Shown in pieces: positions 1-64,000 of a stretch of DNA of 64,000 nt. A program made the position numbers and the translations under genes. This stretch comes from Leptotrichia sp. oral taxon 212 (GTDB lineage: Bacteria > Fusobacteriota > Fusobacteriia > Fusobacteriales > Leptotrichiaceae), in the NCBI RefSeq assembly GCF_001274535.1, contig NZ_CP012410.1, positions 841,126 through 905,125 of the forward strand, written 5' to 3'. A model generated the notes under the pieces. It saw only the letters and a list, made by a program, of their open reading frames with translations, was not told the DNA's origin and ran no database searches. The first letter of the stretch is position 1, and every line of letters starts with the position of its first letter.

Positions 1-525
1 TCAGGCAACAATCCTTTTTCATTGATGAAAAAACCTTTAAATGGTCAACTAATATCAAGAAATACTAGAATACGTTATCTTGATAAAAAAACTGCTTGGG
101 AAAATGATTGGAAAAAAGTAGCTGATATCAATTTTGGTAGAGATGGAAGTATATGGAAAAAAGGAAATAAATATTACTATTTTGATATTTATGGTTTTAA
201 TCAAAATATAAATAGAACAATTTATGAAATTGTTGATAAAGAAGTTCTTTATTATTTATTGTATTTTTCAGAATTAGAAGATAGAAATATTATAAACTTA
301 GCAAATAAAATAAGAGATTTTATATCTGAAAGAAAATTAATAGCCTTTGATGGTGAAGTTAAAATGACAGCTACTATCAATTTTATTGAAGATCCTTATG
401 CCTATAATATTCCAAAAATTATTTTTATTTCTATTTTCTTTTTATTTGGATTATATGCAAAATATAGATTTGATATTGCAAAGTTTTTAAAAAAACGAAA
501 AAAATCTAAATTTTCCAAGAAATAA
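1..525 (+). CDS. DKNYY-family membrane protein, 3' part only
   Basis: The reading frame is open from the first base of the window, so the gene starts upstream and only its C-terminal part is seen. The segment SRNTRIRYLDKK, then GSIWKKGNKYYYFD and a final hydrophobic stretch near residues 135-155, aligns with the ends of the three DKNYY proteins that follow. The tail after the membrane segment is lysine-rich and probably cytoplasmic. The ATG at 22 is internal to the conserved part and is not the true start. The function of the family is unknown. Confidence 0.75.
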   Translation, partial: SGNNPFSLMKKPLNGQLISRNTRIRYLDKKTAWENDWKKVADINFGRDGSIWKKGNKYYYFDIYGFNQNINRTIYEIVDKEVLYYLLYFSELEDRNIINLANKIRDFISERKLIAFDGEVKMTATINFIEDPYAYNIPKIIFISIFFLFGLYAKYRFDIAKFLKKRKKSKFSKK

Positions 526-557
526 AAATTAATATAAAAGTTTTAGGAGAAAATCTT

Positions 558-1148
558 ATGAAGAAAAACAATTTAAGAGAGATGGTGAGTAATATGAATG
601 CAGAAATTAATATAAGTAATGTTATATTGGAAACAGATAGATTAATCCTTCGTACCTGGGAACTTAAAGATTTAGATGATTTCTTTGAATATGCTTCAGT
701 TGAGGGAGTTGGAGAAAAAGCAGGTTGGGAACATCATAAAAGTAAAGATAAAAGTTTAGAAATTCTTAAAATGTTTATAGAGGAGAAAAAAGTTTTTGCT
801 ATTGTTCTAAAAGAAAATCAGAAAGTTATAGGTTCTATTGGTATAGAAGAACTTAGTGAAGAATTAGATAAAGATTTAGATAATCTACTTGGAAGAGAAT
901 TAGGCTATGTTTTAAACAAAGATTATTGGAACAAAGGAATAATGAAAGAAGCTGTTTCAAAAGTTGTTGACTATTGCTTTAATACATTAAAATTAAATTT
1001 CCTGATGGCCTCATACTTCAATTATAATATTGCATCAAAAAGGGTTCTAGAAAACTTAAATTTCAAATTCTACAAAGATATTATTATAGAAACAAGATAT
1101 AATAATATCAAAGAAAAATCTACTTTAATGCTTTTAAAAAATGATTAG
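558..1148 (+). CDS. GNAT-family N-acetyltransferase (RimJ/RimL type)
   Basis: The protein opens its domain with ETDRLILRTWELKDLDDFFEY, the usual start of RimJ/RimL-like acetyltransferases. It continues with VIGSIGIEEL and the acetyl-CoA-binding region ELGYVLNKDYWNKGIMKEA, followed by ASKRVLENLNFKF. Such enzymes transfer acetyl from acetyl-CoA to an amine on a protein terminus or small molecule; the substrate cannot be told here. An AGGAG lies 8 bases before ATG 558. A second ATG at 594 would remove 12 non-conserved residues. It is a lone gene between DKNYY genes. Confidence 0.85.
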   Translation: MKKNNLREMVSNMNAEINISNVILETDRLILRTWELKDLDDFFEYASVEGVGEKAGWEHHKSKDKSLEILKMFIEEKKVFAIVLKENQKVIGSIGIEELSEELDKDLDNLLGRELGYVLNKDYWNKGIMKEAVSKVVDYCFNTLKLNFLMASYFNYNIASKRVLENLNFKFYKDIIIETRYNNIKEKSTLMLLKND

Positions 1149-1256
1149 GAGTTTAAAATAAAAGTGAATAATCAAAAAATATTAAATTAAAAAAATTTTA
1201 TAGCAACTTTTTCTGTTGTTTATTTTATAAAAAGTTTCAATCTAGGAGGATAAATA

Positions 1257-2807
1257 ATGAAGATGGAAGATTTTGAAGAAAAGTTTAATTTTAAAAAGAA
1301 AAAAAGAGACTTTGATGAGGATTTTGAATTTAAGAAGAAAAGAAGTTCTGATACTTTATTTATAGTTAAAATTATTTCTATTGGACTTATAGCATTTTCT
1401 TTTCTATTTTCTTTCTTGATAATAAGAAAAATAGGAAGTTCAGATTATGAAATAGAAGAAAAGGGCTATAAATATGGGAGAAGCCAGTTTATAAAATATC
1501 AGGGGAAAATTTCAGTTCCTGTTCCCAGTGGAGGAAGATATTTTTTAGAAAATGTTGATATTAGTTCATTTAGTGAAGTAGATTCAGGAGATGTATCGGA
1601 TAGAAGTACATTAGTGGTTGGAATGGATAAAAATCATGTTTACTGTGGAAATATTTCTCTTTCTGACCTGAATCCAAATAAGCTTGAAGTTATAGGAAAT
1701 GGCTATTATACAGATGGAACAAATACTTATTTCTGCTCACCATTTTCTGAGAGAAATGAAAAATTATCTGTTCCAATGGAGCTGTTTCAGTATTTTATGT
1801 ATGCTTTTTCAAAGACGAAAAAGCCACAAAGCTATATTTATCCCTATATAAAAATAAAAACTGACAAAAAGTTGAAACCAGTCAAAATTTACCAATATTT
1901 TGCAACTGATGGAGAGAAGGTCTATTATAAGGGAGAAGTCCTGGGAAATGCTGATTTAAATACATTAAAAAGCGTTAATGACTACAATGAATATTTTGCT
2001 GATAAAGAAAATATCTACTATAAGTCAAAACTTCTACCAATTAAAAACAGCGGAAAGTTAAAGATTGTTTCAACTGAACAGGGAAATGAATTTCTTTATG
2101 ATGAGATAAATGGATATGTTTTTTTTGGAACTTATTCTTTTGATAGAGGAAAAGCACCTTATAAAGTTCTTGGAAATGAAGGAAATCATTTAAATAGTTT
2201 AGTTTTTATAAATAATGAGGGTGTTTACTATTATGACACAAAATTAAAGAAACAAAAAAGGGCGGGAGATAATATCTTTATTGGGAATATTGAAGAAATA
2301 AGTCCTAATGTCTTTACTGATGATGAGAATATATATTATTTTCATGCTTATAGCATATGGAGTAAACGTAAAGGTGGAGGAGGAGGTTTAGCTTCAAGAA
2401 ATACAGAGATATATTATTTAGATAAAAAAGAAGGCTGGAAAAAAATTGCAGATGTAGGAAGTGGAGTTTATGGAAGTGTCTGGCAGAAAGGTGATAAATA
2501 TTATTACTTTGATAATTTAGGAATTTCTCAATTAATAGACAATGCCATTTATGAAATAACTGATATGAGAACATTGGAAGAACTTCGTTCTTCTCAAAAT
2601 GATGGAGTAATAAAAGAACTTATTGAAGATGAAAAATTGATAAAAGTTGAAGGAGAGAAAAAAATAAAAATAGTAGAAAAATATAAAGGAAACTGGGATT
2701 ATTCTATGATATTTTTTATACTGTGTATTTTTATTGTTCCTACTATTTTTAATGCATGTAAAAAGATTATATCTAGGAGGATAGATAATGAAGCCGGAAG
2801 ATTTTGA
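1257..2807 (+). CDS. DKNYY-family membrane protein, copy 2
   Basis: This is a 516-residue protein with a charged cytoplasmic N-terminus, one membrane segment near residues 36-60, a long external domain, and a second membrane segment near 485-505. The external domain repeats short units of the form D-K/G-x-x-Y-Y, such as TDGEKVYYKGE, ADKENIYYKSKLLP and TDDENIYYFHAY, which define the DKNYY family. The role is unknown; the repeats suggest a beta-rich extracytoplasmic repeat domain. A strong AGGAGG sits 7 bases before the ATG. The next gene starts 20 bases before this one ends, so the two are probably translated together. Confidence 0.85.
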   Translation: MKMEDFEEKFNFKKKKRDFDEDFEFKKKRSSDTLFIVKIISIGLIAFSFLFSFLIIRKIGSSDYEIEEKGYKYGRSQFIKYQGKISVPVPSGGRYFLENVDISSFSEVDSGDVSDRSTLVVGMDKNHVYCGNISLSDLNPNKLEVIGNGYYTDGTNTYFCSPFSERNEKLSVPMELFQYFMYAFSKTKKPQSYIYPYIKIKTDKKLKPVKIYQYFATDGEKVYYKGEVLGNADLNTLKSVNDYNEYFADKENIYYKSKLLPIKNSGKLKIVSTEQGNEFLYDEINGYVFFGTYSFDRGKAPYKVLGNEGNHLNSLVFINNEGVYYYDTKLKKQKRAGDNIFIGNIEEISPNVFTDDENIYYFHAYSIWSKRKGGGGGLASRNTEIYYLDKKEGWKKIADVGSGVYGSVWQKGDKYYYFDNLGISQLIDNAIYEITDMRTLEELRSSQNDGVIKELIEDEKLIKVEGEKKIKIVEKYKGNWDYSMIFFILCIFIVPTIFNACKKIISRRIDNEAGRF

Positions 2808-4251
2808 TGAAGACTTTAATTTTAAGAGGAAAAGAACATCAGATATTTTATTTATATTTAAAATTATCGGAATTATGCTTATAGTCTTTATAATTTTTTC
2901 ATTTTCCCTTTCTATTAAGAAATTGGGAGGGTCAGATTTAGAAATAGAGGAAAAAGGTGAAAAATATGGAAAAAGCTGGTTTATAAAATATCAGGGGAAA
3001 ATTTCTGTTCCTATACCTAGTGGTGGAAGATATTTTTTAGAAAATGTTGATATTAATTCATTTAGGGCATTGGATTCTCAAGATAGAAGTACTCTAATGG
3101 TTGGAATGGATAAAAATCATGTTTACTGTGGAAATATTTCTCTTCCTGACCTGAATCCAGATAAACTTGAAATAATAGGAAATGGCTATTATACAGATGG
3201 TACAAATACTTATTTCTGTTCACCTAATCCTGAAAGAAATGAAAAGTTACCGGGTATAATGGAATTTTTACAGTCTCTTGTATACTCCTATTCAAAGACT
3301 AAAAGACCACAGAGTTATATTTATCCTTATACAAAAATTGAGAATGAGAAAAAATTGCAGGCAGTTAAAGATCTATATCTTGTTGCAACAGATGGAGAAA
3401 AAGTCTATTATAAAGGGAAACTTTTAGAAAATGCAGATTTAAAGACTTTAAAAAGAGTTGATATGTATACAGAATATTTAGCAGATAAAGAAAATGTCTA
3501 CTATAAGTCAAAGCTACTGCCAATTAAAAATAATGGAAAGCTTAAGGTCGTTTCCCTTCAGCAGGGAGAAGATTTTCTTTATGATGAAATAAATGGATAT
3601 GTATTTAAGGAAGACTATTTTTTTGATAGGGAGAAGTCACCTTATAAAGCATTAGGAAATAAAGGGAATCACATGTATAGTATGATTTTTGTCAATAATG
3701 AAGGTATATATTATTATGATAATCAGGAAAAGAAACTGAAAAGAGCAGGAAATAATATTTTTATTGGAAATCTTGAAGAAGTAAATCCTAATATTTTTAC
3801 GGATGATGAGAATATATATTATTTTCATGGTTATGAAATGCGGGAAAGATATAAAAAAACTTCAAGAAATACGGAAATTTATTATTTAGATAAAAAAGTT
3901 AACTGGAAAAAAGTTGCAGATATAGGAGATGGAGTTCACGGAAGTATATGGCAGAAAGGTGATAAACATTATTATTTTGATAATTTAGGAATGGATTCAA
4001 CAATACAAGACACTATTTATGAAATAACTGATGAGGATACATTGGGATACCTGCTAAATAATTCTGGAAATGTAGATAAGATAAAAGAATTTATTGAGAA
4101 TGGCAAATTAATACAAACTGCCGGAGAAAAAAAAGTTGAAATAGCAGTAGAAGATAAAAAAATACCGGATAATGAGAAATGGTGGTTTTTAGGAGCTCTT
4201 GCAGTAGTTTTTGTCGTTGTAGTTATTTTAAGGATTAAAGAAAACCAATGA
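2788..4251 (+). CDS. DKNYY-family membrane protein, copy 3
   Basis: This close paralogue of the preceding gene has 487 residues. It shares the opening KPEDFDEDFNFKRKR, the GRYFLENVDI and NPDKLEIIGNGYYTDGTNTY stretches, the ADKENVYYKSKLLPIKN unit and a C-terminal membrane segment near residues 460-480. It starts inside the end of copy 2, with its own AGGAGG at about 2774. The high similarity in tandem points to recent duplication. The function is unknown, as for the rest of the family. Confidence 0.85.
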   Translation: MKPEDFDEDFNFKRKRTSDILFIFKIIGIMLIVFIIFSFSLSIKKLGGSDLEIEEKGEKYGKSWFIKYQGKISVPIPSGGRYFLENVDINSFRALDSQDRSTLMVGMDKNHVYCGNISLPDLNPDKLEIIGNGYYTDGTNTYFCSPNPERNEKLPGIMEFLQSLVYSYSKTKRPQSYIYPYTKIENEKKLQAVKDLYLVATDGEKVYYKGKLLENADLKTLKRVDMYTEYLADKENVYYKSKLLPIKNNGKLKVVSLQQGEDFLYDEINGYVFKEDYFFDREKSPYKALGNKGNHMYSMIFVNNEGIYYYDNQEKKLKRAGNNIFIGNLEEVNPNIFTDDENIYYFHGYEMRERYKKTSRNTEIYYLDKKVNWKKVADIGDGVHGSIWQKGDKHYYFDNLGMDSTIQDTIYEITDEDTLGYLLNNSGNVDKIKEFIENGKLIQTAGEKKVEIAVEDKKIPDNEKWWFLGALAVVFVVVVILRIKENQ

Positions 4252-4264
4252 AAGAGGATGAAAA

Positions 4265-5785
4265 ATGAAAAGAAATGATGAGGATTTTTTCCAATTTGAA
4301 AAGAAAAAAAATGGGATAAGACTCTTAAAAAAAGTAACAATAACATTTATTGTAATAGTTATAATATTTAATTTTCTTGCGTTCATTTCCATATTTACAA
4401 TGAAATCATATTATGATTTTAGCAAAGAAGTTTTTAATAATGGTCAAAAATATGAAAAAAGCATATACATTAAATATAAAAATAAAATATATGCCAATAT
4501 ATATGGAGAGGCCTATCAGCTAAAGAATGTCGATACAGAAAGTTTTAAAGTGATTGATTCGACAGATTATTCTGACAGTTATATAGCGGTAGATAAAAAT
4601 TCTGTATATTTTGGAAATATTCCAGCTCCAGATTTAAACCCCGAAAAATTTGAAGTTATAGGAAACGGCTATTATACAGATGGAAAAAATAACTATTTTT
4701 GTCAAAGATATTCTGAAAAAAATGAAAATTTAAGTAAATTTGAGTATATAAAATATTATCTTTTAATGGGAGATAGACCACAGAGATATATTTATCCTTT
4801 TAAAAAAGTAGAAATGAATAGAAGTTTACAAGTAATTAAAGATATAGATTTTTTTACAACTGATGGGAAAAAAATGTACTATAAGGGAGAAATTTTAGAA
4901 AATTCAGATATAAATACTTTTGGAGTTGTAGATAGTAATAATGAATATTTTTTTGATAAGGAAAATGTATATTATAAGACAAAAATACTGCCAGTTAAAA
5001 ATAGTGGAAATCTGGAAATTGTTTCTATTTCCCAGGGACATAATTTTCTTTATGATGGAAAGAATGGATATGTATTTCTGGAGGATTATTCGTTTGATAT
5101 GGAAAAGGCACCTTATAGGGTACTGGGAAATGAAGGAAATCATATATATGACCTACTTTTTGTAAATAATGAAGGTGTGTATTTTTATGATGACCAGGCA
5201 AAAAAACAGAAAAGGGCAGGGGATAATATTTTTGCCGGAAAGATTGAAGAAGTGAACCCTAATGTTTTTACTGATGATAAGAATGTCTATTATCTTCAGT
5301 CTTATGATGTAAAAAGAAAAAAGAAAAATAAAGGCAGTTATGCAGATATTTTACTTTCAAAAAATATAGGAGTCTTTTATCTTGGTGAAAAGAAAAACTG
5401 GGAAAAAATAAAAGATATTGATTCAGGAATAATAGGTCAAGTTTGGAAAGGAAATAATAAATATTATTATTTTGATAACTTAGGAGAGCATCAAATTGTA
5501 GATAATGTTATTTATGAAATAAGTGATGAAGGAACTCTTCAGGAACTGTTGAATTCAGAAAATATAAGTTCAGATAAAATAATAGAAATTATTAATAATA
5601 AAAAATTATTACCTATTAGAGGAAAAGAAGTTCTTACTGCTGCTGTAAAATATAAGAAAAGTTATAAGGCGGAGATATTTTTAACAGTTTTTTTTACAAT
5701 TTTTTTTATAGGTAAACATTTTGTTCTGAAAAAGTTTAAGAAATTAGAAAATATGGAAGAAGAGACAGATTATTACGAATTATAA
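4265..5785 (+). CDS. DKNYY-family membrane protein, copy 4
   Basis: This third complete copy in the array has 506 residues. It has an N-terminal membrane segment near residues 20-45, the DKNYY-type units (TDGKNNYF, TDGKKMYYKGE, DKENVYYKTKILP, TDDKNVYYLQSY) and a C-terminal membrane segment near 470-490 followed by a charged tail. It is more diverged than copies 2 and 3 in its first third. It lies 13 bases after copy 3 and ends the array; a terminator follows. Confidence 0.85.
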   Translation: MKRNDEDFFQFEKKKNGIRLLKKVTITFIVIVIIFNFLAFISIFTMKSYYDFSKEVFNNGQKYEKSIYIKYKNKIYANIYGEAYQLKNVDTESFKVIDSTDYSDSYIAVDKNSVYFGNIPAPDLNPEKFEVIGNGYYTDGKNNYFCQRYSEKNENLSKFEYIKYYLLMGDRPQRYIYPFKKVEMNRSLQVIKDIDFFTTDGKKMYYKGEILENSDINTFGVVDSNNEYFFDKENVYYKTKILPVKNSGNLEIVSISQGHNFLYDGKNGYVFLEDYSFDMEKAPYRVLGNEGNHIYDLLFVNNEGVYFYDDQAKKQKRAGDNIFAGKIEEVNPNVFTDDKNVYYLQSYDVKRKKKNKGSYADILLSKNIGVFYLGEKKNWEKIKDIDSGIIGQVWKGNNKYYYFDNLGEHQIVDNVIYEISDEGTLQELLNSENISSDKIIEIINNKKLLPIRGKEVLTAAVKYKKSYKAEIFLTVFFTIFFIGKHFVLKKFKKLENMEEETDYYEL

Positions 5786-5823
5786 TATTATTTATTTTTC
5801 CATAAATATTAAAATTTTAAAAG

Positions 5824-5882
5824 AATCAAACCTGAAAAGTAGTATTAACTTAGAAAACGCTTTTCTTAAGGTTTGATTTTTT
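5824..5882 (+). terminator. Rho-independent terminator of the DKNYY array
   Basis: A ten-base arm AATCAAACCT (5824-5833) pairs with AGGTTTGATT (5869-5878), with an inner GAAAAG/CTTTTC stem and a T run straight after. The T run merges into the -35 box of the next operon. Confidence 0.8.
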
Positions 5883-5908
5883 GACATATAATAAAATTGT
5901 GGTATAAT
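5881..5908 (+). promoter_or_regulatory. Promoter of the metal-transport operon
   Basis: TTGACA at 5881-5886 and TATAAT at 5903-5908 are separated by 16 bases, and a TGG precedes the -10 box (extended -10). Transcription would start near 5914, about 75 bases before the first gene. Confidence 0.75.
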
Positions 5909-5931
5909 TACTTTGGTATTCAACATATTAA

Positions 5932-5951
5932 GATAATTATAAAAATAATTA
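5932..5951 (+). promoter_or_regulatory. Possible Fur-family operator (Zur, Mur or Fur type)
   Basis: An inverted repeat TAATTAT-N4-ATAATTA (5934-5951), preceded by GA to give GATAAT, lies about 20 bases downstream of the predicted start of transcription of a metal uptake operon. Fur-family boxes are AT-rich palindromes of this style. The surroundings are so AT-rich that chance is a real possibility. Confidence 0.3.
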
Positions 5952-5987
5952 AATATGTAATCATATAAATCGCTATATAGTATAGAG

Positions 5988-6581
5988 GTGAGGAAAATAA
6001 TCACAGAAAAACTTAGTCCAGCAAGTGCAAAAAAAGAAAATATATACTTAGGGATAGCAGTTGTATTCTTAATTTTAATTTCATTTATGTTAATTAAAAT
6101 CAGAAAGCCAAGAATAACGGAACAAAAAATAGAATCAGGTCAGATAAGCTCTTATACAGAATTTTCAACTATTGAAGCTGGAATTTATTCTGATCTGATA
6201 AATTTTGCAAGTGAAATAAAAATGAAAGGAAATGAAGAAAAACTCCCAACAGTAAAGCAGCTGGAAGATGAACTTATTCCTCCCTTTACAAAAGATATTA
6301 CATGGGAGGAAAGAGGTAGTATGACATGGGAAAGAATCGACAGGAAAAAACTGACATATTATGTGGGGTTATGTGAAAATGTCATGACCAGTGGAAACTT
6401 TATTGTAATAGTAGATAATAAAAACAGGGAAAATATAAAAATATTATTTATAAAAACTCATTTACATAAGGATGAGGTGGAATTTGCCATTGATGAGAAT
6501 TTTCCTGGCTGGCAGGAAATAGTACCATATACTGGTGAAACTGAAAGACAGAAATTTGAAGGGAAAGGTGATACTGAATGA
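5988..6581 (+). CDS. Small single-pass protein of a metal ABC transporter operon (DUF6162-like?)
   Basis: The protein has one N-terminal membrane segment (about residues 20-40) and an extracytoplasmic domain of about 150 residues, with no catalytic motif that I recognise. It is the first gene of the importer operon and overlaps the binding-protein gene by four bases (ATGA). From memory, uncharacterised proteins of this size (DUF6162) are encoded beside Zn/Mn ABC importers, and this fits, but I could not compare them. The start is uncertain: GTG 5988 overlaps the GAGGTGAGG that looks like its own ribosome binding site, so an ATA (5997) or ATC (6000) just downstream may be used. Confidence 0.65.
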   Translation: MRKIITEKLSPASAKKENIYLGIAVVFLILISFMLIKIRKPRITEQKIESGQISSYTEFSTIEAGIYSDLINFASEIKMKGNEEKLPTVKQLEDELIPPFTKDITWEERGSMTWERIDRKKLTYYVGLCENVMTSGNFIVIVDNKNRENIKILFIKTHLHKDEVEFAIDENFPGWQEIVPYTGETERQKFEGKGDTE

Positions 6582-7477
6582 AAAAAATTTTATTAATAGT
6601 TTCGATGATATTAATAAATATGTTTTCTTATGCAAAATTGAGAGTTGGAGTAACATTACAGCCTTACTACAGTTTTGTATCAAATATTGTTGGAGATAAG
6701 ATGGAAGTTGTGCCTGCAATAAGAGGAGATATCTATGATGTCCATAATTATAAAGCAAGGCCTGAAGATATAAAAAAAATGGCTACGTTAAATATTCTTG
6801 TTGTAAATGGAATAGGACATGATGAATTTATATATGGAATAGTAAGATCTGCAAGAATGGGTGGAAAAATAAAAATAATAAATGCAAATAAAGGTGTTTC
6901 CTTAATGCCTGTTTCAGGAATGAGGACAAAAACGAGAGTAATGAATCCGCATTCATTTATATCGATAACTTCTTCAATTCAGCAGATATATACGATAGCA
7001 AGAGAGCTAGGACAGATAGACCCTGCAAACAAAGCCTATTATAACAAAAATGCACAGGCATATGCTCAAAAATTGAGAAATATGAAAGCAGCTGCCATAA
7101 CAAAAGTAAATCACCTGAAAAATCTGAATATGAGAGTAGCGACTTCACATGCAGGTTATGACTATCTTCTGTCTGAATTTGGACTGAGGGTAAGAGCCGT
7201 AATAGAGCCTGCCCATGGAGTAGAACCAAGCGCTTCAGATATAAAGGCAATAATAGATACTATAAAAAGGGATAAGATAGATGTAGTCTTTGTAGATGCA
7301 CAGGCACCTAATAAATATTCAACAACGATACAGAAAGCTACAGGTGTAAGGATAAGAAGTCTTTCACATATGAGCAGGGGGGCATACACGAAAGATGGAT
7401 TTGAAAGGTTCATGAAATATAATCTTGATTCACTGACATCTGCAATGTTGGAAGTTGGAAAAACAAGAGGAAGATAG
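6578..7477 (+). CDS. Zinc/manganese ABC transporter substrate-binding protein (TroA/ZnuA family)
   Basis: After a signal peptide (cut near residue 19), the mature protein begins LRVGVTLQPYYSFVSNIVG, typical of cluster A-I metal-binding proteins. The expected four metal ligands can be placed at His56 (VHNY), His125 (NPHSF), His191 (SHAGYDYL) and Asp240 (VFVDAQ). A His-His-His-Asp set occurs in TroA-like Zn/Mn binders. There is no lipobox, so it is probably a free periplasmic protein. It is cotranscribed with the ATPase and permease downstream. The metal (Zn or Mn) cannot be settled from the sequence. Confidence 0.9.
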   Translation: MKKILLIVSMILINMFSYAKLRVGVTLQPYYSFVSNIVGDKMEVVPAIRGDIYDVHNYKARPEDIKKMATLNILVVNGIGHDEFIYGIVRSARMGGKIKIINANKGVSLMPVSGMRTKTRVMNPHSFISITSSIQQIYTIARELGQIDPANKAYYNKNAQAYAQKLRNMKAAAITKVNHLKNLNMRVATSHAGYDYLLSEFGLRVRAVIEPAHGVEPSASDIKAIIDTIKRDKIDVVFVDAQAPNKYSTTIQKATGVRIRSLSHMSRGAYTKDGFERFMKYNLDSLTSAMLEVGKTRGR

Positions 7478-7478
7478 T

Positions 7479-8168
7479 ATGTCAGGCATATTAATTGAAA
7501 TAAAAAATTTAAAATTAACATTATCAAATACAAAAATACTGGATAAAATAAATATGACAATAGAGCCCGGGAAAATACATTGTCTTATAGGGCCTAATGG
7601 AGGAGGAAAAACTTCACTGCTTAAATGTATACTTGGTCAAGTTCCCTATGAAGGTGAAATATTTATTTCGTATGATGATACTAAAACAATAGGATATGTA
7701 CCACAGTTGTTAGATTTTGATAAAACATTGCCAATAACAGTAGAAAATTTCCTTTCAATTGTTTATCAGAAAAAACCTTGTTTTTTAGGCATTTCAGGAA
7801 AATATAGAAAAATATTGGATGATTTATTGAAAAAAATAGGAATGTATGAAAAAAGAAAAAGACTCATAGGCAATTTATCCGGTGGAGAAAAACAGAGGCT
7901 CCTTTTAGCTCAGGCAATTTATCCTGAGCCTAATTTACTCATACTTGATGAGCCTTTTACAGGAATTGATAAATTAGGTGAAGATTATTTTAAAAGTATA
8001 ATAAGAGATCTGAAAAGTAAAGGAATAACAATTTTGTGGGTACATCATAATTTGAAACAGGTAATCGAAATGGCGGATACTGTAACATGTATAAAAAAAG
8101 AAATTCAATTTTCGGGTAATCCTAAAAAAATTCTGGATGAAGAAAAAATTCTGACTGCGTTTTCATAA
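7479..8168 (+). CDS. Metal ABC transporter ATP-binding protein
   Basis: This is the ATPase of the importer, with Walker A GPNGGGKTS, Q-loop VPQLL, signature LSGGEKQRLLLAQ, Walker B LLILDEPF and the H-loop VHHN. I chose ATG 7479 because AGAGGAAG lies about 7 bases before it; a longer frame opens at TTG 7455 but lies inside the preceding gene and has no binding site. With this start there is a single base between the binding-protein stop and the ATG. About 229 residues is the usual size for ZnuC/TroB-like subunits. Confidence 0.92.
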   Translation: MSGILIEIKNLKLTLSNTKILDKINMTIEPGKIHCLIGPNGGGKTSLLKCILGQVPYEGEIFISYDDTKTIGYVPQLLDFDKTLPITVENFLSIVYQKKPCFLGISGKYRKILDDLLKKIGMYEKRKRLIGNLSGGEKQRLLLAQAIYPEPNLLILDEPFTGIDKLGEDYFKSIIRDLKSKGITILWVHHNLKQVIEMADTVTCIKKEIQFSGNPKKILDEEKILTAFS

Positions 8169-8203
8169 TTCTGTTTATGATTTTTACTTTCAGAATATTT
8201 TTC
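8168..8203 (+). terminator. Weak hairpin between ATPase and permease genes
   Basis: ATTCTG (8168-8173) pairs with CAGAAT (8191-8196) and is followed by ATTTTTC. With only six pairs it is at most a leaky attenuator or an mRNA-processing signal inside the operon. Confidence 0.3.
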
Positions 8204-8235
8204 TATTTATATTAAAAAATGGAGGAAATTGTAAA

Positions 8236-9129
8236 ATGCTCGAAATTATTAGGACTTTTTTTACAGATATGGCAAACAGGCAGATGCTACCTGAGTATTT
8301 TAAATATGCCTTTGTAATAAATTCACTTATATGCACCCTATTTATAGGAACAATTTTAGGTGGAATAGGAACAATGGTTGTAACTAAAAGAATGGCATTT
8401 TTTTCTGAAGCGATAGGTCATGCTGCACTTACGGGAATAGCGTTTGGAGTAATGGCAGGTGAACCTATTAATGCCCCATATGTCATGTTGTTTACATACT
8501 GTATAATATTTGGACTGCTTATAAATTATACAAGAAACAGGACAAAAATGTCCACAGATACTTTGATAGGTATCTTTTTATCAATATCAATAGCACTGGG
8601 AGGCTCTCTGCTTATTTTCGTTTCTGCAAAGGCAAATTCCCATATGATTGAAAATGTCATGTTTGGCTCCATCCTTACTGTCAGTGACTCTGATATATTG
8701 ATTCTTATAGTTACAATTACAGTTTTAGGAATAGTTCTTATACCATTATTTAACAGAATGCTTCTTTCAAGCTTTAATGCAAATATGGCAACAGTAAAAG
8801 GAGTAAATGTCAAGCTGATGGAATATATATTTACAGTAACTGTTACACTTGTAACTGTAGTTTCTGTAAAAATAATAGGTGCGGCATTAGTGGAAGCACT
8901 GCTTTTGATTCCTGCCGCATCAGCAAAAAATTTGTCAAAATCAATAAGCGGTTTTTTCTTCTACAGTATATTTTTTTCGCTTTTAAGCTGTATTCTAGGA
9001 GTTATTGTGCCTATTCATTATAATATATCAATACCTTCAGGAGGAGCAATAATTTTAATGGCGTCATTTATATTTTTTATAACGGTTGTAATAAAGAATA
9101 TGAACGGTAAATTTAATGGAAGTGAATAG
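8236..9129 (+). CDS. Metal ABC transporter permease (ZnuB/TroC family)
   Basis: This polytopic inner-membrane protein has about eight hydrophobic segments. Family stretches include GGIGTMVVTKRMAFFSEAIGH, ALTGIAFGV, and the late KIIGAALVEALLLIPAASAK. It forms the channel for the metal bound by the upstream substrate protein. GGAGG lies about ten bases before the ATG. It comes 67 bases after the ATPase gene, the widest gap in the operon so far. Confidence 0.92.
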   Translation: MLEIIRTFFTDMANRQMLPEYFKYAFVINSLICTLFIGTILGGIGTMVVTKRMAFFSEAIGHAALTGIAFGVMAGEPINAPYVMLFTYCIIFGLLINYTRNRTKMSTDTLIGIFLSISIALGGSLLIFVSAKANSHMIENVMFGSILTVSDSDILILIVTITVLGIVLIPLFNRMLLSSFNANMATVKGVNVKLMEYIFTVTVTLVTVVSVKIIGAALVEALLLIPAASAKNLSKSISGFFFYSIFFSLLSCILGVIVPIHYNISIPSGGAIILMASFIFFITVVIKNMNGKFNGSE

Positions 9130-9153
9130 TTTTTAGAATGGAGGAAACTAAGT

Positions 9154-10065
9154 TTGAAAAAAATAACATTTATATTAATGTTTTTGCTGATAGGAACAAT
9201 GTATGCAGAAAACCGTACAAATAAAAAAAATAAAAAAGTTTTAACATCAATTCAGTCGGTTTATTCCATAGTAAAGAACATAACTAAGGATTCTGATATT
9301 GAAGTTTATTCCATATTTGATTCTGATGTTTCAATGGATTATGGAAAATCAGCCTTTGATAACAAGAATTTGGATTTGTCTTCGGCTAAAGATGCAGTGG
9401 CTGTTGTTGATGTTGCTAAAGTCTGGAATAATGATTACCTTTATGAATATGCCCGTAGAAAGAATATAAGAATTGTTGAAATTGATGCAAGTTATTCTTT
9501 TTCAGGGAATGATTATTTATCATTGTCTCTTTTAAATTATAAAAATGGAGATAGAAATCCATATGTATGGATGAGCTTTCAGAATGTCATAAAAATGGCA
9601 AATATAGCTGCTGATGACTTATCTGAACTTTTTCCTGAAAACAGTAAAATAATAGAAAAAAATCTTACAAAGTTTTCTCAGGAAATAAAAGAAATAGAAA
9701 ATGGATATCTTGAAAAGACTTTAACCTTGAGTTCATTGTCAGTAATCACTCTTACAGAAAATCTTGACTATCTGTTTAATGATTTGAATATTTTCTTTAA
9801 CTATACAGATACGAATGAAGTGACAGTAAAAAATGTTGCTGAAATTATGAAAAGGAATAATTCTAAAATTTTTATATCAGACAGATGGATAAAAAAGGAA
9901 ATTATTAATGAAATAGAGCAAAAAGGCGGAAAATTTTTAGTTCTGGATACTTTCAATATTCCAAGGGAAGTAGATGGAAAAATGGATCCGGATGGTTATA
10001 TAAAAGGAATGAAGGAAAATATGGAAAAATTAGTGGAAGCTATGCAATCCATGGATAAAAAATAA
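9154..10065 (+). CDS. Degenerate TroA/ZnuA-like substrate-binding paralogue without His ligands
   Basis: A signal peptide is followed by a fold that follows the metal-binding protein family: TSIQSVYSIVKNIT at the start, NPYVWMSFQNVIKMAN in the middle and an acidic C-terminal lobe with KIFISDRWIK. Where the family has NPH, this protein has NPY (Tyr137); the first and third His positions are also not His. So it is probably not a normal Zn/Mn binder. It may bind another ligand or regulate the transporter. The start is TTG 9154 with GGAGG nine bases before. It lies in the importer operon. Confidence 0.7.
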   Translation: MKKITFILMFLLIGTMYAENRTNKKNKKVLTSIQSVYSIVKNITKDSDIEVYSIFDSDVSMDYGKSAFDNKNLDLSSAKDAVAVVDVAKVWNNDYLYEYARRKNIRIVEIDASYSFSGNDYLSLSLLNYKNGDRNPYVWMSFQNVIKMANIAADDLSELFPENSKIIEKNLTKFSQEIKEIENGYLEKTLTLSSLSVITLTENLDYLFNDLNIFFNYTDTNEVTVKNVAEIMKRNNSKIFISDRWIKKEIINEIEQKGGKFLVLDTFNIPREVDGKMDPDGYIKGMKENMEKLVEAMQSMDKK

Positions 10066-10092
10066 TAACTTTATGAAATGAGGGAAGAAAAT

Positions 10093-10512
10093 ATGAAAAA
10101 ATTAATTATGATGTGTCTTGTTTTTATTTCAGTTACAGTTTTTGCACATGCTCCTCTTTTATCAGTAGATGACAATAAAGACGGAACCATATATATTGAA
10201 GCGGGATTTTCAAATGGTGAAAAAGCTGATGGAATGGAATTTTTTATAGTAAAGGATAAGCCGTATAATGGACCCGAAGATACTTATGAAGGGAAAATGA
10301 TAATATTTAAGGGAAAATTTGATAAAAAAAGTTCGGTAACAATTTTAAAGCCCTTAACTCCAAAGTATGAAATTGTATTCAATGGAGGAGCGGCACATAT
10401 TATTACTAAAAAAGGACCTAAACTTGAAGAAAATGAAGTTCTGGAATGGAAGAAAAAACTTGAAGAAGCTGACTATATGAATGAATGGAAGGAAAAAATG
10501 AGTCAAAAATAA
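10093..10512 (+). CDS. Small secreted protein with predicted N-terminal histidine
   Basis: I chose ATG 10093 because AGGGAAG lies just before it; an in-frame ATG at 10078 would put that site inside the gene. The signal peptide fits cleavage after VTVFA, leaving a mature protein of about 120 residues that begins His-Ala-Pro. A free N-terminal His is a metal ligand in CopC and related copper proteins, so a metal role is plausible. Other His residues are few (one in AAHII). I do not recognise the family. Its position after a metal importer supports the idea without proving it. Confidence 0.7.
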   Translation: MKKLIMMCLVFISVTVFAHAPLLSVDDNKDGTIYIEAGFSNGEKADGMEFFIVKDKPYNGPEDTYEGKMIIFKGKFDKKSSVTILKPLTPKYEIVFNGGAAHIITKKGPKLEENEVLEWKKKLEEADYMNEWKEKMSQK

Positions 10513-10577
10513 TGGGAAATTAAGATGTTATCAATTTATTGATATATTATAATATAGAATACAGGAGGTAATTTTTA

Positions 10578-11372
10578 ATGAAAAAAATTTTAGGAATTTT
10601 AGCTGTATTAACTGCAGTAAATCTAAGTGCCCACAATCAGTTTATTTACACTGATACTTTAAATGTAACTGGGAAAACATCAGTTCCTTTCAAGGTGATA
10701 TTCGGACATCCGGATGATGGTGGTGAGGAAGCTCCTATACCTGTCGGAAAGGTAAAGAATGAAACTCATATGGCAGAAAAAGTATTTGCCATACACGATG
10801 GTGAAAAAATAGATTTAACTGGAAAAGTAAAAGAAGGAAAAATAACAACAAATAAAGCTTCCGGAAGAACTTTTGACTTTACATTGGACAATGAATTAAA
10901 AGGTGGAGGAGACTGGGTAATTGTCGCTGTTCCTGGACAGACTTTTGATGATGGAAGTTCTTATCTGTTTAATGGAATTGTAAAAACGGTTATAACAAAG
11001 GATGGAAGCAAGGGAAGTGACTGGAAAAAAAGAGCTGCTGATGGTTACTATGAAATAATTCCTTTTACAAATCCGTCTGAAGTAAATGTAAACTCAGTAT
11101 TCAAAGGACTTCTTGTAGATAAAAAAGGTAATCCGATGAAGGATACAGACATTTCAATAGACTATATAAATGGTAAAGTAGATATGAAAAAAGGAACATT
11201 CACAGGGAAACTTCAGAAGGAAAAGGTTGCACTGAGAACTTATACAGACAGTAACGGTTATTTTGTAATTTCTTTTCCGCATAAGGGACTATGGTCTATA
11301 AGAGGAAGAGCAATGATAGACAGAGAAAAAAAATATGTGGAAGATACAACTTTACTGATTGAGGTAAAATAG
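10578..11372 (+). CDS. DUF4198-like secreted metal-associated protein
   Basis: The signal peptide fits cleavage after VNLSA, so the mature protein starts His-Asn-Gln. The sequence HNQFIYTDTLNV, the FGHPDDGG motif and a late Ig/carboxypeptidase-regulatory-like repeat (GLLVDKKGNPMKDTDISI ... TDSNGYFVISF) fit the DUF4198 group, periplasmic proteins often linked to nickel, cobalt or other transition-metal uptake. CAGGAGG lies about ten bases before the ATG. It is the last gene of the operon and is followed by a terminator. The metal it handles is not known. Confidence 0.75.
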   Translation: MKKILGILAVLTAVNLSAHNQFIYTDTLNVTGKTSVPFKVIFGHPDDGGEEAPIPVGKVKNETHMAEKVFAIHDGEKIDLTGKVKEGKITTNKASGRTFDFTLDNELKGGGDWVIVAVPGQTFDDGSSYLFNGIVKTVITKDGSKGSDWKKRAADGYYEIIPFTNPSEVNVNSVFKGLLVDKKGNPMKDTDISIDYINGKVDMKKGTFTGKLQKEKVALRTYTDSNGYFVISFPHKGLWSIRGRAMIDREKKYVEDTTLLIEVK

Positions 11373-11450
11373 AAAAAATAACTGTAAAGGAATTTAAGAC
11401 TTTCATTTGAAAGATTTTGAAGATTTATCATAATAAAATGATTTAAGACT

Positions 11451-11502
11451 TGTACCGATAAACTGGACAATGGAAATTGAAAAGTTTGACGGTACATTTT
11501 TT
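11451..11502 (+). terminator. Terminator of the metal-transport operon
   Basis: TGTACCG (11451-11457) pairs with CGGTACA (11490-11496), extended inward by AAACT/AGTTT, with T6 after the stem. Confidence 0.8.
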
Positions 11503-11522
11503 ATGAGAAAGTAAAGAAAAAG

Positions 11523-11551
11523 TTGAAAAAAAACCTCATATATAGTAAAAT
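11523..11551 (+). promoter_or_regulatory. Candidate promoter of the dinG-pgpH-ybeY-dgkA operon
   Basis: TTGAAA at 11523-11528 and TAAAAT at 11546-11551 are 17 bases apart, just after a terminator and about 20 bases before the first gene. The leader would be very short. Confidence 0.45.
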
Positions 11552-11569
11552 CTTTAAGTAGGAGGAGAA

Positions 11570-14041
11570 ATGAAAATTACTGATTTTATTAATGCCAATA
11601 CAATAGAAAAAATGAAAGAAGAGATAAATGGAGCAAATGGAAATGAAGTCTTTTTCAGAGGAATTCCGGATGAAGCGGAAATAGTTTCTGAAATAGAAGT
11701 CATAGCAAGGGGAAATGAATATTCCGTAGCGGCATTACTTAATATGATGAAGAAAAATGAAGTAATAATACATAATCATCCTTCAGGAGTTTTACTTCCT
11801 TCAAATGCAGATATATCTGTTTCAGGCACATACGGAAACAGTGGAGGAGGATCCTACATTATAAATAACAGTGTAGACGATATTTATGTAATAGTACCTT
11901 TAAAAAAACAGTCAGAAATAGATATAGATGAATATTTTGGAGAAAATGGAAAAATTCATAAGAAAATAGGGAAGTTTGAAACTCGTAAGGAACAGTACGA
12001 GATGTCAAAGAATATTGAAAAATGTATGAATAACAACAGGAAGCTTGTAGTTGAAGCAGGTACAGGTACTGGAAAGACAATAGCATATCTGCTGCCTACA
12101 TTACTATATGCCCTGGAAAATAATCTGAAACTCATTATTTCAACAAACACGATAAATCTTCAGGAACAGCTTATAAGCAAGGATATTCCTTTAGTTGAGA
12201 AGATAATTGAAAGAGAATTTCAATATGAAATAGTGAAGGGGAGGGGAAATTACCTCAGTAAAAGAAAACTGCACAATATGAACACAATTGTGACTGAAAA
12301 GGATACAGAAGAAGAAAAGCAGGAAAAAAAGATAATTAAAAATCTTATGGAGTGGGACAATGTTACTAAAACAGGTGACAGAGGAGAACTGAAATATGAT
12401 GTTCCATACAGGATATGGGAACAGATAAAAAGTGAAACTGATACTTGTATGGGAGTAAAATGTCAATTTTATTCAAGCTGTCATTTTTTTAAGGCAAGAA
12501 AAAATATTTCTGATGCAAATATGCTGATATTAAATCATCATATGTTTTTTGCAGATTTGTCAATAAGAAATGAAATTGGCTTCAATACAGAGTATTCGAT
12601 ACTGCCTAATTATGATATTGTTGTATTTGATGAGGCGCATAACCTTGAAGATACTGCAAGAAATTATTTTACTTATGAAATTTCAAGATATTCATTTGGA
12701 AGACTAATGGGAAGCATTCACAATACAAGGGCAACAGGTAAGAATAATGCAGGGGCATTGACAAAACTGCTGGGATATCTGAATGAGAACCTGTCTCAGG
12801 AAAGCTATGTCGGAATAGATGACATGAAGGAAGAAATTATCAATATTTTAAACAGTTTTTACAATAAGGGAAATGAAATATTTGACAGGATAATGTACCC
12901 TTTTGCTCAGGAACTCTCAAATGCTGAAATAAAGGAAAGAATAGATAGACCTAAAATAAAGAATACTAAATTCTGGAAGGAAATAGTAGATAAAAACATA
13001 GAACTGAAAGAAATATATGGTGAACTTATACGAAAAATAAATAAATTTTTAAATAATATAGAAGACTTTGACCTTGAAGATGAAGATGGAATAATTTTTG
13101 ATTTTACAAAATATTATAACAGACTGAAAGATTATTATAAAAACTTTGAATTTATTATAGAGTCAAATGACAGGGATTATGTATACTGGCTGAATTTCAT
13201 CCCTTCAAAAGCTAATATAGAACTACATGCCACACCTTTTGATATATCAGAAGATTTAAATAACAGCCTGTTCAGTAAAATGGAACGAATGGTTTTTACT
13301 TCGGCGACATTGGCTGTGGATAATAAATTCAGTTATTTCAGGGAGAGTCTAGGATTAACGGATAACAAAGGAAAAAAGGTTGAGGAAAGAATAATAGATT
13401 CCCCATTTGATTATGAAAAGCAGATGGAAGTGTATATTCCTGAAGATACACTTGATCCAAACAATATAGAATTTTTAGATGACATGGCAGGATTTGTGGA
13501 AAAAATAATAAAAAAGACAGAAGGGCATTGTTTTCTCCTGTTTACATCATACAGTTCCATGAATTATCTGTATAATAAAATAAAAGTGTATTTCAGCAAA
13601 AATGATTATACACTGATAAAACAGAATGACTATCCTAGACATGAAATGATAGAAATATTTAAAAGTTCTAAAAATCCTGTGTTATTTGGAACAGACAGTT
13701 TCTGGGAAGGAGTAGATGTGCAGGGAGAACAGCTGCAGTCTGTAATTATAGTGAAACTTCCGTTTAAAGTGCCTAATGATCCGGTAACGGAAGCTATTAT
13801 AGAAAATATAAGGGAAAAAGGGAAAAATCCTTTTAATGACTATCAGGTACCACAGGCAGTTATAAAATTCAAGCAGGGAATAGGAAGACTTATAAGGAGT
13901 AAGGAAGACAAGGGAATTATAACAATTTTAGATAACAGAGTAATAAAGAAAAGTTACGGAAAGAAGTTTTTAAGAGCATTACCAAAAAATGTAACTATAA
14001 AAAGTAGGAAAGAAATTTTAGAAATGGAAGATGCAGAGTAA
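11570..14041 (+). CDS. dinG: DinG/XPD-type DNA helicase with N-terminal RadC/JAB-like domain
   Basis: Residues 1-110 contain a RadC/JAB-like segment: Glu26, then HNHPSG (His68, His70) and Ser78/Asp81 in the JAMM spacing. The remainder is an SF2 helicase: Walker A AGTGTGKT (163-170), DEAH box, and QGIGRLIRS near the end. DinG enzymes unwind DNA 5'-3' and usually hold a 4Fe-4S cluster on four Cys. Here Cys293, Cys298 and Cys304 keep the expected spacing, but the first Cys position is Ser230 (GNYLSKRKL). Length is 823 residues. It may act in DNA repair or replication-transcription conflict. First gene of an operon with pgpH 12 bases downstream. Confidence 0.88.
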   Translation: MKITDFINANTIEKMKEEINGANGNEVFFRGIPDEAEIVSEIEVIARGNEYSVAALLNMMKKNEVIIHNHPSGVLLPSNADISVSGTYGNSGGGSYIINNSVDDIYVIVPLKKQSEIDIDEYFGENGKIHKKIGKFETRKEQYEMSKNIEKCMNNNRKLVVEAGTGTGKTIAYLLPTLLYALENNLKLIISTNTINLQEQLISKDIPLVEKIIEREFQYEIVKGRGNYLSKRKLHNMNTIVTEKDTEEEKQEKKIIKNLMEWDNVTKTGDRGELKYDVPYRIWEQIKSETDTCMGVKCQFYSSCHFFKARKNISDANMLILNHHMFFADLSIRNEIGFNTEYSILPNYDIVVFDEAHNLEDTARNYFTYEISRYSFGRLMGSIHNTRATGKNNAGALTKLLGYLNENLSQESYVGIDDMKEEIINILNSFYNKGNEIFDRIMYPFAQELSNAEIKERIDRPKIKNTKFWKEIVDKNIELKEIYGELIRKINKFLNNIEDFDLEDEDGIIFDFTKYYNRLKDYYKNFEFIIESNDRDYVYWLNFIPSKANIELHATPFDISEDLNNSLFSKMERMVFTSATLAVDNKFSYFRESLGLTDNKGKKVEERIIDSPFDYEKQMEVYIPEDTLDPNNIEFLDDMAGFVEKIIKKTEGHCFLLFTSYSSMNYLYNKIKVYFSKNDYTLIKQNDYPRHEMIEIFKSSKNPVLFGTDSFWEGVDVQGEQLQSVIIVKLPFKVPNDPVTEAIIENIREKGKNPFNDYQVPQAVIKFKQGIGRLIRSKEDKGIITILDNRVIKKSYGKKFLRALPKNVTIKSRKEILEMEDAE

Positions 14042-14053
14042 TTGGAGGATAAA

Positions 14054-16102
14054 ATGGTAATTAATATATTCGGTCGTGAAATTGTTCTGGAAATAAAGGA
14101 AAAAAGAAAACAGGGTGGTGATAATGGAAAGAAACGGAAAAAATTTCGTTTCCGTTTTATGCTTGCTATTTTTGTATTTCTAATTTTTGGTACAATTATA
14201 GAAATTTCAAGATTACAACGGGACTATAAGATTGGTTCTGTTGCTCAATCTGATATAATTGCCTATAAGAATGTTACATATTATATCGATATTCTGGATG
14301 ACAATATTCAGGATAAGATAATAAAAACTACAACTCCGGAATATGATGAAATTCCGGAAGTAAAAAAGGAAACAATAGATTCGATTAATTTTTTCTTTCA
14401 GGAGTTGAAAGTGCTGGATGTCTCAAGTGAAGAGGCTATAAAAAATTACATGAAAGATCACAAGTATAATCTTACTGTTGAAGACTATAAGCAGCTGGAG
14501 CTAAGAAACGATGTCGGATATATAGTCAATCTTATAACTGCAGCTACTGAGGTTTATAACATAGGACTGGTAAAAGCAGAAGATTTTCCAAAAATACTTA
14601 GAAAAAATGATATTAAGATGGATGAGCTGGATGCAAAGCTTTTAAGAAATTTTATTAAGCCAAATCTAAAAATAAATGATGATGCAACAGCAAAAAAGAT
14701 AGAAGAGAATATACGTTCGCTTCAGGATAAGGAAGTAAAAATATATAAAGGTGATATTATTGTAAAAAAAGGGGATACTATTGACAGTGATGCATATACT
14801 AAACTTGAAAAACTGAATATGATAAGAAAGGATGATAAAGTAAGAAAAACAACAGGACTGGCTGTAACATTCATAATGATAGCTGCTCTGTTTTATTTCA
14901 TATTAAAAAAATATTCTGAAAAGGAAGTAGAATCAAATGCATTTTATCCATCAATAATAACAATAATTATAACTAATGGACTGTATATTATGTTCTTTCA
15001 TAGTGAATACAGCATATATCTCCTGCCTTTTGCAATGATACCGATTATATTGACGGTTCTGGGAAATAAGATATATGCGTTAACTTTTACATTTTTTAAT
15101 ATGATGATCCTGTCAAGGGATGAATCATGGTTTCTTGTAACATTGGCAGTCTCGGTAGTGGCTATCTATAAGGCTGATAAATTGACAAATAGAACAAATA
15201 TAGTGAAATTAGGAATATTTTTAGGAGTTTTTCAGGCTCTTCTCACTTTGAGTTATGGACTTATAAATCAGCTTGAATTTGTGTCACTGATGTTTATGAT
15301 TATATTTTCCGTATTTTCAGGAATATTTACCGGGATGTTGTCACTGGCATTATTGCCTTATCTGGAAAATACCTTTGATATACTGACTGATATTAAGTTG
15401 CTTGAATTAAGTGATTTTTCACATACATTGTTAAAACAGCTGCTTCTTGTAGCTCCGGGAACATTCCACCACAGCATAATGGTAGGGGCACTTGCAGAAA
15501 GTGGAGCGGAGGCGGTTGGGGCAAATGCAACCTTTGCAAGAATTGCTTCTTACTATCATGATATAGGTAAAATGAAATTACCTACATTCTTTGTGGAAAA
15601 CCAGAAAGGTGGAGAAAATCCTCACGATAAGATAAAGGCTTCATTAAGTGCACTGATAATAACTTCCCATACAAAGGATGGCTATATTTTAGGAAAACAG
15701 AATAAGCTGCCAAGGGAAATCCTTAATGTAATACTGGAACATCATGGAACTACACTGGTTCAATATTTTTACTATAAAGCGCTTGAAAATGGGGAAAATG
15801 TTCTGGAATCAGATTTCAGATATAGCGGACCAAAACCTAAGACAAAAGAATCTGCTATTATACTACTCGCAGATACAATAGAAGCTGCAGTAAGATCTTC
15901 TGAAGATAAAAGTAGGGAAGGACTGGAAAATCTGATAAGATATCTAATAAGGTATAAAATCGATGATAATCAGTTAAGTGATGCAGATTTAACTTTAGGT
16001 GAAATAGAAAAAGTTACTCAGGCATTCCTTAATACTTTACAGGGTGCTTATCATGAAAGAATAAAATATCCGAAACTGGATGAAAAAATTAGGAAGAGGT
16101 AG
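14054..16102 (+). CDS. pgpH: PgpH-type 7TM-HD phosphodiesterase (cyclic-di-AMP hydrolase family)
   Basis: There is one N-terminal membrane segment, an extracytoplasmic domain of about 220 residues, then seven closely spaced membrane segments (about residues 270-460) and a cytoplasmic HD domain. The HD residues are visible as FHHSIMVGALAE (near 471) and YYHDIGKM (His501-Asp502), then ILEHHGTT. Proteins of this layout in Firmicutes degrade c-di-AMP. I chose ATG 14054, which has GGAGG before it, over TTG 14042. It is followed six bases later by ybeY, the usual neighbour order. Confidence 0.9.
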   Translation: MVINIFGREIVLEIKEKRKQGGDNGKKRKKFRFRFMLAIFVFLIFGTIIEISRLQRDYKIGSVAQSDIIAYKNVTYYIDILDDNIQDKIIKTTTPEYDEIPEVKKETIDSINFFFQELKVLDVSSEEAIKNYMKDHKYNLTVEDYKQLELRNDVGYIVNLITAATEVYNIGLVKAEDFPKILRKNDIKMDELDAKLLRNFIKPNLKINDDATAKKIEENIRSLQDKEVKIYKGDIIVKKGDTIDSDAYTKLEKLNMIRKDDKVRKTTGLAVTFIMIAALFYFILKKYSEKEVESNAFYPSIITIIITNGLYIMFFHSEYSIYLLPFAMIPIILTVLGNKIYALTFTFFNMMILSRDESWFLVTLAVSVVAIYKADKLTNRTNIVKLGIFLGVFQALLTLSYGLINQLEFVSLMFMIIFSVFSGIFTGMLSLALLPYLENTFDILTDIKLLELSDFSHTLLKQLLLVAPGTFHHSIMVGALAESGAEAVGANATFARIASYYHDIGKMKLPTFFVENQKGGENPHDKIKASLSALIITSHTKDGYILGKQNKLPREILNVILEHHGTTLVQYFYYKALENGENVLESDFRYSGPKPKTKESAIILLADTIEAAVRSSEDKSREGLENLIRYLIRYKIDDNQLSDADLTLGEIEKVTQAFLNTLQGAYHERIKYPKLDEKIRKR

Positions 16103-16108
16103 GTAAAG

Positions 16109-16573
16109 ATGCTGGAATGTGATATAACATATGAAATAGAAAATCTTGAGGAATACCTTGATGAAGAAAAAATAAAGGAATTTGGGAGTTTCATATTGAA
16201 AAGTGAATATAATGAGGAATATGAAAAAAATGACTATTATCTTTCATTGCTTATAACTACAAATGATGTTATTCAGACAATAAACAGGGATTACAGGAAT
16301 AAGGATGCTGTAACAGATGTAATTTCATTTGCCTATAATGAAACAGAAAATATAGGACCTATGAACATACTAGGAGATATTGTAATCTCTCTTGACAGGG
16401 TAAAGGAGCAGGCAAAGGAATATGGACATTCTGATGAAAGGGAATTTTACTATGTTTTTTGTCATGGACTGCTTCATCTGCTTGGATATGACCATATAAT
16501 TGAAGAAGAAAAAGCTATAATGCGAAAACGTGAGGAAGAGATACTTACGCAGTTTAATTATACAAGAGATTAA
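16109..16573 (+). CDS. ybeY: YbeY endoribonuclease
   Basis: This is a 154-residue protein with the zinc-binding signature HGLLHLLGYDH (about residues 118-128) and the upstream NRDYRNKDAVTDVISF motif. YbeY matures the 3' end of 16S rRNA and takes part in ribosome quality control. The size is normal. It lies between pgpH and dgkA, the classical order in Gram-positive genomes, which supports the call. Confidence 0.96.
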   Translation: MLECDITYEIENLEEYLDEEKIKEFGSFILKSEYNEEYEKNDYYLSLLITTNDVIQTINRDYRNKDAVTDVISFAYNETENIGPMNILGDIVISLDRVKEQAKEYGHSDEREFYYVFCHGLLHLLGYDHIIEEEKAIMRKREEEILTQFNYTRD

Positions 16574-16591
16574 ATGAATGGGGAGATGTAA

Positions 16592-17413
16592 ATGAGTGAA
16601 CAGAATCAGGATAAAAAACCTAAAAAAAGTTTTTTCATGTTTGGGAAAAAACCTGAGAAATATGACTGGGATATAAAAAAGGAAAGGGAAAGGGACCGTA
16701 GAATTGTTGACAGTTTTAATTTTGCAATAGAAGGGCTGACAGCCGCATTAAGAAATGAAAAACATATGAAATTTCATATACTGCTGGCAATAATAGTTGT
16801 AATTCTTGCGATACTTACAAATGCCACAAAAGTGGAAATATTAATAATTTCTTTATCAGTTTCATTTGTTATAATAACTGAAATGATAAATACTTCAGTT
16901 GAAGCACTTGTGGATCTTATATCTCCAAATAGGCACCCACTGGCAAAACTTGCCAAGGATGTGGCTGCAGGTGCAGTACTTGTATCAGCTATAAACGCGC
17001 TTTGTGTGGGTTATCTTCTGTTTTATGACAAACTTCTTGACATATTTGACAGTAAGAATGATTTGCATATTATGGCTGCAAGAAAAGGAAATGTTGCAGT
17101 GCTTATATTGGTTCTGACTTCAATCATAGTAGTTGTAATTAAAACCTTTTATAAACATGGAACACCTCTTGAAGGTGGAATGCCAAGCGGACATAGTGCA
17201 ATTGGCTTTGCCACTTTCGGTATAATAATGTTTATGACAAGTGATATAAGAATACAGGCATTAGGGTTATTCATGGCACTTTTGGTGGCTCAGAGCAGGG
17301 TTAAAGCCGGAATACATAGCTTCAAGGAAGTTCTTGCAGGTGGAATACTAGGATTTATGATAGCTTTTATAATTATGTTTACACTTGTGCAGTTTAGGAT
17401 ATTGTATAATTAG
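16592..17413 (+). CDS. dgkA: DgkA-PAP2 fusion: lipid kinase joined to lipid phosphatase
   Basis: Residues about 20-145 form a diacylglycerol kinase domain of the small membrane type: FNFAIEGLTAALRNEKHMK, EMINTSVEALVDLI and KLAKDVAAGAVL. Residues about 155-270 form a PAP2 phosphatase domain with KHGTPLEGGMPSGHSA and SRVKAGIHSFKEVLAG. In Gram-positive bacteria the DgkA homologue phosphorylates undecaprenol, and PAP2 enzymes dephosphorylate undecaprenyl pyrophosphate. One protein could therefore supply undecaprenyl phosphate by both routes (inference). RBS GGGGAGATG precedes the ATG. Confidence 0.92.
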   Translation: MSEQNQDKKPKKSFFMFGKKPEKYDWDIKKERERDRRIVDSFNFAIEGLTAALRNEKHMKFHILLAIIVVILAILTNATKVEILIISLSVSFVIITEMINTSVEALVDLISPNRHPLAKLAKDVAAGAVLVSAINALCVGYLLFYDKLLDIFDSKNDLHIMAARKGNVAVLILVLTSIIVVVIKTFYKHGTPLEGGMPSGHSAIGFATFGIIMFMTSDIRIQALGLFMALLVAQSRVKAGIHSFKEVLAGGILGFMIAFIIMFTLVQFRILYN

Positions 17414-17447
17414 AATATATTATTCTACAATTGAGGAGTTGCTATTA

Positions 17448-18404
17448 ATGAAAAAAATTTTGGAAAATATTGAAAAAAACGAATTATTAGAATATTATCG
17501 TTCATCCAGTGGAAAATTTGCAGTTGGAAATTTTGTAGGAATTAATAATGACTTTGCTATTTTTACTTCCATAAGTCCTTTTGGGAGATTTGAAGGATAT
17601 AGGTTTATAAAAATTGAAGATTTAAAAAATATAGGCAAAAAAAAGCTCTATTTAGAATTTATGAAAAAAAGAATAGAAGAAAGAAAGTCTAAGGATTGTA
17701 AAAGTATTATTCTAAAAAAAGATAGATTCTTTAAGGAACTTTTTAAATATTTTATAAAAAACAAGATAGAATTGCGTATAAATCTTGAAAGTGATATTAT
17801 TTCGTATGGTTATTTAATAAAAAACTCAAAAAACTTTTTTCATGTAAAATGGTATGATGAAAATAATGAAAATTCTGAAGAAATTTTAAAAGTCAGTCAG
17901 ATTAAAAGCATAGAGATTGGTAAGAATGCTATTAAAAATATTGCTGTTGAAGGTGGAAAAATAGAAAAAAATAAAATAATAGAAGTTTCTGAAAGTCTTC
18001 ATGGAAATGTTATTTTTCAAAATGATGATTATATTCTAATATATGAAAATGATTTATTCTACGGAGATGAAAATTTTCTAATACTGAGAACTTCAGACAT
18101 GTGGGAAATAACAGAAAAAGTTACCTTAATAGAAAGAGAAGATACATTTTTGGGAAAAATTTTTCCTAATATTGAAAAAATGGATATGAAGGAAATTTTA
18201 AAAAAATGTTTCGAAAATAAAATACTCGTACATTTTGAATATGAGAAATCCTATTATGAAAAATATGGTATAATAGAAAAATACGACAAAGATAAAATAA
18301 TTTTAAAGGAAATAGGTAAAAATTCAGGGGTTTTTGTTGCAACTTCTGAAATTGCAATAGATGAAATAACTTTTTTAAACTTAAGAAACACAAAAATTAA
18401 ATAA
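17448..18404 (+). CDS. Unrecognised protein built of four small beta-barrel-like repeats
   Basis: I do not recognise this 318-residue cytoplasmic protein. Four segments have the same pattern of a Gly, alternating hydrophobic strands and a final D/S-x-I-x-x-I: around GNFVGINNDFAIFTSISP, SYGYLIKNSKNFFHVKWYD, LHGNVIFQNDDYILIYEND and KYGIIEKYDKDKIILKEI. Each is preceded by a short helix. This recalls tandem Sm-like barrels, but no catalytic motif is seen. ATG 17448 is chosen for its GAGGAG 9 bases before it; a frame opening at 17385 overlaps the previous gene and lacks a site. Confidence 0.75.
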   Translation: MKKILENIEKNELLEYYRSSSGKFAVGNFVGINNDFAIFTSISPFGRFEGYRFIKIEDLKNIGKKKLYLEFMKKRIEERKSKDCKSIILKKDRFFKELFKYFIKNKIELRINLESDIISYGYLIKNSKNFFHVKWYDENNENSEEILKVSQIKSIEIGKNAIKNIAVEGGKIEKNKIIEVSESLHGNVIFQNDDYILIYENDLFYGDENFLILRTSDMWEITEKVTLIEREDTFLGKIFPNIEKMDMKEILKKCFENKILVHFEYEKSYYEKYGIIEKYDKDKIILKEIGKNSGVFVATSEIAIDEITFLNLRNTKIK

Positions 18405-18433
18405 AATACAATTAAAATTTAAGGAGGACAAAC

Positions 18434-19357
18434 ATGTCAATATTAGTTTTTGGACACAAAAATCCAGATACGGATACAATCTGTTCAGCAATAGCATATG
18501 CTGAATTAAAAGGGAAATTGGGGAAAGATGTAAAAGCTGTAAGACTAGGAGAAGTAAACGAAGAAACAAAATTTGTGCTAAATTATTTTAAGGTTGAAAA
18601 GCCTGAATTGATAGAAAGTGTTTCAGGAAAAGAAATAATGCTTGTAGATCACAATGAAAGAACTCAGACTGCTGATGGATTTGAAGAAGCAAAGGTTCTC
18701 GAACTTGTAGATCATCACAGAATATCAAATTTTAATGTAGATGAACCTCTATATGTGAGAATGGAACCGGTAGGGTGTACTGCTACAATAATACTTAAAC
18801 TTTTTAAGGAAAATAATCTTCTTCCTGCACCAACAACAGCAGGACTGATGTTAAGTGCAATTATTTCAGATACATTGCTGTTTAAATCACCTACTTGTAC
18901 TGAATGTGACGTGAAGGCAGGAAAGGAACTTGCTGAAATAGCAGGAGTGAATATTGAAGAGTACGGACTTGAAATGCTGAAGGCAGGAACAGATTTAGGT
19001 GGGAAATCAGAATCAGAATTAATAAATATGGACATGAAAATATTTGAAGTGGATGGTTCAAAAATTGGAGTGGCACAGGTAAATACTGTAAATGAAGCAG
19101 AACTTCTTGAAAGAAAGGAAAAACTGCTGGTAGAGATAAATAATATTATAAAAAAAGAAGGATTAAAATTTTTCATATTTGCAATAACTAACATATTATC
19201 AAATGATTCAACAGGAATAGTTGCAGGAGACGGAAATGCAATTATAGAAAAAGCATTCAATGAAAAAATTGATAATAACCTGATTGCATTAAAAGGAATA
19301 GTTTCAAGAAAGAAACAGATTATTCCTCCTTTGACAAAGGCTATTCAGGAAGCATAA
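18434..19357 (+). CDS. ppaC: Manganese-dependent inorganic pyrophosphatase (family II)
   Basis: The N-terminal GHKNPDTDT (His8, Asp12, Asp14) and the LVDHHR motif are the metal ligands of family II DHH phosphoesterases. The C-terminal domain carries the substrate-binding SRKKQIIPPL. At 307 residues it is the usual length for the CBS-free form. The enzyme splits pyrophosphate to drive biosynthetic reactions. AAGGAGG stands 7 bases before the ATG. Confidence 0.97.
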   Translation: MSILVFGHKNPDTDTICSAIAYAELKGKLGKDVKAVRLGEVNEETKFVLNYFKVEKPELIESVSGKEIMLVDHNERTQTADGFEEAKVLELVDHHRISNFNVDEPLYVRMEPVGCTATIILKLFKENNLLPAPTTAGLMLSAIISDTLLFKSPTCTECDVKAGKELAEIAGVNIEEYGLEMLKAGTDLGGKSESELINMDMKIFEVDGSKIGVAQVNTVNEAELLERKEKLLVEINNIIKKEGLKFFIFAITNILSNDSTGIVAGDGNAIIEKAFNEKIDNNLIALKGIVSRKKQIIPPLTKAIQEA

Positions 19358-19413
19358 TATAAAAATTTTTTCTACAGTATTTAAATGACCTCCAACAGAG
19401 AGGAGCGATAACA

Positions 19414-20448
19414 TTGCAGAAAAATCGAAATGAAATAATAAAATGCGAAAATTTAAATTACTGGTATGAAACTTATGAAAAGAAATCAGGAATAAAGGGT
19501 ACATTACAGGATTTATGGAAAAGAAAGCATAAAAAAGTAATGGCAATAAAGGATATAAATGTATCAATAAACAAAGGGGAAATAGTCGGATTGCTCGGGC
19601 CTAACGGAGCAGGGAAGACAACCTTGATAAAATTGCTGACAGGAATTCTCGAAGTCAAGTCGGGAGAAATACTTTGTCTTAATAAAACACCTTATAAAAA
19701 AGAAAAGAATTATCTTAAAAATATAGGGGTGGTAATGGGACAGAAAAGTCAGCTTATTTGGGATTTGCCGGCTATGGAAACTTTAAGGATGTTAAAGGAA
19801 ATTTATGAAATAGACAGAAAGGAATTTGAGGAAAGGCTTGAAAAACTTCTGAGATTACTTAATCTGAAGGAAAAAGTCAGTACACCTGTCAGAAAGCTTT
19901 CGCTTGGAGAAAGAATAAAATTTGAGCTGACATGTTCGTTAATCCATAGACCTCAAATTCTATTTCTGGATGAACCGACTATAGGGCTTGATATAACAAG
20001 CCAGTATGCAGTATATGATTTTTTAAGGGAAGTAAATAGAACAGAAAATACTACAATAATCTTAACAAGTCATTATATGAAGGACATTGAAAATTTATGT
20101 GAAAGAGTAGTTATTATTTTAAAGGGTGAAAAGCATTTTGACTTACCGCTTGAAGAATTAAAAGAAGAATTTATAACAAGAAAGACATATATTGTGGAAA
20201 GTAAAAGGGATGAATTGCCTTTTTCAGGAGATAACTTTACTGTAAAAAAACTGGAAAAAAATACTTTTGAAATTTATCCTGAAAATGGAGAATTTGAAAT
20301 AGGTAACCTGAATTTGAAGGATGTTGTTTCAATAAAGGAAAATACACCTGAACTGGAAGAAATTATATTTAAACTTTTCAGTAATGTAAATTCTGAAAAA
20401 GAAATAAATATTCAGGAAATAGATGTCCAGGAAGCAGGTAATGAATGA
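19414..20448 (+). CDS. ABC-2 exporter ATP-binding protein (COG4586 type)
   Basis: Walker A GPNGAGKTT, the NIGVVMGQKSQLIWDLP stretch typical of the COG4586 group, signature LSLGERIKFEL and Walker B LFLDEPTIGLD are present. The signature has LSLGE rather than LSGGE, as usual in this group. The last 80 residues form an accessory C-terminal domain. The start is TTG 19414 behind GAGAGGAG. It overlaps the first permease by four bases and works with two permeases that follow. The exported substrate is unknown. Confidence 0.9.
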   Translation: MQKNRNEIIKCENLNYWYETYEKKSGIKGTLQDLWKRKHKKVMAIKDINVSINKGEIVGLLGPNGAGKTTLIKLLTGILEVKSGEILCLNKTPYKKEKNYLKNIGVVMGQKSQLIWDLPAMETLRMLKEIYEIDRKEFEERLEKLLRLLNLKEKVSTPVRKLSLGERIKFELTCSLIHRPQILFLDEPTIGLDITSQYAVYDFLREVNRTENTTIILTSHYMKDIENLCERVVIILKGEKHFDLPLEELKEEFITRKTYIVESKRDELPFSGDNFTVKKLEKNTFEIYPENGEFEIGNLNLKDVVSIKENTPELEEIIFKLFSNVNSEKEINIQEIDVQEAGNE

Positions 20449-21230
20449 AAAAGTATGTTATAATCGTTCTAAATCAGGTTACAGTGAAACTGCAGTATAA
20501 GTTTAATATGGGAGTTGCTTTTATATCAAGAACAATACCGATATTTATGTCTTATTTTCTCTGGAATAATATATATAATTCAATGAACGGAAATAAAGTA
20601 GGAAACTATACAAGAGGCCAGATGCTTACATATATTATCCTTGTAAATCTGACAAACTTTCTTTTTAATTTTAGGCATATGAGGGAACTTGGAAAGCAGA
20701 TTCAGGAGGGAACATTGACTACTTTGCTATTAAGACCTGTAAGTATATTGAATCAGAGCTTTGCCACTTTTATAGGAGATAAATTTTTTATAATAATTGT
20801 ATATCTGTCTGGAATTCTTATGTATGGATTCCTGGGATATTTTAAAGATATGCTTTATTTTCTAGAAGTGGTTGTGTTTATGATTCTGTGCTTTGTAATG
20901 TTCTTTTATCTGTTATCCTTTCTTTCGACGATAGGATTCTGGTTAATCGAAGTATGGCCGATACAGGTAATAATGATAGGAGTCTACTCACTTTTTTCAG
21001 GATCATATTTTCCATTGGATCTCCTGCCTAAAGGAATATATAATATATTCAAGTATAATCCTTTCTCTTTAATAGGATTTGCTTCAGTCCGTACCATTCA
21101 GGGAATGTTTTCCCATAAGGAAATGGCAGTCTATATTTTTGTTACAATAATATGGATGATAGTGTTAAGAATAGGATACGAGAAGGCATTTAGAAGAGGA
21201 CTGAAAATATACGAAGGAGTGGGGGCTTGA
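20445..21230 (+). CDS. ABC-2 family permease, first subunit (COG4587 type)
   Basis: This inner-membrane protein has about six hydrophobic segments in 261 residues. The stretch RHMRELGKQIQEGTLTTLLLRPVS is typical of the paired ABC-2 permeases found with COG4586 ATPases. It starts within the ATPase stop (ATGA). Together with the next gene it should form a heterodimeric channel. Confidence 0.88.
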   Translation: MKKYVIIVLNQVTVKLQYKFNMGVAFISRTIPIFMSYFLWNNIYNSMNGNKVGNYTRGQMLTYIILVNLTNFLFNFRHMRELGKQIQEGTLTTLLLRPVSILNQSFATFIGDKFFIIIVYLSGILMYGFLGYFKDMLYFLEVVVFMILCFVMFFYLLSFLSTIGFWLIEVWPIQVIMIGVYSLFSGSYFPLDLLPKGIYNIFKYNPFSLIGFASVRTIQGMFSHKEMAVYIFVTIIWMIVLRIGYEKAFRRGLKIYEGVGA

Positions 21231-21233
21231 TTT

Positions 21234-22004
21234 ATGAATATGAAAATATATAAAGCGATGCTTTCGAATAGCATACAGAGGATTTTGATTTACAGAACTA
21301 CATCTATTCTGATTGTAGTATTTGGCTTACTTTTCTATTTTATAGAGATGTTTTCAGGAACGGTTTATTTTAGCTATACAGACAATATACTTGGGTGGAC
21401 AAAATGGGATTATTTCAGTCTTATAACAACAGCCACGATAATTCGGTATGGCTATACTTTCTTTTTTATATGGGGAAGTGACCTGTCTTATACCATAGTT
21501 CAGGGGAAATTAGACTATACTTTATTACGTCCATTAAATTCCTTCTGGTATTATGCATTTTATATGGCAGATTTTCCAAGTCTTATAAATGTAATACTTG
21601 GAATTATAGTTCAGGGATGGATTATTTCCAGACAGCATGTAGGATTTTTTCAGGTAATAATGTATATTCTATTTGTAATTATTGGGATATGGTTTCACTT
21701 TTTAATGTTTAATTTTTCAAATATGATTTCTTTCTGGGTGGATAAGGCTGATCAAATTTTATGGATTCCTGAAACTTTATCAGAAATATCTTCACAGCCA
21801 GCGTCCATTTATCCAAAATGGATAAGATGTTTTCTTATGTGGCTACTTCCAATATTGACTTCCTTTAATCTTCCGATAGATATTATAAGAGGGAAGGTAA
21901 ATATGGTAAATATGTTATGGTATGTAGGTCTTGTTGCTGTATTTACAATAGCTAATTATAGGATATGGCATGCAGGACTTAAGAAATATCAGTCTAGTAA
22001 CTAG
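21234..22004 (+). CDS. ABC-2 family permease, second subunit (COG3694 type)
   Basis: There are about six membrane segments in 256 residues, with the family stretch QGKLDYTLLRPLNSFWYY equivalent to the first permease's GTLTTLLLRP. It lies three bases after the first permease. The substrate of these two-permease exporters is not known. Confidence 0.88.
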   Translation: MNMKIYKAMLSNSIQRILIYRTTSILIVVFGLLFYFIEMFSGTVYFSYTDNILGWTKWDYFSLITTATIIRYGYTFFFIWGSDLSYTIVQGKLDYTLLRPLNSFWYYAFYMADFPSLINVILGIIVQGWIISRQHVGFFQVIMYILFVIIGIWFHFLMFNFSNMISFWVDKADQILWIPETLSEISSQPASIYPKWIRCFLMWLLPILTSFNLPIDIIRGKVNMVNMLWYVGLVAVFTIANYRIWHAGLKKYQSSN

Positions 22005-22044
22005 TATTTTATGGACTTGAAAGATAATCTTAATTTAATTGAAA

Positions 22045-22073
22045 TTGAAAAATAATATTCTTTATGGTATAAT
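22045..22073 (+). promoter_or_regulatory. Promoter of the 22117 gene and cyclophilin
   Basis: TTGAAA (22045-22050) and TATAAT (22068-22073) are 17 bases apart, with TGG in front of the -10 box. It shows that the coding frame open from 22039 must start later. Confidence 0.75.
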
Positions 22074-22116
22074 CACAGTGAATATAACAAAATTAAGGGA
22101 TCTAAGAAGGAAAAGT

Positions 22117-22464
22117 ATGGCGGTAATAAAATTTAAGAAAAGAGAAGAGATTAAAATTCTTTTTGGAATAAAATTACCTTCAATAGTAACGGAGTTTTAT
22201 AAGGAAAGTAAAAATAAGAAACGTGCCTATGAAATAATAAGGAATACACTTAATATTTCAGACGGAAGACTTATAAATGTAGTCGATGTAATTGACGGTG
22301 CAGGAAATCCTGCTTCTGTTCTGGTAATCTACAGTAACTTTGTTTCTGAAAAGGAAAGAATGAGACTGGATCTGGAAATAGAAGTTTTTGATTTCAGTAT
22401 TTTTGAACTTGATTATAATAATAATGTTGATATTGAAGATATAATAAAAAGAATAAAAAAATAA
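22117..22464 (+). CDS. Unrecognised 115-residue cytoplasmic protein
   Basis: I do not recognise it. It is a mixed alpha/beta protein without Cys clusters, signal peptide or membrane segment. The segment SDGRLINVVDVIDGAGNPASVLVIYSNF is its most structured part. The start ATG 22117 is preceded by AAGAAGG and lies about 40 bases after the predicted transcription start; a longer frame to 22039 would begin upstream of the promoter. It lies 21 bases before the cyclophilin gene and is probably cotranscribed with it. Confidence 0.7.
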   Translation: MAVIKFKKREEIKILFGIKLPSIVTEFYKESKNKKRAYEIIRNTLNISDGRLINVVDVIDGAGNPASVLVIYSNFVSEKERMRLDLEIEVFDFSIFELDYNNNVDIEDIIKRIKK

Positions 22465-22485
22465 TAGTCAGGAGAGGTTGATACA

Positions 22486-23112
22486 ATGAAGAAATTAACA
22501 GTATTACTAGGAATTTTGATGATTATGATTTTTAGTATCGGAAATGCTAAAATGACAAAAGAAGAAAAGAAATTTAAAAGAGCCATGAAAAAATTTGAGA
22601 TGGAAGCAGTAATTAAAACAACAAAAGGAGATATATCAGTATATCTGTATCCTGAAGCTGCGCCGACAAATGTTGCAAACTTTGTATTTTTAGCTAAAAA
22701 TAATTTTTACAATGGACTTACTTTTCACAGGGTTATACAAAATGTTCTTATACAGGGAGGAGATCCCCTTGGAAATGGAACCGGAGGAACAGGATATACA
22801 GTTAATGATGAAATTTCAGATTGGCTGAGTTTTGAAAATGCAGGAATGCTTGCTATGGCAAATAGTGGAGAAAACACAAACAGCAGTCAGTTTTTCTTAA
22901 CAATATCTCCTCTTTCACAGCTGGATGGTAAACATACAATTATAGGAGAAACAAAATCCAGACAGGATTTAAGTGTTGTAAGAGTAATAAGACCGGAAGA
23001 TAAAATATTGAGTATTGAAATCAAAGGCAGAAAAATAGATGATTTCTTAAATTATTTTGCTTATGAAACTGCTCAATGGGAGGCTGCAATGAAAGCTGCA
23101 CAGCAGCAATAA
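22486..23112 (+). CDS. Secreted cyclophilin-type peptidyl-prolyl isomerase
   Basis: A signal peptide (about 22 residues) is followed by a linker and a cyclophilin domain: FHRVIQNVLIQGGDPLGNG, then NSSQFFLTISPLSQLDGKHTIIG. The catalytic Arg in FHRVI and the QGGD and SQFF motifs are kept. It should help protein folding in the periplasm. The domain is of normal length, with a short C-terminal extension rich in Ala and Gln. Confidence 0.93.
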   Translation: MKKLTVLLGILMIMIFSIGNAKMTKEEKKFKRAMKKFEMEAVIKTTKGDISVYLYPEAAPTNVANFVFLAKNNFYNGLTFHRVIQNVLIQGGDPLGNGTGGTGYTVNDEISDWLSFENAGMLAMANSGENTNSSQFFLTISPLSQLDGKHTIIGETKSRQDLSVVRVIRPEDKILSIEIKGRKIDDFLNYFAYETAQWEAAMKAAQQQ

Positions 23113-23125
23113 TATATAACTCAAT

Positions 23126-23196
23126 AACTTCTAATGAAGAATTTTATAAATCATGAATAGTCAGGATTAAAAAAATACTTGTTAGAAGTTTTTTTT
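23126..23196 (+). terminator. Terminator after the cyclophilin gene
   Basis: AACTTCTAA (23126-23134) pairs with TTAGAAGTT (23182-23190), followed by a run of eight T (23189-23196). The loop is long (47 bases). Confidence 0.65.
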
Positions 23197-23254
23197 GAGA
23201 AAGTGATTTTATATGGAATATTTTCAGACAGTATAAAAAATTGTATAAAAAAAC

Positions 23255-23283
23255 TTGCAAAAAATCAAAAAATATATTATTAT
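23255..23283 (+). promoter_or_regulatory. groESL promoter
   Basis: TTGCAA (23255-23260) and TATTAT (23278-23283) with 17 bases between them place the transcription start at about 23290, inside the CIRCE operator. Confidence 0.6.
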
Positions 23284-23287
23284 ATAA

Positions 23288-23314
23288 TTAGCAATCTAAT
23301 TAAGTGAGTGCTAA
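23288..23314 (+). promoter_or_regulatory. CIRCE operator (HrcA site) of groESL
   Basis: TTAGCAATC and GAGTGCTAA are separated by exactly 9 bases. The consensus left arm is TTAGCACTC, so there is one mismatch. This is the HrcA repressor site that couples groESL to heat and folding stress. Confidence 0.93.
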
Positions 23315-23327
23315 AAAACTGAAATAA

Positions 23328-23624
<297 letters not shown>

Positions 23625-23676
23625 CATTTGACAAAACATATATAATTAACAGAATTTAACAGGAGGAGAAATATAA

Positions 23677-25299
<1,623 letters not shown>

Positions 25300-25392
25300 T
25301 TAAGTAATTATAAATATAAATAATTGCTAATATAATTGATGGAATTAAAAACTTGATCAACAGTAATTTTTTCCATGATTTATCAACTTTAT

Positions 25393-25486
25393 AAAATCAG
25401 CCTTTTATTCTATAAACTTGTAAAATTCATTTTAAATCTAACAACCGTCAAGAATTTTCAAGATATAGAATTTTGGGCTGATTTTT
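25393..25486 (+). terminator. Possible groESL terminator with very long loop
   Basis: AAAATCAGCC (25393-25402) is complementary to GGCTGATTTT (25476-25485), which ends in a T run. The 73-base loop is unusual, so it may be a larger folded trailer. Confidence 0.45.
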
Positions 25487-25504
25487 ATATGTTGTAAATA
25501 AAAA

Positions 25505-25527
25505 GAGCTTATAAATAAGCCCCTTTT
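25505..25527 (-). terminator. Terminator of the marR-reductase operon
   Basis: Read on the minus strand, GGCTTA-TTTA-TAAGC(T) is followed by a T run (complement of 25505-25500). It lies about 27 bases beyond the reductase stop codon. The + strand side also has TTTT, so it may work both ways. Confidence 0.6.
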
Positions 25528-25553
25528 CACTATATCAAAATTATGTAAATAAA

Positions 25554-26114
25554 TTATTTGCTGATAAATTCAAGGAAATCTTTAACCTGTCTATTTATTA
25601 TTTCCTTATGTTCATCAGTAAGAGTAAGCACTCCTGTCTGCCAGGCTTCCATAGGTAATATTATACCTGCTCCGTTTCCTGGCATAGGATTCATACGTAT
25701 GTAACTAAACAGTGTTGACAAGTTTTCCCTGACAAATTTTCCTTCAGTAGTACCTGCGGCTGCACTTACTGTAACAGGTTTTCCAGCAATAACTGTAGGA
25801 GTTTCCCTGTCAAAAGGCTTTTCAGGACGGGAAAGCCAGTCAAGAACATTTTTCAATAGGGCAGGGTATGAACCGTTGTATTCAGGTGAAACTACCCACA
25901 ATGCATCAGCTTTTCTTACTTGATTACGTATATCAATTACTTGTTCCGGAGTAGGATATTCAGTATCCTGTTCCAATAGTGGCAAATTTTTGTAATCTAG
26001 AAATTCTACATTTGCCTCATTTTTTAATGTTTCTGCAATGTAATCTGCAAGACTCTGATTAAAGGAATTTTTTCTGAATGAACCTACAATCAGTAATATA
26101 TTTTTTTTATCCAT
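25554..26114 (-). CDS. NAD(P)H-dependent FMN reductase (ChrR/azoreductase type)
   Basis: The flavodoxin-like start ILLIVGSFRKNSFNQSLADYI and the signature VVSPEYNGSYPALLKNVLDWLSRP define the NADPH-dependent FMN reductase family, which reduces quinones, azo compounds or metals. I chose ATG 26114 because GGAGG lies 8 bases before it; an ATG at 26129 would include that site in the coding region. It follows the MarR regulator by a few bases on the same strand, suggesting control by redox or electrophile stress. Confidence 0.9.
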   Translation of the reverse strand: MDKKNILLIVGSFRKNSFNQSLADYIAETLKNEANVEFLDYKNLPLLEQDTEYPTPEQVIDIRNQVRKADALWVVSPEYNGSYPALLKNVLDWLSRPEKPFDRETPTVIAGKPVTVSAAAGTTEGKFVRENLSTLFSYIRMNPMPGNGAGIILPMEAWQTGVLTLTDEHKEIINRQVKDFLEFISK

Positions 26115-26130
26115 TTCTATTTCCTCCATT

Positions 26131-26565
26131 TTATTCTATATTTTTAAATTTTTTAAGAATTTCAATCAGGGTTTTCTTTTCCTCGGAAGTTAAAGTACTG
26201 TATACACTTTCTATCTCATCTCTATGTTGAGGAAAAAGATTTTCAAACAGTTTTTTTCCTTCTTCAGTCAGGCCAACCAGAAATGCACGCTTATCTTCTG
26301 GAGATACTGTTTTATAAAGCCATCCTTTATTCTCCATATTTTTAATAACGACAGTAATATTCCCTGAAGTAGAAAGAACTTTTTCAATTAGTTCGCATAT
26401 CCGCATTTCCCCTTTAGTATAGAGAACATCAAGTACACTAAACTGTGAAGTAGTTATCCCTTTTTCCTTAAAGCCTTTTCCAATTTTACTGTTTATTATT
26501 TTGACAGCTCTTTGTAACACTATCTGCAAATGAACAGATGAATTTCTTTCCCAATTTGTATTCAT
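26131..26565 (-). CDS. MarR-family transcription regulator
   Basis: This 144-residue winged-helix protein has the ITTSQFSVLDVLYTKGEMRICEL-type DNA-binding core, STSGNITVVIKNMENKGWL recognition helix and SPEDKRAFLVGLTEEG wing. Members repress genes for detoxification and release DNA on binding phenolic or oxidising ligands. There is one Cys (RICEL), which could sense oxidants. It leads an operon with the flavin reductase, and two palindromes in its own promoter suggest autoregulation. Confidence 0.93.
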   Translation of the reverse strand: MNTNWERNSSVHLQIVLQRAVKIINSKIGKGFKEKGITTSQFSVLDVLYTKGEMRICELIEKVLSTSGNITVVIKNMENKGWLYKTVSPEDKRAFLVGLTEEGKKLFENLFPQHRDEIESVYSTLTSEEKKTLIEILKKFKNIE

Positions 26566-26586
26566 AAAAAATTCCTCCTAAAGAAC

Positions 26587-26598
26587 CACTAACTAGTG
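26587..26598 (-). promoter_or_regulatory. Palindromic operator near transcription start (MarR site 1)
   Basis: CACTAACTAGTG is a near-perfect palindrome (CACTA-AC-TAGTG) at the predicted transcription start of the marR operon. Its half site matches that of the second palindrome 27 bases away. Confidence 0.6.
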
Positions 26599-26606
26599 AT
26601 AAAATT

Positions 26607-26635
26607 ATAATATCACTAATTAGTAATATTGTCAA
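26607..26635 (-). promoter_or_regulatory. Promoter of the marR-reductase operon
   Basis: On the minus strand TTGACA (26635-26630) and TATTAT (26612-26607) are separated by 17 bases. The spacer contains a perfect operator palindrome. Confidence 0.75.
26614..26625 (-). promoter_or_regulatory. Palindromic operator inside the promoter spacer (MarR site 2)
   Basis: CACTAATTAGTA contains the perfect palindrome ACTAATTAGT and sits between the -35 and -10 boxes of the marR promoter, where bound repressor would block RNA polymerase. Confidence 0.65.
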
Positions 26636-26714
26636 GAAAAAATAATAGAATATATAAAAAAAACTATATTTATGAATTATTTACAATTTCACAATATAAA
26701 ACAGAAATGAATTT

Positions 26715-26761
26715 AGGAAAAGTCATCAGACTGATTTTTCAGTCAAATTTTAACTTTTCCT
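26715..26761 (-). terminator. Hairpin between marR promoter and mvaA, possible terminator
   Basis: AGGAAAAGT (26715-26723) pairs with ACTTTTCCT (26753-26761), with an inner GACTGA/TCAGTC stem. It is 85 bases beyond the mvaA stop on the minus strand. The T run after the stem is poor, so its role is uncertain. Confidence 0.4.
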
Positions 26762-26845
26762 TAATGAATGACTGTTTTTATATGAGTGAAATTTTAGTAA
26801 ATGAATAAATATAATTTTTTGAATATTTTATTTATATTTTCGTTT

Positions 26846-28153
26846 TTAAGATAGATTTCTTATTTCTTTTAAAATATTTTTTGCATTTTCTGAATTTATA
26901 CGATTTGTTTCCAGAAGTTTTTCAACAACAATGTCCACTTCCTCATTTTCTGCACCTGCAAAAAGAGCAAGGGATCTGGCCTGTAATTTCATATGTCCTT
27001 TTTGGATACCAGTAGAAACCAGTGCTTTCAAGGCGGCAAAATTTTGTGCGAGACCGACTGAAACAATAATTCCTGCAAGAGTTTTTGCATCAGGATTTTT
27101 CAAGATATTAAAAGCGGCTTTTACAGTAGGATTTAATCCGATAGAACCGCCAACACTGGCAACAGGCATAGGCAGTGTAAGTTTTCCTCTGAGAATATTG
27201 TTTTCTTCATCAAAATTCCATTCAGTAAGTCCACAGTATTTTCCATCTTTTGCTGCATAGGCATGTCCGCCAGCTTCTATTGCCCGCCAGTCGTTTCCTG
27301 TGGCAATTACTACAGCATCAATACCGTTAAATATCCCTTTATTATGGGTAGCTGCACGAAAGATATCCATTTTTGAAAATTTTGATGCCATTTCAATTTT
27401 TTTTGCTATATTAAAAGCCTGAGCTTTGTCATTACTAAAAAGACTGGGGTCAACTTCACATGTAGAAGTAACAAGCGAACTTACAGCATAGTTAGATAAA
27501 ATAGCCATAAGGGATTTTCCGCCTGTAATGTCTTCAAGCAAGGGTTTTATTCCTTCAAGCATTGTATTCAGAATATTTGCTCCCATTGCTTCTTTGACAT
27601 CTACTGTAAGATACACTACAAGAAAGCAGGTATCACCTTCTTTTATGATTTTCGTTTCAATATTCTCGGCACCTCCACCTCTTGCAACAATTGAAGGATA
27701 AGATTCATCTGCAACTCTTAAAATATCATTTTTGTCCTGCATTATATTTTCTATTGCTTTGTCAAAATCAGGAATATCATAAAGTGCCACTTCTCCGATC
27801 ATTTTTCTATTTTCTATATTTACAGTAAAGCCCCCTGACTTTGAGATAAGCTTTGCGGCATAACTGCAGGCTGCAATAACGGAAGGCTCTTCAGTAACCA
27901 TTGGAACACTGTATTCAACGTCATTCACAACAAAATAAGGAGCAATTCCAAGTGGAAGTGCAAAAGTTCCAATATTGTTTTCTGCCATCTGACCAGCAGT
28001 ATCGCAGGATAAATTTATATTGTTTTCCAAAACATCAGAAAATTCAGAATTTATTATATTATTTTCCTTTAAAATAGCAATACGTTCCAGCCTGTTTTTC
28101 TTATGAAATCCAAGCCAGATATTTTTTGGTTTTCCAGTTTTAGGATTTTTCAT
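26846..28153 (-). CDS. mvaA: Class II (degradative-type) HMG-CoA reductase
   Basis: The class II signatures are all visible: ENNIGTFALPLGIAPYF, the catalytic Glu in TEEPSVIAA, HNKGIFNGIDAVVIATGNDWRA and the late catalytic His in GHMKLQARSLALFAG. The enzyme reduces HMG-CoA to mevalonate (or the reverse) with NAD(P)H. At 435 residues it is normal for the class. It lies 22 bases after mvaS in the same transcript, so a biosynthetic role in isoprenoid supply is likely. Confidence 0.96.
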   Translation of the reverse strand: MKNPKTGKPKNIWLGFHKKNRLERIAILKENNIINSEFSDVLENNINLSCDTAGQMAENNIGTFALPLGIAPYFVVNDVEYSVPMVTEEPSVIAACSYAAKLISKSGGFTVNIENRKMIGEVALYDIPDFDKAIENIMQDKNDILRVADESYPSIVARGGGAENIETKIIKEGDTCFLVVYLTVDVKEAMGANILNTMLEGIKPLLEDITGGKSLMAILSNYAVSSLVTSTCEVDPSLFSNDKAQAFNIAKKIEMASKFSKMDIFRAATHNKGIFNGIDAVVIATGNDWRAIEAGGHAYAAKDGKYCGLTEWNFDEENNILRGKLTLPMPVASVGGSIGLNPTVKAAFNILKNPDAKTLAGIIVSVGLAQNFAALKALVSTGIQKGHMKLQARSLALFAGAENEEVDIVVEKLLETNRINSENAKNILKEIRNLS

Positions 28154-28175
28154 TGTAAGTCCTTTCGGGAATATC

Positions 28176-29345
28176 TTATTTACAGTTCTTCTTATATATT
28201 CTTTTATGGTTTTCTATTCTTTCCAGTGAGAATAGACTTTCATCAGGATTAAAACTGCAATTGCCTTCTTCATCAACTGTAATTTCCTCAAAAAACATTT
28301 TTTCATACTCAGAAACAGATAGTTTTTTTCTGTTTTGGAAAGTTTCCAGACGGTGACTGTTGACGTTTTCCTTAAAGTTTTTAGCCAGAGTGCCTGTAAA
28401 TATTTCACATACTGCTCCACTTCCATAACTGAAGAAGGCAATATTATCATCAGGCTTTAAAGTTTCACTGTTTTCAAGAAGGGAAATCAGTCCAAGATAG
28501 AGCGAACCTGTGTAAATATTTCCAATTCTACGGCTGTATGTAATGGAAGTATGAAAATTTTCAAGAAGGGTATCCTTAACTTCTCTGTTGATATTTTTAT
28601 CAAATAGGCTGTTCAACCCTTTCAGTCCTAGTTTAGGGAACGGAAGGTGAAAACAGAAGGCTGTAAAATCTTCAAGTTTTTTGCCAGTCCTTCTACAATA
28701 TTCAGCCCATGTTGTCTCAAGACATTCAAGATACTGTTTTGTGGAAAAATGTCCGTCAACATAAGGGTAGGCAGAATAATTCGGACGCCAGAAGTCCATA
28801 ATGTCACGTGTCTGACATATATTGTCGTTATTCAGAATTAGGATTTCAGGATCCTTTTTTATGAGCATTGCACAGCTTCCTGATCCCTGAGTAGATTCTC
28901 CTGAAGTTTCAATGCCATATTTAGCAATGTCTGCAGCGATTAAGAGAACATATGAATCAGGATTTTTTTCAATATGATTTTTAGCAAAATCAAGTCCGGC
29001 AGTAGCTCCATAACAGGCTTCCTTAATTTCTACACATCTTGCAAAAGGCTGTATCCCAAGAAGATTATGAATAAAGACAGATGCAGATTTACTCTGGTCG
29101 ACACCTGTTTCAGTACCTATAATAACCATGTCTATTTTTTTTCTATCTTCTTCAGTTAAAAATTCATGAGCGGCGGCAGCACCTAAAGTTACTATATCCT
29201 GAGTAACAGGAGAAACGCTCATTTCAAGCTGCAGAAGCCCTTTTAGAAATTTATTTGCATTTTCATTTCTGGCAACAGCTAAATCCCTGATATCCAGAAA
29301 ATATTCCGGAATTGCCAGCCCAAATTTATCTATACCTATGTTCAT
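28176..29345 (-). CDS. mvaS: HMG-CoA synthase
   Basis: The catalytic triad falls at Glu79 (GTETG), Cys111 (EACYGAT) and His233 (CFHLPFPK), the same numbers as in the Staphylococcus aureus enzyme. It condenses acetyl-CoA with acetoacetyl-CoA to HMG-CoA, the committed precursor of mevalonate. The length of 389 residues is normal. GAGGAAGGCGG precedes the start on the minus strand. It is transcribed with mvaA; the kinases and decarboxylase of the pathway are not in this window. Confidence 0.97.
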   Translation of the reverse strand: MNIGIDKFGLAIPEYFLDIRDLAVARNENANKFLKGLLQLEMSVSPVTQDIVTLGAAAAHEFLTEEDRKKIDMVIIGTETGVDQSKSASVFIHNLLGIQPFARCVEIKEACYGATAGLDFAKNHIEKNPDSYVLLIAADIAKYGIETSGESTQGSGSCAMLIKKDPEILILNNDNICQTRDIMDFWRPNYSAYPYVDGHFSTKQYLECLETTWAEYCRRTGKKLEDFTAFCFHLPFPKLGLKGLNSLFDKNINREVKDTLLENFHTSITYSRRIGNIYTGSLYLGLISLLENSETLKPDDNIAFFSYGSGAVCEIFTGTLAKNFKENVNSHRLETFQNRKKLSVSEYEKMFFEEITVDEEGNCSFNPDESLFSLERIENHKRIYKKNCK

Positions 29346-29686
29346 TTATATTTTCCGCCTTCCTCAATTAAAAAAGTCTACTAAAATTGTACACTGTTTA
29401 TAATTATAGATAAGTGATTTATTTTACATTATTTTACTACAAAAGTGGGAAAATATCAAATAAAATAAATAGATTGTGTGTACATTTTAAAAAATTGTCA
29501 TAGTAAAATAAAAAAATATTTTTACTCATTCATTTTTAATAATTATGTGGTATACTTGTTAAAAGAAATAAAACCATATAATATATTATAATAATTCATA
29601 CAAGAGCAAAATTACATATAAATCAAATCTAAAAATTTATAATAGCAATTGAAATAAAAATGTAATAATAAAAAGAGGTGTTTAAG
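29346..29686. other. Divergent intergenic region between mvaS and the secreted-protein cluster
   Basis: No gene is seen in about 340 AT-rich bases. On the + strand, TGG-TATACT (29548-29556) makes an extended -10 promoter for the lprI-like gene. On the minus strand TATAAT (29408-29403) may serve mvaS, but I find no good -35 box. A TTGTCA and an imperfect AGTAAAAT/ATTTTTACT inverted repeat (about 29503-29527) have no assigned role. Confidence 0.5.
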
Positions 29687-30139
29687 ATGGAAAAATTGAA
29701 AGCATTTATGAAAGAAGTTTTTTGTAAGGCTATATTATTCCTAATAATTTCGGTATCTGCTTTTTCAGGTCAGTATAAAGATGCACTGGTAAACCGTATG
29801 AGAGATTTCCGTAGCAGTGTATTTGCAAATGTAAGTAAAGGCAATGATTTTGAGCAGAAGGAAGCTTTAAGAAAAATGGAAAAAGAATGGGACAAGGAAC
29901 TGAACATTGTATATCAGAAAATAATGAAAATTGCTAATCCTGTAACAAAGAACAAACTTAGGAATGCACAACGTGCATGGATTAAATTTAGGAATTCTGA
30001 AATAGAAAACAGCTATTATGTAAATAATCCTGATGGTGGAAGCATGGGAGTACTATTTTCACTTTATACTGCTGCAAAGCTTACTGAAGAAAGAACTGTT
30101 TATCTGGCAGAGATATATGATGCTTTAATAAGTAATTAA
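29687..30139 (+). CDS. LprI/DUF1311-like secreted protein
   Basis: After a signal peptide the protein has the DUF1311 pattern: WDKELNIVYQKIMKIA, then LRNAQRAWIKFRNSE and the end GGSMGVLFSLYTAAKLTEERTVYL. Members include LprI, which inhibits lysozyme. The Cys pairs usual in the family are absent from the mature part. ATG 29687 is preferred over GTG 29678 because the AGAGGTG just before it serves as binding site. It opens a run of secreted proteins. Confidence 0.8.
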   Translation: MEKLKAFMKEVFCKAILFLIISVSAFSGQYKDALVNRMRDFRSSVFANVSKGNDFEQKEALRKMEKEWDKELNIVYQKIMKIANPVTKNKLRNAQRAWIKFRNSEIENSYYVNNPDGGSMGVLFSLYTAAKLTEERTVYLAEIYDALISN

Positions 30140-30172
30140 AATTATAATAACTTTAAGAAGGAGTTGAAAATT

Positions 30173-30622
30173 ATGACTAAAAAAAATATATCTATAAAAT
30201 TTTTTATGCTTATATTATCAATATTAATGTTCATATCATGTTACGGAAAGACAAAGGTACTTACTATCTATACAAATCCATTAACAAAAAGCTATACTTC
30301 ATTAGGAAAAGGGAAATTGCTGCTAGCAAGGAGAAATAATTTTGATAGGGAAATAAAATTTGTTGCGAAAGTTGACGGAGTTACTGTAGAACATAATTAT
30401 GTTGAATGGAATGATTCATATTTTTACCCTATTGAAACAGGATTTATAATTAAGCCTCAAAAAAATGTAGTTTATAGTTTTATGGGAATCGTTCCTGAAG
30501 GAATTCCGGAAGCGAGATTAATAATTAGTTATAAGGAAGAACAGAAAGTGGTAAGGATAGACTGGGGACTGGAAACAGGAGAAAATGGTGAAAATTTAGA
30601 CTATTATGATGTATATTTTTAA
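30173..30622 (+). CDS. Unrecognised small secreted protein, possible lipoprotein
   Basis: A hydrophobic N-terminal segment ends in FISC, a weak lipobox, and is followed by about 125 mostly beta-type residues. The motif EHNYVEWNDSYFYPIETGF is the most distinctive part. I do not recognise a family. The start ATG 30173 follows AAGAAGGAG; a TTG at 30164 overlaps that site. It lies between the LprI-like and SH3 genes and is probably cotranscribed. Confidence 0.65.
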   Translation: MTKKNISIKFFMLILSILMFISCYGKTKVLTIYTNPLTKSYTSLGKGKLLLARRNNFDREIKFVAKVDGVTVEHNYVEWNDSYFYPIETGFIIKPQKNVVYSFMGIVPEGIPEARLIISYKEEQKVVRIDWGLETGENGENLDYYDVYF

Positions 30623-30701
30623 AAGTTATTTTATAATTGATACTAAATTTTAAAATTAATTAGTTTTATTACTACAGTTTTAAAGAAAAGGGAGATAAAC
30701 T

Positions 30702-31499
30702 ATGAAAAAAAATATTTTTTCTATTCTTACTTTAGTCATTTTATTTACAGTCTCTTTCATTTCCAGTGCCGCTTCCAGTGTAAAACTAATTTCAAGCGGA
30801 GATGAGAATAATGTTTTTGAAACAGAAGGTACACTTCGCTTTGAATGGACTGATGAAGATGACTGTGATGCAATTGATGGTAACTCAGTAAAACTGTTTT
30901 TTATACCGAATAATCTCGAGGATTTTGGTAGAAAAATAGTTTATGTATGGCCAAATGATTTGTCAGATGAAGGGTATGCTAAAGCTCTTGCCAGTAATCC
31001 TTCACTTCAATACAGAAATCACGAAGAAGATACATTGAAGATGGTTCAAAAAATATTTAAGAACACCAAAATAAAGAAAAATAAGGCAGGACATAGGGAA
31101 ATGACTGTGAAAATAAGACTGAAATCTCTAAAACCTAAATTAGGATGTAATGCAACCTTATTGTACAGTGAGTTGGTAAATGTTAAAGAAATAAAAGCAC
31201 CAAAAATAAAATTATCTGATGAAAAATTTGATGAAAAAGTATACGGAAACTTTACTGTTGAATATGCTGTAAAGTCATCAGAACAGTCTGTAAATATTAT
31301 GGAAAAACCTAGTGAAAAATCTAGAATTGTAAAAAAAATCGGGAAAAATGATATTGTAGGAGAAATACAGGATTTTGGAGAATGGGTTTTTGTATATTAC
31401 CGTAATACATATCCTGATTTCACATATGGATATGTACGTAAAAGTAAACTGAAGAAAAATATAAGACATCCTTTTAAAAATATTGATTTATTTAATTAG
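30702..31499 (+). CDS. Secreted SH3-domain protein
   Basis: A signal peptide precedes a unique N-terminal domain of about 160 residues and a C-terminal bacterial SH3 domain (about residues 190-250), marked by VNIMEKPSEKSRIVKKIGKND and the end DFGEWVFVYY ... YGYVRKSKL. Such domains bind peptidoglycan or cell-surface ligands. It is the most diverged of three SH3 genes in a row. Confidence 0.8.
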   Translation: MKKNIFSILTLVILFTVSFISSAASSVKLISSGDENNVFETEGTLRFEWTDEDDCDAIDGNSVKLFFIPNNLEDFGRKIVYVWPNDLSDEGYAKALASNPSLQYRNHEEDTLKMVQKIFKNTKIKKNKAGHREMTVKIRLKSLKPKLGCNATLLYSELVNVKEIKAPKIKLSDEKFDEKVYGNFTVEYAVKSSEQSVNIMEKPSEKSRIVKKIGKNDIVGEIQDFGEWVFVYYRNTYPDFTYGYVRKSKLKKNIRHPFKNIDLFN

Positions 31500-31529
31500 A
31501 ATGCTATACAAATAAAGAGGTGATTTAAT

Positions 31530-32300
31530 ATGAAAAAAATATTAGTGCTGATAATGTTTATCATTACATGTATTTCATTTGGAAAAAATGATGACGGGGA
31601 TAATATTACTATGGAAGCTAAAGGAATGTTACGTTTTATATGGAACGATCATGGAAAATATAGTAAATCTTCAAAATTTCCTATAACAGGATTCGAGAAT
31701 AATGGAACAGCAGGTTTTGCAATATATCTGGAATTTACTCCTGAAGACAAAGGGAAATTTATGAATCGTATTCTGACTGTATGGCCTGGAGATACATCTG
31801 GAAAAGTTAATGGAAAAGAAATGCATAACAGAATACTTAATATAGGAAAGGCAATATCTCCTGATATTGAAAATAAAATGAAAAAAAATGAATGGGGATA
31901 TGTTACTCAGCCTATAAAATTAACCTTAAAACCTGTTAAAAATTATGAAAGCTGCTGTGCAGTACATTATTATTATGCAGAAATAATAAAATATGAAAAA
32001 ATTCCATCAACAACAGTAAAAATAACCCAAAATATGAATATGATGGACAATTATGACAGAATATCATTTTTTGGGGAGGATGATATAACATATATAATAT
32101 ATTCAAAAGAAGGTTATACAAATATAAGAAAAGGTCCTTCCAAACAATATGATGTAATAAAAAAAATTCCAAATGATGATTATGTAGAAATGATACAGGA
32201 TTTTGGAGAATGGAAATATATCATATATTTTGAAGAAGAATCAAATGAAGCTGGATATGGTTTTGTACATAAAAGTCAATTAAAAAAGTACAAATACTAA
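31530..32300 (+). CDS. Secreted SH3-domain protein, paralogue A
   Basis: A signal peptide (about 18 residues) is followed by a conserved domain containing AKGMLRFIWN and GFAIYLEFTPEDKGKF. A C-terminal SH3 domain contains YTNIRKGPSKQYDVIKKIPND and DFGEWKYI ... GFVHKSQLKK. It is close to the next gene (roughly 70% identical by eye over the first 170 residues), so the pair comes from a tandem duplication. Probably exported; function unknown. Confidence 0.8.
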   Translation: MKKILVLIMFIITCISFGKNDDGDNITMEAKGMLRFIWNDHGKYSKSSKFPITGFENNGTAGFAIYLEFTPEDKGKFMNRILTVWPGDTSGKVNGKEMHNRILNIGKAISPDIENKMKKNEWGYVTQPIKLTLKPVKNYESCCAVHYYYAEIIKYEKIPSTTVKITQNMNMMDNYDRISFFGEDDITYIIYSKEGYTNIRKGPSKQYDVIKKIPNDDYVEMIQDFGEWKYIIYFEEESNEAGYGFVHKSQLKKYKY

Positions 32301-32394
32301 ATAAGAAACTATAATGGAATATCTGAAAAATCCAGAATTAAGAAATTATTTTAATAAATTTCTTAAATAAAATTATAATTAAAGGTGATTTAAT

Positions 32395-33153
32395 ATGAAA
32401 AAAGTATTAGTGCTGATAATGTTTATAATTACATGTGTTTCATTTGGAAAAAATAGTAATGGAGATAATATTACTACAGAAGCTAAAGGAATGCTGCGTT
32501 TTGCATGGAGCAGGAATGGAAAATATGATAAAGATACTGTTCTTCCTATAACAGGAGAAGATGGAACAGGAGGTTTTGCAATATATCTGGAATTTACTCC
32601 TGAAGATAAAGAAAAATTTATGAATAATGTCCTGATTGTATGGCCTGGAAATACAGATGGAAGGATAAGTGGAAGGGAAATGTATAACAGAATACTTAGT
32701 ATAGGAAAGGCAATATCTCCTGATATTGAAAGCAAAATGAAAAAAAATGAATGGGGATATGTTACTCAGCCTGTAAAACTGACTTTAAAACCTGTTAAGA
32801 TATATGCTGGCTGTTGTGCAGTAGATTATTTTTATGCAGAAATAGTGAAACATGAAAAAATCTCATCAACAACAGTCAAAATACCAAAAAATATGGATTT
32901 TGGAGAAAGTTTAAACAGAGTAATAGGGTCAGAAGATAATAGAACATATAATATATATTCAAAAGAAAGTTATACAAACATAAGAAAAGGTCCTTCTAAA
33001 CAATACGGAATAATAAAGAAAATAAAAAATGGATATTACGCAATAATAACACAAGATTTTGGAGAATGGAAATATATCATGTATTATTCAGATACAGATG
33101 AGGAATCTGGACATGGTTTTGTACATAAAAGTCAATTGAGATTAATGGAATAA
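32395..33153 (+). CDS. Secreted SH3-domain protein, paralogue B
   Basis: This near copy of the previous gene has the same layout: signal peptide, GMLRFAWS domain with a CCAVDYFYAEI stretch, and a C-terminal SH3 domain with YTNIRKGPSKQYGIIKK. The two Cys (CC) of the middle domain are kept in both copies. The 94-base gap from copy A holds an AT-rich inverted repeat (32338-32366) without a T run. Confidence 0.8.
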   Translation: MKKVLVLIMFIITCVSFGKNSNGDNITTEAKGMLRFAWSRNGKYDKDTVLPITGEDGTGGFAIYLEFTPEDKEKFMNNVLIVWPGNTDGRISGREMYNRILSIGKAISPDIESKMKKNEWGYVTQPVKLTLKPVKIYAGCCAVDYFYAEIVKHEKISSTTVKIPKNMDFGESLNRVIGSEDNRTYNIYSKESYTNIRKGPSKQYGIIKKIKNGYYAIITQDFGEWKYIMYYSDTDEESGHGFVHKSQLRLME

Positions 33154-33189
33154 AGTCAAAAAAATTATAAGAAAAAATTGAAAAATTTA

Positions 33190-33198
33190 TGATATAAT
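33190..33198 (+). promoter_or_regulatory. Extended -10 promoter of the M13 peptidase genes
   Basis: TGA-TATAAT forms an extended -10 element about 35 bases before the first M13 gene. No -35 box at the right distance is evident. Confidence 0.5.
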
Positions 33199-33232
33199 AT
33201 AAACAAAAAATTGAAAGGATAAATTTGAAATA

Positions 33233-35362
33233 ATGAAAAAGTTAGTATTAGTTTCACTGCTATTGGCCAGTCTTGGATTTGCAGAAGAAACAGCAAATAA
33301 TAAAAAAGCAGGGGAATTACCTGAAAAACAGAAAGAAACAAAGAAAGAAGAGTCTAAAGTACAGAGAATAAATTTTCTAGACTATATGGAGAGAGTAAAG
33401 GTTAAGGGGGACAAAGAACTTGTAGCCGATTTAAGCAAAAATGTAAGACCTCAGGATGATTTTTATAAATTTGTAAACGAAAACTGGGAAAAGAAAACTG
33501 AACTTCCTGCAACAAAACCTGCATGGGGAGCTTTTTCAGAACTTGCAGAAAAAAATCAGGATTTTACAAGAAATCTGATTAAGGAACTTAAAAAGAAGAA
33601 AGCTTCACAGCTAAACTCAGATGAAAAAAAGATACTTACGCTTTATAACTCATATTATGATGTTAAGAGAAGGGATAAGACAGGATATGCTCCATTGAAA
33701 AAGGAACTGGATAAAATAAATAACATAAAAAATGTAAATGATTTCCAGAACTATAATATTGAAATAACAAAAGATGGGAAAATGGAACTGTATGGATGGG
33801 GTGTAGGAACGGATCTAAACTCATCCCAGCAGAATGCCGTATATCTATCTTCTGCAGGATTGGGACTTTCTAGGGAATATTATCAGAAGGAAACGGAAGA
33901 AAATAAGAAAATTCTTGAAGAATATACAAAATATATTTCTGATCTGTTAGGATATATTGGAGAAAGCAATACACAGGAAAAAGCTGGAAAAATAGTGGAA
34001 TTTGAAAAAAATATAGCTAAAACACTGCTTAAGAATGAAGAAAGAAATGATGTAAAAAATTATAATAACCCGAGAAAAGTATCAGATTTAGCTAAAATTG
34101 TAAAAAATATAGATTTAGCAAGATACCTGAGAGAAGCAGGAGTAAATACTGAAAATGTCATAATCAGTGAATTGAAATATTATGAGAATATGGACAGACT
34201 GATAACAGATGCCAATATTGAAACAATAAAGGACTATATGAAATTTCATATTGTAAATTCATCAACAACACTGTTAACTGATCAGCTTGGACAGAGATCA
34301 TTTGAATTTTATGGAAAATACTTGAATGGCCAAAAGGAAAGGGAAATACTGGAAAAAAGAGCATTATATTTTGTTGACGGGAATTTAGGAGAATTAATTG
34401 GGAAGGAATATGTAAAAAAACATTTTTCCGAAGAGTCAAAAAAAGAAGCAAAAGAAATGGTTAACTATATAATGAAAGCTTTCCGTATTAGAATACAGAA
34501 ACTATCCTGGATGAGTCAAGAAACGAAAGTAAAGGCACTCGAAAAACTTGATAAAATATCAGTGAAGATAGGTTATCCTGATAAGTGGGAAGATTACAGC
34601 ACGCTTATTATAAATGAAAATGATTCCCTGTATGCTCAGATGGAAAGTGTAAGTAAATGGGTATATCAGAGAGATCTGAAAAAAGTTGGAAAACCTGTAG
34701 ACAAGACAGAATGGTTTATGAATGCGCATGAAATAAATGCATATTATTCTCCGACTCAGAATGAAATAGTCTTTCCTGCGGGAATACTGCAGTTTCCTTT
34801 CTATGATTTGAAAAATTCGGGACCTGGAGTAAATTTTGGAGGAATAGGTGTTGTCATTGGACATGAAATTACACATGGATTTGATGTAGCAGGAGCAAGT
34901 TTTGACGGAGATGGAAATGTTAAGAACTGGTGGAGTGCCAGAGACAAGGAAAAATTTGATATAGTGACAAAAAAACTGTCACAGGAATTTTCTAAGTATT
35001 CGGTTGCCCCTAACATATTTGTCAATGGAGAATTTACATTAACTGAAAATATAGCTGATCTGGGTGGTGTAAATATAGCATTTGATGCATTAAAAATGTA
35101 TCTGAATGATCATCCTGAAAGAAATGTCATAATAGACGGATATAAACAGAATCAGCTGTTCTTTATGAGTTTTGCAAGAATATGGCATCAGAAGACAACG
35201 GACGAGTATTTGAAAAATCTTGTCAAGACAGATTCACATTCGCCAAGTTATTTCAGGGTAAATGGAACACTGATAAATGTAGATGGATTCCATAATACGT
35301 TTAATACTAAACAGGGAGATAAACTTTACAAGGATTCAAAAGATAGAATAAGAATATGGTAG
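33233..35362 (+). CDS. pepO: M13-family metalloendopeptidase (PepO/neprilysin type), copy 1
   Basis: A signal peptide and a Lys/Glu-rich linker (to about residue 65) precede an M13 peptidase. Zinc ligands are His544 and His548 in HEITH, with the third Glu in TENIADLGG about 60 residues later; the substrate motif NAHEINAYYSP is upstream. Family members cut oligopeptides. The protein ends in the conserved DRIRIW. The signal peptide implies a periplasmic or surface enzyme. A second copy follows. Confidence 0.95.
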   Translation: MKKLVLVSLLLASLGFAEETANNKKAGELPEKQKETKKEESKVQRINFLDYMERVKVKGDKELVADLSKNVRPQDDFYKFVNENWEKKTELPATKPAWGAFSELAEKNQDFTRNLIKELKKKKASQLNSDEKKILTLYNSYYDVKRRDKTGYAPLKKELDKINNIKNVNDFQNYNIEITKDGKMELYGWGVGTDLNSSQQNAVYLSSAGLGLSREYYQKETEENKKILEEYTKYISDLLGYIGESNTQEKAGKIVEFEKNIAKTLLKNEERNDVKNYNNPRKVSDLAKIVKNIDLARYLREAGVNTENVIISELKYYENMDRLITDANIETIKDYMKFHIVNSSTTLLTDQLGQRSFEFYGKYLNGQKEREILEKRALYFVDGNLGELIGKEYVKKHFSEESKKEAKEMVNYIMKAFRIRIQKLSWMSQETKVKALEKLDKISVKIGYPDKWEDYSTLIINENDSLYAQMESVSKWVYQRDLKKVGKPVDKTEWFMNAHEINAYYSPTQNEIVFPAGILQFPFYDLKNSGPGVNFGGIGVVIGHEITHGFDVAGASFDGDGNVKNWWSARDKEKFDIVTKKLSQEFSKYSVAPNIFVNGEFTLTENIADLGGVNIAFDALKMYLNDHPERNVIIDGYKQNQLFFMSFARIWHQKTTDEYLKNLVKTDSHSPSYFRVNGTLINVDGFHNTFNTKQGDKLYKDSKDRIRIW

Positions 35363-35440
35363 TATTTTAAAATATTTCTTATAGACAAAAAAGGTTAATA
35401 TTAAAAAAATATATAAATTAAAAGAAAGGACAGTGAAAGA

Positions 35441-37480
35441 ATGAAAAAACTGATATTTTTAGTACTTACTGCAGGAATGATGCTGTATGGAAAAGAAACT
35501 GCAAAAACTAATTCCAGTCAGGAAAAATATGATGACAAGTCTCTTATTCAGGATTTGAGTAAGACTGACAGACCACAGGATGATTTTTTCAAATATGTAA
35601 ATGGAAACTGGGATAAAACAACAAAAATACCATCGACAAAAGGAGGATGGGGAGTAACTGATGAATTGATTGAAAAAAATCAGAATTTTCTGAAGGAACT
35701 TATAGGAGAAATAAAAAATAAGAAATTGCCTGAAAATTCAGAAGAATATAAGCTTATTACTTTATATAATTCATATTTGAATACTGCCAGAAGGGATAAA
35801 GAAGGTATTAATCCGATAAAAGAGGATCTGGCTGCAATTAATGCCATAAAGAACCTTGATGACATCCAGAAGTATACTGTAAAAAAGACAAAGGATGGCT
35901 CTAAACTGCTTTATGACTGGTCAGTGGCTGCTGATTTAAATGATGCGAGAAATTACGGGATATTCTTAGTTAATCCAAAATTAGGTTTGTCGAGATCATA
36001 TTATCAGAATGATGAAGATGAAGATAAGGAAATTTTAGATGAATACACAAAATATGTAAATGATATGCTTGGTTACCTTGATGAAAAAAATACAGAAGAA
36101 AAAGCAAAGAAAATAGTTGCATTTGAAAAGGAAATTGCAAAACTGCTTCTTACAGATGAAGAACAGGATGATATAACTAAATACAATAATCCTATGAAGA
36201 TAAGTGAAATAGCTAAAAAAATAAAAAATATTGACATTCAGAAATTTTTAAAAGATGCGGGAGTTAATACAGACAATGTAAATGTTGAAGAACTAAAATA
36301 CTACGAAAATCTTGATAAAATTATAAATATGTCAAATGTTGAAGTTATCAAGGATTATATGAAATTCCATTTAATATCAGGTTCTGCAGGAATTCTTGAC
36401 GAAAAAACTTCCAACAGAAGTTTTGAATTTTATGGAAAAGTTTTAAGTGGAAGAAAAGAAAGAGATGCCATTGAAAAAAGGGCATTGGACTTTGTAAGTG
36501 AAGAACTTGGAGAAATAGTTGGAAAAGTTTATGTAGAGAAGAATTTCTCAGCAGAAGCTAAAAAAAATACTGAAGAAATGATAAAATACATAAAAATAGC
36601 TTTCCAGAACAGAATTAAAAATCTTACTTGGATGAGTGAAGAGACTAAAAAGGCTGCACTTGAAAAATTGAGTAAAATTAACTCAAAAATAGGTTATCCA
36701 AATGTATGGCGTGATTTTGCAAGTTTAAAACTTAATCCAGAAGATACACTGTATGGACAAATTTCAACTATAAAGAAATGGTATTACAGCTATGACCTGA
36801 AAAAAGTTGGAAAGCCTGTTGACAAAAATGAATGGGGTATGGATGCACATGAAGTAAATGCATACTATTCTCCTACTGAAAATGAAATAGTATTTCCTGC
36901 AGGAATATTACAGAGACCATTTTACTCTTTTGAATCCCAGCCTGGAGTTAATTTTGGAGGAATTGGGGCTGTAATAGGGCATGAAGCAACACATGGATTT
37001 GATGTAAGCGGAGCTTCATATGACGGAGATGGAAATGCAAAAGAATGGTGGAAGAAGGAAGATAAGGATAGATTTGATGCTGCAACGAAAAAGCTTGCTG
37101 ATCAGTTTTCAAAATATACTGTTGCAAATGGTGTTCATTTGAACGGTGTACTTACATTGACTGAAAATATAGCTGATTTAGGTGGAACAAATATAGCTTA
37201 TGATGCACTGCAGCTTTATTTGAAGGATCATCCTGAAAAAAATGTAAAATTTGAAGGGTATACACAGGAAGAACTGTTCTTTATGAGCTATGCAAGATCG
37301 TGGCGTGAAAAGATAACAGATGAAAGCCTTAAGAACTTAGTAAAATCAGATCCACATTCACCACCTTATTACCGTGTAAATGGTGTACTGGAAAATATGG
37401 ATACTTTCCACGAACTGTTTAAGACTAAAAAAGGTGATAAGTTATATAAAGAACCAAAAGATAGAATAAAAATATGGTAA
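35441..37480 (+). CDS. M13-family metalloendopeptidase, copy 2
   Basis: This paralogue of the preceding gene (679 residues) lacks the long charged linker. It has a signal peptide, DAHEVNAYYSPTENE, zinc motif HEATH (His514-His518), TENIADLGGTNIAYDAL and the end DRIKIW. Both copies have all catalytic residues, so both should be active, perhaps on different peptides. A strong terminator follows. Confidence 0.95.
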   Translation: MKKLIFLVLTAGMMLYGKETAKTNSSQEKYDDKSLIQDLSKTDRPQDDFFKYVNGNWDKTTKIPSTKGGWGVTDELIEKNQNFLKELIGEIKNKKLPENSEEYKLITLYNSYLNTARRDKEGINPIKEDLAAINAIKNLDDIQKYTVKKTKDGSKLLYDWSVAADLNDARNYGIFLVNPKLGLSRSYYQNDEDEDKEILDEYTKYVNDMLGYLDEKNTEEKAKKIVAFEKEIAKLLLTDEEQDDITKYNNPMKISEIAKKIKNIDIQKFLKDAGVNTDNVNVEELKYYENLDKIINMSNVEVIKDYMKFHLISGSAGILDEKTSNRSFEFYGKVLSGRKERDAIEKRALDFVSEELGEIVGKVYVEKNFSAEAKKNTEEMIKYIKIAFQNRIKNLTWMSEETKKAALEKLSKINSKIGYPNVWRDFASLKLNPEDTLYGQISTIKKWYYSYDLKKVGKPVDKNEWGMDAHEVNAYYSPTENEIVFPAGILQRPFYSFESQPGVNFGGIGAVIGHEATHGFDVSGASYDGDGNAKEWWKKEDKDRFDAATKKLADQFSKYTVANGVHLNGVLTLTENIADLGGTNIAYDALQLYLKDHPEKNVKFEGYTQEELFFMSYARSWREKITDESLKNLVKSDPHSPPYYRVNGVLENMDTFHELFKTKKGDKLYKEPKDRIKIW

Positions 37481-37488
37481 AAATTTGA

Positions 37489-37564
37489 GACTGTTCCCAA
37501 ATAGAAAATAGAAATATAAGTTTTTATACTTTTTCGACTTTTCTTTTTGGGATGGTCTTTTTTT
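37489..37564 (+). terminator. Terminator of the M13 peptidase genes
   Basis: GAC and TCCCAAA (37489-37501) pair with TTTGGGA and GTC (37546-37557) around a small internal loop, followed by T7. Confidence 0.75.
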
Positions 37565-37682
37565 ATGTTATAAATTGTAACAATTTAAAATAATATATAA
37601 TAGTTTTCAGAATCAAATGTAATTAAAACTGAAAGAAAGTATCATAGAGCATTTAAAAGGCTTTATTTTAAATCTCAGATTA

Positions 37683-37691
37683 TGGTATAAT
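37683..37691 (+). promoter_or_regulatory. Extended -10 promoter before the decayed region
   Basis: TGG-TATAAT at 37683-37691 resembles the other promoters in the window. The gene it once served now appears broken. Confidence 0.45.
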
Positions 37692-37737
37692 TAAGGTATA
37701 TTGAAATTATTTAAATAAATATTATGGAGAAAAATAA

Positions 37738-38094
37738 ATTAAAGCATATTGGGCAAATATTTCAGGAAATACTCTTTTAGAAAATATGCTTAATCATGCT
37801 GGAGAAATTGTTTATGAAGATTTAAAATGTTTTACTGACGGGGAAAGTATTGAAAAATATATTTCAGATGGAACAACAATAAAAAGTCTTTTAAGCAATG
37901 ATAATGAAATGTGGCAATTACTTTTATACAGCGGATATTTGACAAAAGATAAAAAGCAGAAGGAAATAGATGTAACTACAGAATATACAGACGTCTATAA
38001 CTTAAGAATTCCAAACAAGGAAATACAGAAATATTTTGGTAATATGTTTTTAGAAAGATTTTTTGGAACAGAAGTGAAGGTTGTTTTTAAATAG
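37738..38094 (+). pseudogene. C-terminal fragment of an AAA-ATPase-like/PD-(D/E)XK-family protein
   Basis: The frame reads YWANISGNTLLENML, FTDGESIEKYISDGTTIKSL and NEMWQLLLYSGYLT, then YNLRIPNKEIQKYF. This run is characteristic of the AAA-ATPase-like proteins that carry a PD-(D/E)XK nuclease-like end, which are common and mobile in anaerobes. The N-terminal ATPase and the final nuclease part are missing, and a stop lies just upstream of 37738. ATG 37786 is inside the conserved segment. Confidence 0.65.
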
Positions 38095-38096
38095 AG

Positions 38097-38285
38097 AATT
38101 TAAGGGAAATAGGTTATTTTAAAATCATAGATTGTAATATTAGAGGAATTGTATCAGTAAATTATGATAGTATATGGGCTAATAGTAAAGGTGTAATTTC
38201 AATAGGAGAATTAGAGTTTGCTCAATATACGATTGATAAAAAGATACGGAATAACGGATTGATACAACAATTTATTAAAATTTAG
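38097..38285 (+). pseudogene. Open fragment without start codon
   Basis: Sixty-two codons are open without an ATG, starting right after a stop (38088-38090). The translation contains CNIRGIVSVNYDSIWANSKG and ends QQFIKI. I do not recognise it. It overlaps the end of the previous fragment by no conserved sequence and is likely a remnant. Confidence 0.4.
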
Positions 38286-38331
38286 TCCTGAGCAAATAGC
38301 TCTCCGGATAATGGATTTGAGGTGATAATTT

Positions 38332-38654
38332 ATGAAAAAAATTTTAATAATAACATTACTTTATTACTAATTTATTATTGCTTTAATAAGGGTGAGATAA
38401 TTAAAGAAAACCATTATGAAATTTCAATACGCCGTTATATTTTTGAATATTCTATTAATAATGATTTGCTTTGGATTTTAGGAGAAAAGAATGAAAAATA
38501 TAACATATCTTCTGGACCATATATGGAAAATGAATTTATATTTGAAACTGTCATAAAAGACAAGGCTAATAATAAAATATATAATTTAAAACGTGAAATA
38601 GATATACTATTTGTAGAGCAAGGAAAAATCAGAAGATGGACTTTTGATCATTAA
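38332..38654 (+). pseudogene. Small lipoprotein-like gene with frameshift in its signal peptide
   Basis: TTGAGGTG then ATG 38332 opens MKKILIITLLYY and stops. A one- or two-base shift near 38360 joins MKKILIITLL to LIYYCFNKGE, giving a signal peptide with a Cys, and then an open frame to 38654 with YEISIRRYIFEYSINNDLLWI. So a small exported or lipid-anchored protein seems broken in its leader. Alternatively the frame may start at an internal codon. No family recognised. Confidence 0.5.
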
Positions 38655-38693
38655 TATTATTTTTTAGAATATATTTGTATTAAATGGTTTTAA

Positions 38694-38924
38694 CAGCGTC
38701 ATAAATTATATGATGAATTTTCAAAGCCTTTTGACTTGAAAAATGGTTTTCCAGATAAACGGGAACTTGGAAATAAATATAACTTACTTACAAATTATAA
38801 AAATCATGAAATATACAGAGGAAGATTCAAGAACAAGAATAAAGATATAATGCTGAAAGAAATAACAAATTCCATAAATATGAGGATAAAAGAAGCAAAA
38901 GAGAGGATAGGAGGAAAAAAATAG
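38694..38924 (+). pseudogene. C-terminal tail of a toxin-like protein (remnant)
   Basis: A stop at 38691-38693 is followed by 76 open codons without a good start. The sequence includes HKLYDEFSKPFDLKNGFPDK and ends MRIKEAKERIGGKK. It looks like the end of a larger protein whose body is lost. The next gene starts two bases after its stop, as in toxin-immunity pairs. The identity as a toxin is inferred from layout only. Confidence 0.45.
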
Positions 38925-38926
38925 AA

Positions 38927-39490
38927 ATGAAGAAACAGCTTTGTTTTATAGTTATGTCCATTGTTTTTGTATATATATATTCTTCTTATAGTTGTATTAA
39001 TGAAATAAAAAGAAAAAAATATGTCCAAAATATACATGAAAAAATTAATAATAACTTTAGCTTAGAAAGGATGACATTAAAAGATGAAACACTGTCTGTA
39101 TATGAATATACTACTAATAGTACAGGTTATTTATTATGTGAAGGAATAGAAAAAATAACATGGACAAATAATTTTAAATATATTGTAGGATATATAAAGT
39201 TAAGTAAACAAGGATTATGTAAAGGATATTTTTATATAAATTCAAATGATGAAAAAGATTATAAATTCAATTTAACCAAAAAAGAGGTAGAAGAAAAATT
39301 TGGAAAAGATATTAAATATCAAAAAAGTATTGATTTTATAAATATATTTGGAGAGAACTCATTTAATGGAGAAAATATATCTGAAATAATTTCATTTTAT
39401 GAATTGGTAACTTTTTTTGGTAGCATACTTTTATATATACTGTTGAATATATTAAATAGTATTATGTATATTATAAAAATAAAAGAATAA
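38927..39490 (+). CDS. Candidate immunity protein with two membrane segments, paralogue 1
   Basis: This 187-residue protein has an N-terminal membrane segment (about residues 5-22), an external domain and a C-terminal membrane segment (about 158-180). The external domain has FYINSNDEKDYKFNLTKKEVEEKFGKDIK, matched in the protein at 39898 (FYINYSD, KKFNLTKEEIEKIF). I do not recognise a Pfam family. Its position directly after a toxin-tail remnant suggests a membrane-held immunity role (inference). GGAGG lies about 15 bases before the ATG. Confidence 0.55.
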   Translation: MKKQLCFIVMSIVFVYIYSSYSCINEIKRKKYVQNIHEKINNNFSLERMTLKDETLSVYEYTTNSTGYLLCEGIEKITWTNNFKYIVGYIKLSKQGLCKGYFYINSNDEKDYKFNLTKKEVEEKFGKDIKYQKSIDFINIFGENSFNGENISEIISFYELVTFFGSILLYILLNILNSIMYIIKIKE

Positions 39491-39622
39491 GATTTACACT
39501 CTGATTTTAATAAACGATAATTTAAAATATAATAATTTTAATATGACGGATACTCCAAGAAGGTAAAAACAGGAAAAGGCAGGGGGAAGTAAAAAAAGGC
39601 ATTCCAAAAGCAAAGAGCCTGA

Positions 39623-39805
39623 TGGAAAAGAATTTACAGGGTTAATGGTACAATAGCAAAAGTAATACCAGATCCTTTAGGAGCAGGAGCTGCTATAACA
39701 AATGAAGAAATGAGAAATGTAAAATTAAAAGATATTTTAATGGAATCATTAAGATTTAGAGAGAAAAATCCTTTTAAATACAAATATATTAATCCTATTT
39801 TTTAA
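39623..39805 (+). pseudogene. Second toxin-tail remnant
   Basis: A stop at 39620-39622 is followed by 60 open codons: WKRIYRVNGTIAKVIPDPL, GAGAAITNEEMRNVKLKDIL and the end NPFKYKYINPIF. Short pieces of other frames lie upstream (for example KGIPKAKSLMEKNLQG). It resembles the last part of a secreted effector and is followed by another immunity-like gene. Identity is inferred from layout. Confidence 0.4.
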
Positions 39806-39897
39806 CATCTTGAAAATATATTGATGTAAAAATATTACAAAAAAGCGTATGTATATTTTATCAAAAAAAGTAAACTGTGACAGTTAGGGAGATTAAA

Positions 39898-40404
39898 ATG
39901 AAAAAATTTGAGATTTTTGTTAAACTATTTGTAGTACTGCTAGTTATTTTTTGTTTTGAAAGTTATTTTAAAGGAGAAATTATACAGAAAACTTTTATGG
40001 ATATAAATGAATACTATTATCTTGAAAGTGGACCCAGTCCTTTTTATTCAGTAAACATATGTGAGTCAAAAGGTAATTTAGATTGTTTTGTTGTAGAAGA
40101 AATTTCAAATCAGGATAAAAATTATTTAATAGGGAAAATGGAAAATAACCAATATTTTTATATTAATTATTCAGATAATAATAAAAAGAAATTTAATTTA
40201 ACAAAAGAAGAGATAGAAAAAATTTTTTCTCAAAAAATTAAATTGGAAAAAGCTAAAAAATATATAAATAAATATGGTAAAGATGAATTTAATCTATTTT
40301 ACGAAATGTTAGTTGCTAAATTTATAATAGCTTTATTTTTTAGCCCTGTTATTTTAATGTTAATTAAATTTAAAATATATCCAAAATCTTGGAACGAAGA
40401 ATAG
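39898..40404 (+). CDS. Candidate immunity protein with two membrane segments, paralogue 2
   Basis: This is a paralogue of the gene at 38927: N-terminal membrane segment, external domain with FYINYSDNNKKKFNLTKEEIEK and a C-terminal membrane segment near residues 140-158. I chose ATG 39898 because AGGGAG precedes it; a GTG at 39877 would run through that site. A possible Cys pair (NICESKGNLDCF) lies in the external domain. An IS end begins 16 bases after its stop. Confidence 0.55.
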   Translation: MKKFEIFVKLFVVLLVIFCFESYFKGEIIQKTFMDINEYYYLESGPSPFYSVNICESKGNLDCFVVEEISNQDKNYLIGKMENNQYFYINYSDNNKKKFNLTKEEIEKIFSQKIKLEKAKKYINKYGKDEFNLFYEMLVAKFIIALFFSPVILMLIKFKIYPKSWNEE

Positions 40405-40420
40405 AGATTGGAATAATTAG

Positions 40421-40449
40421 TGTACTGACCCCAAAAAGTTAGACAAATT
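40421..40449 (+). mobile_element. Lone IS3-family terminal inverted repeat
   Basis: TGTACTGACCCC followed by AAAAAGTTAGACAAA closely resembles the ends of IS3-group (IS150-like) elements. No transposase gene and no matching right end are seen in the next 1.3 kb, so only the end of an element remains. Confidence 0.55.
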
Positions 40450-40593
40450 AATTTAAATAACCGATAAGGTATAAAAATCTAGAATTTTCAGATGATAGAT
40501 TGTAAAATAAGGAAACTTGTTGTTAAAGAAGATAAAGTGAAAAGGTTACTAGTTTAGGAGTTCTTATAATAAGAAAAACATATTATCATATAA
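40450..40593. other. Non-coding decayed stretch after the IS end
   Basis: There is no intact frame here. A short piece reading KLVVKEDKVKRLLV (about 40510-40555) could be the trace of an IS3 orfA, but it is too short to trust. Confidence 0.3.
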
Positions 40594-40770
40594 TTAAACC
40601 TGTTTTTTTCAATTATAACTTATGATAATCCTTCCCCTAAATTTTATTTAGATTTAACTTCGAAATATAAGTTAATCAATTCTTTGGAAACAATAGTTAC
40701 TTCAGATTATATATTGAATGAAAATCATAATAAATTATATATAAAAGAAAATAGCAGAGTAAATAATTAA
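40594..40770 (+). pseudogene. Unrecognised 58-codon remnant
   Basis: The frame is open after a stop at 40591 and has no start codon or binding site. It reads TYDNPSPKFYLDLTSKYKL and NENHNKLYIKENSRVNN before TAA. Origin unknown. Confidence 0.35.
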
Positions 40771-40937
40771 AAGCGGCAGTAGTTAAAACTGGTTAGGAAG
40801 ATTATTTAGGAGTTAGTAAAAAAGTTGAAAACAAAATAATTGGACAAAATGATAAAAAGTAAGAAAATATTTACGCAGTATCTGATGAAAAAACAATAAA
40901 AGCCTGTCAGGCATATAATTGAGAATAAACGGAAGGA
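40771..40937 (+). pseudogene. Decayed toxin tail with several stop codons
   Basis: The frame of the next gene, read upstream, gives EDYLGVSKKVENKIIGQ and ENIYAVSDEKTIKACQAYN, interrupted by TAG, TAA and TGA. The pattern fits the end of a large secreted protein that has rotted away, with a DUF4304-like gene directly after it. Confidence 0.4.
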
Positions 40938-40943
40938 GAAAAA

Positions 40944-41654
40944 ATGGCTGAATTAACAACAAAAGAATTTAATGAAATTTACAAGAAATATTTTAAGGAA
41001 TATTTTGATAAACCGTTAAAAGAAGATGGTTTTAAAAAGAAAGGAACCATAAACTTCTATAGGATGAATAAATTAAATTTAATAGAAGGAATAAATTTTT
41101 AAAGGCACTATGATAATATGACAGTAAATTTTTATATTTCTCCGATATATTGCGGGGTATTAAAAAATTCAATAAGATTAGGAGGAAGATTAGGAAAATT
41201 AAAGTATCAAAGTGATTACTGGTGGGAACTTAAAGATGAGGAAGAGATAAAAAATAATATGGAAAATATATTGGAAGTGATAAGAAATGATTTATATAAA
41301 TGGTTTGAAAAATATGAAAATAAAGATGAGTATGTGGAGTTTTATCGTAATTATGGAAACTGGACTAAAATAAATGAATACATAATAAAAGCAACAACAT
41401 TTGCAAGATTTAAGGAATATGACAATATATTGCCGTATACTGCTAAAGTGAAAGAAGAATATGAAAAGTTTTCATAGGAAGAAAAAGAAAGACAACATTT
41501 TAAGGATACTTTAAATGAAGCCCTATTACTTGAAGAAAAGTTAAAAGAGGGAAAAGAAAGTGTAGACGAGTATATTATTGAAAGAGAAAAACAGTCTTTA
41601 ATAGAACTGGGACTGGATAAAATGTTTAATAAGAAGCAGAAAATAAAGAAATAA
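40944..41654 (+). pseudogene. DUF4304-like immunity gene broken by two in-frame stops
   Basis: From ATG 40944 (with AAGGAG before it) the frame reads FKKKGTINFYRMNKLNLIEGINF, stops at TAA 41100-41102, continues RHYDNMTVNFYISPIYCG, stops at TAG 41475-41477, and runs on to TAA 41654. The DUF4304-like core (FKKKG ... FYR ... INF-x-R ... FTVN-like) is kept on both sides. CAA-to-TAA would explain the first stop, as the family has Gln near that place. DUF4304 proteins occur as immunity genes in polymorphic toxin loci. No frameshift is needed to rebuild the 236-codon gene. Confidence 0.65.
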
Positions 41655-41853
41655 ACAGTCTCTCTAAATTTTTTGAAATACAAAGATTTAAAATATACTG
41701 AAAACACTCTCTAAAATTTAGTACACACCCAAATTTACCATCCTGTACCATATATTATATTTTGAGTTTACACAAAATTATATACACTCTCATAAAATTT
41801 TTTATTATTAATTTCTCAAAGCTACCATAATATTTTATAATTTATCTATATAA

Positions 41854-41898
41854 AAAAACTGCCTTCAAACTGATTATATCTCTTCAAGGCAGTTTTTC
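41854..41898. terminator. Bidirectional terminator between the decayed region and lacZ
   Basis: AAACTGCCTT pairs with AAGGCAGTTT, with A7 on the left and T5 on the right, so it can stop transcripts from both sides. It lies 31 bases beyond the lacZ stop. Confidence 0.85.
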
Positions 41899-41928
41899 CT
41901 TTATCAATTATCATATACAGCAATATTT

Positions 41929-45120
<3,192 letters not shown>

Positions 45121-45181
45121 TTATTCCTTTCAAATAAAAATTAGTCAATAATATAAAAACTATATTTGTTCATTTATTAAA

Positions 45182-45212
45182 ATTTTACTCATATAAAGTA
45201 GTTATTTGTCAA
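45182..45212 (-). promoter_or_regulatory. Candidate lacZ promoter
   Basis: On the minus strand TTGACA (45212-45207) is followed after 19 bases by TAAAAT (45187-45182). The spacing is long, so the -10 assignment is uncertain. I see no clear repressor palindrome. Confidence 0.4.
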
Positions 45213-45213
45213 G

Positions 45214-45236
45214 AAAAATCAAAAAAGTTGATTTTT
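45214..45236 (-). terminator. Possible terminator of the EF-G-like gene
   Basis: On the minus strand AAAAATCAA-CTTTT-TTGATTTTT is followed by CTTGACA. The stem has nine pairs but only two G-C, and it abuts the lacZ -35 box. Confidence 0.4.
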
Positions 45237-45347
45237 TCTGAATTCATTTCCTGTTTTAAATTGTAAAATTTTAAATAACTCATAAATATAGTTTTCGATA
45301 TTAACTTTTAATTTCTTTTTAAAATAGCTTTTTATTTATTTTTATTA

Positions 45348-47333
45348 TTAATCTTTTTTATGTTCACTGATTATTTTATTTGCCAGTTCATAAGGAACTT
45401 CTTCGTATCTTGCCAGAGACATGATAAAGTATCCTCTTCCTTGAGTCATTGCCTTCAGGTCGTTGGCATATTTAAATGTTTCAGCCATAGGAGCTTCAGC
45501 CATTATTTTCTGTTTTGTACCTTTATGGGCTTCCATTCCGATTACTCTACCACGTTTCTTGTTTATGTCTCCCATAATGTCTCCTACATATTCTTCGGGG
45601 ATTATAATTGTAAGTTCCATAATTGGTTCAAGAAGGACAGGTTTTGCTTCCAGCATTCCTTTTTTGAAAGCAAGGTTTGCGGCCACTTTAAATGACATTT
45701 CAGAAGAATCGACATCATGATAGGATCCGTCATAAAGTTCAGCTTTTATATTTGTTACCGGAAATCCTGCAAGGACACCTTGTGACAGAGATTCACGAAG
45801 ACCTTTTTCTACAGCTGGAATATAAGATTTTGGAACACTTCCTCCTACTACAGTTTCTTCAAACGTAAAATGTTCTTCCGAAGGAGAAAATTTGATTTTA
45901 ACATCTCCATATTGTCCATGTCCACCGGACTGTTTCTTATATTTTCCCTGCACATCAGAAGTACCTTTAATTGTTTCCCTGTAAGGAACTTTAAGTTCTT
46001 CGATTTTAACTTCCACTCCAAATTTATTTTTAAGTTTATCAATCAGGGTAGTCGTATGAAGCTCTCCCTGTACTTCCAGTACAGTCTGTCCAGTTTCCAT
46101 ATTTCTGTGCCATGCGAGTGAAGGATCTTCTTCTGTAAGTTTCTGAAGTCCTGAAGATATTTTTTCATCATCATTTTTATTTAACGGCTCAATTGCTACA
46201 AGCATCTGTGCCTTAGGGAAAGTTATATTTGGTACAGCAGCTTCTTTCTCGCTGTTAGCAAGCGTATCAGAAGTCTGAGTCTGAAGAAGTTTAGTGAATA
46301 TTAGGATATCTCCGTATACAGCTTTAGGAAGTTCATCCAGTTTATTTACAACCATAGTAGATATTTTCCCAACTCTTCCTTTTATTCTTTTATTTATATT
46401 ATATATATCGCTGTCAGCTTTCAGTTCGCCCGAAAGGATTTTTACATAGGAAATTTTTCCAAGGAATGAGTCTATAACTGTTTTAAATGTCTGACATACA
46501 AATTCCTTCTTATCAGGATTTACTTTTTTGTTATCTTTTGGTGCAGGCAGATAGTCTCTCACCATATCAAATGTAGTATGTAAACCTATATTTTTAAATG
46601 TGGAACCGCAGATAACAGGAATTACATCACAGTTAAGCACTCCATCTCTAAGCCCTTTATGTATTTCTGCAGTAGTAAATTCTTGACCGTTAAAAAATTT
46701 ATCCATTAATTCTTCATTTGTTTCTGCAACAGCTTCAAGAAGCATATCTCTTACAGGAGTTACAGCATCGTGCATATTTTCAGGTATGGAAGCATTGTGG
46801 CATTCCTTTCCATCGTATTCTCTTGCATACATGTCAACTACATTTATATGACCCTTGAAATCCTCGCCTTTTCCCCATGGGACATGGAATGGAGCTATTC
46901 TTTTTCCATATTTTTCTCTCAACTGTGAAAGTATTTTTTCATAATCTGCCTTTTCACTGTCTATCTTATTTACAAATATAAATCTTGGAATGCTTCTGCT
47001 GTCTGCCAATTCAAGTGAAGTTTCAGTTCCTACAGAAAGATCAGTTGTCCCGTCAACTATAATAATTGCACCGTCTGCAGCGGCAAGACCTGACTCAAGT
47101 TCTCCAAAAAAGTCAGAATATCCTGGAATGTCAAGAAAATTAAATTTTAAAGACTGATACTCCACAGCATGTAAAGTAGTATCACTACTTATCTTAACTG
47201 TATCATTAGGATTGGAAATTCTTGTCGTAAGTCCGGCAGTAAATTCCAAAGCTTCTGTCATGTTACTTTTTCCTGCACCGCTATGTCCTAAGATTGCTAC
47301 ATTCCTAATACTGTCACTCTCGTAAATTCTCAT
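45348..47333 (-). CDS. EF-G-like translation GTPase of the divergent branch
   Basis: The GTP-binding motifs are GHSGAGKS (16-23), DIPGYSD (68-74) and NKID. The remaining domains follow EF-G, ending with MGDINKKRGRVIGMEA. Two hallmarks of canonical EF-G are changed: switch I lacks RGITI, and the catalytic His of DTPGH is Tyr72. This fits the known EF-G-like branch whose members have DTPGY and unknown roles. I chose ATG 47333, behind AGAGGAG; a frame to 47375 includes that site. Not a TetM-type gene by these motifs. Confidence 0.88.
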   Translation of the reverse strand: MRIYESDSIRNVAILGHSGAGKSNMTEALEFTAGLTTRISNPNDTVKISSDTTLHAVEYQSLKFNFLDIPGYSDFFGELESGLAAADGAIIIVDGTTDLSVGTETSLELADSRSIPRFIFVNKIDSEKADYEKILSQLREKYGKRIAPFHVPWGKGEDFKGHINVVDMYAREYDGKECHNASIPENMHDAVTPVRDMLLEAVAETNEELMDKFFNGQEFTTAEIHKGLRDGVLNCDVIPVICGSTFKNIGLHTTFDMVRDYLPAPKDNKKVNPDKKEFVCQTFKTVIDSFLGKISYVKILSGELKADSDIYNINKRIKGRVGKISTMVVNKLDELPKAVYGDILIFTKLLQTQTSDTLANSEKEAAVPNITFPKAQMLVAIEPLNKNDDEKISSGLQKLTEEDPSLAWHRNMETGQTVLEVQGELHTTTLIDKLKNKFGVEVKIEELKVPYRETIKGTSDVQGKYKKQSGGHGQYGDVKIKFSPSEEHFTFEETVVGGSVPKSYIPAVEKGLRESLSQGVLAGFPVTNIKAELYDGSYHDVDSSEMSFKVAANLAFKKGMLEAKPVLLEPIMELTIIIPEEYVGDIMGDINKKRGRVIGMEAHKGTKQKIMAEAPMAETFKYANDLKAMTQGRGYFIMSLARYEEVPYELANKIISEHKKD

Positions 47334-47489
47334 AATATCTCCTCTCAAACCAGTAATCCAAGCTACCGGTTTCACAAATATATTAAATTAGCTAAAATCT
47401 TTACTATTATAATTATAACTCGATTTTTCATAAAGAAAAGACCTTGAAAAAAATAATATAAAAAAAATCAATTAAAGGTATTATACTTA

Positions 47490-47518
47490 TTGACAAAAAC
47501 ATTAAAATAAAGTATTAT
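47490..47518 (+). promoter_or_regulatory. Promoter of the mreC-dinB operon
   Basis: TTGACA (47490-47495) and TATTAT (47513-47518) are exactly 17 bases apart, about 35 bases before mreC. Confidence 0.75.
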
Positions 47519-47552
47519 TTAATGATAACAGAAATATGGAATGGAGGGCTGT

Positions 47553-48482
47553 ATGAAGTCAATTAAATTCAGTAGGGAGCCTGAAAAGAAAAATAATGGT
47601 AGGAACATTTTTATTATAATAGTAATTTTAGCTCTGCTATTTGCTTTTAAAGACAGAATATCTGATTCTTTCAGATTTGTGGATGGAGTAACGCAGATAA
47701 TTAATTTCAAACTAGTTAATGTAAAAAGTATGATTTATACTCAGACACTTAAGTTTAAATCAAAGATAAAGGATATAAGTTATACGAGCAATTATATAGA
47801 AAATAATAAAAAAAGAGATTTTGAACTTCAGAAAAGTAAAGTGGAAAATATGGAACTTGCGAATTTAAAAAGGGAAAATGAAAAACTGAGGGCAGAATTA
47901 GGAATGAGAGCTAAAGCTCCATCTGAATACATAGCAGCAGATGTTGCATTAGTTGAAAATTTCAATTCTTCAGAAAGAATTTTTATTGATAAAGGTAAGA
48001 ATCAGGGAATAGAAGTAAATCTTCCTGTCATGTATGATGGATTTTTAATAGGAAAAGTAGTTAAAGTTGGAGAAAATTATTCGGAAGTAACTTTGCTTAC
48101 AAGTAAGAGTTCCAGACTAAGTATAATTCTTAACGGAATTAATACACAGATACTGAGAGGAAACGGAAATGGAACTTTTTCAATAATTAATTTTAATGAA
48201 GATATAAATGTAAAGGACACTTTTGATATAGAAACATCAGGAGTAAGTGATATATTTCCAAGAGGACTTAAAATTGGGACATTTTATATTAAGGAACTTA
48301 ATGCATTTAAGCAGATTAAGGAAATGAGATTTAAACCATCTTATAATATTTATGACATTCAGAGTGTACTTGTATATAAGTGGAGCAAAAATAATTTTGT
48401 AAATCAAGAAATACAGAAACAGATTGATATTGAAATAGAAGAAGAGTACAAAAAAAATAAAGGAACGACACAGGCAAACTAA
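47553..48482 (+). CDS. mreC: Rod-shape protein MreC
   Basis: A membrane segment near residues 20-36 is followed by a coiled coil (about 70-105, NLKRENEKLRAEL) and the MreC beta-domain with DKGKNQGIEVNLPVMYDGFLIGKV and SRLSIIL. MreC links the elongation machinery to the cell wall. I chose ATG 47553, since GGAGGG sits right before it; ATG 47541 would place the site inside the gene. The C-terminal tail is charged. It heads a long envelope-related operon. Confidence 0.92.
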   Translation: MKSIKFSREPEKKNNGRNIFIIIVILALLFAFKDRISDSFRFVDGVTQIINFKLVNVKSMIYTQTLKFKSKIKDISYTSNYIENNKKRDFELQKSKVENMELANLKRENEKLRAELGMRAKAPSEYIAADVALVENFNSSERIFIDKGKNQGIEVNLPVMYDGFLIGKVVKVGENYSEVTLLTSKSSRLSIILNGINTQILRGNGNGTFSIINFNEDINVKDTFDIETSGVSDIFPRGLKIGTFYIKELNAFKQIKEMRFKPSYNIYDIQSVLVYKWSKNNFVNQEIQKQIDIEIEEEYKKNKGTTQAN

Positions 48483-48564
48483 AGGTTGTTAACTTATTAT
48501 ATATGAGAAATACAGTTAAAACTGTGTTTAATTAACCAAATTTAAAATTATAAGAGGTGAAAAG

Positions 48565-49113
48565 ATGTTTAAAAAACTTAAAAATATATCAATAACTCAG
48601 AGAGTGTTATTTTTGTTTTTACTAGTATCAATTTTTTCTTTTTCAAAAGAATTCTGGGAAAAGAAAAATTTTACTGTTAATGTAACGGAATCATTGACAA
48701 TAAATGGTTCCACTAAATCAAAAGGATATATTATGACATATGGTGGTGGCGCATTGAAACTCCAGATAACTTTCCCAAATGTAAATAAGGGAGAAGTTTA
48801 TACATTTAGACCAGGAAGTAAGACAATATATTATCCATCGCTAAAACAGACTGTTACTCAGAAACTTCATAAGGACGAAGCAAATATACTAGGTGTATTT
48901 AACAAGCTGAGCAGCCTGTCAAGTAAAAAAACACAGACAAAAAATGGAGATACATTTACATTTTCAAATTCAAAACTAATTTCCATAAGAAGTAAAGGCT
49001 ATACAGTAAATTTTAGTAATTACTCAACTTCTAATGGATATTCATACCCAAAGACAATAACAGTAAGAGATGGAAGTTCTCAAGTTACTTATAGTTTATC
49101 TAATTTTAGATAA
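48565..49113 (+). CDS. LolA-like periplasmic lipoprotein carrier
   Basis: A signal peptide is followed by a LolA-type beta domain: NVTESLTINGSTKSKGYIM, then KLQITFPNVNKGEVYTFRPGSKTIYYP and KTITVRDGSSQVTYSLSNF. LolA-like proteins carry lipoproteins across the periplasm. The assignment rests on the pattern of strands and on LolC/LolD-like genes 4 kb further on. It could be another LolA-fold protein. Confidence 0.7.
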   Translation: MFKKLKNISITQRVLFLFLLVSIFSFSKEFWEKKNFTVNVTESLTINGSTKSKGYIMTYGGGALKLQITFPNVNKGEVYTFRPGSKTIYYPSLKQTVTQKLHKDEANILGVFNKLSSLSSKKTQTKNGDTFTFSNSKLISIRSKGYTVNFSNYSTSNGYSYPKTITVRDGSSQVTYSLSNFR

Positions 49114-49137
49114 AAGTTTTAACTGGTAGGAAAAAAC

Positions 49138-49817
49138 ATGGATATTTTAAAATCAAAATGTCTAATATTAAAAAAGAAAGATTTGAATGAAGCAGATTTG
49201 TTGACAGTAGTTTTTAGTAAAGACTTTGGAAAAATTTCAGGAGTGGCATTTGGAATAAGAAAATCCAAAAAGAGAAATCTCATTACATTAAATCCTTTAA
49301 ATATTGCTGAGATAACTTTTTATAAAAAAAATGGGTACTATACAATAGTAGAAACAGAGCTTATAAAGAATTTTAGCAATATTATGAAGAATATTGAAAA
49401 ATTGGAAATTTCTTTATATATTTTAGATAGTGTAAATAAAATTTACGATATAAATTATGAAAATAAAGATTTTTTAATAAATTGGAAGAAATTTTTGATT
49501 TTATAAATAGACTAGAGAAATTGAAAATGGCATATAAGTACTATATAGTTTTAACTTTTTTGAGAAGAATTATGTTAGAACAGGGAATATATGATACTGA
49601 TGAAATAAATAGGGAGCTTGGCCTTGAATTTTCACAGATATATAAGGAGATTGCCATACTCCATAAAGAAAATGCAGGTGATATTGAAAAAATACAGGAA
49701 AAGATGGAACAGTATCATTATTCTTTAAGAAAAATAGTAGAAATTTTTGAAAATTACATAAATAAAAATTTACAGGTAAAAATAGAAATTAAAAAATTTA
49801 TTGTGGAGGATTTATGA
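49138..49817 (+). pseudogene. recO: recO split by a frameshift in a T tract
   Basis: The first frame (49138-49506) is a RecO N-terminal OB domain: SKCLILKKKDLNEADLLTVVF and GVAFGIRKSKKRN. The second (from about 49470 to 49817) is the helical C-terminal domain: KLEEIFDFINRLEKLKMAYKYY. One more T in the T6 at 49470-49475 joins them without a gap (DFFNKLEEIFDF). So recO, a recombination mediator that loads RecA, seems broken, or the base is a sequencing error. The C-terminal zinc Cys of many RecO proteins are absent. The end overlaps ptsN (ATGA). Confidence 0.8.
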
Positions 49818-50281
49818 TGAAGGGTAAAAAGATTGCAGATTACATTAATGTGGATACAATTAATTTGGATTTGAAGTCAAAAAATAAAAACGCTGTTATA
49901 AAAGAACTTTATGAAGGTATTAAAAATAATAATTCTGTGAAAAATGAGGAATTAGGACTTAATGATATTTATGCAAGAGAAGAAATGGGTTCAACAGGAA
50001 TAGGAAAAGGTGTAGCTTTACCGCATGCCAAAACAAAGGCTGTAGATGGCCTTATAATAACTTTTGGTATTTCTAAAAATGGAATAGAATATGATTCTCT
50101 TGATGAAGAAAATGTAAAAATATTTTTTATGTTTCTATGTCCTGAAGGAAATACACAGGAATATTTAAAAGTTCTGGCAAGAATTTCCAGATGGATTAAA
50201 GAAGATAAATTCAGGGAAAATCTTTTAAAAGCGAAAACAGGAGAAGAAATAGTTGAAATAATTAAAATGGAAGAAAATTAA
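49814..50281 (+). CDS. ptsN: PTS EIIA protein of the PtsN (nitrogen) type
   Basis: This single EIIA domain carries the phosphorylated His71 in GVALPHAKT. The pattern REEMGSTGIGKGVALPHA and the end LARISRWIKEDKFRENLL are typical of PtsN/fructose EIIA. Standing alone without EIIB/EIIC points to a regulatory rather than a sugar-transport role. It starts within the recO stop. A fructose-type role remains possible. Confidence 0.88.
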   Translation: MMKGKKIADYINVDTINLDLKSKNKNAVIKELYEGIKNNNSVKNEELGLNDIYAREEMGSTGIGKGVALPHAKTKAVDGLIITFGISKNGIEYDSLDEENVKIFFMFLCPEGNTQEYLKVLARISRWIKEDKFRENLLKAKTGEEIVEIIKMEEN

Positions 50282-50346
50282 AGATAGTGTTGCAGAAAAT
50301 AAATGTATGAGTATGAAATTAAAGTTATATAAAAAAGGGGAAAATT

Positions 50347-50802
50347 ATGAAATGTCCATTTTGCGGAAGTGAGAATACCAAAGTAATAGATAGTAGGGCA
50401 TATTCTGATGGAAACTCTATAAAAAGACGTCGGGAATGTGAAGATTGTAAAAAAAGATTTACTACACATGAAAAAGTTGTGGAGCTGACTTTATATGTAA
50501 TAAAAAAAGACGGAACAAAACAGTCTTATTCCAGAGAAAAGGTTCGTAAAGGAATTTCACGTTCTCTAGTAAAAAGAAAAGTTGATTCTGAAAGAATTGA
50601 AGAGGCAATAGATAAAATTGAGAGGGAAATCCTTACGAAATATTCAGGTGAAATAAAATCGAGTGATTTAGGAAATATAATAATGTCATATCTTCTTGAA
50701 CTTGATGAAATAGCCTATGTCAGATTTGCGTCTGTTTATAAAAAATTTGACAGTTTAGAAAGCTTTATAAAAGAAATTGAAAAAATAAGAAAAGAAAAGT
50801 AG
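50347..50802 (+). CDS. nrdR: Ribonucleotide reductase repressor NrdR
   Basis: A zinc ribbon (Cys3, Cys6, Cys31, Cys34) and an ATP-cone domain with VIKKDGTKQSYSREKVRKGI define NrdR, which represses ribonucleotide reductase genes according to dATP/ATP levels. The length of 151 residues is normal. RBS GGGGAAA precedes the ATG. Confidence 0.97.
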   Translation: MKCPFCGSENTKVIDSRAYSDGNSIKRRRECEDCKKRFTTHEKVVELTLYVIKKDGTKQSYSREKVRKGISRSLVKRKVDSERIEEAIDKIEREILTKYSGEIKSSDLGNIIMSYLLELDEIAYVRFASVYKKFDSLESFIKEIEKIRKEK

Positions 50803-50832
50803 CTTAATAATGTAAATTAAGGAGAAAAATAA

Positions 50833-51105
50833 ATGGGAAGAAAATTATTTATCGTCGTGAATATTGTATTTTTCATGTTAGTTGGAATGATTTTATATCA
50901 GGCATTTAAGATATATCTGATGAAAGAGAGTATAAATACTGAAATAATGATGTTAGAAGAAAAAGTAAATGAATATACTGAAAAAAAGAAAAATTTACAA
51001 AGTAAAATTGATAATTTCAGTGAGGAAGAAAAAATTGAAAGATTAGCAAGAGATAGGCTGAATATGAAAAAAGAAGGAGAGATTGTTTATAAAGTCGTTG
51101 ATTAG
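50833..51105 (+). CDS. FtsB/DivIC-like septum formation protein
   Basis: A short protein (90 residues) with one membrane segment (about 6-28) followed by a coiled coil (about 35-65) and the end EEKIERLARDRLNMKKEGEIVYKV, the usual FtsB/DivIC pattern. Such proteins take part in the cell-division complex. It lies in a cell-envelope operon after nrdR and overlaps the next gene by 23 bases. Confidence 0.82.
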   Translation: MGRKLFIVVNIVFFMLVGMILYQAFKIYLMKESINTEIMMLEEKVNEYTEKKKNLQSKIDNFSEEEKIERLARDRLNMKKEGEIVYKVVD

Positions 51106-51664
51106 AATAAATAAAATTAGAATTTATGAAACTTTAATCAATGAATTGATAAATGAAGAAAATATGTTTGACTTATATAATTTAAAAAAATTGGAAGAAA
51201 ATTTGAAAACATTTGAAATAGAAGGCGAAAAGGATATATATATATTCAGAGGAAATAAAAAATATATTATTTCGTCGTCTATTTTTTTTATAACAATATT
51301 ATTTATTGCCTTGAATTCTATTTATAAAATAGTTTTAGGAGCAGAAAAAATGACAATTCTTAAAATAATATTAATTTTAGTGCTACTGTTTTATGTTATG
51401 TTTGCTTTTATTTCCTTAATAAGATATAAAATTTTTATTAAAGGTAAGGAAATAATTTCAGGAAAATTGAAAATAAACATGGACAGAATAAAAACAGCAA
51501 TAGTAAAAATAGACAAAGTAAAGGGAAATAGATATGACAGATATCTTGAAATTATATATGATGACAACAGGATGATTAAGCTTAGACTAAATATAGATAA
51601 TTATCTGTTGTTTTTGAAAATTATTCAAAATAATATAAAGGAAAAATTTATTATAAAAAATTAA
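51083..51664 (+). CDS. Unrecognised protein with two membrane segments
   Basis: The start is TTG 51083, just after AAGGAGAG and inside the end of the FtsB-like gene, so translation is probably coupled. The protein has 193 residues, an N-terminal helical part, two membrane segments (about 63-83 and 92-112) and a C-terminal cytoplasmic domain of about 75 residues. I recognise no family. Coupling to an FtsB-like gene hints at an envelope role. Confidence 0.65.
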   Translation: MFIKSLIRINKIRIYETLINELINEENMFDLYNLKKLEENLKTFEIEGEKDIYIFRGNKKYIISSSIFFITILFIALNSIYKIVLGAEKMTILKIILILVLLFYVMFAFISLIRYKIFIKGKEIISGKLKINMDRIKTAIVKIDKVKGNRYDRYLEIIYDDNRMIKLRLNIDNYLLFLKIIQNNIKEKFIIKN

Positions 51665-51690
51665 TAATTACATGAAAGGAAGTGAAAAAG

Positions 51691-53121
51691 TTGAAAAAAC
51701 TTTTCATAATAATTAATCTATTTGTTTGTTTGACTATATTTGCAGAAGATGCAGCAATAAAAAAGGCTCTTGTAAAGGTTTATGCTTCGCATCAGCTTTT
51801 TGATTACACTTCACCATGGCAATATGGACAGAGTGGAAATTCTACGGCTACTGGATTTATAATTGATGGGAATAGAATTATAACTAATGCTCATGCAGTT
51901 TTAAGTTCCAAATTTTTACAGATAAGAAAAGAGGGGGATTCAAAAAAATATAAAGCACTTGTAAAATTTATTTCAGAGGAATATGATCTCGCTTTAGTTG
52001 AAATTGAGGATAAATCTTTTTTTAATGGAACTGTTCCATTAAAAATGGGGACGTTACCGGTAATTCAGGAAAGACTAACTGTATACGGGTATCCATTAGG
52101 AGGAGATAAGTTAAGTACAACACAGGGAATTGTTTCAAGAATGGAACATAACACATATACACTGACTAATAAGAAATTTCTTATAGGACAGACTGATGCG
52201 GCAATAAACAGCGGTAATAGTGGAGGCCCTGTTGTAAGTAAAGGAAAAGTGGTAGGAGTTGCCTTTGCAGGGCTAAATTCAGCAGATAATATAGGTTATT
52301 TTATACCTGTAAATATATTAAACAATTTCCTTGATGATATAAAGGATGGAAAATATGATGGTCCACCGGCTTTAGGACTGGAATGGTCAGAACTTGAAAG
52401 TCCTTCTCATAGAAAAATGCTTGGATTAGAAAATAAATCAGGTGGAATTCTTATAAAGAAAGTATTTAAAAATTCACCATTTGAAGGAGTTCTCCAAAAA
52501 AATGATGTACTTATGAAACTAGATAATTATCCTATTGAATATGATGGAACAGTGGAATTTAGAAAAAATGAAAAAACAGACTATACTTATGTGAATCAGC
52601 AAAAAAGATATGGAGATAGTTTGAATTATGAAATTATAAGAGATAAAAAGACTAAAACAGGTCAAGTAAAATTAAATAAAAAGGATATAGAATATACAGT
52701 TGTGACAAATGTTACAATTGAAACTCCGCCTTCTTACCTAATATATGGAGGATTACTGTTTGAACCACTTACATCAAATTATATGGCAGGAACTATTACT
52801 GTACTGGGGTCTGTGTATGACAAGGAAGAATTATATAAGGATTATAAACAGCTGGTTGTACTTGTCAGAGTACTACCTTTTGATGTTAATTTAGGATATT
52901 CAGATGCAGTAAATGAAATTATAGTAAAAGTGAATGGAGAAAAATATAAAGATTTTAAAGATTTTGCTCAAAAAGTAAAAAATGTAAAGTCAGAATTTAT
53001 TATTTTTGAAAATGACAAAGGTGATGAAATAGTTCTAGATGTTAAAGAAGTGGCGGCACAGAGAGATCAGCTGATGCAAAACTACAATATATCCTCAGAT
53101 ATGTCAGATGATATAAGATAA
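51691..53121 (+). CDS. HtrA/Deg-type serine protease with PDZ region
   Basis: After a signal peptide there is a trypsin-like domain with catalytic His68 (ITNAHAV), Asp99 (YDLALVE) and Ser177 (GNSGGPV), counted from TTG 51691. A PDZ domain follows (about 220-320, GILIKKVFKNSPFEGVLQKND), and a second, weaker one may lie at the end. It should act in periplasmic quality control. TTG 51691 is preferred over GTG 51682, which is too close to AAAGGAAG. It sits before the Lol-type genes. Confidence 0.88.
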   Translation: MKKLFIIINLFVCLTIFAEDAAIKKALVKVYASHQLFDYTSPWQYGQSGNSTATGFIIDGNRIITNAHAVLSSKFLQIRKEGDSKKYKALVKFISEEYDLALVEIEDKSFFNGTVPLKMGTLPVIQERLTVYGYPLGGDKLSTTQGIVSRMEHNTYTLTNKKFLIGQTDAAINSGNSGGPVVSKGKVVGVAFAGLNSADNIGYFIPVNILNNFLDDIKDGKYDGPPALGLEWSELESPSHRKMLGLENKSGGILIKKVFKNSPFEGVLQKNDVLMKLDNYPIEYDGTVEFRKNEKTDYTYVNQQKRYGDSLNYEIIRDKKTKTGQVKLNKKDIEYTVVTNVTIETPPSYLIYGGLLFEPLTSNYMAGTITVLGSVYDKEELYKDYKQLVVLVRVLPFDVNLGYSDAVNEIIVKVNGEKYKDFKDFAQKVKNVKSEFIIFENDKGDEIVLDVKEVAAQRDQLMQNYNISSDMSDDIR

Positions 53122-53140
53122 AAGGGAAGGAAATGAAGAA

Positions 53141-54304
53141 ATGGTAGAATTTTTTATAGCCATTAGGCATGTATTGGAGAGAAAATTTCAGAGTATATTT
53201 TCTATTTTGGGAGTAGCAATTGCAGTAACAGTTTTTGTTGTTTCATTAACAGTCTCAAATGGGCTTGAAAAAAATATGATAACTTCATTATTGACTCTGA
53301 GTCCTCATATACAGATAAAAAGTACTAAGGAAAACTTTTTTGAAAATTATAAGGATGTAATAGAAAAAACAAAAGGAATAAAAGATGTAAAAGCAGTTAT
53401 TCCACAAATAAATAGCCAGTCTATTATAAAATTTGATAATTTTGCGAAGGGAGTTTTGGCAAAAGGTATAGATGCAGAAAATGTAAAAAATGACCTAAAT
53501 CTGAGAATAGTTAAAGGAAATAGTAATATTTCAGAATTAAATTCAATACTTATTGGAGAAGGTCTTTCAAAAGAAATGAAGTTAAAAGTTGGAGATGAGT
53601 TAAGCCTGGTTTCAGCTGAAAATAAAGAATTAAAACTTATTGTAAGAGGAATATTTAAAACAGGATTTCTTGACTATGATGCCAATCTTATAATAATACC
53701 CCTAAAAACAATGCAGATATTGGGAGAACAGGGAGAAGTCGCTACAGAAATCGGAATTAAGACAGGAAACCCCCAAAAAATTGAGGAAGTGGAAGCTGAA
53801 GTTCATGGAAAACTTCAAAATGATAATTTCAGTATTGTAAGCTGGAAAACAATTAATCAGAATCTTCTAAGTGCGGTTCATTTTGAAAAATTTGTCCTGA
53901 TTGCAATATTGAGCTTACTTTTAATGGTGGCATGTTTTGCAGTATCAGTTATTTTAAATATGATTGTAAGGGAAAAGATAAAGGATATAGGTATATTAAA
54001 ATCAATAGGATATACAAACAGCCATATAAGAAATATATTTACAATAGAGGGTCTCATAATAGGTGTTTCAGGAATGATTCTGGCAAGTATATTTTCTCCT
54101 GTTATATTACTGGTATTGAAACAGCTGTTTAAGATGTACCTTGGAAACTCTTACTATTATCTGGAAGAATTACCTTTGTATATTTCTGTAAAGGAACTTT
54201 TAATAATATATATAGTGGCATTTGCAGTTGTATTTATTTCTACAATTTATCCTGCGGCAAGAGCGGCAAAGATGAAACCGGTGGAGGCATTAAAATATGA
54301 GTAA
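53141..54304 (+). CDS. LolC/LolE-type ABC transporter permease
   Basis: The N-terminus FFIAIRHVLERKFQSIFSILGVAIAV and the LSPHIQIKS segment match LolC/E, and four membrane segments frame a periplasmic domain (about 45-250). The late stretch KDIGILKSIGYTNSHIRNIF is typical of the FtsX/MacB fold. Such permeases pull lipoproteins from the inner membrane for transfer to LolA. Only one permease is present, so it may work as a homodimer. It overlaps the ATPase gene by eight bases. Confidence 0.85.
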   Translation: MVEFFIAIRHVLERKFQSIFSILGVAIAVTVFVVSLTVSNGLEKNMITSLLTLSPHIQIKSTKENFFENYKDVIEKTKGIKDVKAVIPQINSQSIIKFDNFAKGVLAKGIDAENVKNDLNLRIVKGNSNISELNSILIGEGLSKEMKLKVGDELSLVSAENKELKLIVRGIFKTGFLDYDANLIIIPLKTMQILGEQGEVATEIGIKTGNPQKIEEVEAEVHGKLQNDNFSIVSWKTINQNLLSAVHFEKFVLIAILSLLLMVACFAVSVILNMIVREKIKDIGILKSIGYTNSHIRNIFTIEGLIIGVSGMILASIFSPVILLVLKQLFKMYLGNSYYYLEELPLYISVKELLIIYIVAFAVVFISTIYPAARAAKMKPVEALKYE

Positions 54305-54983
54305 TAAGATAATTGAATTAAAAAATGTAAACAAAATATATAAGACAAAAGCTGAAGAAATACATATACTGAAAAATATAAATTTATCTTTTTCAAAAGG
54401 AAATTTTGTGTCAATACAGGGAAAATCAGGAAGTGGAAAGACAACTTTATTGAATATACTGGGTCTTCTGGACGTTCCTACAAATGGTGATATGTTTATT
54501 GACGAAAAAAAAATAAATTATAAGAATGAAAAAATAAAAAATAGAATAAGAAATGAAAAAATAGGTTTTGTTTTTCAGTTTCACTATCTTCTTAATGAAT
54601 TTACAGCACTGGAAAATGTCATGATGCCTGCACTTATTAATAAAAATTTTGATAAGAAGGAAGTAAAGGAAAGGGCACTGGAACTTCTGGATTTAGTTGG
54701 ATTAAGTGAAAGGGTAAAACATAAACCTCTTGAACTTTCAGGTGGAGAAAAACAGAGAGTCGCCATTGCAAGGTCAATGATAAACAATCCGGAAATAATA
54801 CTTGCAGATGAGCCGACAGGGAATCTGGACACAGAAACAAGCTTAGTGATAAACAACTTGTTTAAGAAAATCAATGAAGAGAAAAAACAGTCGATTATAA
54901 TAGTTACTCACAGTCTTGAGCTTGCAAATCTGGCTGAATACAAGTATAAGATAGAAAAGGGTGAATTTAATAAAGTCCTATAA
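54297..54983 (+). CDS. lolD: LolD-type ABC transporter ATP-binding protein
   Basis: The sequence has Walker A GKSGSGKTT, Q-loop FQFHYLL, signature LSGGEKQRVAIARSM, Walker B ILADEPTGNLD and H-loop VTHSLELA. FHYLLNEFTALENVMMP is the LolD version of a motif that differs in MacB. With the preceding permease it would extract lipoproteins using ATP. Size 228 residues, normal. Confidence 0.88.
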   Translation: MSNKIIELKNVNKIYKTKAEEIHILKNINLSFSKGNFVSIQGKSGSGKTTLLNILGLLDVPTNGDMFIDEKKINYKNEKIKNRIRNEKIGFVFQFHYLLNEFTALENVMMPALINKNFDKKEVKERALELLDLVGLSERVKHKPLELSGGEKQRVAIARSMINNPEIILADEPTGNLDTETSLVINNLFKKINEEKKQSIIIVTHSLELANLAEYKYKIEKGEFNKVL

Positions 54984-56071
54984 TGAAAAAGATTTATATG
55001 CATTATGATATGGATGCCTTTTTTGCTTCTGTTGAACAGAGGGAAAATCCGGCATTAAGAGGAATTCCTATTGCAGTAGGACATGGAATTGTAACGACTG
55101 CAAGCTATGAAGCAAGGAAATTTGGAGTAAAATCTGCCATGCCTGTGAGTACTGCAAAAAAGCTCTGTCCGCATTTAAAACTTGTGCCTGTGAGAAAAAG
55201 TTACTATGGAAAAGTTGGAAGGGAAATACAGCAGCTTATTCTAAAAATAACAGACAAATGTGAATTCACTTCAATAGATGAAGGATATATAGAAATTACT
55301 GATTTTATAAAAGGTCGTGATATAAAATATATTGAAAAATTTGCTGAAAGATTCAGAAAACATATTTATAGAAATATAAAACTGAAATGTTCTGTAGGAA
55401 TTGGATTTAGTAAGGTCAGTGCAAAAATCGCAAGTGACATAAATAAACCGGACAATTATTTTATTTTTCAAAATAGGGAACATTTTCTCAGATATATAAT
55501 GGATAAGAATCTGTCCATTATTCCGGGAATTGGGAAAAAAACAAGAGAACTGCTGGGATTATTTAACATAAAAACAGTATCTGAACTTTATAAGATAGAA
55601 AAAAAGGAACTTGTAAAAAAGTTTGGAAGTAACAGGGGAGAATATTTGTACAATGTCATTAGAGGAGAGCAGTTTTCTGAGATAGATAATAACAGAAAAA
55701 GACAGTCTTATGGACATGAAGTCACTTTCAACCAGTCTATGAATGATATTATGGCACTGGAGGAAGAATTAAGGGATCAGTCAGAAAAATTGAGCTATAG
55801 GCTTAAAGAATACAGGGAATTTGCAAAAACTGTAACATTGAAAATAAGATATGCCAATTTTCTTACTTACACAAGAGCAAAAACACTAAAAAATCCTACA
55901 GATAAAACGGAAGAAATATTAAATGCGGCAATGGAGAATTTCAGAAATTTAAAGAAAAAAGATGAAGTAAGGCTGATAGGAATTCAGCTGAGTTCCATAA
56001 CAAAAAGTAATATTGTACAGCTTACTTTTAAGGATATGGAAAAACATGACAGAAGTTATAGTATGGAATAA
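54983..56071 (+). CDS. dinB: DNA polymerase IV (Y family)
   Basis: The palm motif YDMDAFFASVE, with a Phe at the steric-gate position, and SIDEGYIEI carry the acidic active-site residues. The thumb (SIIPGIGKKTRELLG) and little-finger region (RLIGIQLS) follow. Pol IV copies across damaged bases. The start ATG overlaps the lolD stop by one base (TAATG). The C-terminal clamp-binding motif is not obvious. Confidence 0.95.
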   Translation: MKKIYMHYDMDAFFASVEQRENPALRGIPIAVGHGIVTTASYEARKFGVKSAMPVSTAKKLCPHLKLVPVRKSYYGKVGREIQQLILKITDKCEFTSIDEGYIEITDFIKGRDIKYIEKFAERFRKHIYRNIKLKCSVGIGFSKVSAKIASDINKPDNYFIFQNREHFLRYIMDKNLSIIPGIGKKTRELLGLFNIKTVSELYKIEKKELVKKFGSNRGEYLYNVIRGEQFSEIDNNRKRQSYGHEVTFNQSMNDIMALEEELRDQSEKLSYRLKEYREFAKTVTLKIRYANFLTYTRAKTLKNPTDKTEEILNAAMENFRNLKKKDEVRLIGIQLSSITKSNIVQLTFKDMEKHDRSYSME

Positions 56072-56093
56072 TTAATAGATTTAAGGAGAAAAA

Positions 56094-56243
56094 ATGGAAT
56101 TTTATAAAAGACTGATAATAAAAATATTGGAAAAAACAACGATTGGAGAGAATAATCATCTTCTGTTGAAACTCAAATCGGGGCATGATCTGACACAAAA
56201 GGAAAGAGCAGAGTTAGAAGAACTTTTTGATTCAATTCTTTAA
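56094..56243 (+). CDS. Unrecognised 49-residue protein after dinB
   Basis: A good site (AAGGAG, 56083-56088) precedes ATG 56094 and the frame runs 49 codons: MEFYKRLIIKILEK, then TIGENNHLLLKLKSGHDL and the end QKERAELEELFDSIL. The N-terminus is basic and helical, the C-terminus acidic. It follows dinB by 22 bases, probably in the same transcript. Function unknown. Confidence 0.6.
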   Translation: MEFYKRLIIKILEKTTIGENNHLLLKLKSGHDLTQKERAELEELFDSIL

Positions 56244-56287
56244 AAAGGGATTACAGTACCAAAGAATAATTATGAAATAAATTAAGC

Positions 56288-56317
56288 TTGAATAATGGCA
56301 GTAAAATGTTGTATACT
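56288..56317 (+). promoter_or_regulatory. Promoter of the pepD-rnmV genes
   Basis: TTGAAT (56288-56293) and TATACT (56312-56317) are 18 bases apart. It overlaps the open frame from 56288 and so supports the later start at 56378. Confidence 0.6.
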
Positions 56318-56377
56318 TTAAAAAGAAATATATTACTGCTATTTTTTAATGGAGAAATTAAGAAAGGAAGGTTGAAC

Positions 56378-57871
56378 ATGAATATTGAAAAATTATATCC
56401 TGAAAAAGTTTTTCATTATTTTGCTGAAATTTCAAAAATACCGAGAGCATCAAAAAAGGAGAAACAGATTAGTGACTGGCTTGTGAAATTTGCAAAAGAA
56501 CGAAAGCTGAGAGTTATACAGGATGAACATAATAATGTAATCATAAAGAAAAAAGCAACAGAAGGATATGAAGATTTTTCACCGCTTATTCTTCAGGGAC
56601 ATATGGATATGGTGTGGGAAAAAAACAAAGATACAGAATTTGACTTTTCCACACAGGGTATTGAGCTAGTAAAAGATGGGAATTTTCTGAAGGCAAAGGG
56701 AACTACGCTTGGTGCAGATAATGGAATTGCCGTTGCATATGCGTTAGCTATACTTGACAGTGATGATATAAAACATCCTGCATTGGAAATAGTCATAACA
56801 ACAGATGAAGAAGATGGAATGTCAGGAGTAAATAATCTTGATTTTGCTGAATTTGATGGAAAAACTCTTATAAATCTGGATACAGAAGAATATGGGGAAG
56901 TGTATGTAAGTAGTGCAGGTGGAGCAAGAACAGAAACAAAATTTATATTTGAGATAAAAAAAATAGGGAAAGATTATACTCCTGTTTCTATAGAGGTGAA
57001 AGGTCTTTCAGGTGGACATTCAGGAGCACAAATTCATGAAAATTTAGGAAATTCCATAAAAATATTATCAGAAGTGCTTTATCATCTGAGTAAAAGATAT
57101 GAAATGTCCCTTATTCACATTAATGGTGGAGGAAAAGTAAATGCAATACCTAGGGAAGCAATTGCTGAAATAGCTGTAAAACTTGACGGAGATAGTATTG
57201 ATGAATTGAAAAAGCTTGCGGGACTTGCATTTGAAAATATATTAAAAGATTTTAAGGTTTCTGACAAATCACCTGTATTAATAGTTGAAAAAATGGAGAT
57301 CAAAAATGTAAAAGGTTCTTTTTCAGGAATTTCCCTAGGAGACACATCGAATATAATAACCTTCCTTCATGAATTTCCTAATGGTATTCTACAAATGAGC
57401 AGACATATAGAAGGGCTTGTACAGACTTCCATAAACTTAGGATTTATAAATACTGAAATTGTTGACGGAAATGCTAAAATAAAAGTTCAGTCATTGGCAA
57501 GAAGTATGGAGAATGCTCCACTGAATAAACTGGTGGAGGAAATTACAGAACTGACAAGAAAACATGATGCAAACATAAAAATAGCATCTTCAAATCCACC
57601 TTGGGAATATAAGGAAAATTCAAAAATCAGAGAACTGATAGCGAAATCCTTTAAGGAACTTACAGGAAAGGAACCTGTTATAAAGGCAATACATGCAGGT
57701 CTGGAATGTGGTATTTTTACTGAGAATATAAAAAATGCCGATGTAGTATCAATAGGACCAAATATTTACGGAGCACATACTCCTGAAGAAAGAATGGATA
57801 TAAAATCTGTAGGTGAAACATGGGAGTGGATATTAAAAATTTTGGAAAACTATAATATAAAGGAAGAATAA
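56378..57871 (+). CDS. pepD: Aminoacyl-histidine dipeptidase (PepD, M20 family)
   Basis: The protein opens FHYFAEISKIPRASKKEKQ and has metal-site motifs LQGHMDMVWEKN, GADNGIAVAYALAIL, DEEDGMSGV and GLSGGHSGAQIHENLGN, which mark PepD/Xaa-His dipeptidases. The enzyme splits dipeptides such as beta-Ala-His in the cytosol using two zinc ions. ATG 56378 is chosen for its AAGGAAGG binding site; an ATG-like frame from 56288 begins at the promoter. It has 497 residues from this start, normal for the family. Confidence 0.93.
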   Translation: MNIEKLYPEKVFHYFAEISKIPRASKKEKQISDWLVKFAKERKLRVIQDEHNNVIIKKKATEGYEDFSPLILQGHMDMVWEKNKDTEFDFSTQGIELVKDGNFLKAKGTTLGADNGIAVAYALAILDSDDIKHPALEIVITTDEEDGMSGVNNLDFAEFDGKTLINLDTEEYGEVYVSSAGGARTETKFIFEIKKIGKDYTPVSIEVKGLSGGHSGAQIHENLGNSIKILSEVLYHLSKRYEMSLIHINGGGKVNAIPREAIAEIAVKLDGDSIDELKKLAGLAFENILKDFKVSDKSPVLIVEKMEIKNVKGSFSGISLGDTSNIITFLHEFPNGILQMSRHIEGLVQTSINLGFINTEIVDGNAKIKVQSLARSMENAPLNKLVEEITELTRKHDANIKIASSNPPWEYKENSKIRELIAKSFKELTGKEPVIKAIHAGLECGIFTENIKNADVVSIGPNIYGAHTPEERMDIKSVGETWEWILKILENYNIKEE

Positions 57872-57884
57872 GATAGAAAAATTC

Positions 57885-58451
57885 ATGAAAACAGAGAAAA
57901 TGAAAATAAATGAAATAATAGTTGTGGAAGGGCGTGATGATGTAACGGCGGTAAAAAGAGTGGCAGATGCTCAGATAATACAGCTGAACGGCTTTTCAGG
58001 ATTAACTGTAAAATCAATAAATAAACTTAAGACACTGTCTAAAAGAAATGATTTGATTTTATTGACAGATCCTGATTATGCAGGGAAAAAAATAAGAGCT
58101 GTTATTGAAAAAAATATCCCGAACATAAAGCATGCCTTTGTGAGTAGGAAAAATGCAACGAAAAAAGATAATATAGGAATTGAAAATGCATCTGACGATG
58201 CTATAAGAGAAGCACTTTCACATATTCTAGTTTCTGAAAACTCTAAAGAAGTAAAAAATACAACTTTTACAATGGAAGATCTTATAGAAAACGGGCTATG
58301 CAGTGGAAAAGATTCAAAGGAAAAAAGAGTAATGCTGGGAGATATGTTAAACATAGGTTACTATAATTCAAAACAGCTTTTAAACGCATTGAATTCATTT
58401 AATATTACAAGAAATGAATTTGAAGAATCAATAAAAAAAATTGAAACATAA
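57885..58451 (+). CDS. rnmV: Ribonuclease M5
   Basis: The TOPRIM domain is seen as IIVVEGRDDVTAVKR (catalytic Glu) and LTDPDYAGKKIR (paired Asp). The middle part HAFVSRKNATKKDNIGIENA and the C-terminal helical domain match RNase M5, which trims 5S rRNA precursors. Length is 188 residues, normal. It follows pepD by 13 bases and shares its transcript. Confidence 0.94.
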   Translation: MKTEKMKINEIIVVEGRDDVTAVKRVADAQIIQLNGFSGLTVKSINKLKTLSKRNDLILLTDPDYAGKKIRAVIEKNIPNIKHAFVSRKNATKKDNIGIENASDDAIREALSHILVSENSKEVKNTTFTMEDLIENGLCSGKDSKEKRVMLGDMLNIGYYNSKQLLNALNSFNITRNEFEESIKKIET

Positions 58452-58457
58452 ATAAAA

Positions 58458-58506
58458 CCTGTCTAGACTTTCTCAATAAAATGAGAAGTTAAGACAGGTA
58501 TTTTAT
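58458..58506. terminator. Terminator between rnmV and hpf
   Basis: ACCTGTCT (58458-58465) pairs with AGACAGGT (58492-58499), with an inner CTTTCTCA/TGAGAAGT stem and T-rich ends (ATTTTATTT). It probably serves both converging genes. Confidence 0.85.
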
Positions 58507-58529
58507 TTAATGTGATTAATTAACAATAT

Positions 58530-58856
58530 TTATAATGTATGGTATCCTTTCTTATTATGATCTTTCTGTTTTTCTTTATATTTTCTTACTTGTCTTTCAA
58601 GTCTTTCTGATAAGTCGTCAATTGCAGCATACAAATCTGTATTTCTTGCTTCAACCTTAATTTTAGTACCGCTTGCATAAACAAGACCATCAGCTTTATG
58701 AACTTCCCCCTCTGACTTTTTCTGCTCAACAGTCAGGACAACATCGACTTCAGTTATAGCATCTGTATACTTGAAGATTTTACTAATTTTTTCCTCAGTA
58801 TAATTTTTAATTGCATCTGTAATTTTCAATTGCTTTCCGCTAACAATGATTTTCAT
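58530..58856 (-). CDS. hpf: Short ribosome hibernation-promoting factor
   Basis: A single HPF/RaiA domain of 108 residues: MKIIVSGKQLKITDAIKNYTE, DAITEVDVVLTVEQ and EARNTDLYAAIDDLSERLERQ. It has no C-terminal dimerisation domain, so it is the short type. The protein docks on ribosomes in stationary phase. It has its own promoter on the minus strand. Confidence 0.94.
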   Translation of the reverse strand: MKIIVSGKQLKITDAIKNYTEEKISKIFKYTDAITEVDVVLTVEQKKSEGEVHKADGLVYASGTKIKVEARNTDLYAAIDDLSERLERQVRKYKEKQKDHNKKGYHTL

Positions 58857-58888
58857 AAAAAATCACTCCTCTCTTAATTGTCATTAAT

Positions 58889-58917
58889 ATTATACCCTCA
58901 GAAATTATATAAGTCAA
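58889..58917 (-). promoter_or_regulatory. hpf promoter
   Basis: On the minus strand TTGACT (58917-58912) and TATAAT (58894-58889) are 17 bases apart, about 30 bases before the start codon. Confidence 0.75.
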
Positions 58918-59015
58918 TAATGTTAACTGGAAGCATCATATTTATTTTTAATGTGTAGATTAATAATAAAAATAAATAAAATGGCTGTCAAATGCCAAAA
59001 AAATTATAATGACTA

Positions 59016-59043
59016 TTGATTATAAGAAAAAATGTGATAAAAT
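59016..59043 (+). promoter_or_regulatory. ridA promoter
   Basis: TTGATT (59016-59021) and TAAAAT (59038-59043) are 16 bases apart, with TGA before the -10 box (extended -10). Confidence 0.5.
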
Positions 59044-59084
59044 AATAGAAGAAAAACAAATTTAAAAATCTTGGAGGTAAAAAA

Positions 59085-59447
59085 ATGAAAAAAATTCCTG
59101 AGGCAGTAGGGCCTTATTCAGCCTACAGATTAGTAGGAGATTATTTATATATCTCGGGACAGTTAGGGATAAACCCTGAAACTCAAGCGATTGACTCTGA
59201 TACAGTAGAAGGGCAGGCAAAACAGGCACTTGAAAATATGAAGGCAATTCTTGAGAATAACGGATTGACAATGAATAATGTCATAAAAACGACAGTATTG
59301 CTTGATAATATTGTAGACTTTGTAGCTGTAAATAAAATTTATGCTGAATATTTTGAAGCACCTTATCCGGCAAGATCAGCTTTTGAAGTTGGTAAACTTC
59401 CTAAAGAAGGACTTGTTGAAATAGAAGCAATTGCTTACGTAAAATAA
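59085..59447 (+). CDS. ridA: RidA-family enamine/imine deaminase
   Basis: A 120-residue RidA protein with AVGPYSAYRLVGDYLYISGQLG, NNVIKTTVLLDNI, the catalytic Arg in YPARSAFEVG and the closing EIEAIAYVK. It hydrolyses reactive 2-aminoacrylate-type imines formed by PLP enzymes, including cysteine lyases. GGAGG lies before the ATG. It sits next to the sulfur amino acid locus but has its own promoter and terminator. Confidence 0.96.
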   Translation: MKKIPEAVGPYSAYRLVGDYLYISGQLGINPETQAIDSDTVEGQAKQALENMKAILENNGLTMNNVIKTTVLLDNIVDFVAVNKIYAEYFEAPYPARSAFEVGKLPKEGLVEIEAIAYVK

Positions 59448-59467
59448 AAATTTATATTATAATGTCA

Positions 59468-59503
59468 AAACCTCTTATATATAAAATATATGGGAGGTTT
59501 AAT
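59468..59503 (+). terminator. Probable ridA terminator
   Basis: AAACCTC (59468-59474) pairs with GAGGTTT (59494-59500), with AT-rich inner pairing. The T run is short, so strength is doubtful. Confidence 0.45.
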
Positions 59504-59512
59504 ATATTATAT

Positions 59513-59541
59513 TTGAAATTAATTTATAAATTTAGTATAAT
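59513..59541 (+). promoter_or_regulatory. Promoter of the leader peptide and sulfur-uptake operon
   Basis: TTGAAA (59513-59518) and TATAAT (59536-59541) with 17 bases between them. Transcription would start near 59548, about 45 bases before the leader ORF. Confidence 0.75.
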
Positions 59542-59591
59542 CAATTTAGTAAAATTGAAATAAAAAATATAACTAAAAATGGAGGAAAAAA

Positions 59592-59636
59592 ATGAAAAGA
59601 TTTAGAGAATCAATGTGTTGCTATATGAAATTGTAA
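59592..59636 (+). CDS. Cys-Cys leader peptide of an attenuator
   Basis: GGAGGA (59581-59586) precedes ATG 59592 by 5 bases and the frame encodes MKRFRESMCCYMKL, then TAA. It has adjacent Cys codons TGT-TGC (59616-59621) and three Met codons in 14. Two hairpins follow before the amidohydrolase and Met-type transporter genes. Such arrangements let ribosome speed at rare charged tRNAs choose between terminator and antiterminator. Cys (or Met) would be the sensed amino acid. It is not long enough to be a functional protein in the usual sense. Confidence 0.7.
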   Translation: MKRFRESMCCYMKL

Positions 59637-59660
59637 GTTTGCTGCTTAATGTTATTGATA

Positions 59661-59702
59661 GTTAGGTGCAAGCTTATTTGTGTTTATATAGCTGCACCTG
59701 AC
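59661..59702 (+). promoter_or_regulatory. Leader hairpin 1 (possible pause or antiterminator stem)
   Basis: GTT-AGGTGC-(A)-AGC (59661-59673) pairs with GCT-GCACCT-GAC (59691-59702), about 12 pairs with one bulged A and a 17-base loop. It has no T run, so it is not itself a terminator. Confidence 0.65.
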
Positions 59703-59726
59703 AACTCTAAATTTTAAATGATATAT

Positions 59727-59763
59727 GAGCTTTCAGGTAATATAATGAAAGCTCTTTTATTTT
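59727..59763 (+). terminator. Leader terminator (attenuator)
   Basis: GAGCTTTCA (59727-59735) pairs perfectly with TGAAAGCTC (59746-59754), loop of ten bases, then TTTTATTTT. It lies between the leader ORF and the first structural gene with no other promoter of note in between. Confidence 0.85.
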
Positions 59764-59840
59764 GAAAAAAAGTTGTGGCTATATAGAATCAAATTTATTA
59801 TAGTATAAGTTATTAAGTGATTGTTGAAAGGAGATACTAA

Positions 59841-60992
59841 ATGAGAGAAAAAGAAGATTTACAGGAAATTCTTGAAAAAGAATTTAAATGGTTTCATAAA
59901 AATCCTGAGTTATCCTTTGAAGAATATGAAACAACAAAAAGGATTAAAGAAATTTTGAAAAGAGAAAACATTGAAATACTGGATATTCCTTTGAAAACAG
60001 GAGTAGTTGCAATAGTAAGAGGAAAAGAAGAAGGACCTGTCATTGCAGTTAGAGGTGATATTGATGCTCTTCCTATACAGGAAGAAACAGATTTAAGCTA
60101 CAAATCTAGAGTAAAAGGGAAAATGCATGCATGTGGACACGATTATCATCTGACATCAATTATAGGAACAGCAATTTTACTAAGAGATAATGCTGATAAA
60201 ATAAAAGGTACCGTTAAACTAATTTTTCAGCCTGCAGAAGAAATATTTTCGGGAGCCCTGCATATAATAGAAAGTGGAGTATTAGATGATGTGAATTTAA
60301 TTTTTGGAATTCATTGTACAAGAGAGTTTCCATTGGGAACAGTGGGAATTCGTAAAGGAAGTGTATCAGCGGCTGTTGACAGATTTAAGATTGAATTAAA
60401 AGGTTTTGGAACTCATGCGGCACATCCTGAATTAGGAAAAGATCCAATTGTAGCAGGAAGCACTCTTGTAAATTCTTTACAAACAATAATCAGTAGAAAT
60501 ATAAATCCATTTTCAGTTGGATTAATAAGTGTGACCCATTTTTCATCAGGAAATACATGGAATGTGATACCTGAAGCAGCTTTTATTGAAGGAACAGTCA
60601 GAACATTGGATAAAAATCAGAGAAAATTTATTAAAGAAAGAATTTATGATGTTGCCAAATATATTTCAGAGGCTTATCAGATTAAAGAAGAAATAGAATG
60701 GATTACAGGACCGCCGGCAGCTGATAATAATGAAGAGTGGAGTGAATTTGCAAAAAAAGTTGCTAAAAAGAGAAATTTGATTGTAGAATCTTCCGTGAAA
60801 ACACTTGGAGGAAAAGATTTCGCATTTTATCAGGAGAAAATAAAAGGGGTATTTATTCATATAGGAACGGATAAATCATATCCTAATCATCACCCAAAGT
60901 TTAAGATTAATCCAAAAGCCTTATCCTTAACATCAGGATTTCTGGCAGAGCTTTTATTAAAGGCAACAAATGAACTAAACGAAGAGAAATAA
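59841..60992 (+). CDS. M20 amidohydrolase (YxeP/N-acyl-amino acid deacylase type)
   Basis: The M20D motifs are RGDIDALPIQEET, HACGHDYHLT (metal ligands) and QPAEEIFSGA, with the dimerisation domain in the middle. In Bacillus subtilis relatives of this family remove acetyl groups from N-acetyl-cysteine-type compounds in sulfur operons; others are hippurate or aminoacyl hydrolases. The neighbouring Met/Cys transporter and the Cys leader favour a sulfur-compound deacylase (inference). AAAGGAG lies 9 bases before the ATG. Length 383 residues. Confidence 0.88.
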   Translation: MREKEDLQEILEKEFKWFHKNPELSFEEYETTKRIKEILKRENIEILDIPLKTGVVAIVRGKEEGPVIAVRGDIDALPIQEETDLSYKSRVKGKMHACGHDYHLTSIIGTAILLRDNADKIKGTVKLIFQPAEEIFSGALHIIESGVLDDVNLIFGIHCTREFPLGTVGIRKGSVSAAVDRFKIELKGFGTHAAHPELGKDPIVAGSTLVNSLQTIISRNINPFSVGLISVTHFSSGNTWNVIPEAAFIEGTVRTLDKNQRKFIKERIYDVAKYISEAYQIKEEIEWITGPPAADNNEEWSEFAKKVAKKRNLIVESSVKTLGGKDFAFYQEKIKGVFIHIGTDKSYPNHHPKFKINPKALSLTSGFLAELLLKATNELNEEK

Positions 60993-61083
60993 ACAGACTG
61001 TAATATATAGTAAAAAAGATTATTTATAATAATGAAAAAATTAAATTAATTTATAAAAAATAAAATATATATGGAGGTAAAAA

Positions 61084-61914
61084 ATGAAAAGAAGATTATT
61101 AACAGTAGTTTCAGCAATATTAGTATTATTTGTGGTGGCAAGTTGCGGAAAGAAAAACGGAACGGATACAGGTAATGGTTCAGATAAAAAGATTGTAAAG
61201 TATGGTAAGGCAGCAGGACCTTATACAGTATTATTTGAACAGGCTATTATCCCAATTTTGGAAAAAAAGGGATATAAATTTGAAGTTGTTGAATTTTCAG
61301 ATTTATTGCAAAATGATACAGCTTTAAACGAAGGTGATATAGATGTCAATGTAGAACAGCATACAGCATATATGAACAATTTTAATGAATCTCAGAAAGG
61401 TAATTTAGTTGCCTTGACACCTATTCCGACAGTTCCAGCAGGTATTTTTTCAAGTAAACATAAAAGTCTTAATGAATTAAAAAACGGAGCGAAAATTGCA
61501 ATACCTAGTGATGCATCGAATGCTGCAAGAGGTTATGCTCTTTTACAGAAAGCAGGATGGATAAAATTGAATGAAAATGTAGAAATTGCAAAAGCGACTC
61601 AAAAGGATATAAAGGAAAATCCTCATAAATTAGAAATAGTTGAAATGGATTCATCAAATATTCCACGTTCGCTAGATGACTTTGATTTTGCGGTTATTCC
61701 AGGAAGTATAGTTTATAATGCAGGGATAGATGCTTCTACAGTACTTTTACAGGAAAATATCCTACCGCATCTGCTTTTACAGGTTGTTGTAAAAAAAGGT
61801 AATGAAAATAGTGAGTGGGCAAAAGCTATAGTAGAAGCTTATCATTCAGATGAATTTAAAAAATATCTGGATGAAAATAATAAGGGATTATGGTTTGTTC
61901 CTGAAAATAAATAG
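61084..61914 (+). CDS. metQ: MetQ/NlpA-family substrate-binding lipoprotein
   Basis: The signal peptide ends in a lipobox VASC (Cys21), so the protein is lipid-anchored. The domain starts IVKYGKAAGPYTVLFEQ and has VVEFSDLLQNDTALNEGDIDVN, VEQHTAYM and IAIPSDASNAARGYALLQKAGW, typical of NlpA. It binds methionine or a related sulfur amino acid or derivative such as cystine. It is followed by metN and metI with a long hairpin in between. Confidence 0.93.
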   Translation: MKRRLLTVVSAILVLFVVASCGKKNGTDTGNGSDKKIVKYGKAAGPYTVLFEQAIIPILEKKGYKFEVVEFSDLLQNDTALNEGDIDVNVEQHTAYMNNFNESQKGNLVALTPIPTVPAGIFSSKHKSLNELKNGAKIAIPSDASNAARGYALLQKAGWIKLNENVEIAKATQKDIKENPHKLEIVEMDSSNIPRSLDDFDFAVIPGSIVYNAGIDASTVLLQENILPHLLLQVVVKKGNENSEWAKAIVEAYHSDEFKKYLDENNKGLWFVPENK

Positions 61915-61947
61915 GAAATTAAATAAAATGAGAATATAATGACTAAA

Positions 61948-62006
61948 TAGAACATGATCTTTAAATCTGAAAAATTTTGTTTATAATGATTTTAGGTCGT
62001 GTTCTA
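61948..62006 (+). other. Long hairpin between metQ and metN
   Basis: TAGAACATGATC (61948-61959) pairs imperfectly, with G-T wobbles, with GGTCGTGTTCTA (61995-62006). A second inner segment TTTAAATC/GATTTTAG adds to it. Only TTTT follows. It could reduce read-through or protect the metQ message so that more binding protein than transporter is made. Confidence 0.55.
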
Positions 62007-62042
62007 AATTTTAAAAAGAACCCAAGGAAAGGAAAAAAGACA

Positions 62043-63059
62043 GTGATTGAAATTTTAAATGTTGAAAAAGTATTTAAAAACAAAAAATCAGAAGTTCATG
62101 CTTTAAGAAATGTTTCTTTAAAGGTAGAAAAAGGAGATATTTTTGGAATAGTTGGATATTCCGGTGCTGGTAAATCAACTTTGTTACGTCTAGTAAATTT
62201 GCTTGAAAAACCTACTAGTGGAAGTGTAAAAATAGAAGAAAGAGAAATTATAAATTTATCAGAAAAAGAACTTAACATATTAAGAAAAAATATAGGAATG
62301 GTTTTTCAGCAATTTAATTTGCTGGAATCACAGACAGTCTATCAAAATTTAAAAATACCTCTTATAATTTCTGAGACTCCTAAAAATAGCATAGATAAGA
62401 GGATAGAAGAATTACTTGATTTTGTTGGGCTGAAAGATAAGAAAAATTCATCTGTTTCAAAACTTTCAGGAGGTCAGAAACAAAGAATAGGTATAGCTAG
62501 AGCATTAGCTACACATCCAAAAATTCTTCTTTGCGATGAAGCTACAAGTGCTCTTGATCCGAAAACTACAAAGTCTATTCTTCAATTACTGAAAAAAATA
62601 AATAATGAATTTGGTATTACAATACTTCTCATTACTCATGAAATGGAAGTAGTAAAGGAAATATGCAATAAGGTGGCTGTAATGCAGGATGGCGAAATAA
62701 AGGAACAGGGAAATATTATTGAAATTTTTACAAATCCTCAGGAGAATATTACAAAAAACTTTATAAGTTCAATTATTAATAACAATATACCTGAATCTTT
62801 AAAAGAAGAACTGGATTTAAACCTGCCTGTTGTAAAATTGACATTTCTGGGAGAAAAATCTGGGCAACCTTTAATATCTGAAATAAACAAAAAATTTGAT
62901 ATAAGTACAAAAATATTATCTGCATCAGTAAATGAACTTAGTAATACTATATTAGGAGTTCTTGTTGTACAGCTTGAAGGAAATCCAGCAATTATAAATG
63001 AAGTTGAGGAGTTTATAAAAAATAGAGGAGTAAAAATTGAAAGGATGGAAATAATATGA
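62043..63059 (+). CDS. metN: MetN-type methionine ABC transporter ATP-binding protein
   Basis: Walker A GYSGAGKST, Q-loop FQQFNLLESQTV, signature LSGGQKQRIGIARAL and Walker B LLCDEATSALD. Residues about 265-339 form the NIL regulatory domain that binds the amino acid and shuts the transporter. I chose GTG 62043, giving the usual MIEILNVEKVF start behind AAAGGAA; a frame to 61977 overlaps the hairpin. It overlaps metI by four bases. Confidence 0.94.
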   Translation: MIEILNVEKVFKNKKSEVHALRNVSLKVEKGDIFGIVGYSGAGKSTLLRLVNLLEKPTSGSVKIEEREIINLSEKELNILRKNIGMVFQQFNLLESQTVYQNLKIPLIISETPKNSIDKRIEELLDFVGLKDKKNSSVSKLSGGQKQRIGIARALATHPKILLCDEATSALDPKTTKSILQLLKKINNEFGITILLITHEMEVVKEICNKVAVMQDGEIKEQGNIIEIFTNPQENITKNFISSIINNNIPESLKEELDLNLPVVKLTFLGEKSGQPLISEINKKFDISTKILSASVNELSNTILGVLVVQLEGNPAIINEVEEFIKNRGVKIERMEII

Positions 63060-63724
63060 TTGAAAAATGGTTGAATATAACTTCGGACAAATTAATGACA
63101 TCAGCAATACAGACTGTTTATATGGTGGGATGGTCACTGTTTTTTGGAGCCTTCATTGGAATACCTCTTGGGCTTATACTTGTTTTAACAAGAAAAGGAG
63201 GATTGAGAGAAAATAAAATTGTATATTTTATTATAAATACAGCGGTTAATCTTGTACGTTCAGTTCCTTTTATAATATTACTTGTATTTATAGCACCTTT
63301 GACTAAAATTATTGTAGGAACAAGAATTGGTACAAATGCGGCAATTGTTCCTCTCGTATTCTTTATATCTCCTTATTTGTCAAGGTTGATAGAAAGTTCT
63401 CTTCTAGAAGTTAAACCTGGAATTTTAGAAGCCGCTAAAGCAATGGGAGCCAATACATGGCAAATAATAATATATTTTTTACTACCGGAAGCCAAAGCTT
63501 CTTTAATCCTTTCGTTTACAACAGGAACAATTGGTCTATTAGGAGCAACAGCTATGGCCGGAACAATTGGCGGTGGTGGAGTAGGAGATTTGGCTCTTAC
63601 TTATGGATATCAGCGATTTAATAATACTTTGATGTTTGTAACTGTAATTATTCTTATAATAATAGTTCAGTCTATACAGTCGTTTGGTAACTGGATTGCT
63701 GCAAGAATAAGAGAAAATAACTAA
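63056..63724 (+). CDS. metI: MetI-type ABC transporter permease
   Basis: Five membrane segments in 222 residues. The family motifs NLVRSVPFIILLV and KPGILEAAKAMGANTWQII (coupling helix EAA loop) are present, with ATAMAGTIGGGGVGDLAL near the end. It forms the channel of the MetNIQ importer. ATG lies in the metN stop. Confidence 0.95.
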   Translation: MIEKWLNITSDKLMTSAIQTVYMVGWSLFFGAFIGIPLGLILVLTRKGGLRENKIVYFIINTAVNLVRSVPFIILLVFIAPLTKIIVGTRIGTNAAIVPLVFFISPYLSRLIESSLLEVKPGILEAAKAMGANTWQIIIYFLLPEAKASLILSFTTGTIGLLGATAMAGTIGGGGVGDLALTYGYQRFNNTLMFVTVIILIIIVQSIQSFGNWIAARIRENN

Positions 63725-63773
63725 TGGGTCTGTCTCAAAAAGAAAACTTAAAAATTAATGTGAAAAACTATAT

Positions 63774-63824
63774 ATGGTCTTTAAACTTAAAAATAAAATT
63801 ATAGAGTTTAGAGATCATTTTTTT
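63774..63824 (+). terminator. Terminator of the sulfur-uptake operon
   Basis: A 14-pair stem (with two G-T pairs) between ATGGTCTTTAAACT (63774-63787) and AGTTTAGAGATCAT (63805-63818) is followed by T7. Confidence 0.85.
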
Positions 63825-63957
63825 GTATCACATAAAATTTGCATTTAGAACAAGAATATATATGAGTAATAAAATTTAAAAAGATTTCTATATATAAAAA
63901 AAACTTCAAAAAAAAGATTAATATAACGGAATTAAAAGGAATTGATATTATTTTTTC

Positions 63958-63986
63958 TTGCAAAGTTCTAAGGAATTTAGTAAAAT
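63958..63986 (+). promoter_or_regulatory. Candidate promoter for a gene beyond the window
   Basis: TTGCAA (63958-63963) and TAAAAT (63981-63986) are 17 bases apart. The bases 63825-63957 hold no gene that I can see. Confidence 0.5.
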
Positions 63987-64000
63987 GTAATTGATTATTC

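Follow-up and report, generated by a model that had tools for sequence, protein, structure and literature searches.

In the classical attenuator of the his operon, a leader peptide precedes a chain of RNA arms, A to F, in which the pairings B:C and D:E alternate with C:D and E:F. The T-box riboswitch combines a single RNA architecture with an exchangeable specifier codon, controls synthetases, biosynthesis and transport, and binds the tRNA directly. His attenuators are known in some Firmicutes lineages (PMC9413887, PMC2965389). Attenuators with Cys codons are known too: in Rhodobacterales, ribosome-mediated attenuation was proposed for uORFC-8-2, in which tandem Cys codons lie before cysS (PMC8632094), and mycobacteria have polycysteine leaderless sORFs (Canestrari 2020, cited in PMC13236596); for the mycobacterial cys leaders, no conserved terminator hairpin was found (PMC1262725). 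Besides, the trpB motif was described as a strong riboswitch candidate associated with varied genes in Firmicutes and Fusobacteria, the source paper leaving room for a classic attenuator (PMC11109978). This motif is the Rfam family RF04312 (SRC-39-1), with over 900 published representatives.

The locus studied here lies in a stretch of 64,000 nucleotides from Leptotrichia sp. oral taxon 212, hereafter the window, and its features are on the forward strand. With considerable confidence, the leader at 59548-59765 can be read as a predicted ribosome-mediated transcription attenuator of an M20-MetQNI operon, belonging to a family in which one RNA scaffold carries exchangeable codons. A sigma-70-type promoter (TTGAAA, 17 nt, TATAAT; 59513-59541), matching the consensus at 11 of 12 positions and being the top promoter-like site within 59000-64000, is predicted upstream of a Shine-Dalgarno (SD) site (GGAGGA, 59581-59586; an SD is found in nearly all relatives) and of a 14-codon ORF, MKRFRESMCCYMKL, which runs from its ATG at 59592 to its stop codon ending at 59636. 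Tandem Cys codons, TGT TGC (59616-59621), lie 22 and 19 nt upstream of the core of arm B (TGTAAGTTTGCTGCTTA, 59632-59648), and the MC pair keeps its position in the Leptotrichiaceae relatives. Arm B overlaps the leader stop codon, so that a ribosome sitting at the stop would mask this arm. Further downstream, arm C (59661-59676) has arm B or arm D as alternative partners, and arm D (59685-59707) pairs either with C, in the hairpin 59661-59702, or, through 59696-59707, with arm E (59727-59738), which is also the 5' side of a predicted intrinsic terminator. The terminator stem (59727-59735/59746-59754) is closed by arm F (59746-59754) and followed by a T tract (59755-59763). The promoter, GGAGGA, 14-codon ORF, TGT-TGC pair, hairpin and terminator (59727-59763) listed in the preliminary description were all found again in the sequence.

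The first gene of the operon encodes an M20 family amidohydrolase (59841-60992; TIGR01891 above cut-off, PF01546). It is followed by genes for a MetQ/NlpA-family lipoprotein (61084-61914; PF03180, Lipoprotein_9; NF008285 below cut-off), a MetN-like ABC ATPase (62043-63059, with a GTG start chosen from the profile match; TIGR02314 below cut-off, PF09383 NIL domain) and a MetI-like ABC permease (63056-63724; NF008049 below cut-off). For M20, the operon composition proposed earlier stands; for the other three genes, NCBIfam gives MetQ, MetN and MetI as best names, all under curated cut-offs, the families being confirmed by the Pfam Lipoprotein_9 and NIL matches. In the Rfam scan of the window, no family reached its gathering score and known riboswitches, including SAM, were unmatched; the T-box model was unmatched in a permissive scan of the leader, in which microRNA and CRISPR-repeat matches were attributed to chance. 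The sole match that did not look like chance was to RF04312, at 31.5 bits, under its gathering score of 59.

As seen from the sequence and from duplex energies, four helices compete along the leader, B:C / C:D / D:E / E:F. The B:C duplex joins 59632-59648 to part of 59656-59680 at -14.9 kcal/mol, and the C:D and E:F duplexes amount to -20.9 and -13.7 kcal/mol, respectively. The preliminary description could draw no strong antiterminator; this is superseded by the D:E pairing of ACCTGACAACTC (59696-59707) with the terminator arm GAGCTTTCAGGT (59727-59738), at -11.3 kcal/mol. Across the scaffold family, antiterminator and terminator helices are mutually exclusive in sequence, energy and covariation, and terminators were found in 135 members. 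In the family alignment, 97-99% of the cells are paired for B:C and 82% for C:D; despite having arm C in common, the two helices are conserved and covary, and their double changes exceed shuffles and slid controls on nearly all measures. The mean energy of D:E is -10.8 kcal/mol for cognate arms versus -7.5 kcal/mol with partners exchanged (0 of 20,000 permutations), and -7.2 kcal/mol when the exchange is made between classes; kinship may inflate this difference, as relatedness among the sequences can inflate the covariation and the codon match reported below.

We infer ribosome stalling, a control of termination and a Cys signal, possibly Cys plus Met, which would operate as follows. When Cys-tRNA is short, a ribosome would stall at TGT-TGC and leave arm B free to capture C, releasing D to pair with E; once D:E is formed, the terminator would be blocked and the M20-MetQNI genes transcribed. 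When Cys is plentiful, the ribosome would reach the stop codon inside arm B and mask this arm, C would pair with D, and E:F would terminate transcription. If the leader is left untranslated, the ORF would itself pair with D and the terminator would form; indeed, the 5' part of the ORF (59596-59607) pairs with 59705-59715 in the MFE fold, a helix that covaries in relatives. Folding, suggested in the preliminary description as a check, gave a divided answer. The 293-nt leader is strongly structured, being more stable than 200 of 200 dinucleotide shuffles (z = -4.8), but masking the ORF up to the Cys codons still yields C:D and the terminator as the MFE, i.e., an equilibrium fold without a switch. 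The proposed switch must therefore be kinetic, depending on the order of folding. The same masking gives B:C in two relatives, the symporter copy of genome G020 and the sulfate-transporter copy of genome G003.

Leptotrichiaceae copies were found by DNA search together with a peptide pattern (MKx.FR..MC). DNA similarity with the full leader consisted mostly of AT-rich promoter and SD matches, and the strict pattern, which found few members, also returned two chance matches (L065, L069). The Cys-type leaders detected number only six, and some of these have just one Cys codon. The relatives retain the ORF, the MC pair and all arms ahead of sulfur genes. With MCC, MCCC or MC and the same competing arms, MRKFRELMCCCMKL (G020) precedes an SDF-family symporter, MKNIFRGTMCYMML (G003) the binding protein of a sulfate ABC transporter (NF008022 at 404 bits, cut-off 288), MKRFREAMCMS (L074, G020:C1:1162431) MetN, and MENKINIINYNMCMCSRRV (G026) a NIR/SIR-family reductase (PF01077; sulfite/nitrite-reductase family). 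A further leader, MKRFRESMCSHRC, precedes a polar amino acid permease whose best NCBIfam name, cystine permease, is below cut-off. The conservation to be expected from the preliminary description was thus observed in these relatives but is missing at the G016 ortholog of the window M20 gene (82% identity), where no such leader was found. The arms, MC codons and sulfur neighbours of the relatives lend strong support to the class of mechanism then proposed, in which a leader peptide attenuates an operon for sulfur amino acids.

The genome of the window also holds a His-codon paralogue, MKRFREAMHHHR (L064:5933-6110, G000:C1), about 75 kb downstream of the window element, in which MHHHR replaces MCC on the same RNA before a polar amino acid ABC operon. 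This operon continues into MetN-MetI-MetQ-like genes, and an M20 gene 46% identical to that of the window lies immediately upstream. At L074, the MKRFREAMCMS leader has one added base; the RNA stretch GTCATAGGTA is kept and the frame shifted, the His-Arg codons of relatives becoming Ser-stop, which amounts to a natural frame change in the sensor region. At L061:4979-5430 (G020), a shortened, apparently decayed MetN frame follows the Cys leader, the symporter and a gene for a RimK-type ATP-grasp protein.

Covariance models R1, R2 and R3 were then run against 98 Fusobacteriota genomes. R3 matched in 63 of them at E <= 0.3, some of these matches presumably being due to chance, and the window element, itself an R3 seed, scored 37 bits (E 0.016). 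Opposite-strand R3 hits at true members, due to the palindromic hairpin, and six loci with no convincing leader (L116, L117, L135, L152, L157, L382) were left out of the member count. No copy was obtained with R3 at E <= 0.3 in the 13 genomes of genus g6 (G005-G017); the scaffold is common around this genus, which suggests a loss. The codons of the leaders vary with the operon. Pro leaders (QPIPPR, NPMVP) precede PutP, an Asn leader (NNNNNN) AsnA, a Tyr leader (RYYYYYL) TyrS and a Thr leader (HTTTT) ThrS; Met leaders (MMMM) precede MetN, MetG, MetY, MetE and homoserine dehydrogenase, and His leaders (HHHHH) HisZ and a polar amino acid SBP, while a Trp leader (FWWWP) stands before an NSS-type sodium-dependent transporter and a Trp/Tyr leader (SWYWY) before DAHP synthase. 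Curated NCBIfam cut-offs are passed by PutP, AsnA, TyrS, ThrS, MetG, MetY, MetE, homoserine dehydrogenase, DAHP synthase and Asd; HisZ, MetA and the tested MetN copies are under them. The MetA of L395 has a leader, MNTPYVTVNKPNMMMYMCMRV, that the automatic caller overlooked.

This agreement was quantified on genes whose amino acid could be named beforehand, each gene class being represented by a single locus in each genus. Among the 29 resulting cases, the residue most enriched in the leader agreed with the gene in 25 (24 prior to the manual fix of leaders with a wrong best-scoring start), a count that none of 100,000 permutations reached, the highest being 17. The matches count the G020 MKRFREAMCMS-MetN pair as Met, though this leader is treated here as Cys-type, and the misses include the Cys-type sulfate leader, scored Met. 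Among hits outside the model seeds, the match was 11/14 (12/14 after correction). One predicted scaffold serves His, Trp, Pro, Met, Asn, Tyr, Thr and Cys genes, the sensor codons alone being exchanged.

Some members have unusual surroundings. At L140:1501-2149 (G075), a Thr/Ile leader, MFRLTITTTIIIM, with its terminator precedes an element resembling a glycine riboswitch (RF03166; its 95 bits fall short of the gathering score, 110) and then aspartate-semialdehyde dehydrogenase; as two switches may follow one another here, Thr/Ile is less directly linked to Asd. The aromatic-codon-rich leader MSLRKVRAMFWFMYYFKTKVCI (L377, G037:C2:44316-44398) lies with the scaffold before a glycerol-dehydrogenase-like gene. 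In G044, which belongs to the second Fusobacteriota family (f2), a Trp-type leader, MFKIKFTWQSWYFED (L372, G044:C8:2338-2424), resembling the WQSW form of Lactobacillales, precedes a dipeptide/GsiB-like binding protein.

Irrespective of the amino acid, the last sensor codon lies 11-14 nt upstream of arm B in 99 of 126 leaders, some of the outliers being due to a wrongly picked TTTG in MMMMLW leaders. In the window, the distances to arm B are -22 and -19 for the Cys codons, -16 for Tyr and -13 for Met12, so that a Met codon holds the usual place of the last sensor. The signal might then be Met, or Met and Cys jointly, with the ribosome waiting at ATG codon 12 and the Cys codons secondary, a reading that we regard as unlikely even though other scaffold members have their last sensor codons at -11 to -14, the ATG at -13 is common to the Cys-type copies of the window, G020 and G003, and the window operon has MetQNI-like genes. 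Indeed, Met-specific members use runs of three to five Met codons (MMMMLW, MMMYMR), and Met8 also occurs in the His-codon paralogue MHHHR, thus being part of the scaffold there. It is Cys that is added in tandem (MCC, MCCC, MCMC), and the leaders to which it was added precede sulfate-transporter and sulfite/nitrite-reductase-family genes. In the His-codon relatives, including the paralogue of the same genome, positions -20 to -14 from arm B are taken by the His codons. The cysteine signal put forward in the preliminary description is thus favoured by the repeated Cys codons and the sulfur-gene neighbours and weakened by the place of the Met codon; Cys is likely the amino acid sensed by the window leader.

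The layout of RF04312, a hairpin and a terminator with an antiterminator sequence on the right side of the hairpin, is found in the window, and the listed Fusobacteriota members score 36-50 bits against this family, below the gathering score of 59. Five Streptococcus loci above that score, all preceding trpB or a TrpX-type gene, have an SD-led ORF, e.g., MKSFTSTNWQSWRL, just upstream of the Rfam model; the trpB-motif pattern search that found them also returned L161 and L167, which are unrelated. In Lactobacillales, sampled as the order of one of these Streptococcus genomes, RF04312 matched at E <= 0.01 in 237 of 395 genomes. An SD-led ORF was present in 89 of the 90 hits inspected (40% in shuffled sequence), with Trp within its last nine residues in 87 of them (3% in shuffled sequence), and the TrpX and TrpB genes next to the motif were NCBIfam-confirmed. 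Most simply, the trpB motif would be a Trp leader-peptide attenuator. Conversely, R3, which has Fusobacteriota seeds only, gave just 18-26 bits at Lactobacillales trpB sites, with 16 of 17 hits correctly placed. The scaffold and the Lactobacillales trpB motif likely share descent, and the scaffold family would include RF04312 or be closely akin to it.

The publication of the trpB motif as a strong riboswitch candidate (PMC11109978), together with the strong structure and conserved loop letters of the RNA, would suit a ligand-binding riboswitch in which the small ORF is incidental. This is very improbable, since nearly all copies have an SD-led ORF, the codons vary with the operon while the core RNA is constant, the sensor codon keeps a fixed distance to arm B, and known riboswitches are unmatched at the window locus in the Rfam scan. 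Even less credible is a nascent-peptide arrest, in which a free metabolite would make the conserved MKRFRE-MC peptide stall the ribosome. Leptotrichiaceae do conserve the N-terminal residues well, but this is explained by the pairing of their codons with 59705-59715 in a helix that covaries; other genera have an unrelated N-terminus, and the frame-shifted MKRFREAMCMS preserves the RNA and not the end of the peptide.

Returning to leader-peptide attenuation, we lean on balance towards a joint reading in which Fusobacteriota possess one scaffold of common descent, a counterpart of the T-box recoded for eight amino acids and shared with the Lactobacillales trpB motif, and in which the Cys copy of the window arose from a His-type copy in Leptotrichiaceae by a change of sensor codons, the RNA being kept. 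A whole phylum may thereby control synthetases, biosynthesis and transport via one codon-exchangeable leader-peptide switch, and a Trp leader peptide offers the orphan trpB motif a mechanism open to direct test. Leaders whose codons have been exchanged in nature can serve as specificity mutants, through which the determinants of attenuator specificity and the evolution of new specificities become directly testable.

Compared with the described systems, the window element shares with the trpB motif the C:D hairpin and terminator, the conserved AGAUAC..UUUU core and an upstream leader ORF, which has Trp codons in the Lactobacillales copies of the motif, but it scores below gathering, and the motif was published as a riboswitch candidate without an ORF. 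In the literature searched, no report was found that the trpB motif has a leader ORF or that Fusobacteriota share a codon-exchanged scaffold. Like the window leader, uORFC-8-2 has tandem Cys codons in a leader ORF for which attenuation was proposed; it differs in phylum and gene and apparently also in RNA. The mycobacterial sORFs likewise use Cys codons to sense the cysteine supply ahead of sulfur genes, whereas the window leader has a predicted intrinsic terminator and antiterminator. With the his attenuator, it has in common a leader ORF with sensor codons, the alternation of B:C/D:E with C:D/E:F and an intrinsic terminator; the Rfam scan gave no match that would tie its sequence to the proteobacterial his leader, and, in contrast to that system, the homologous-looking core of the window family serves many amino acids, Cys replacing His. 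Leader-peptide attenuation as such is already known; the novelty appears to lie in a scaffold spanning the phylum, with swappable codons, that also accounts for trpB. In this respect the family resembles the T-box, a single RNA architecture whose specifier codon is swapped among amino acids, except that the T-box itself binds the tRNA, whereas in the scaffold family a ribosome would read the codons of the leader ORF.
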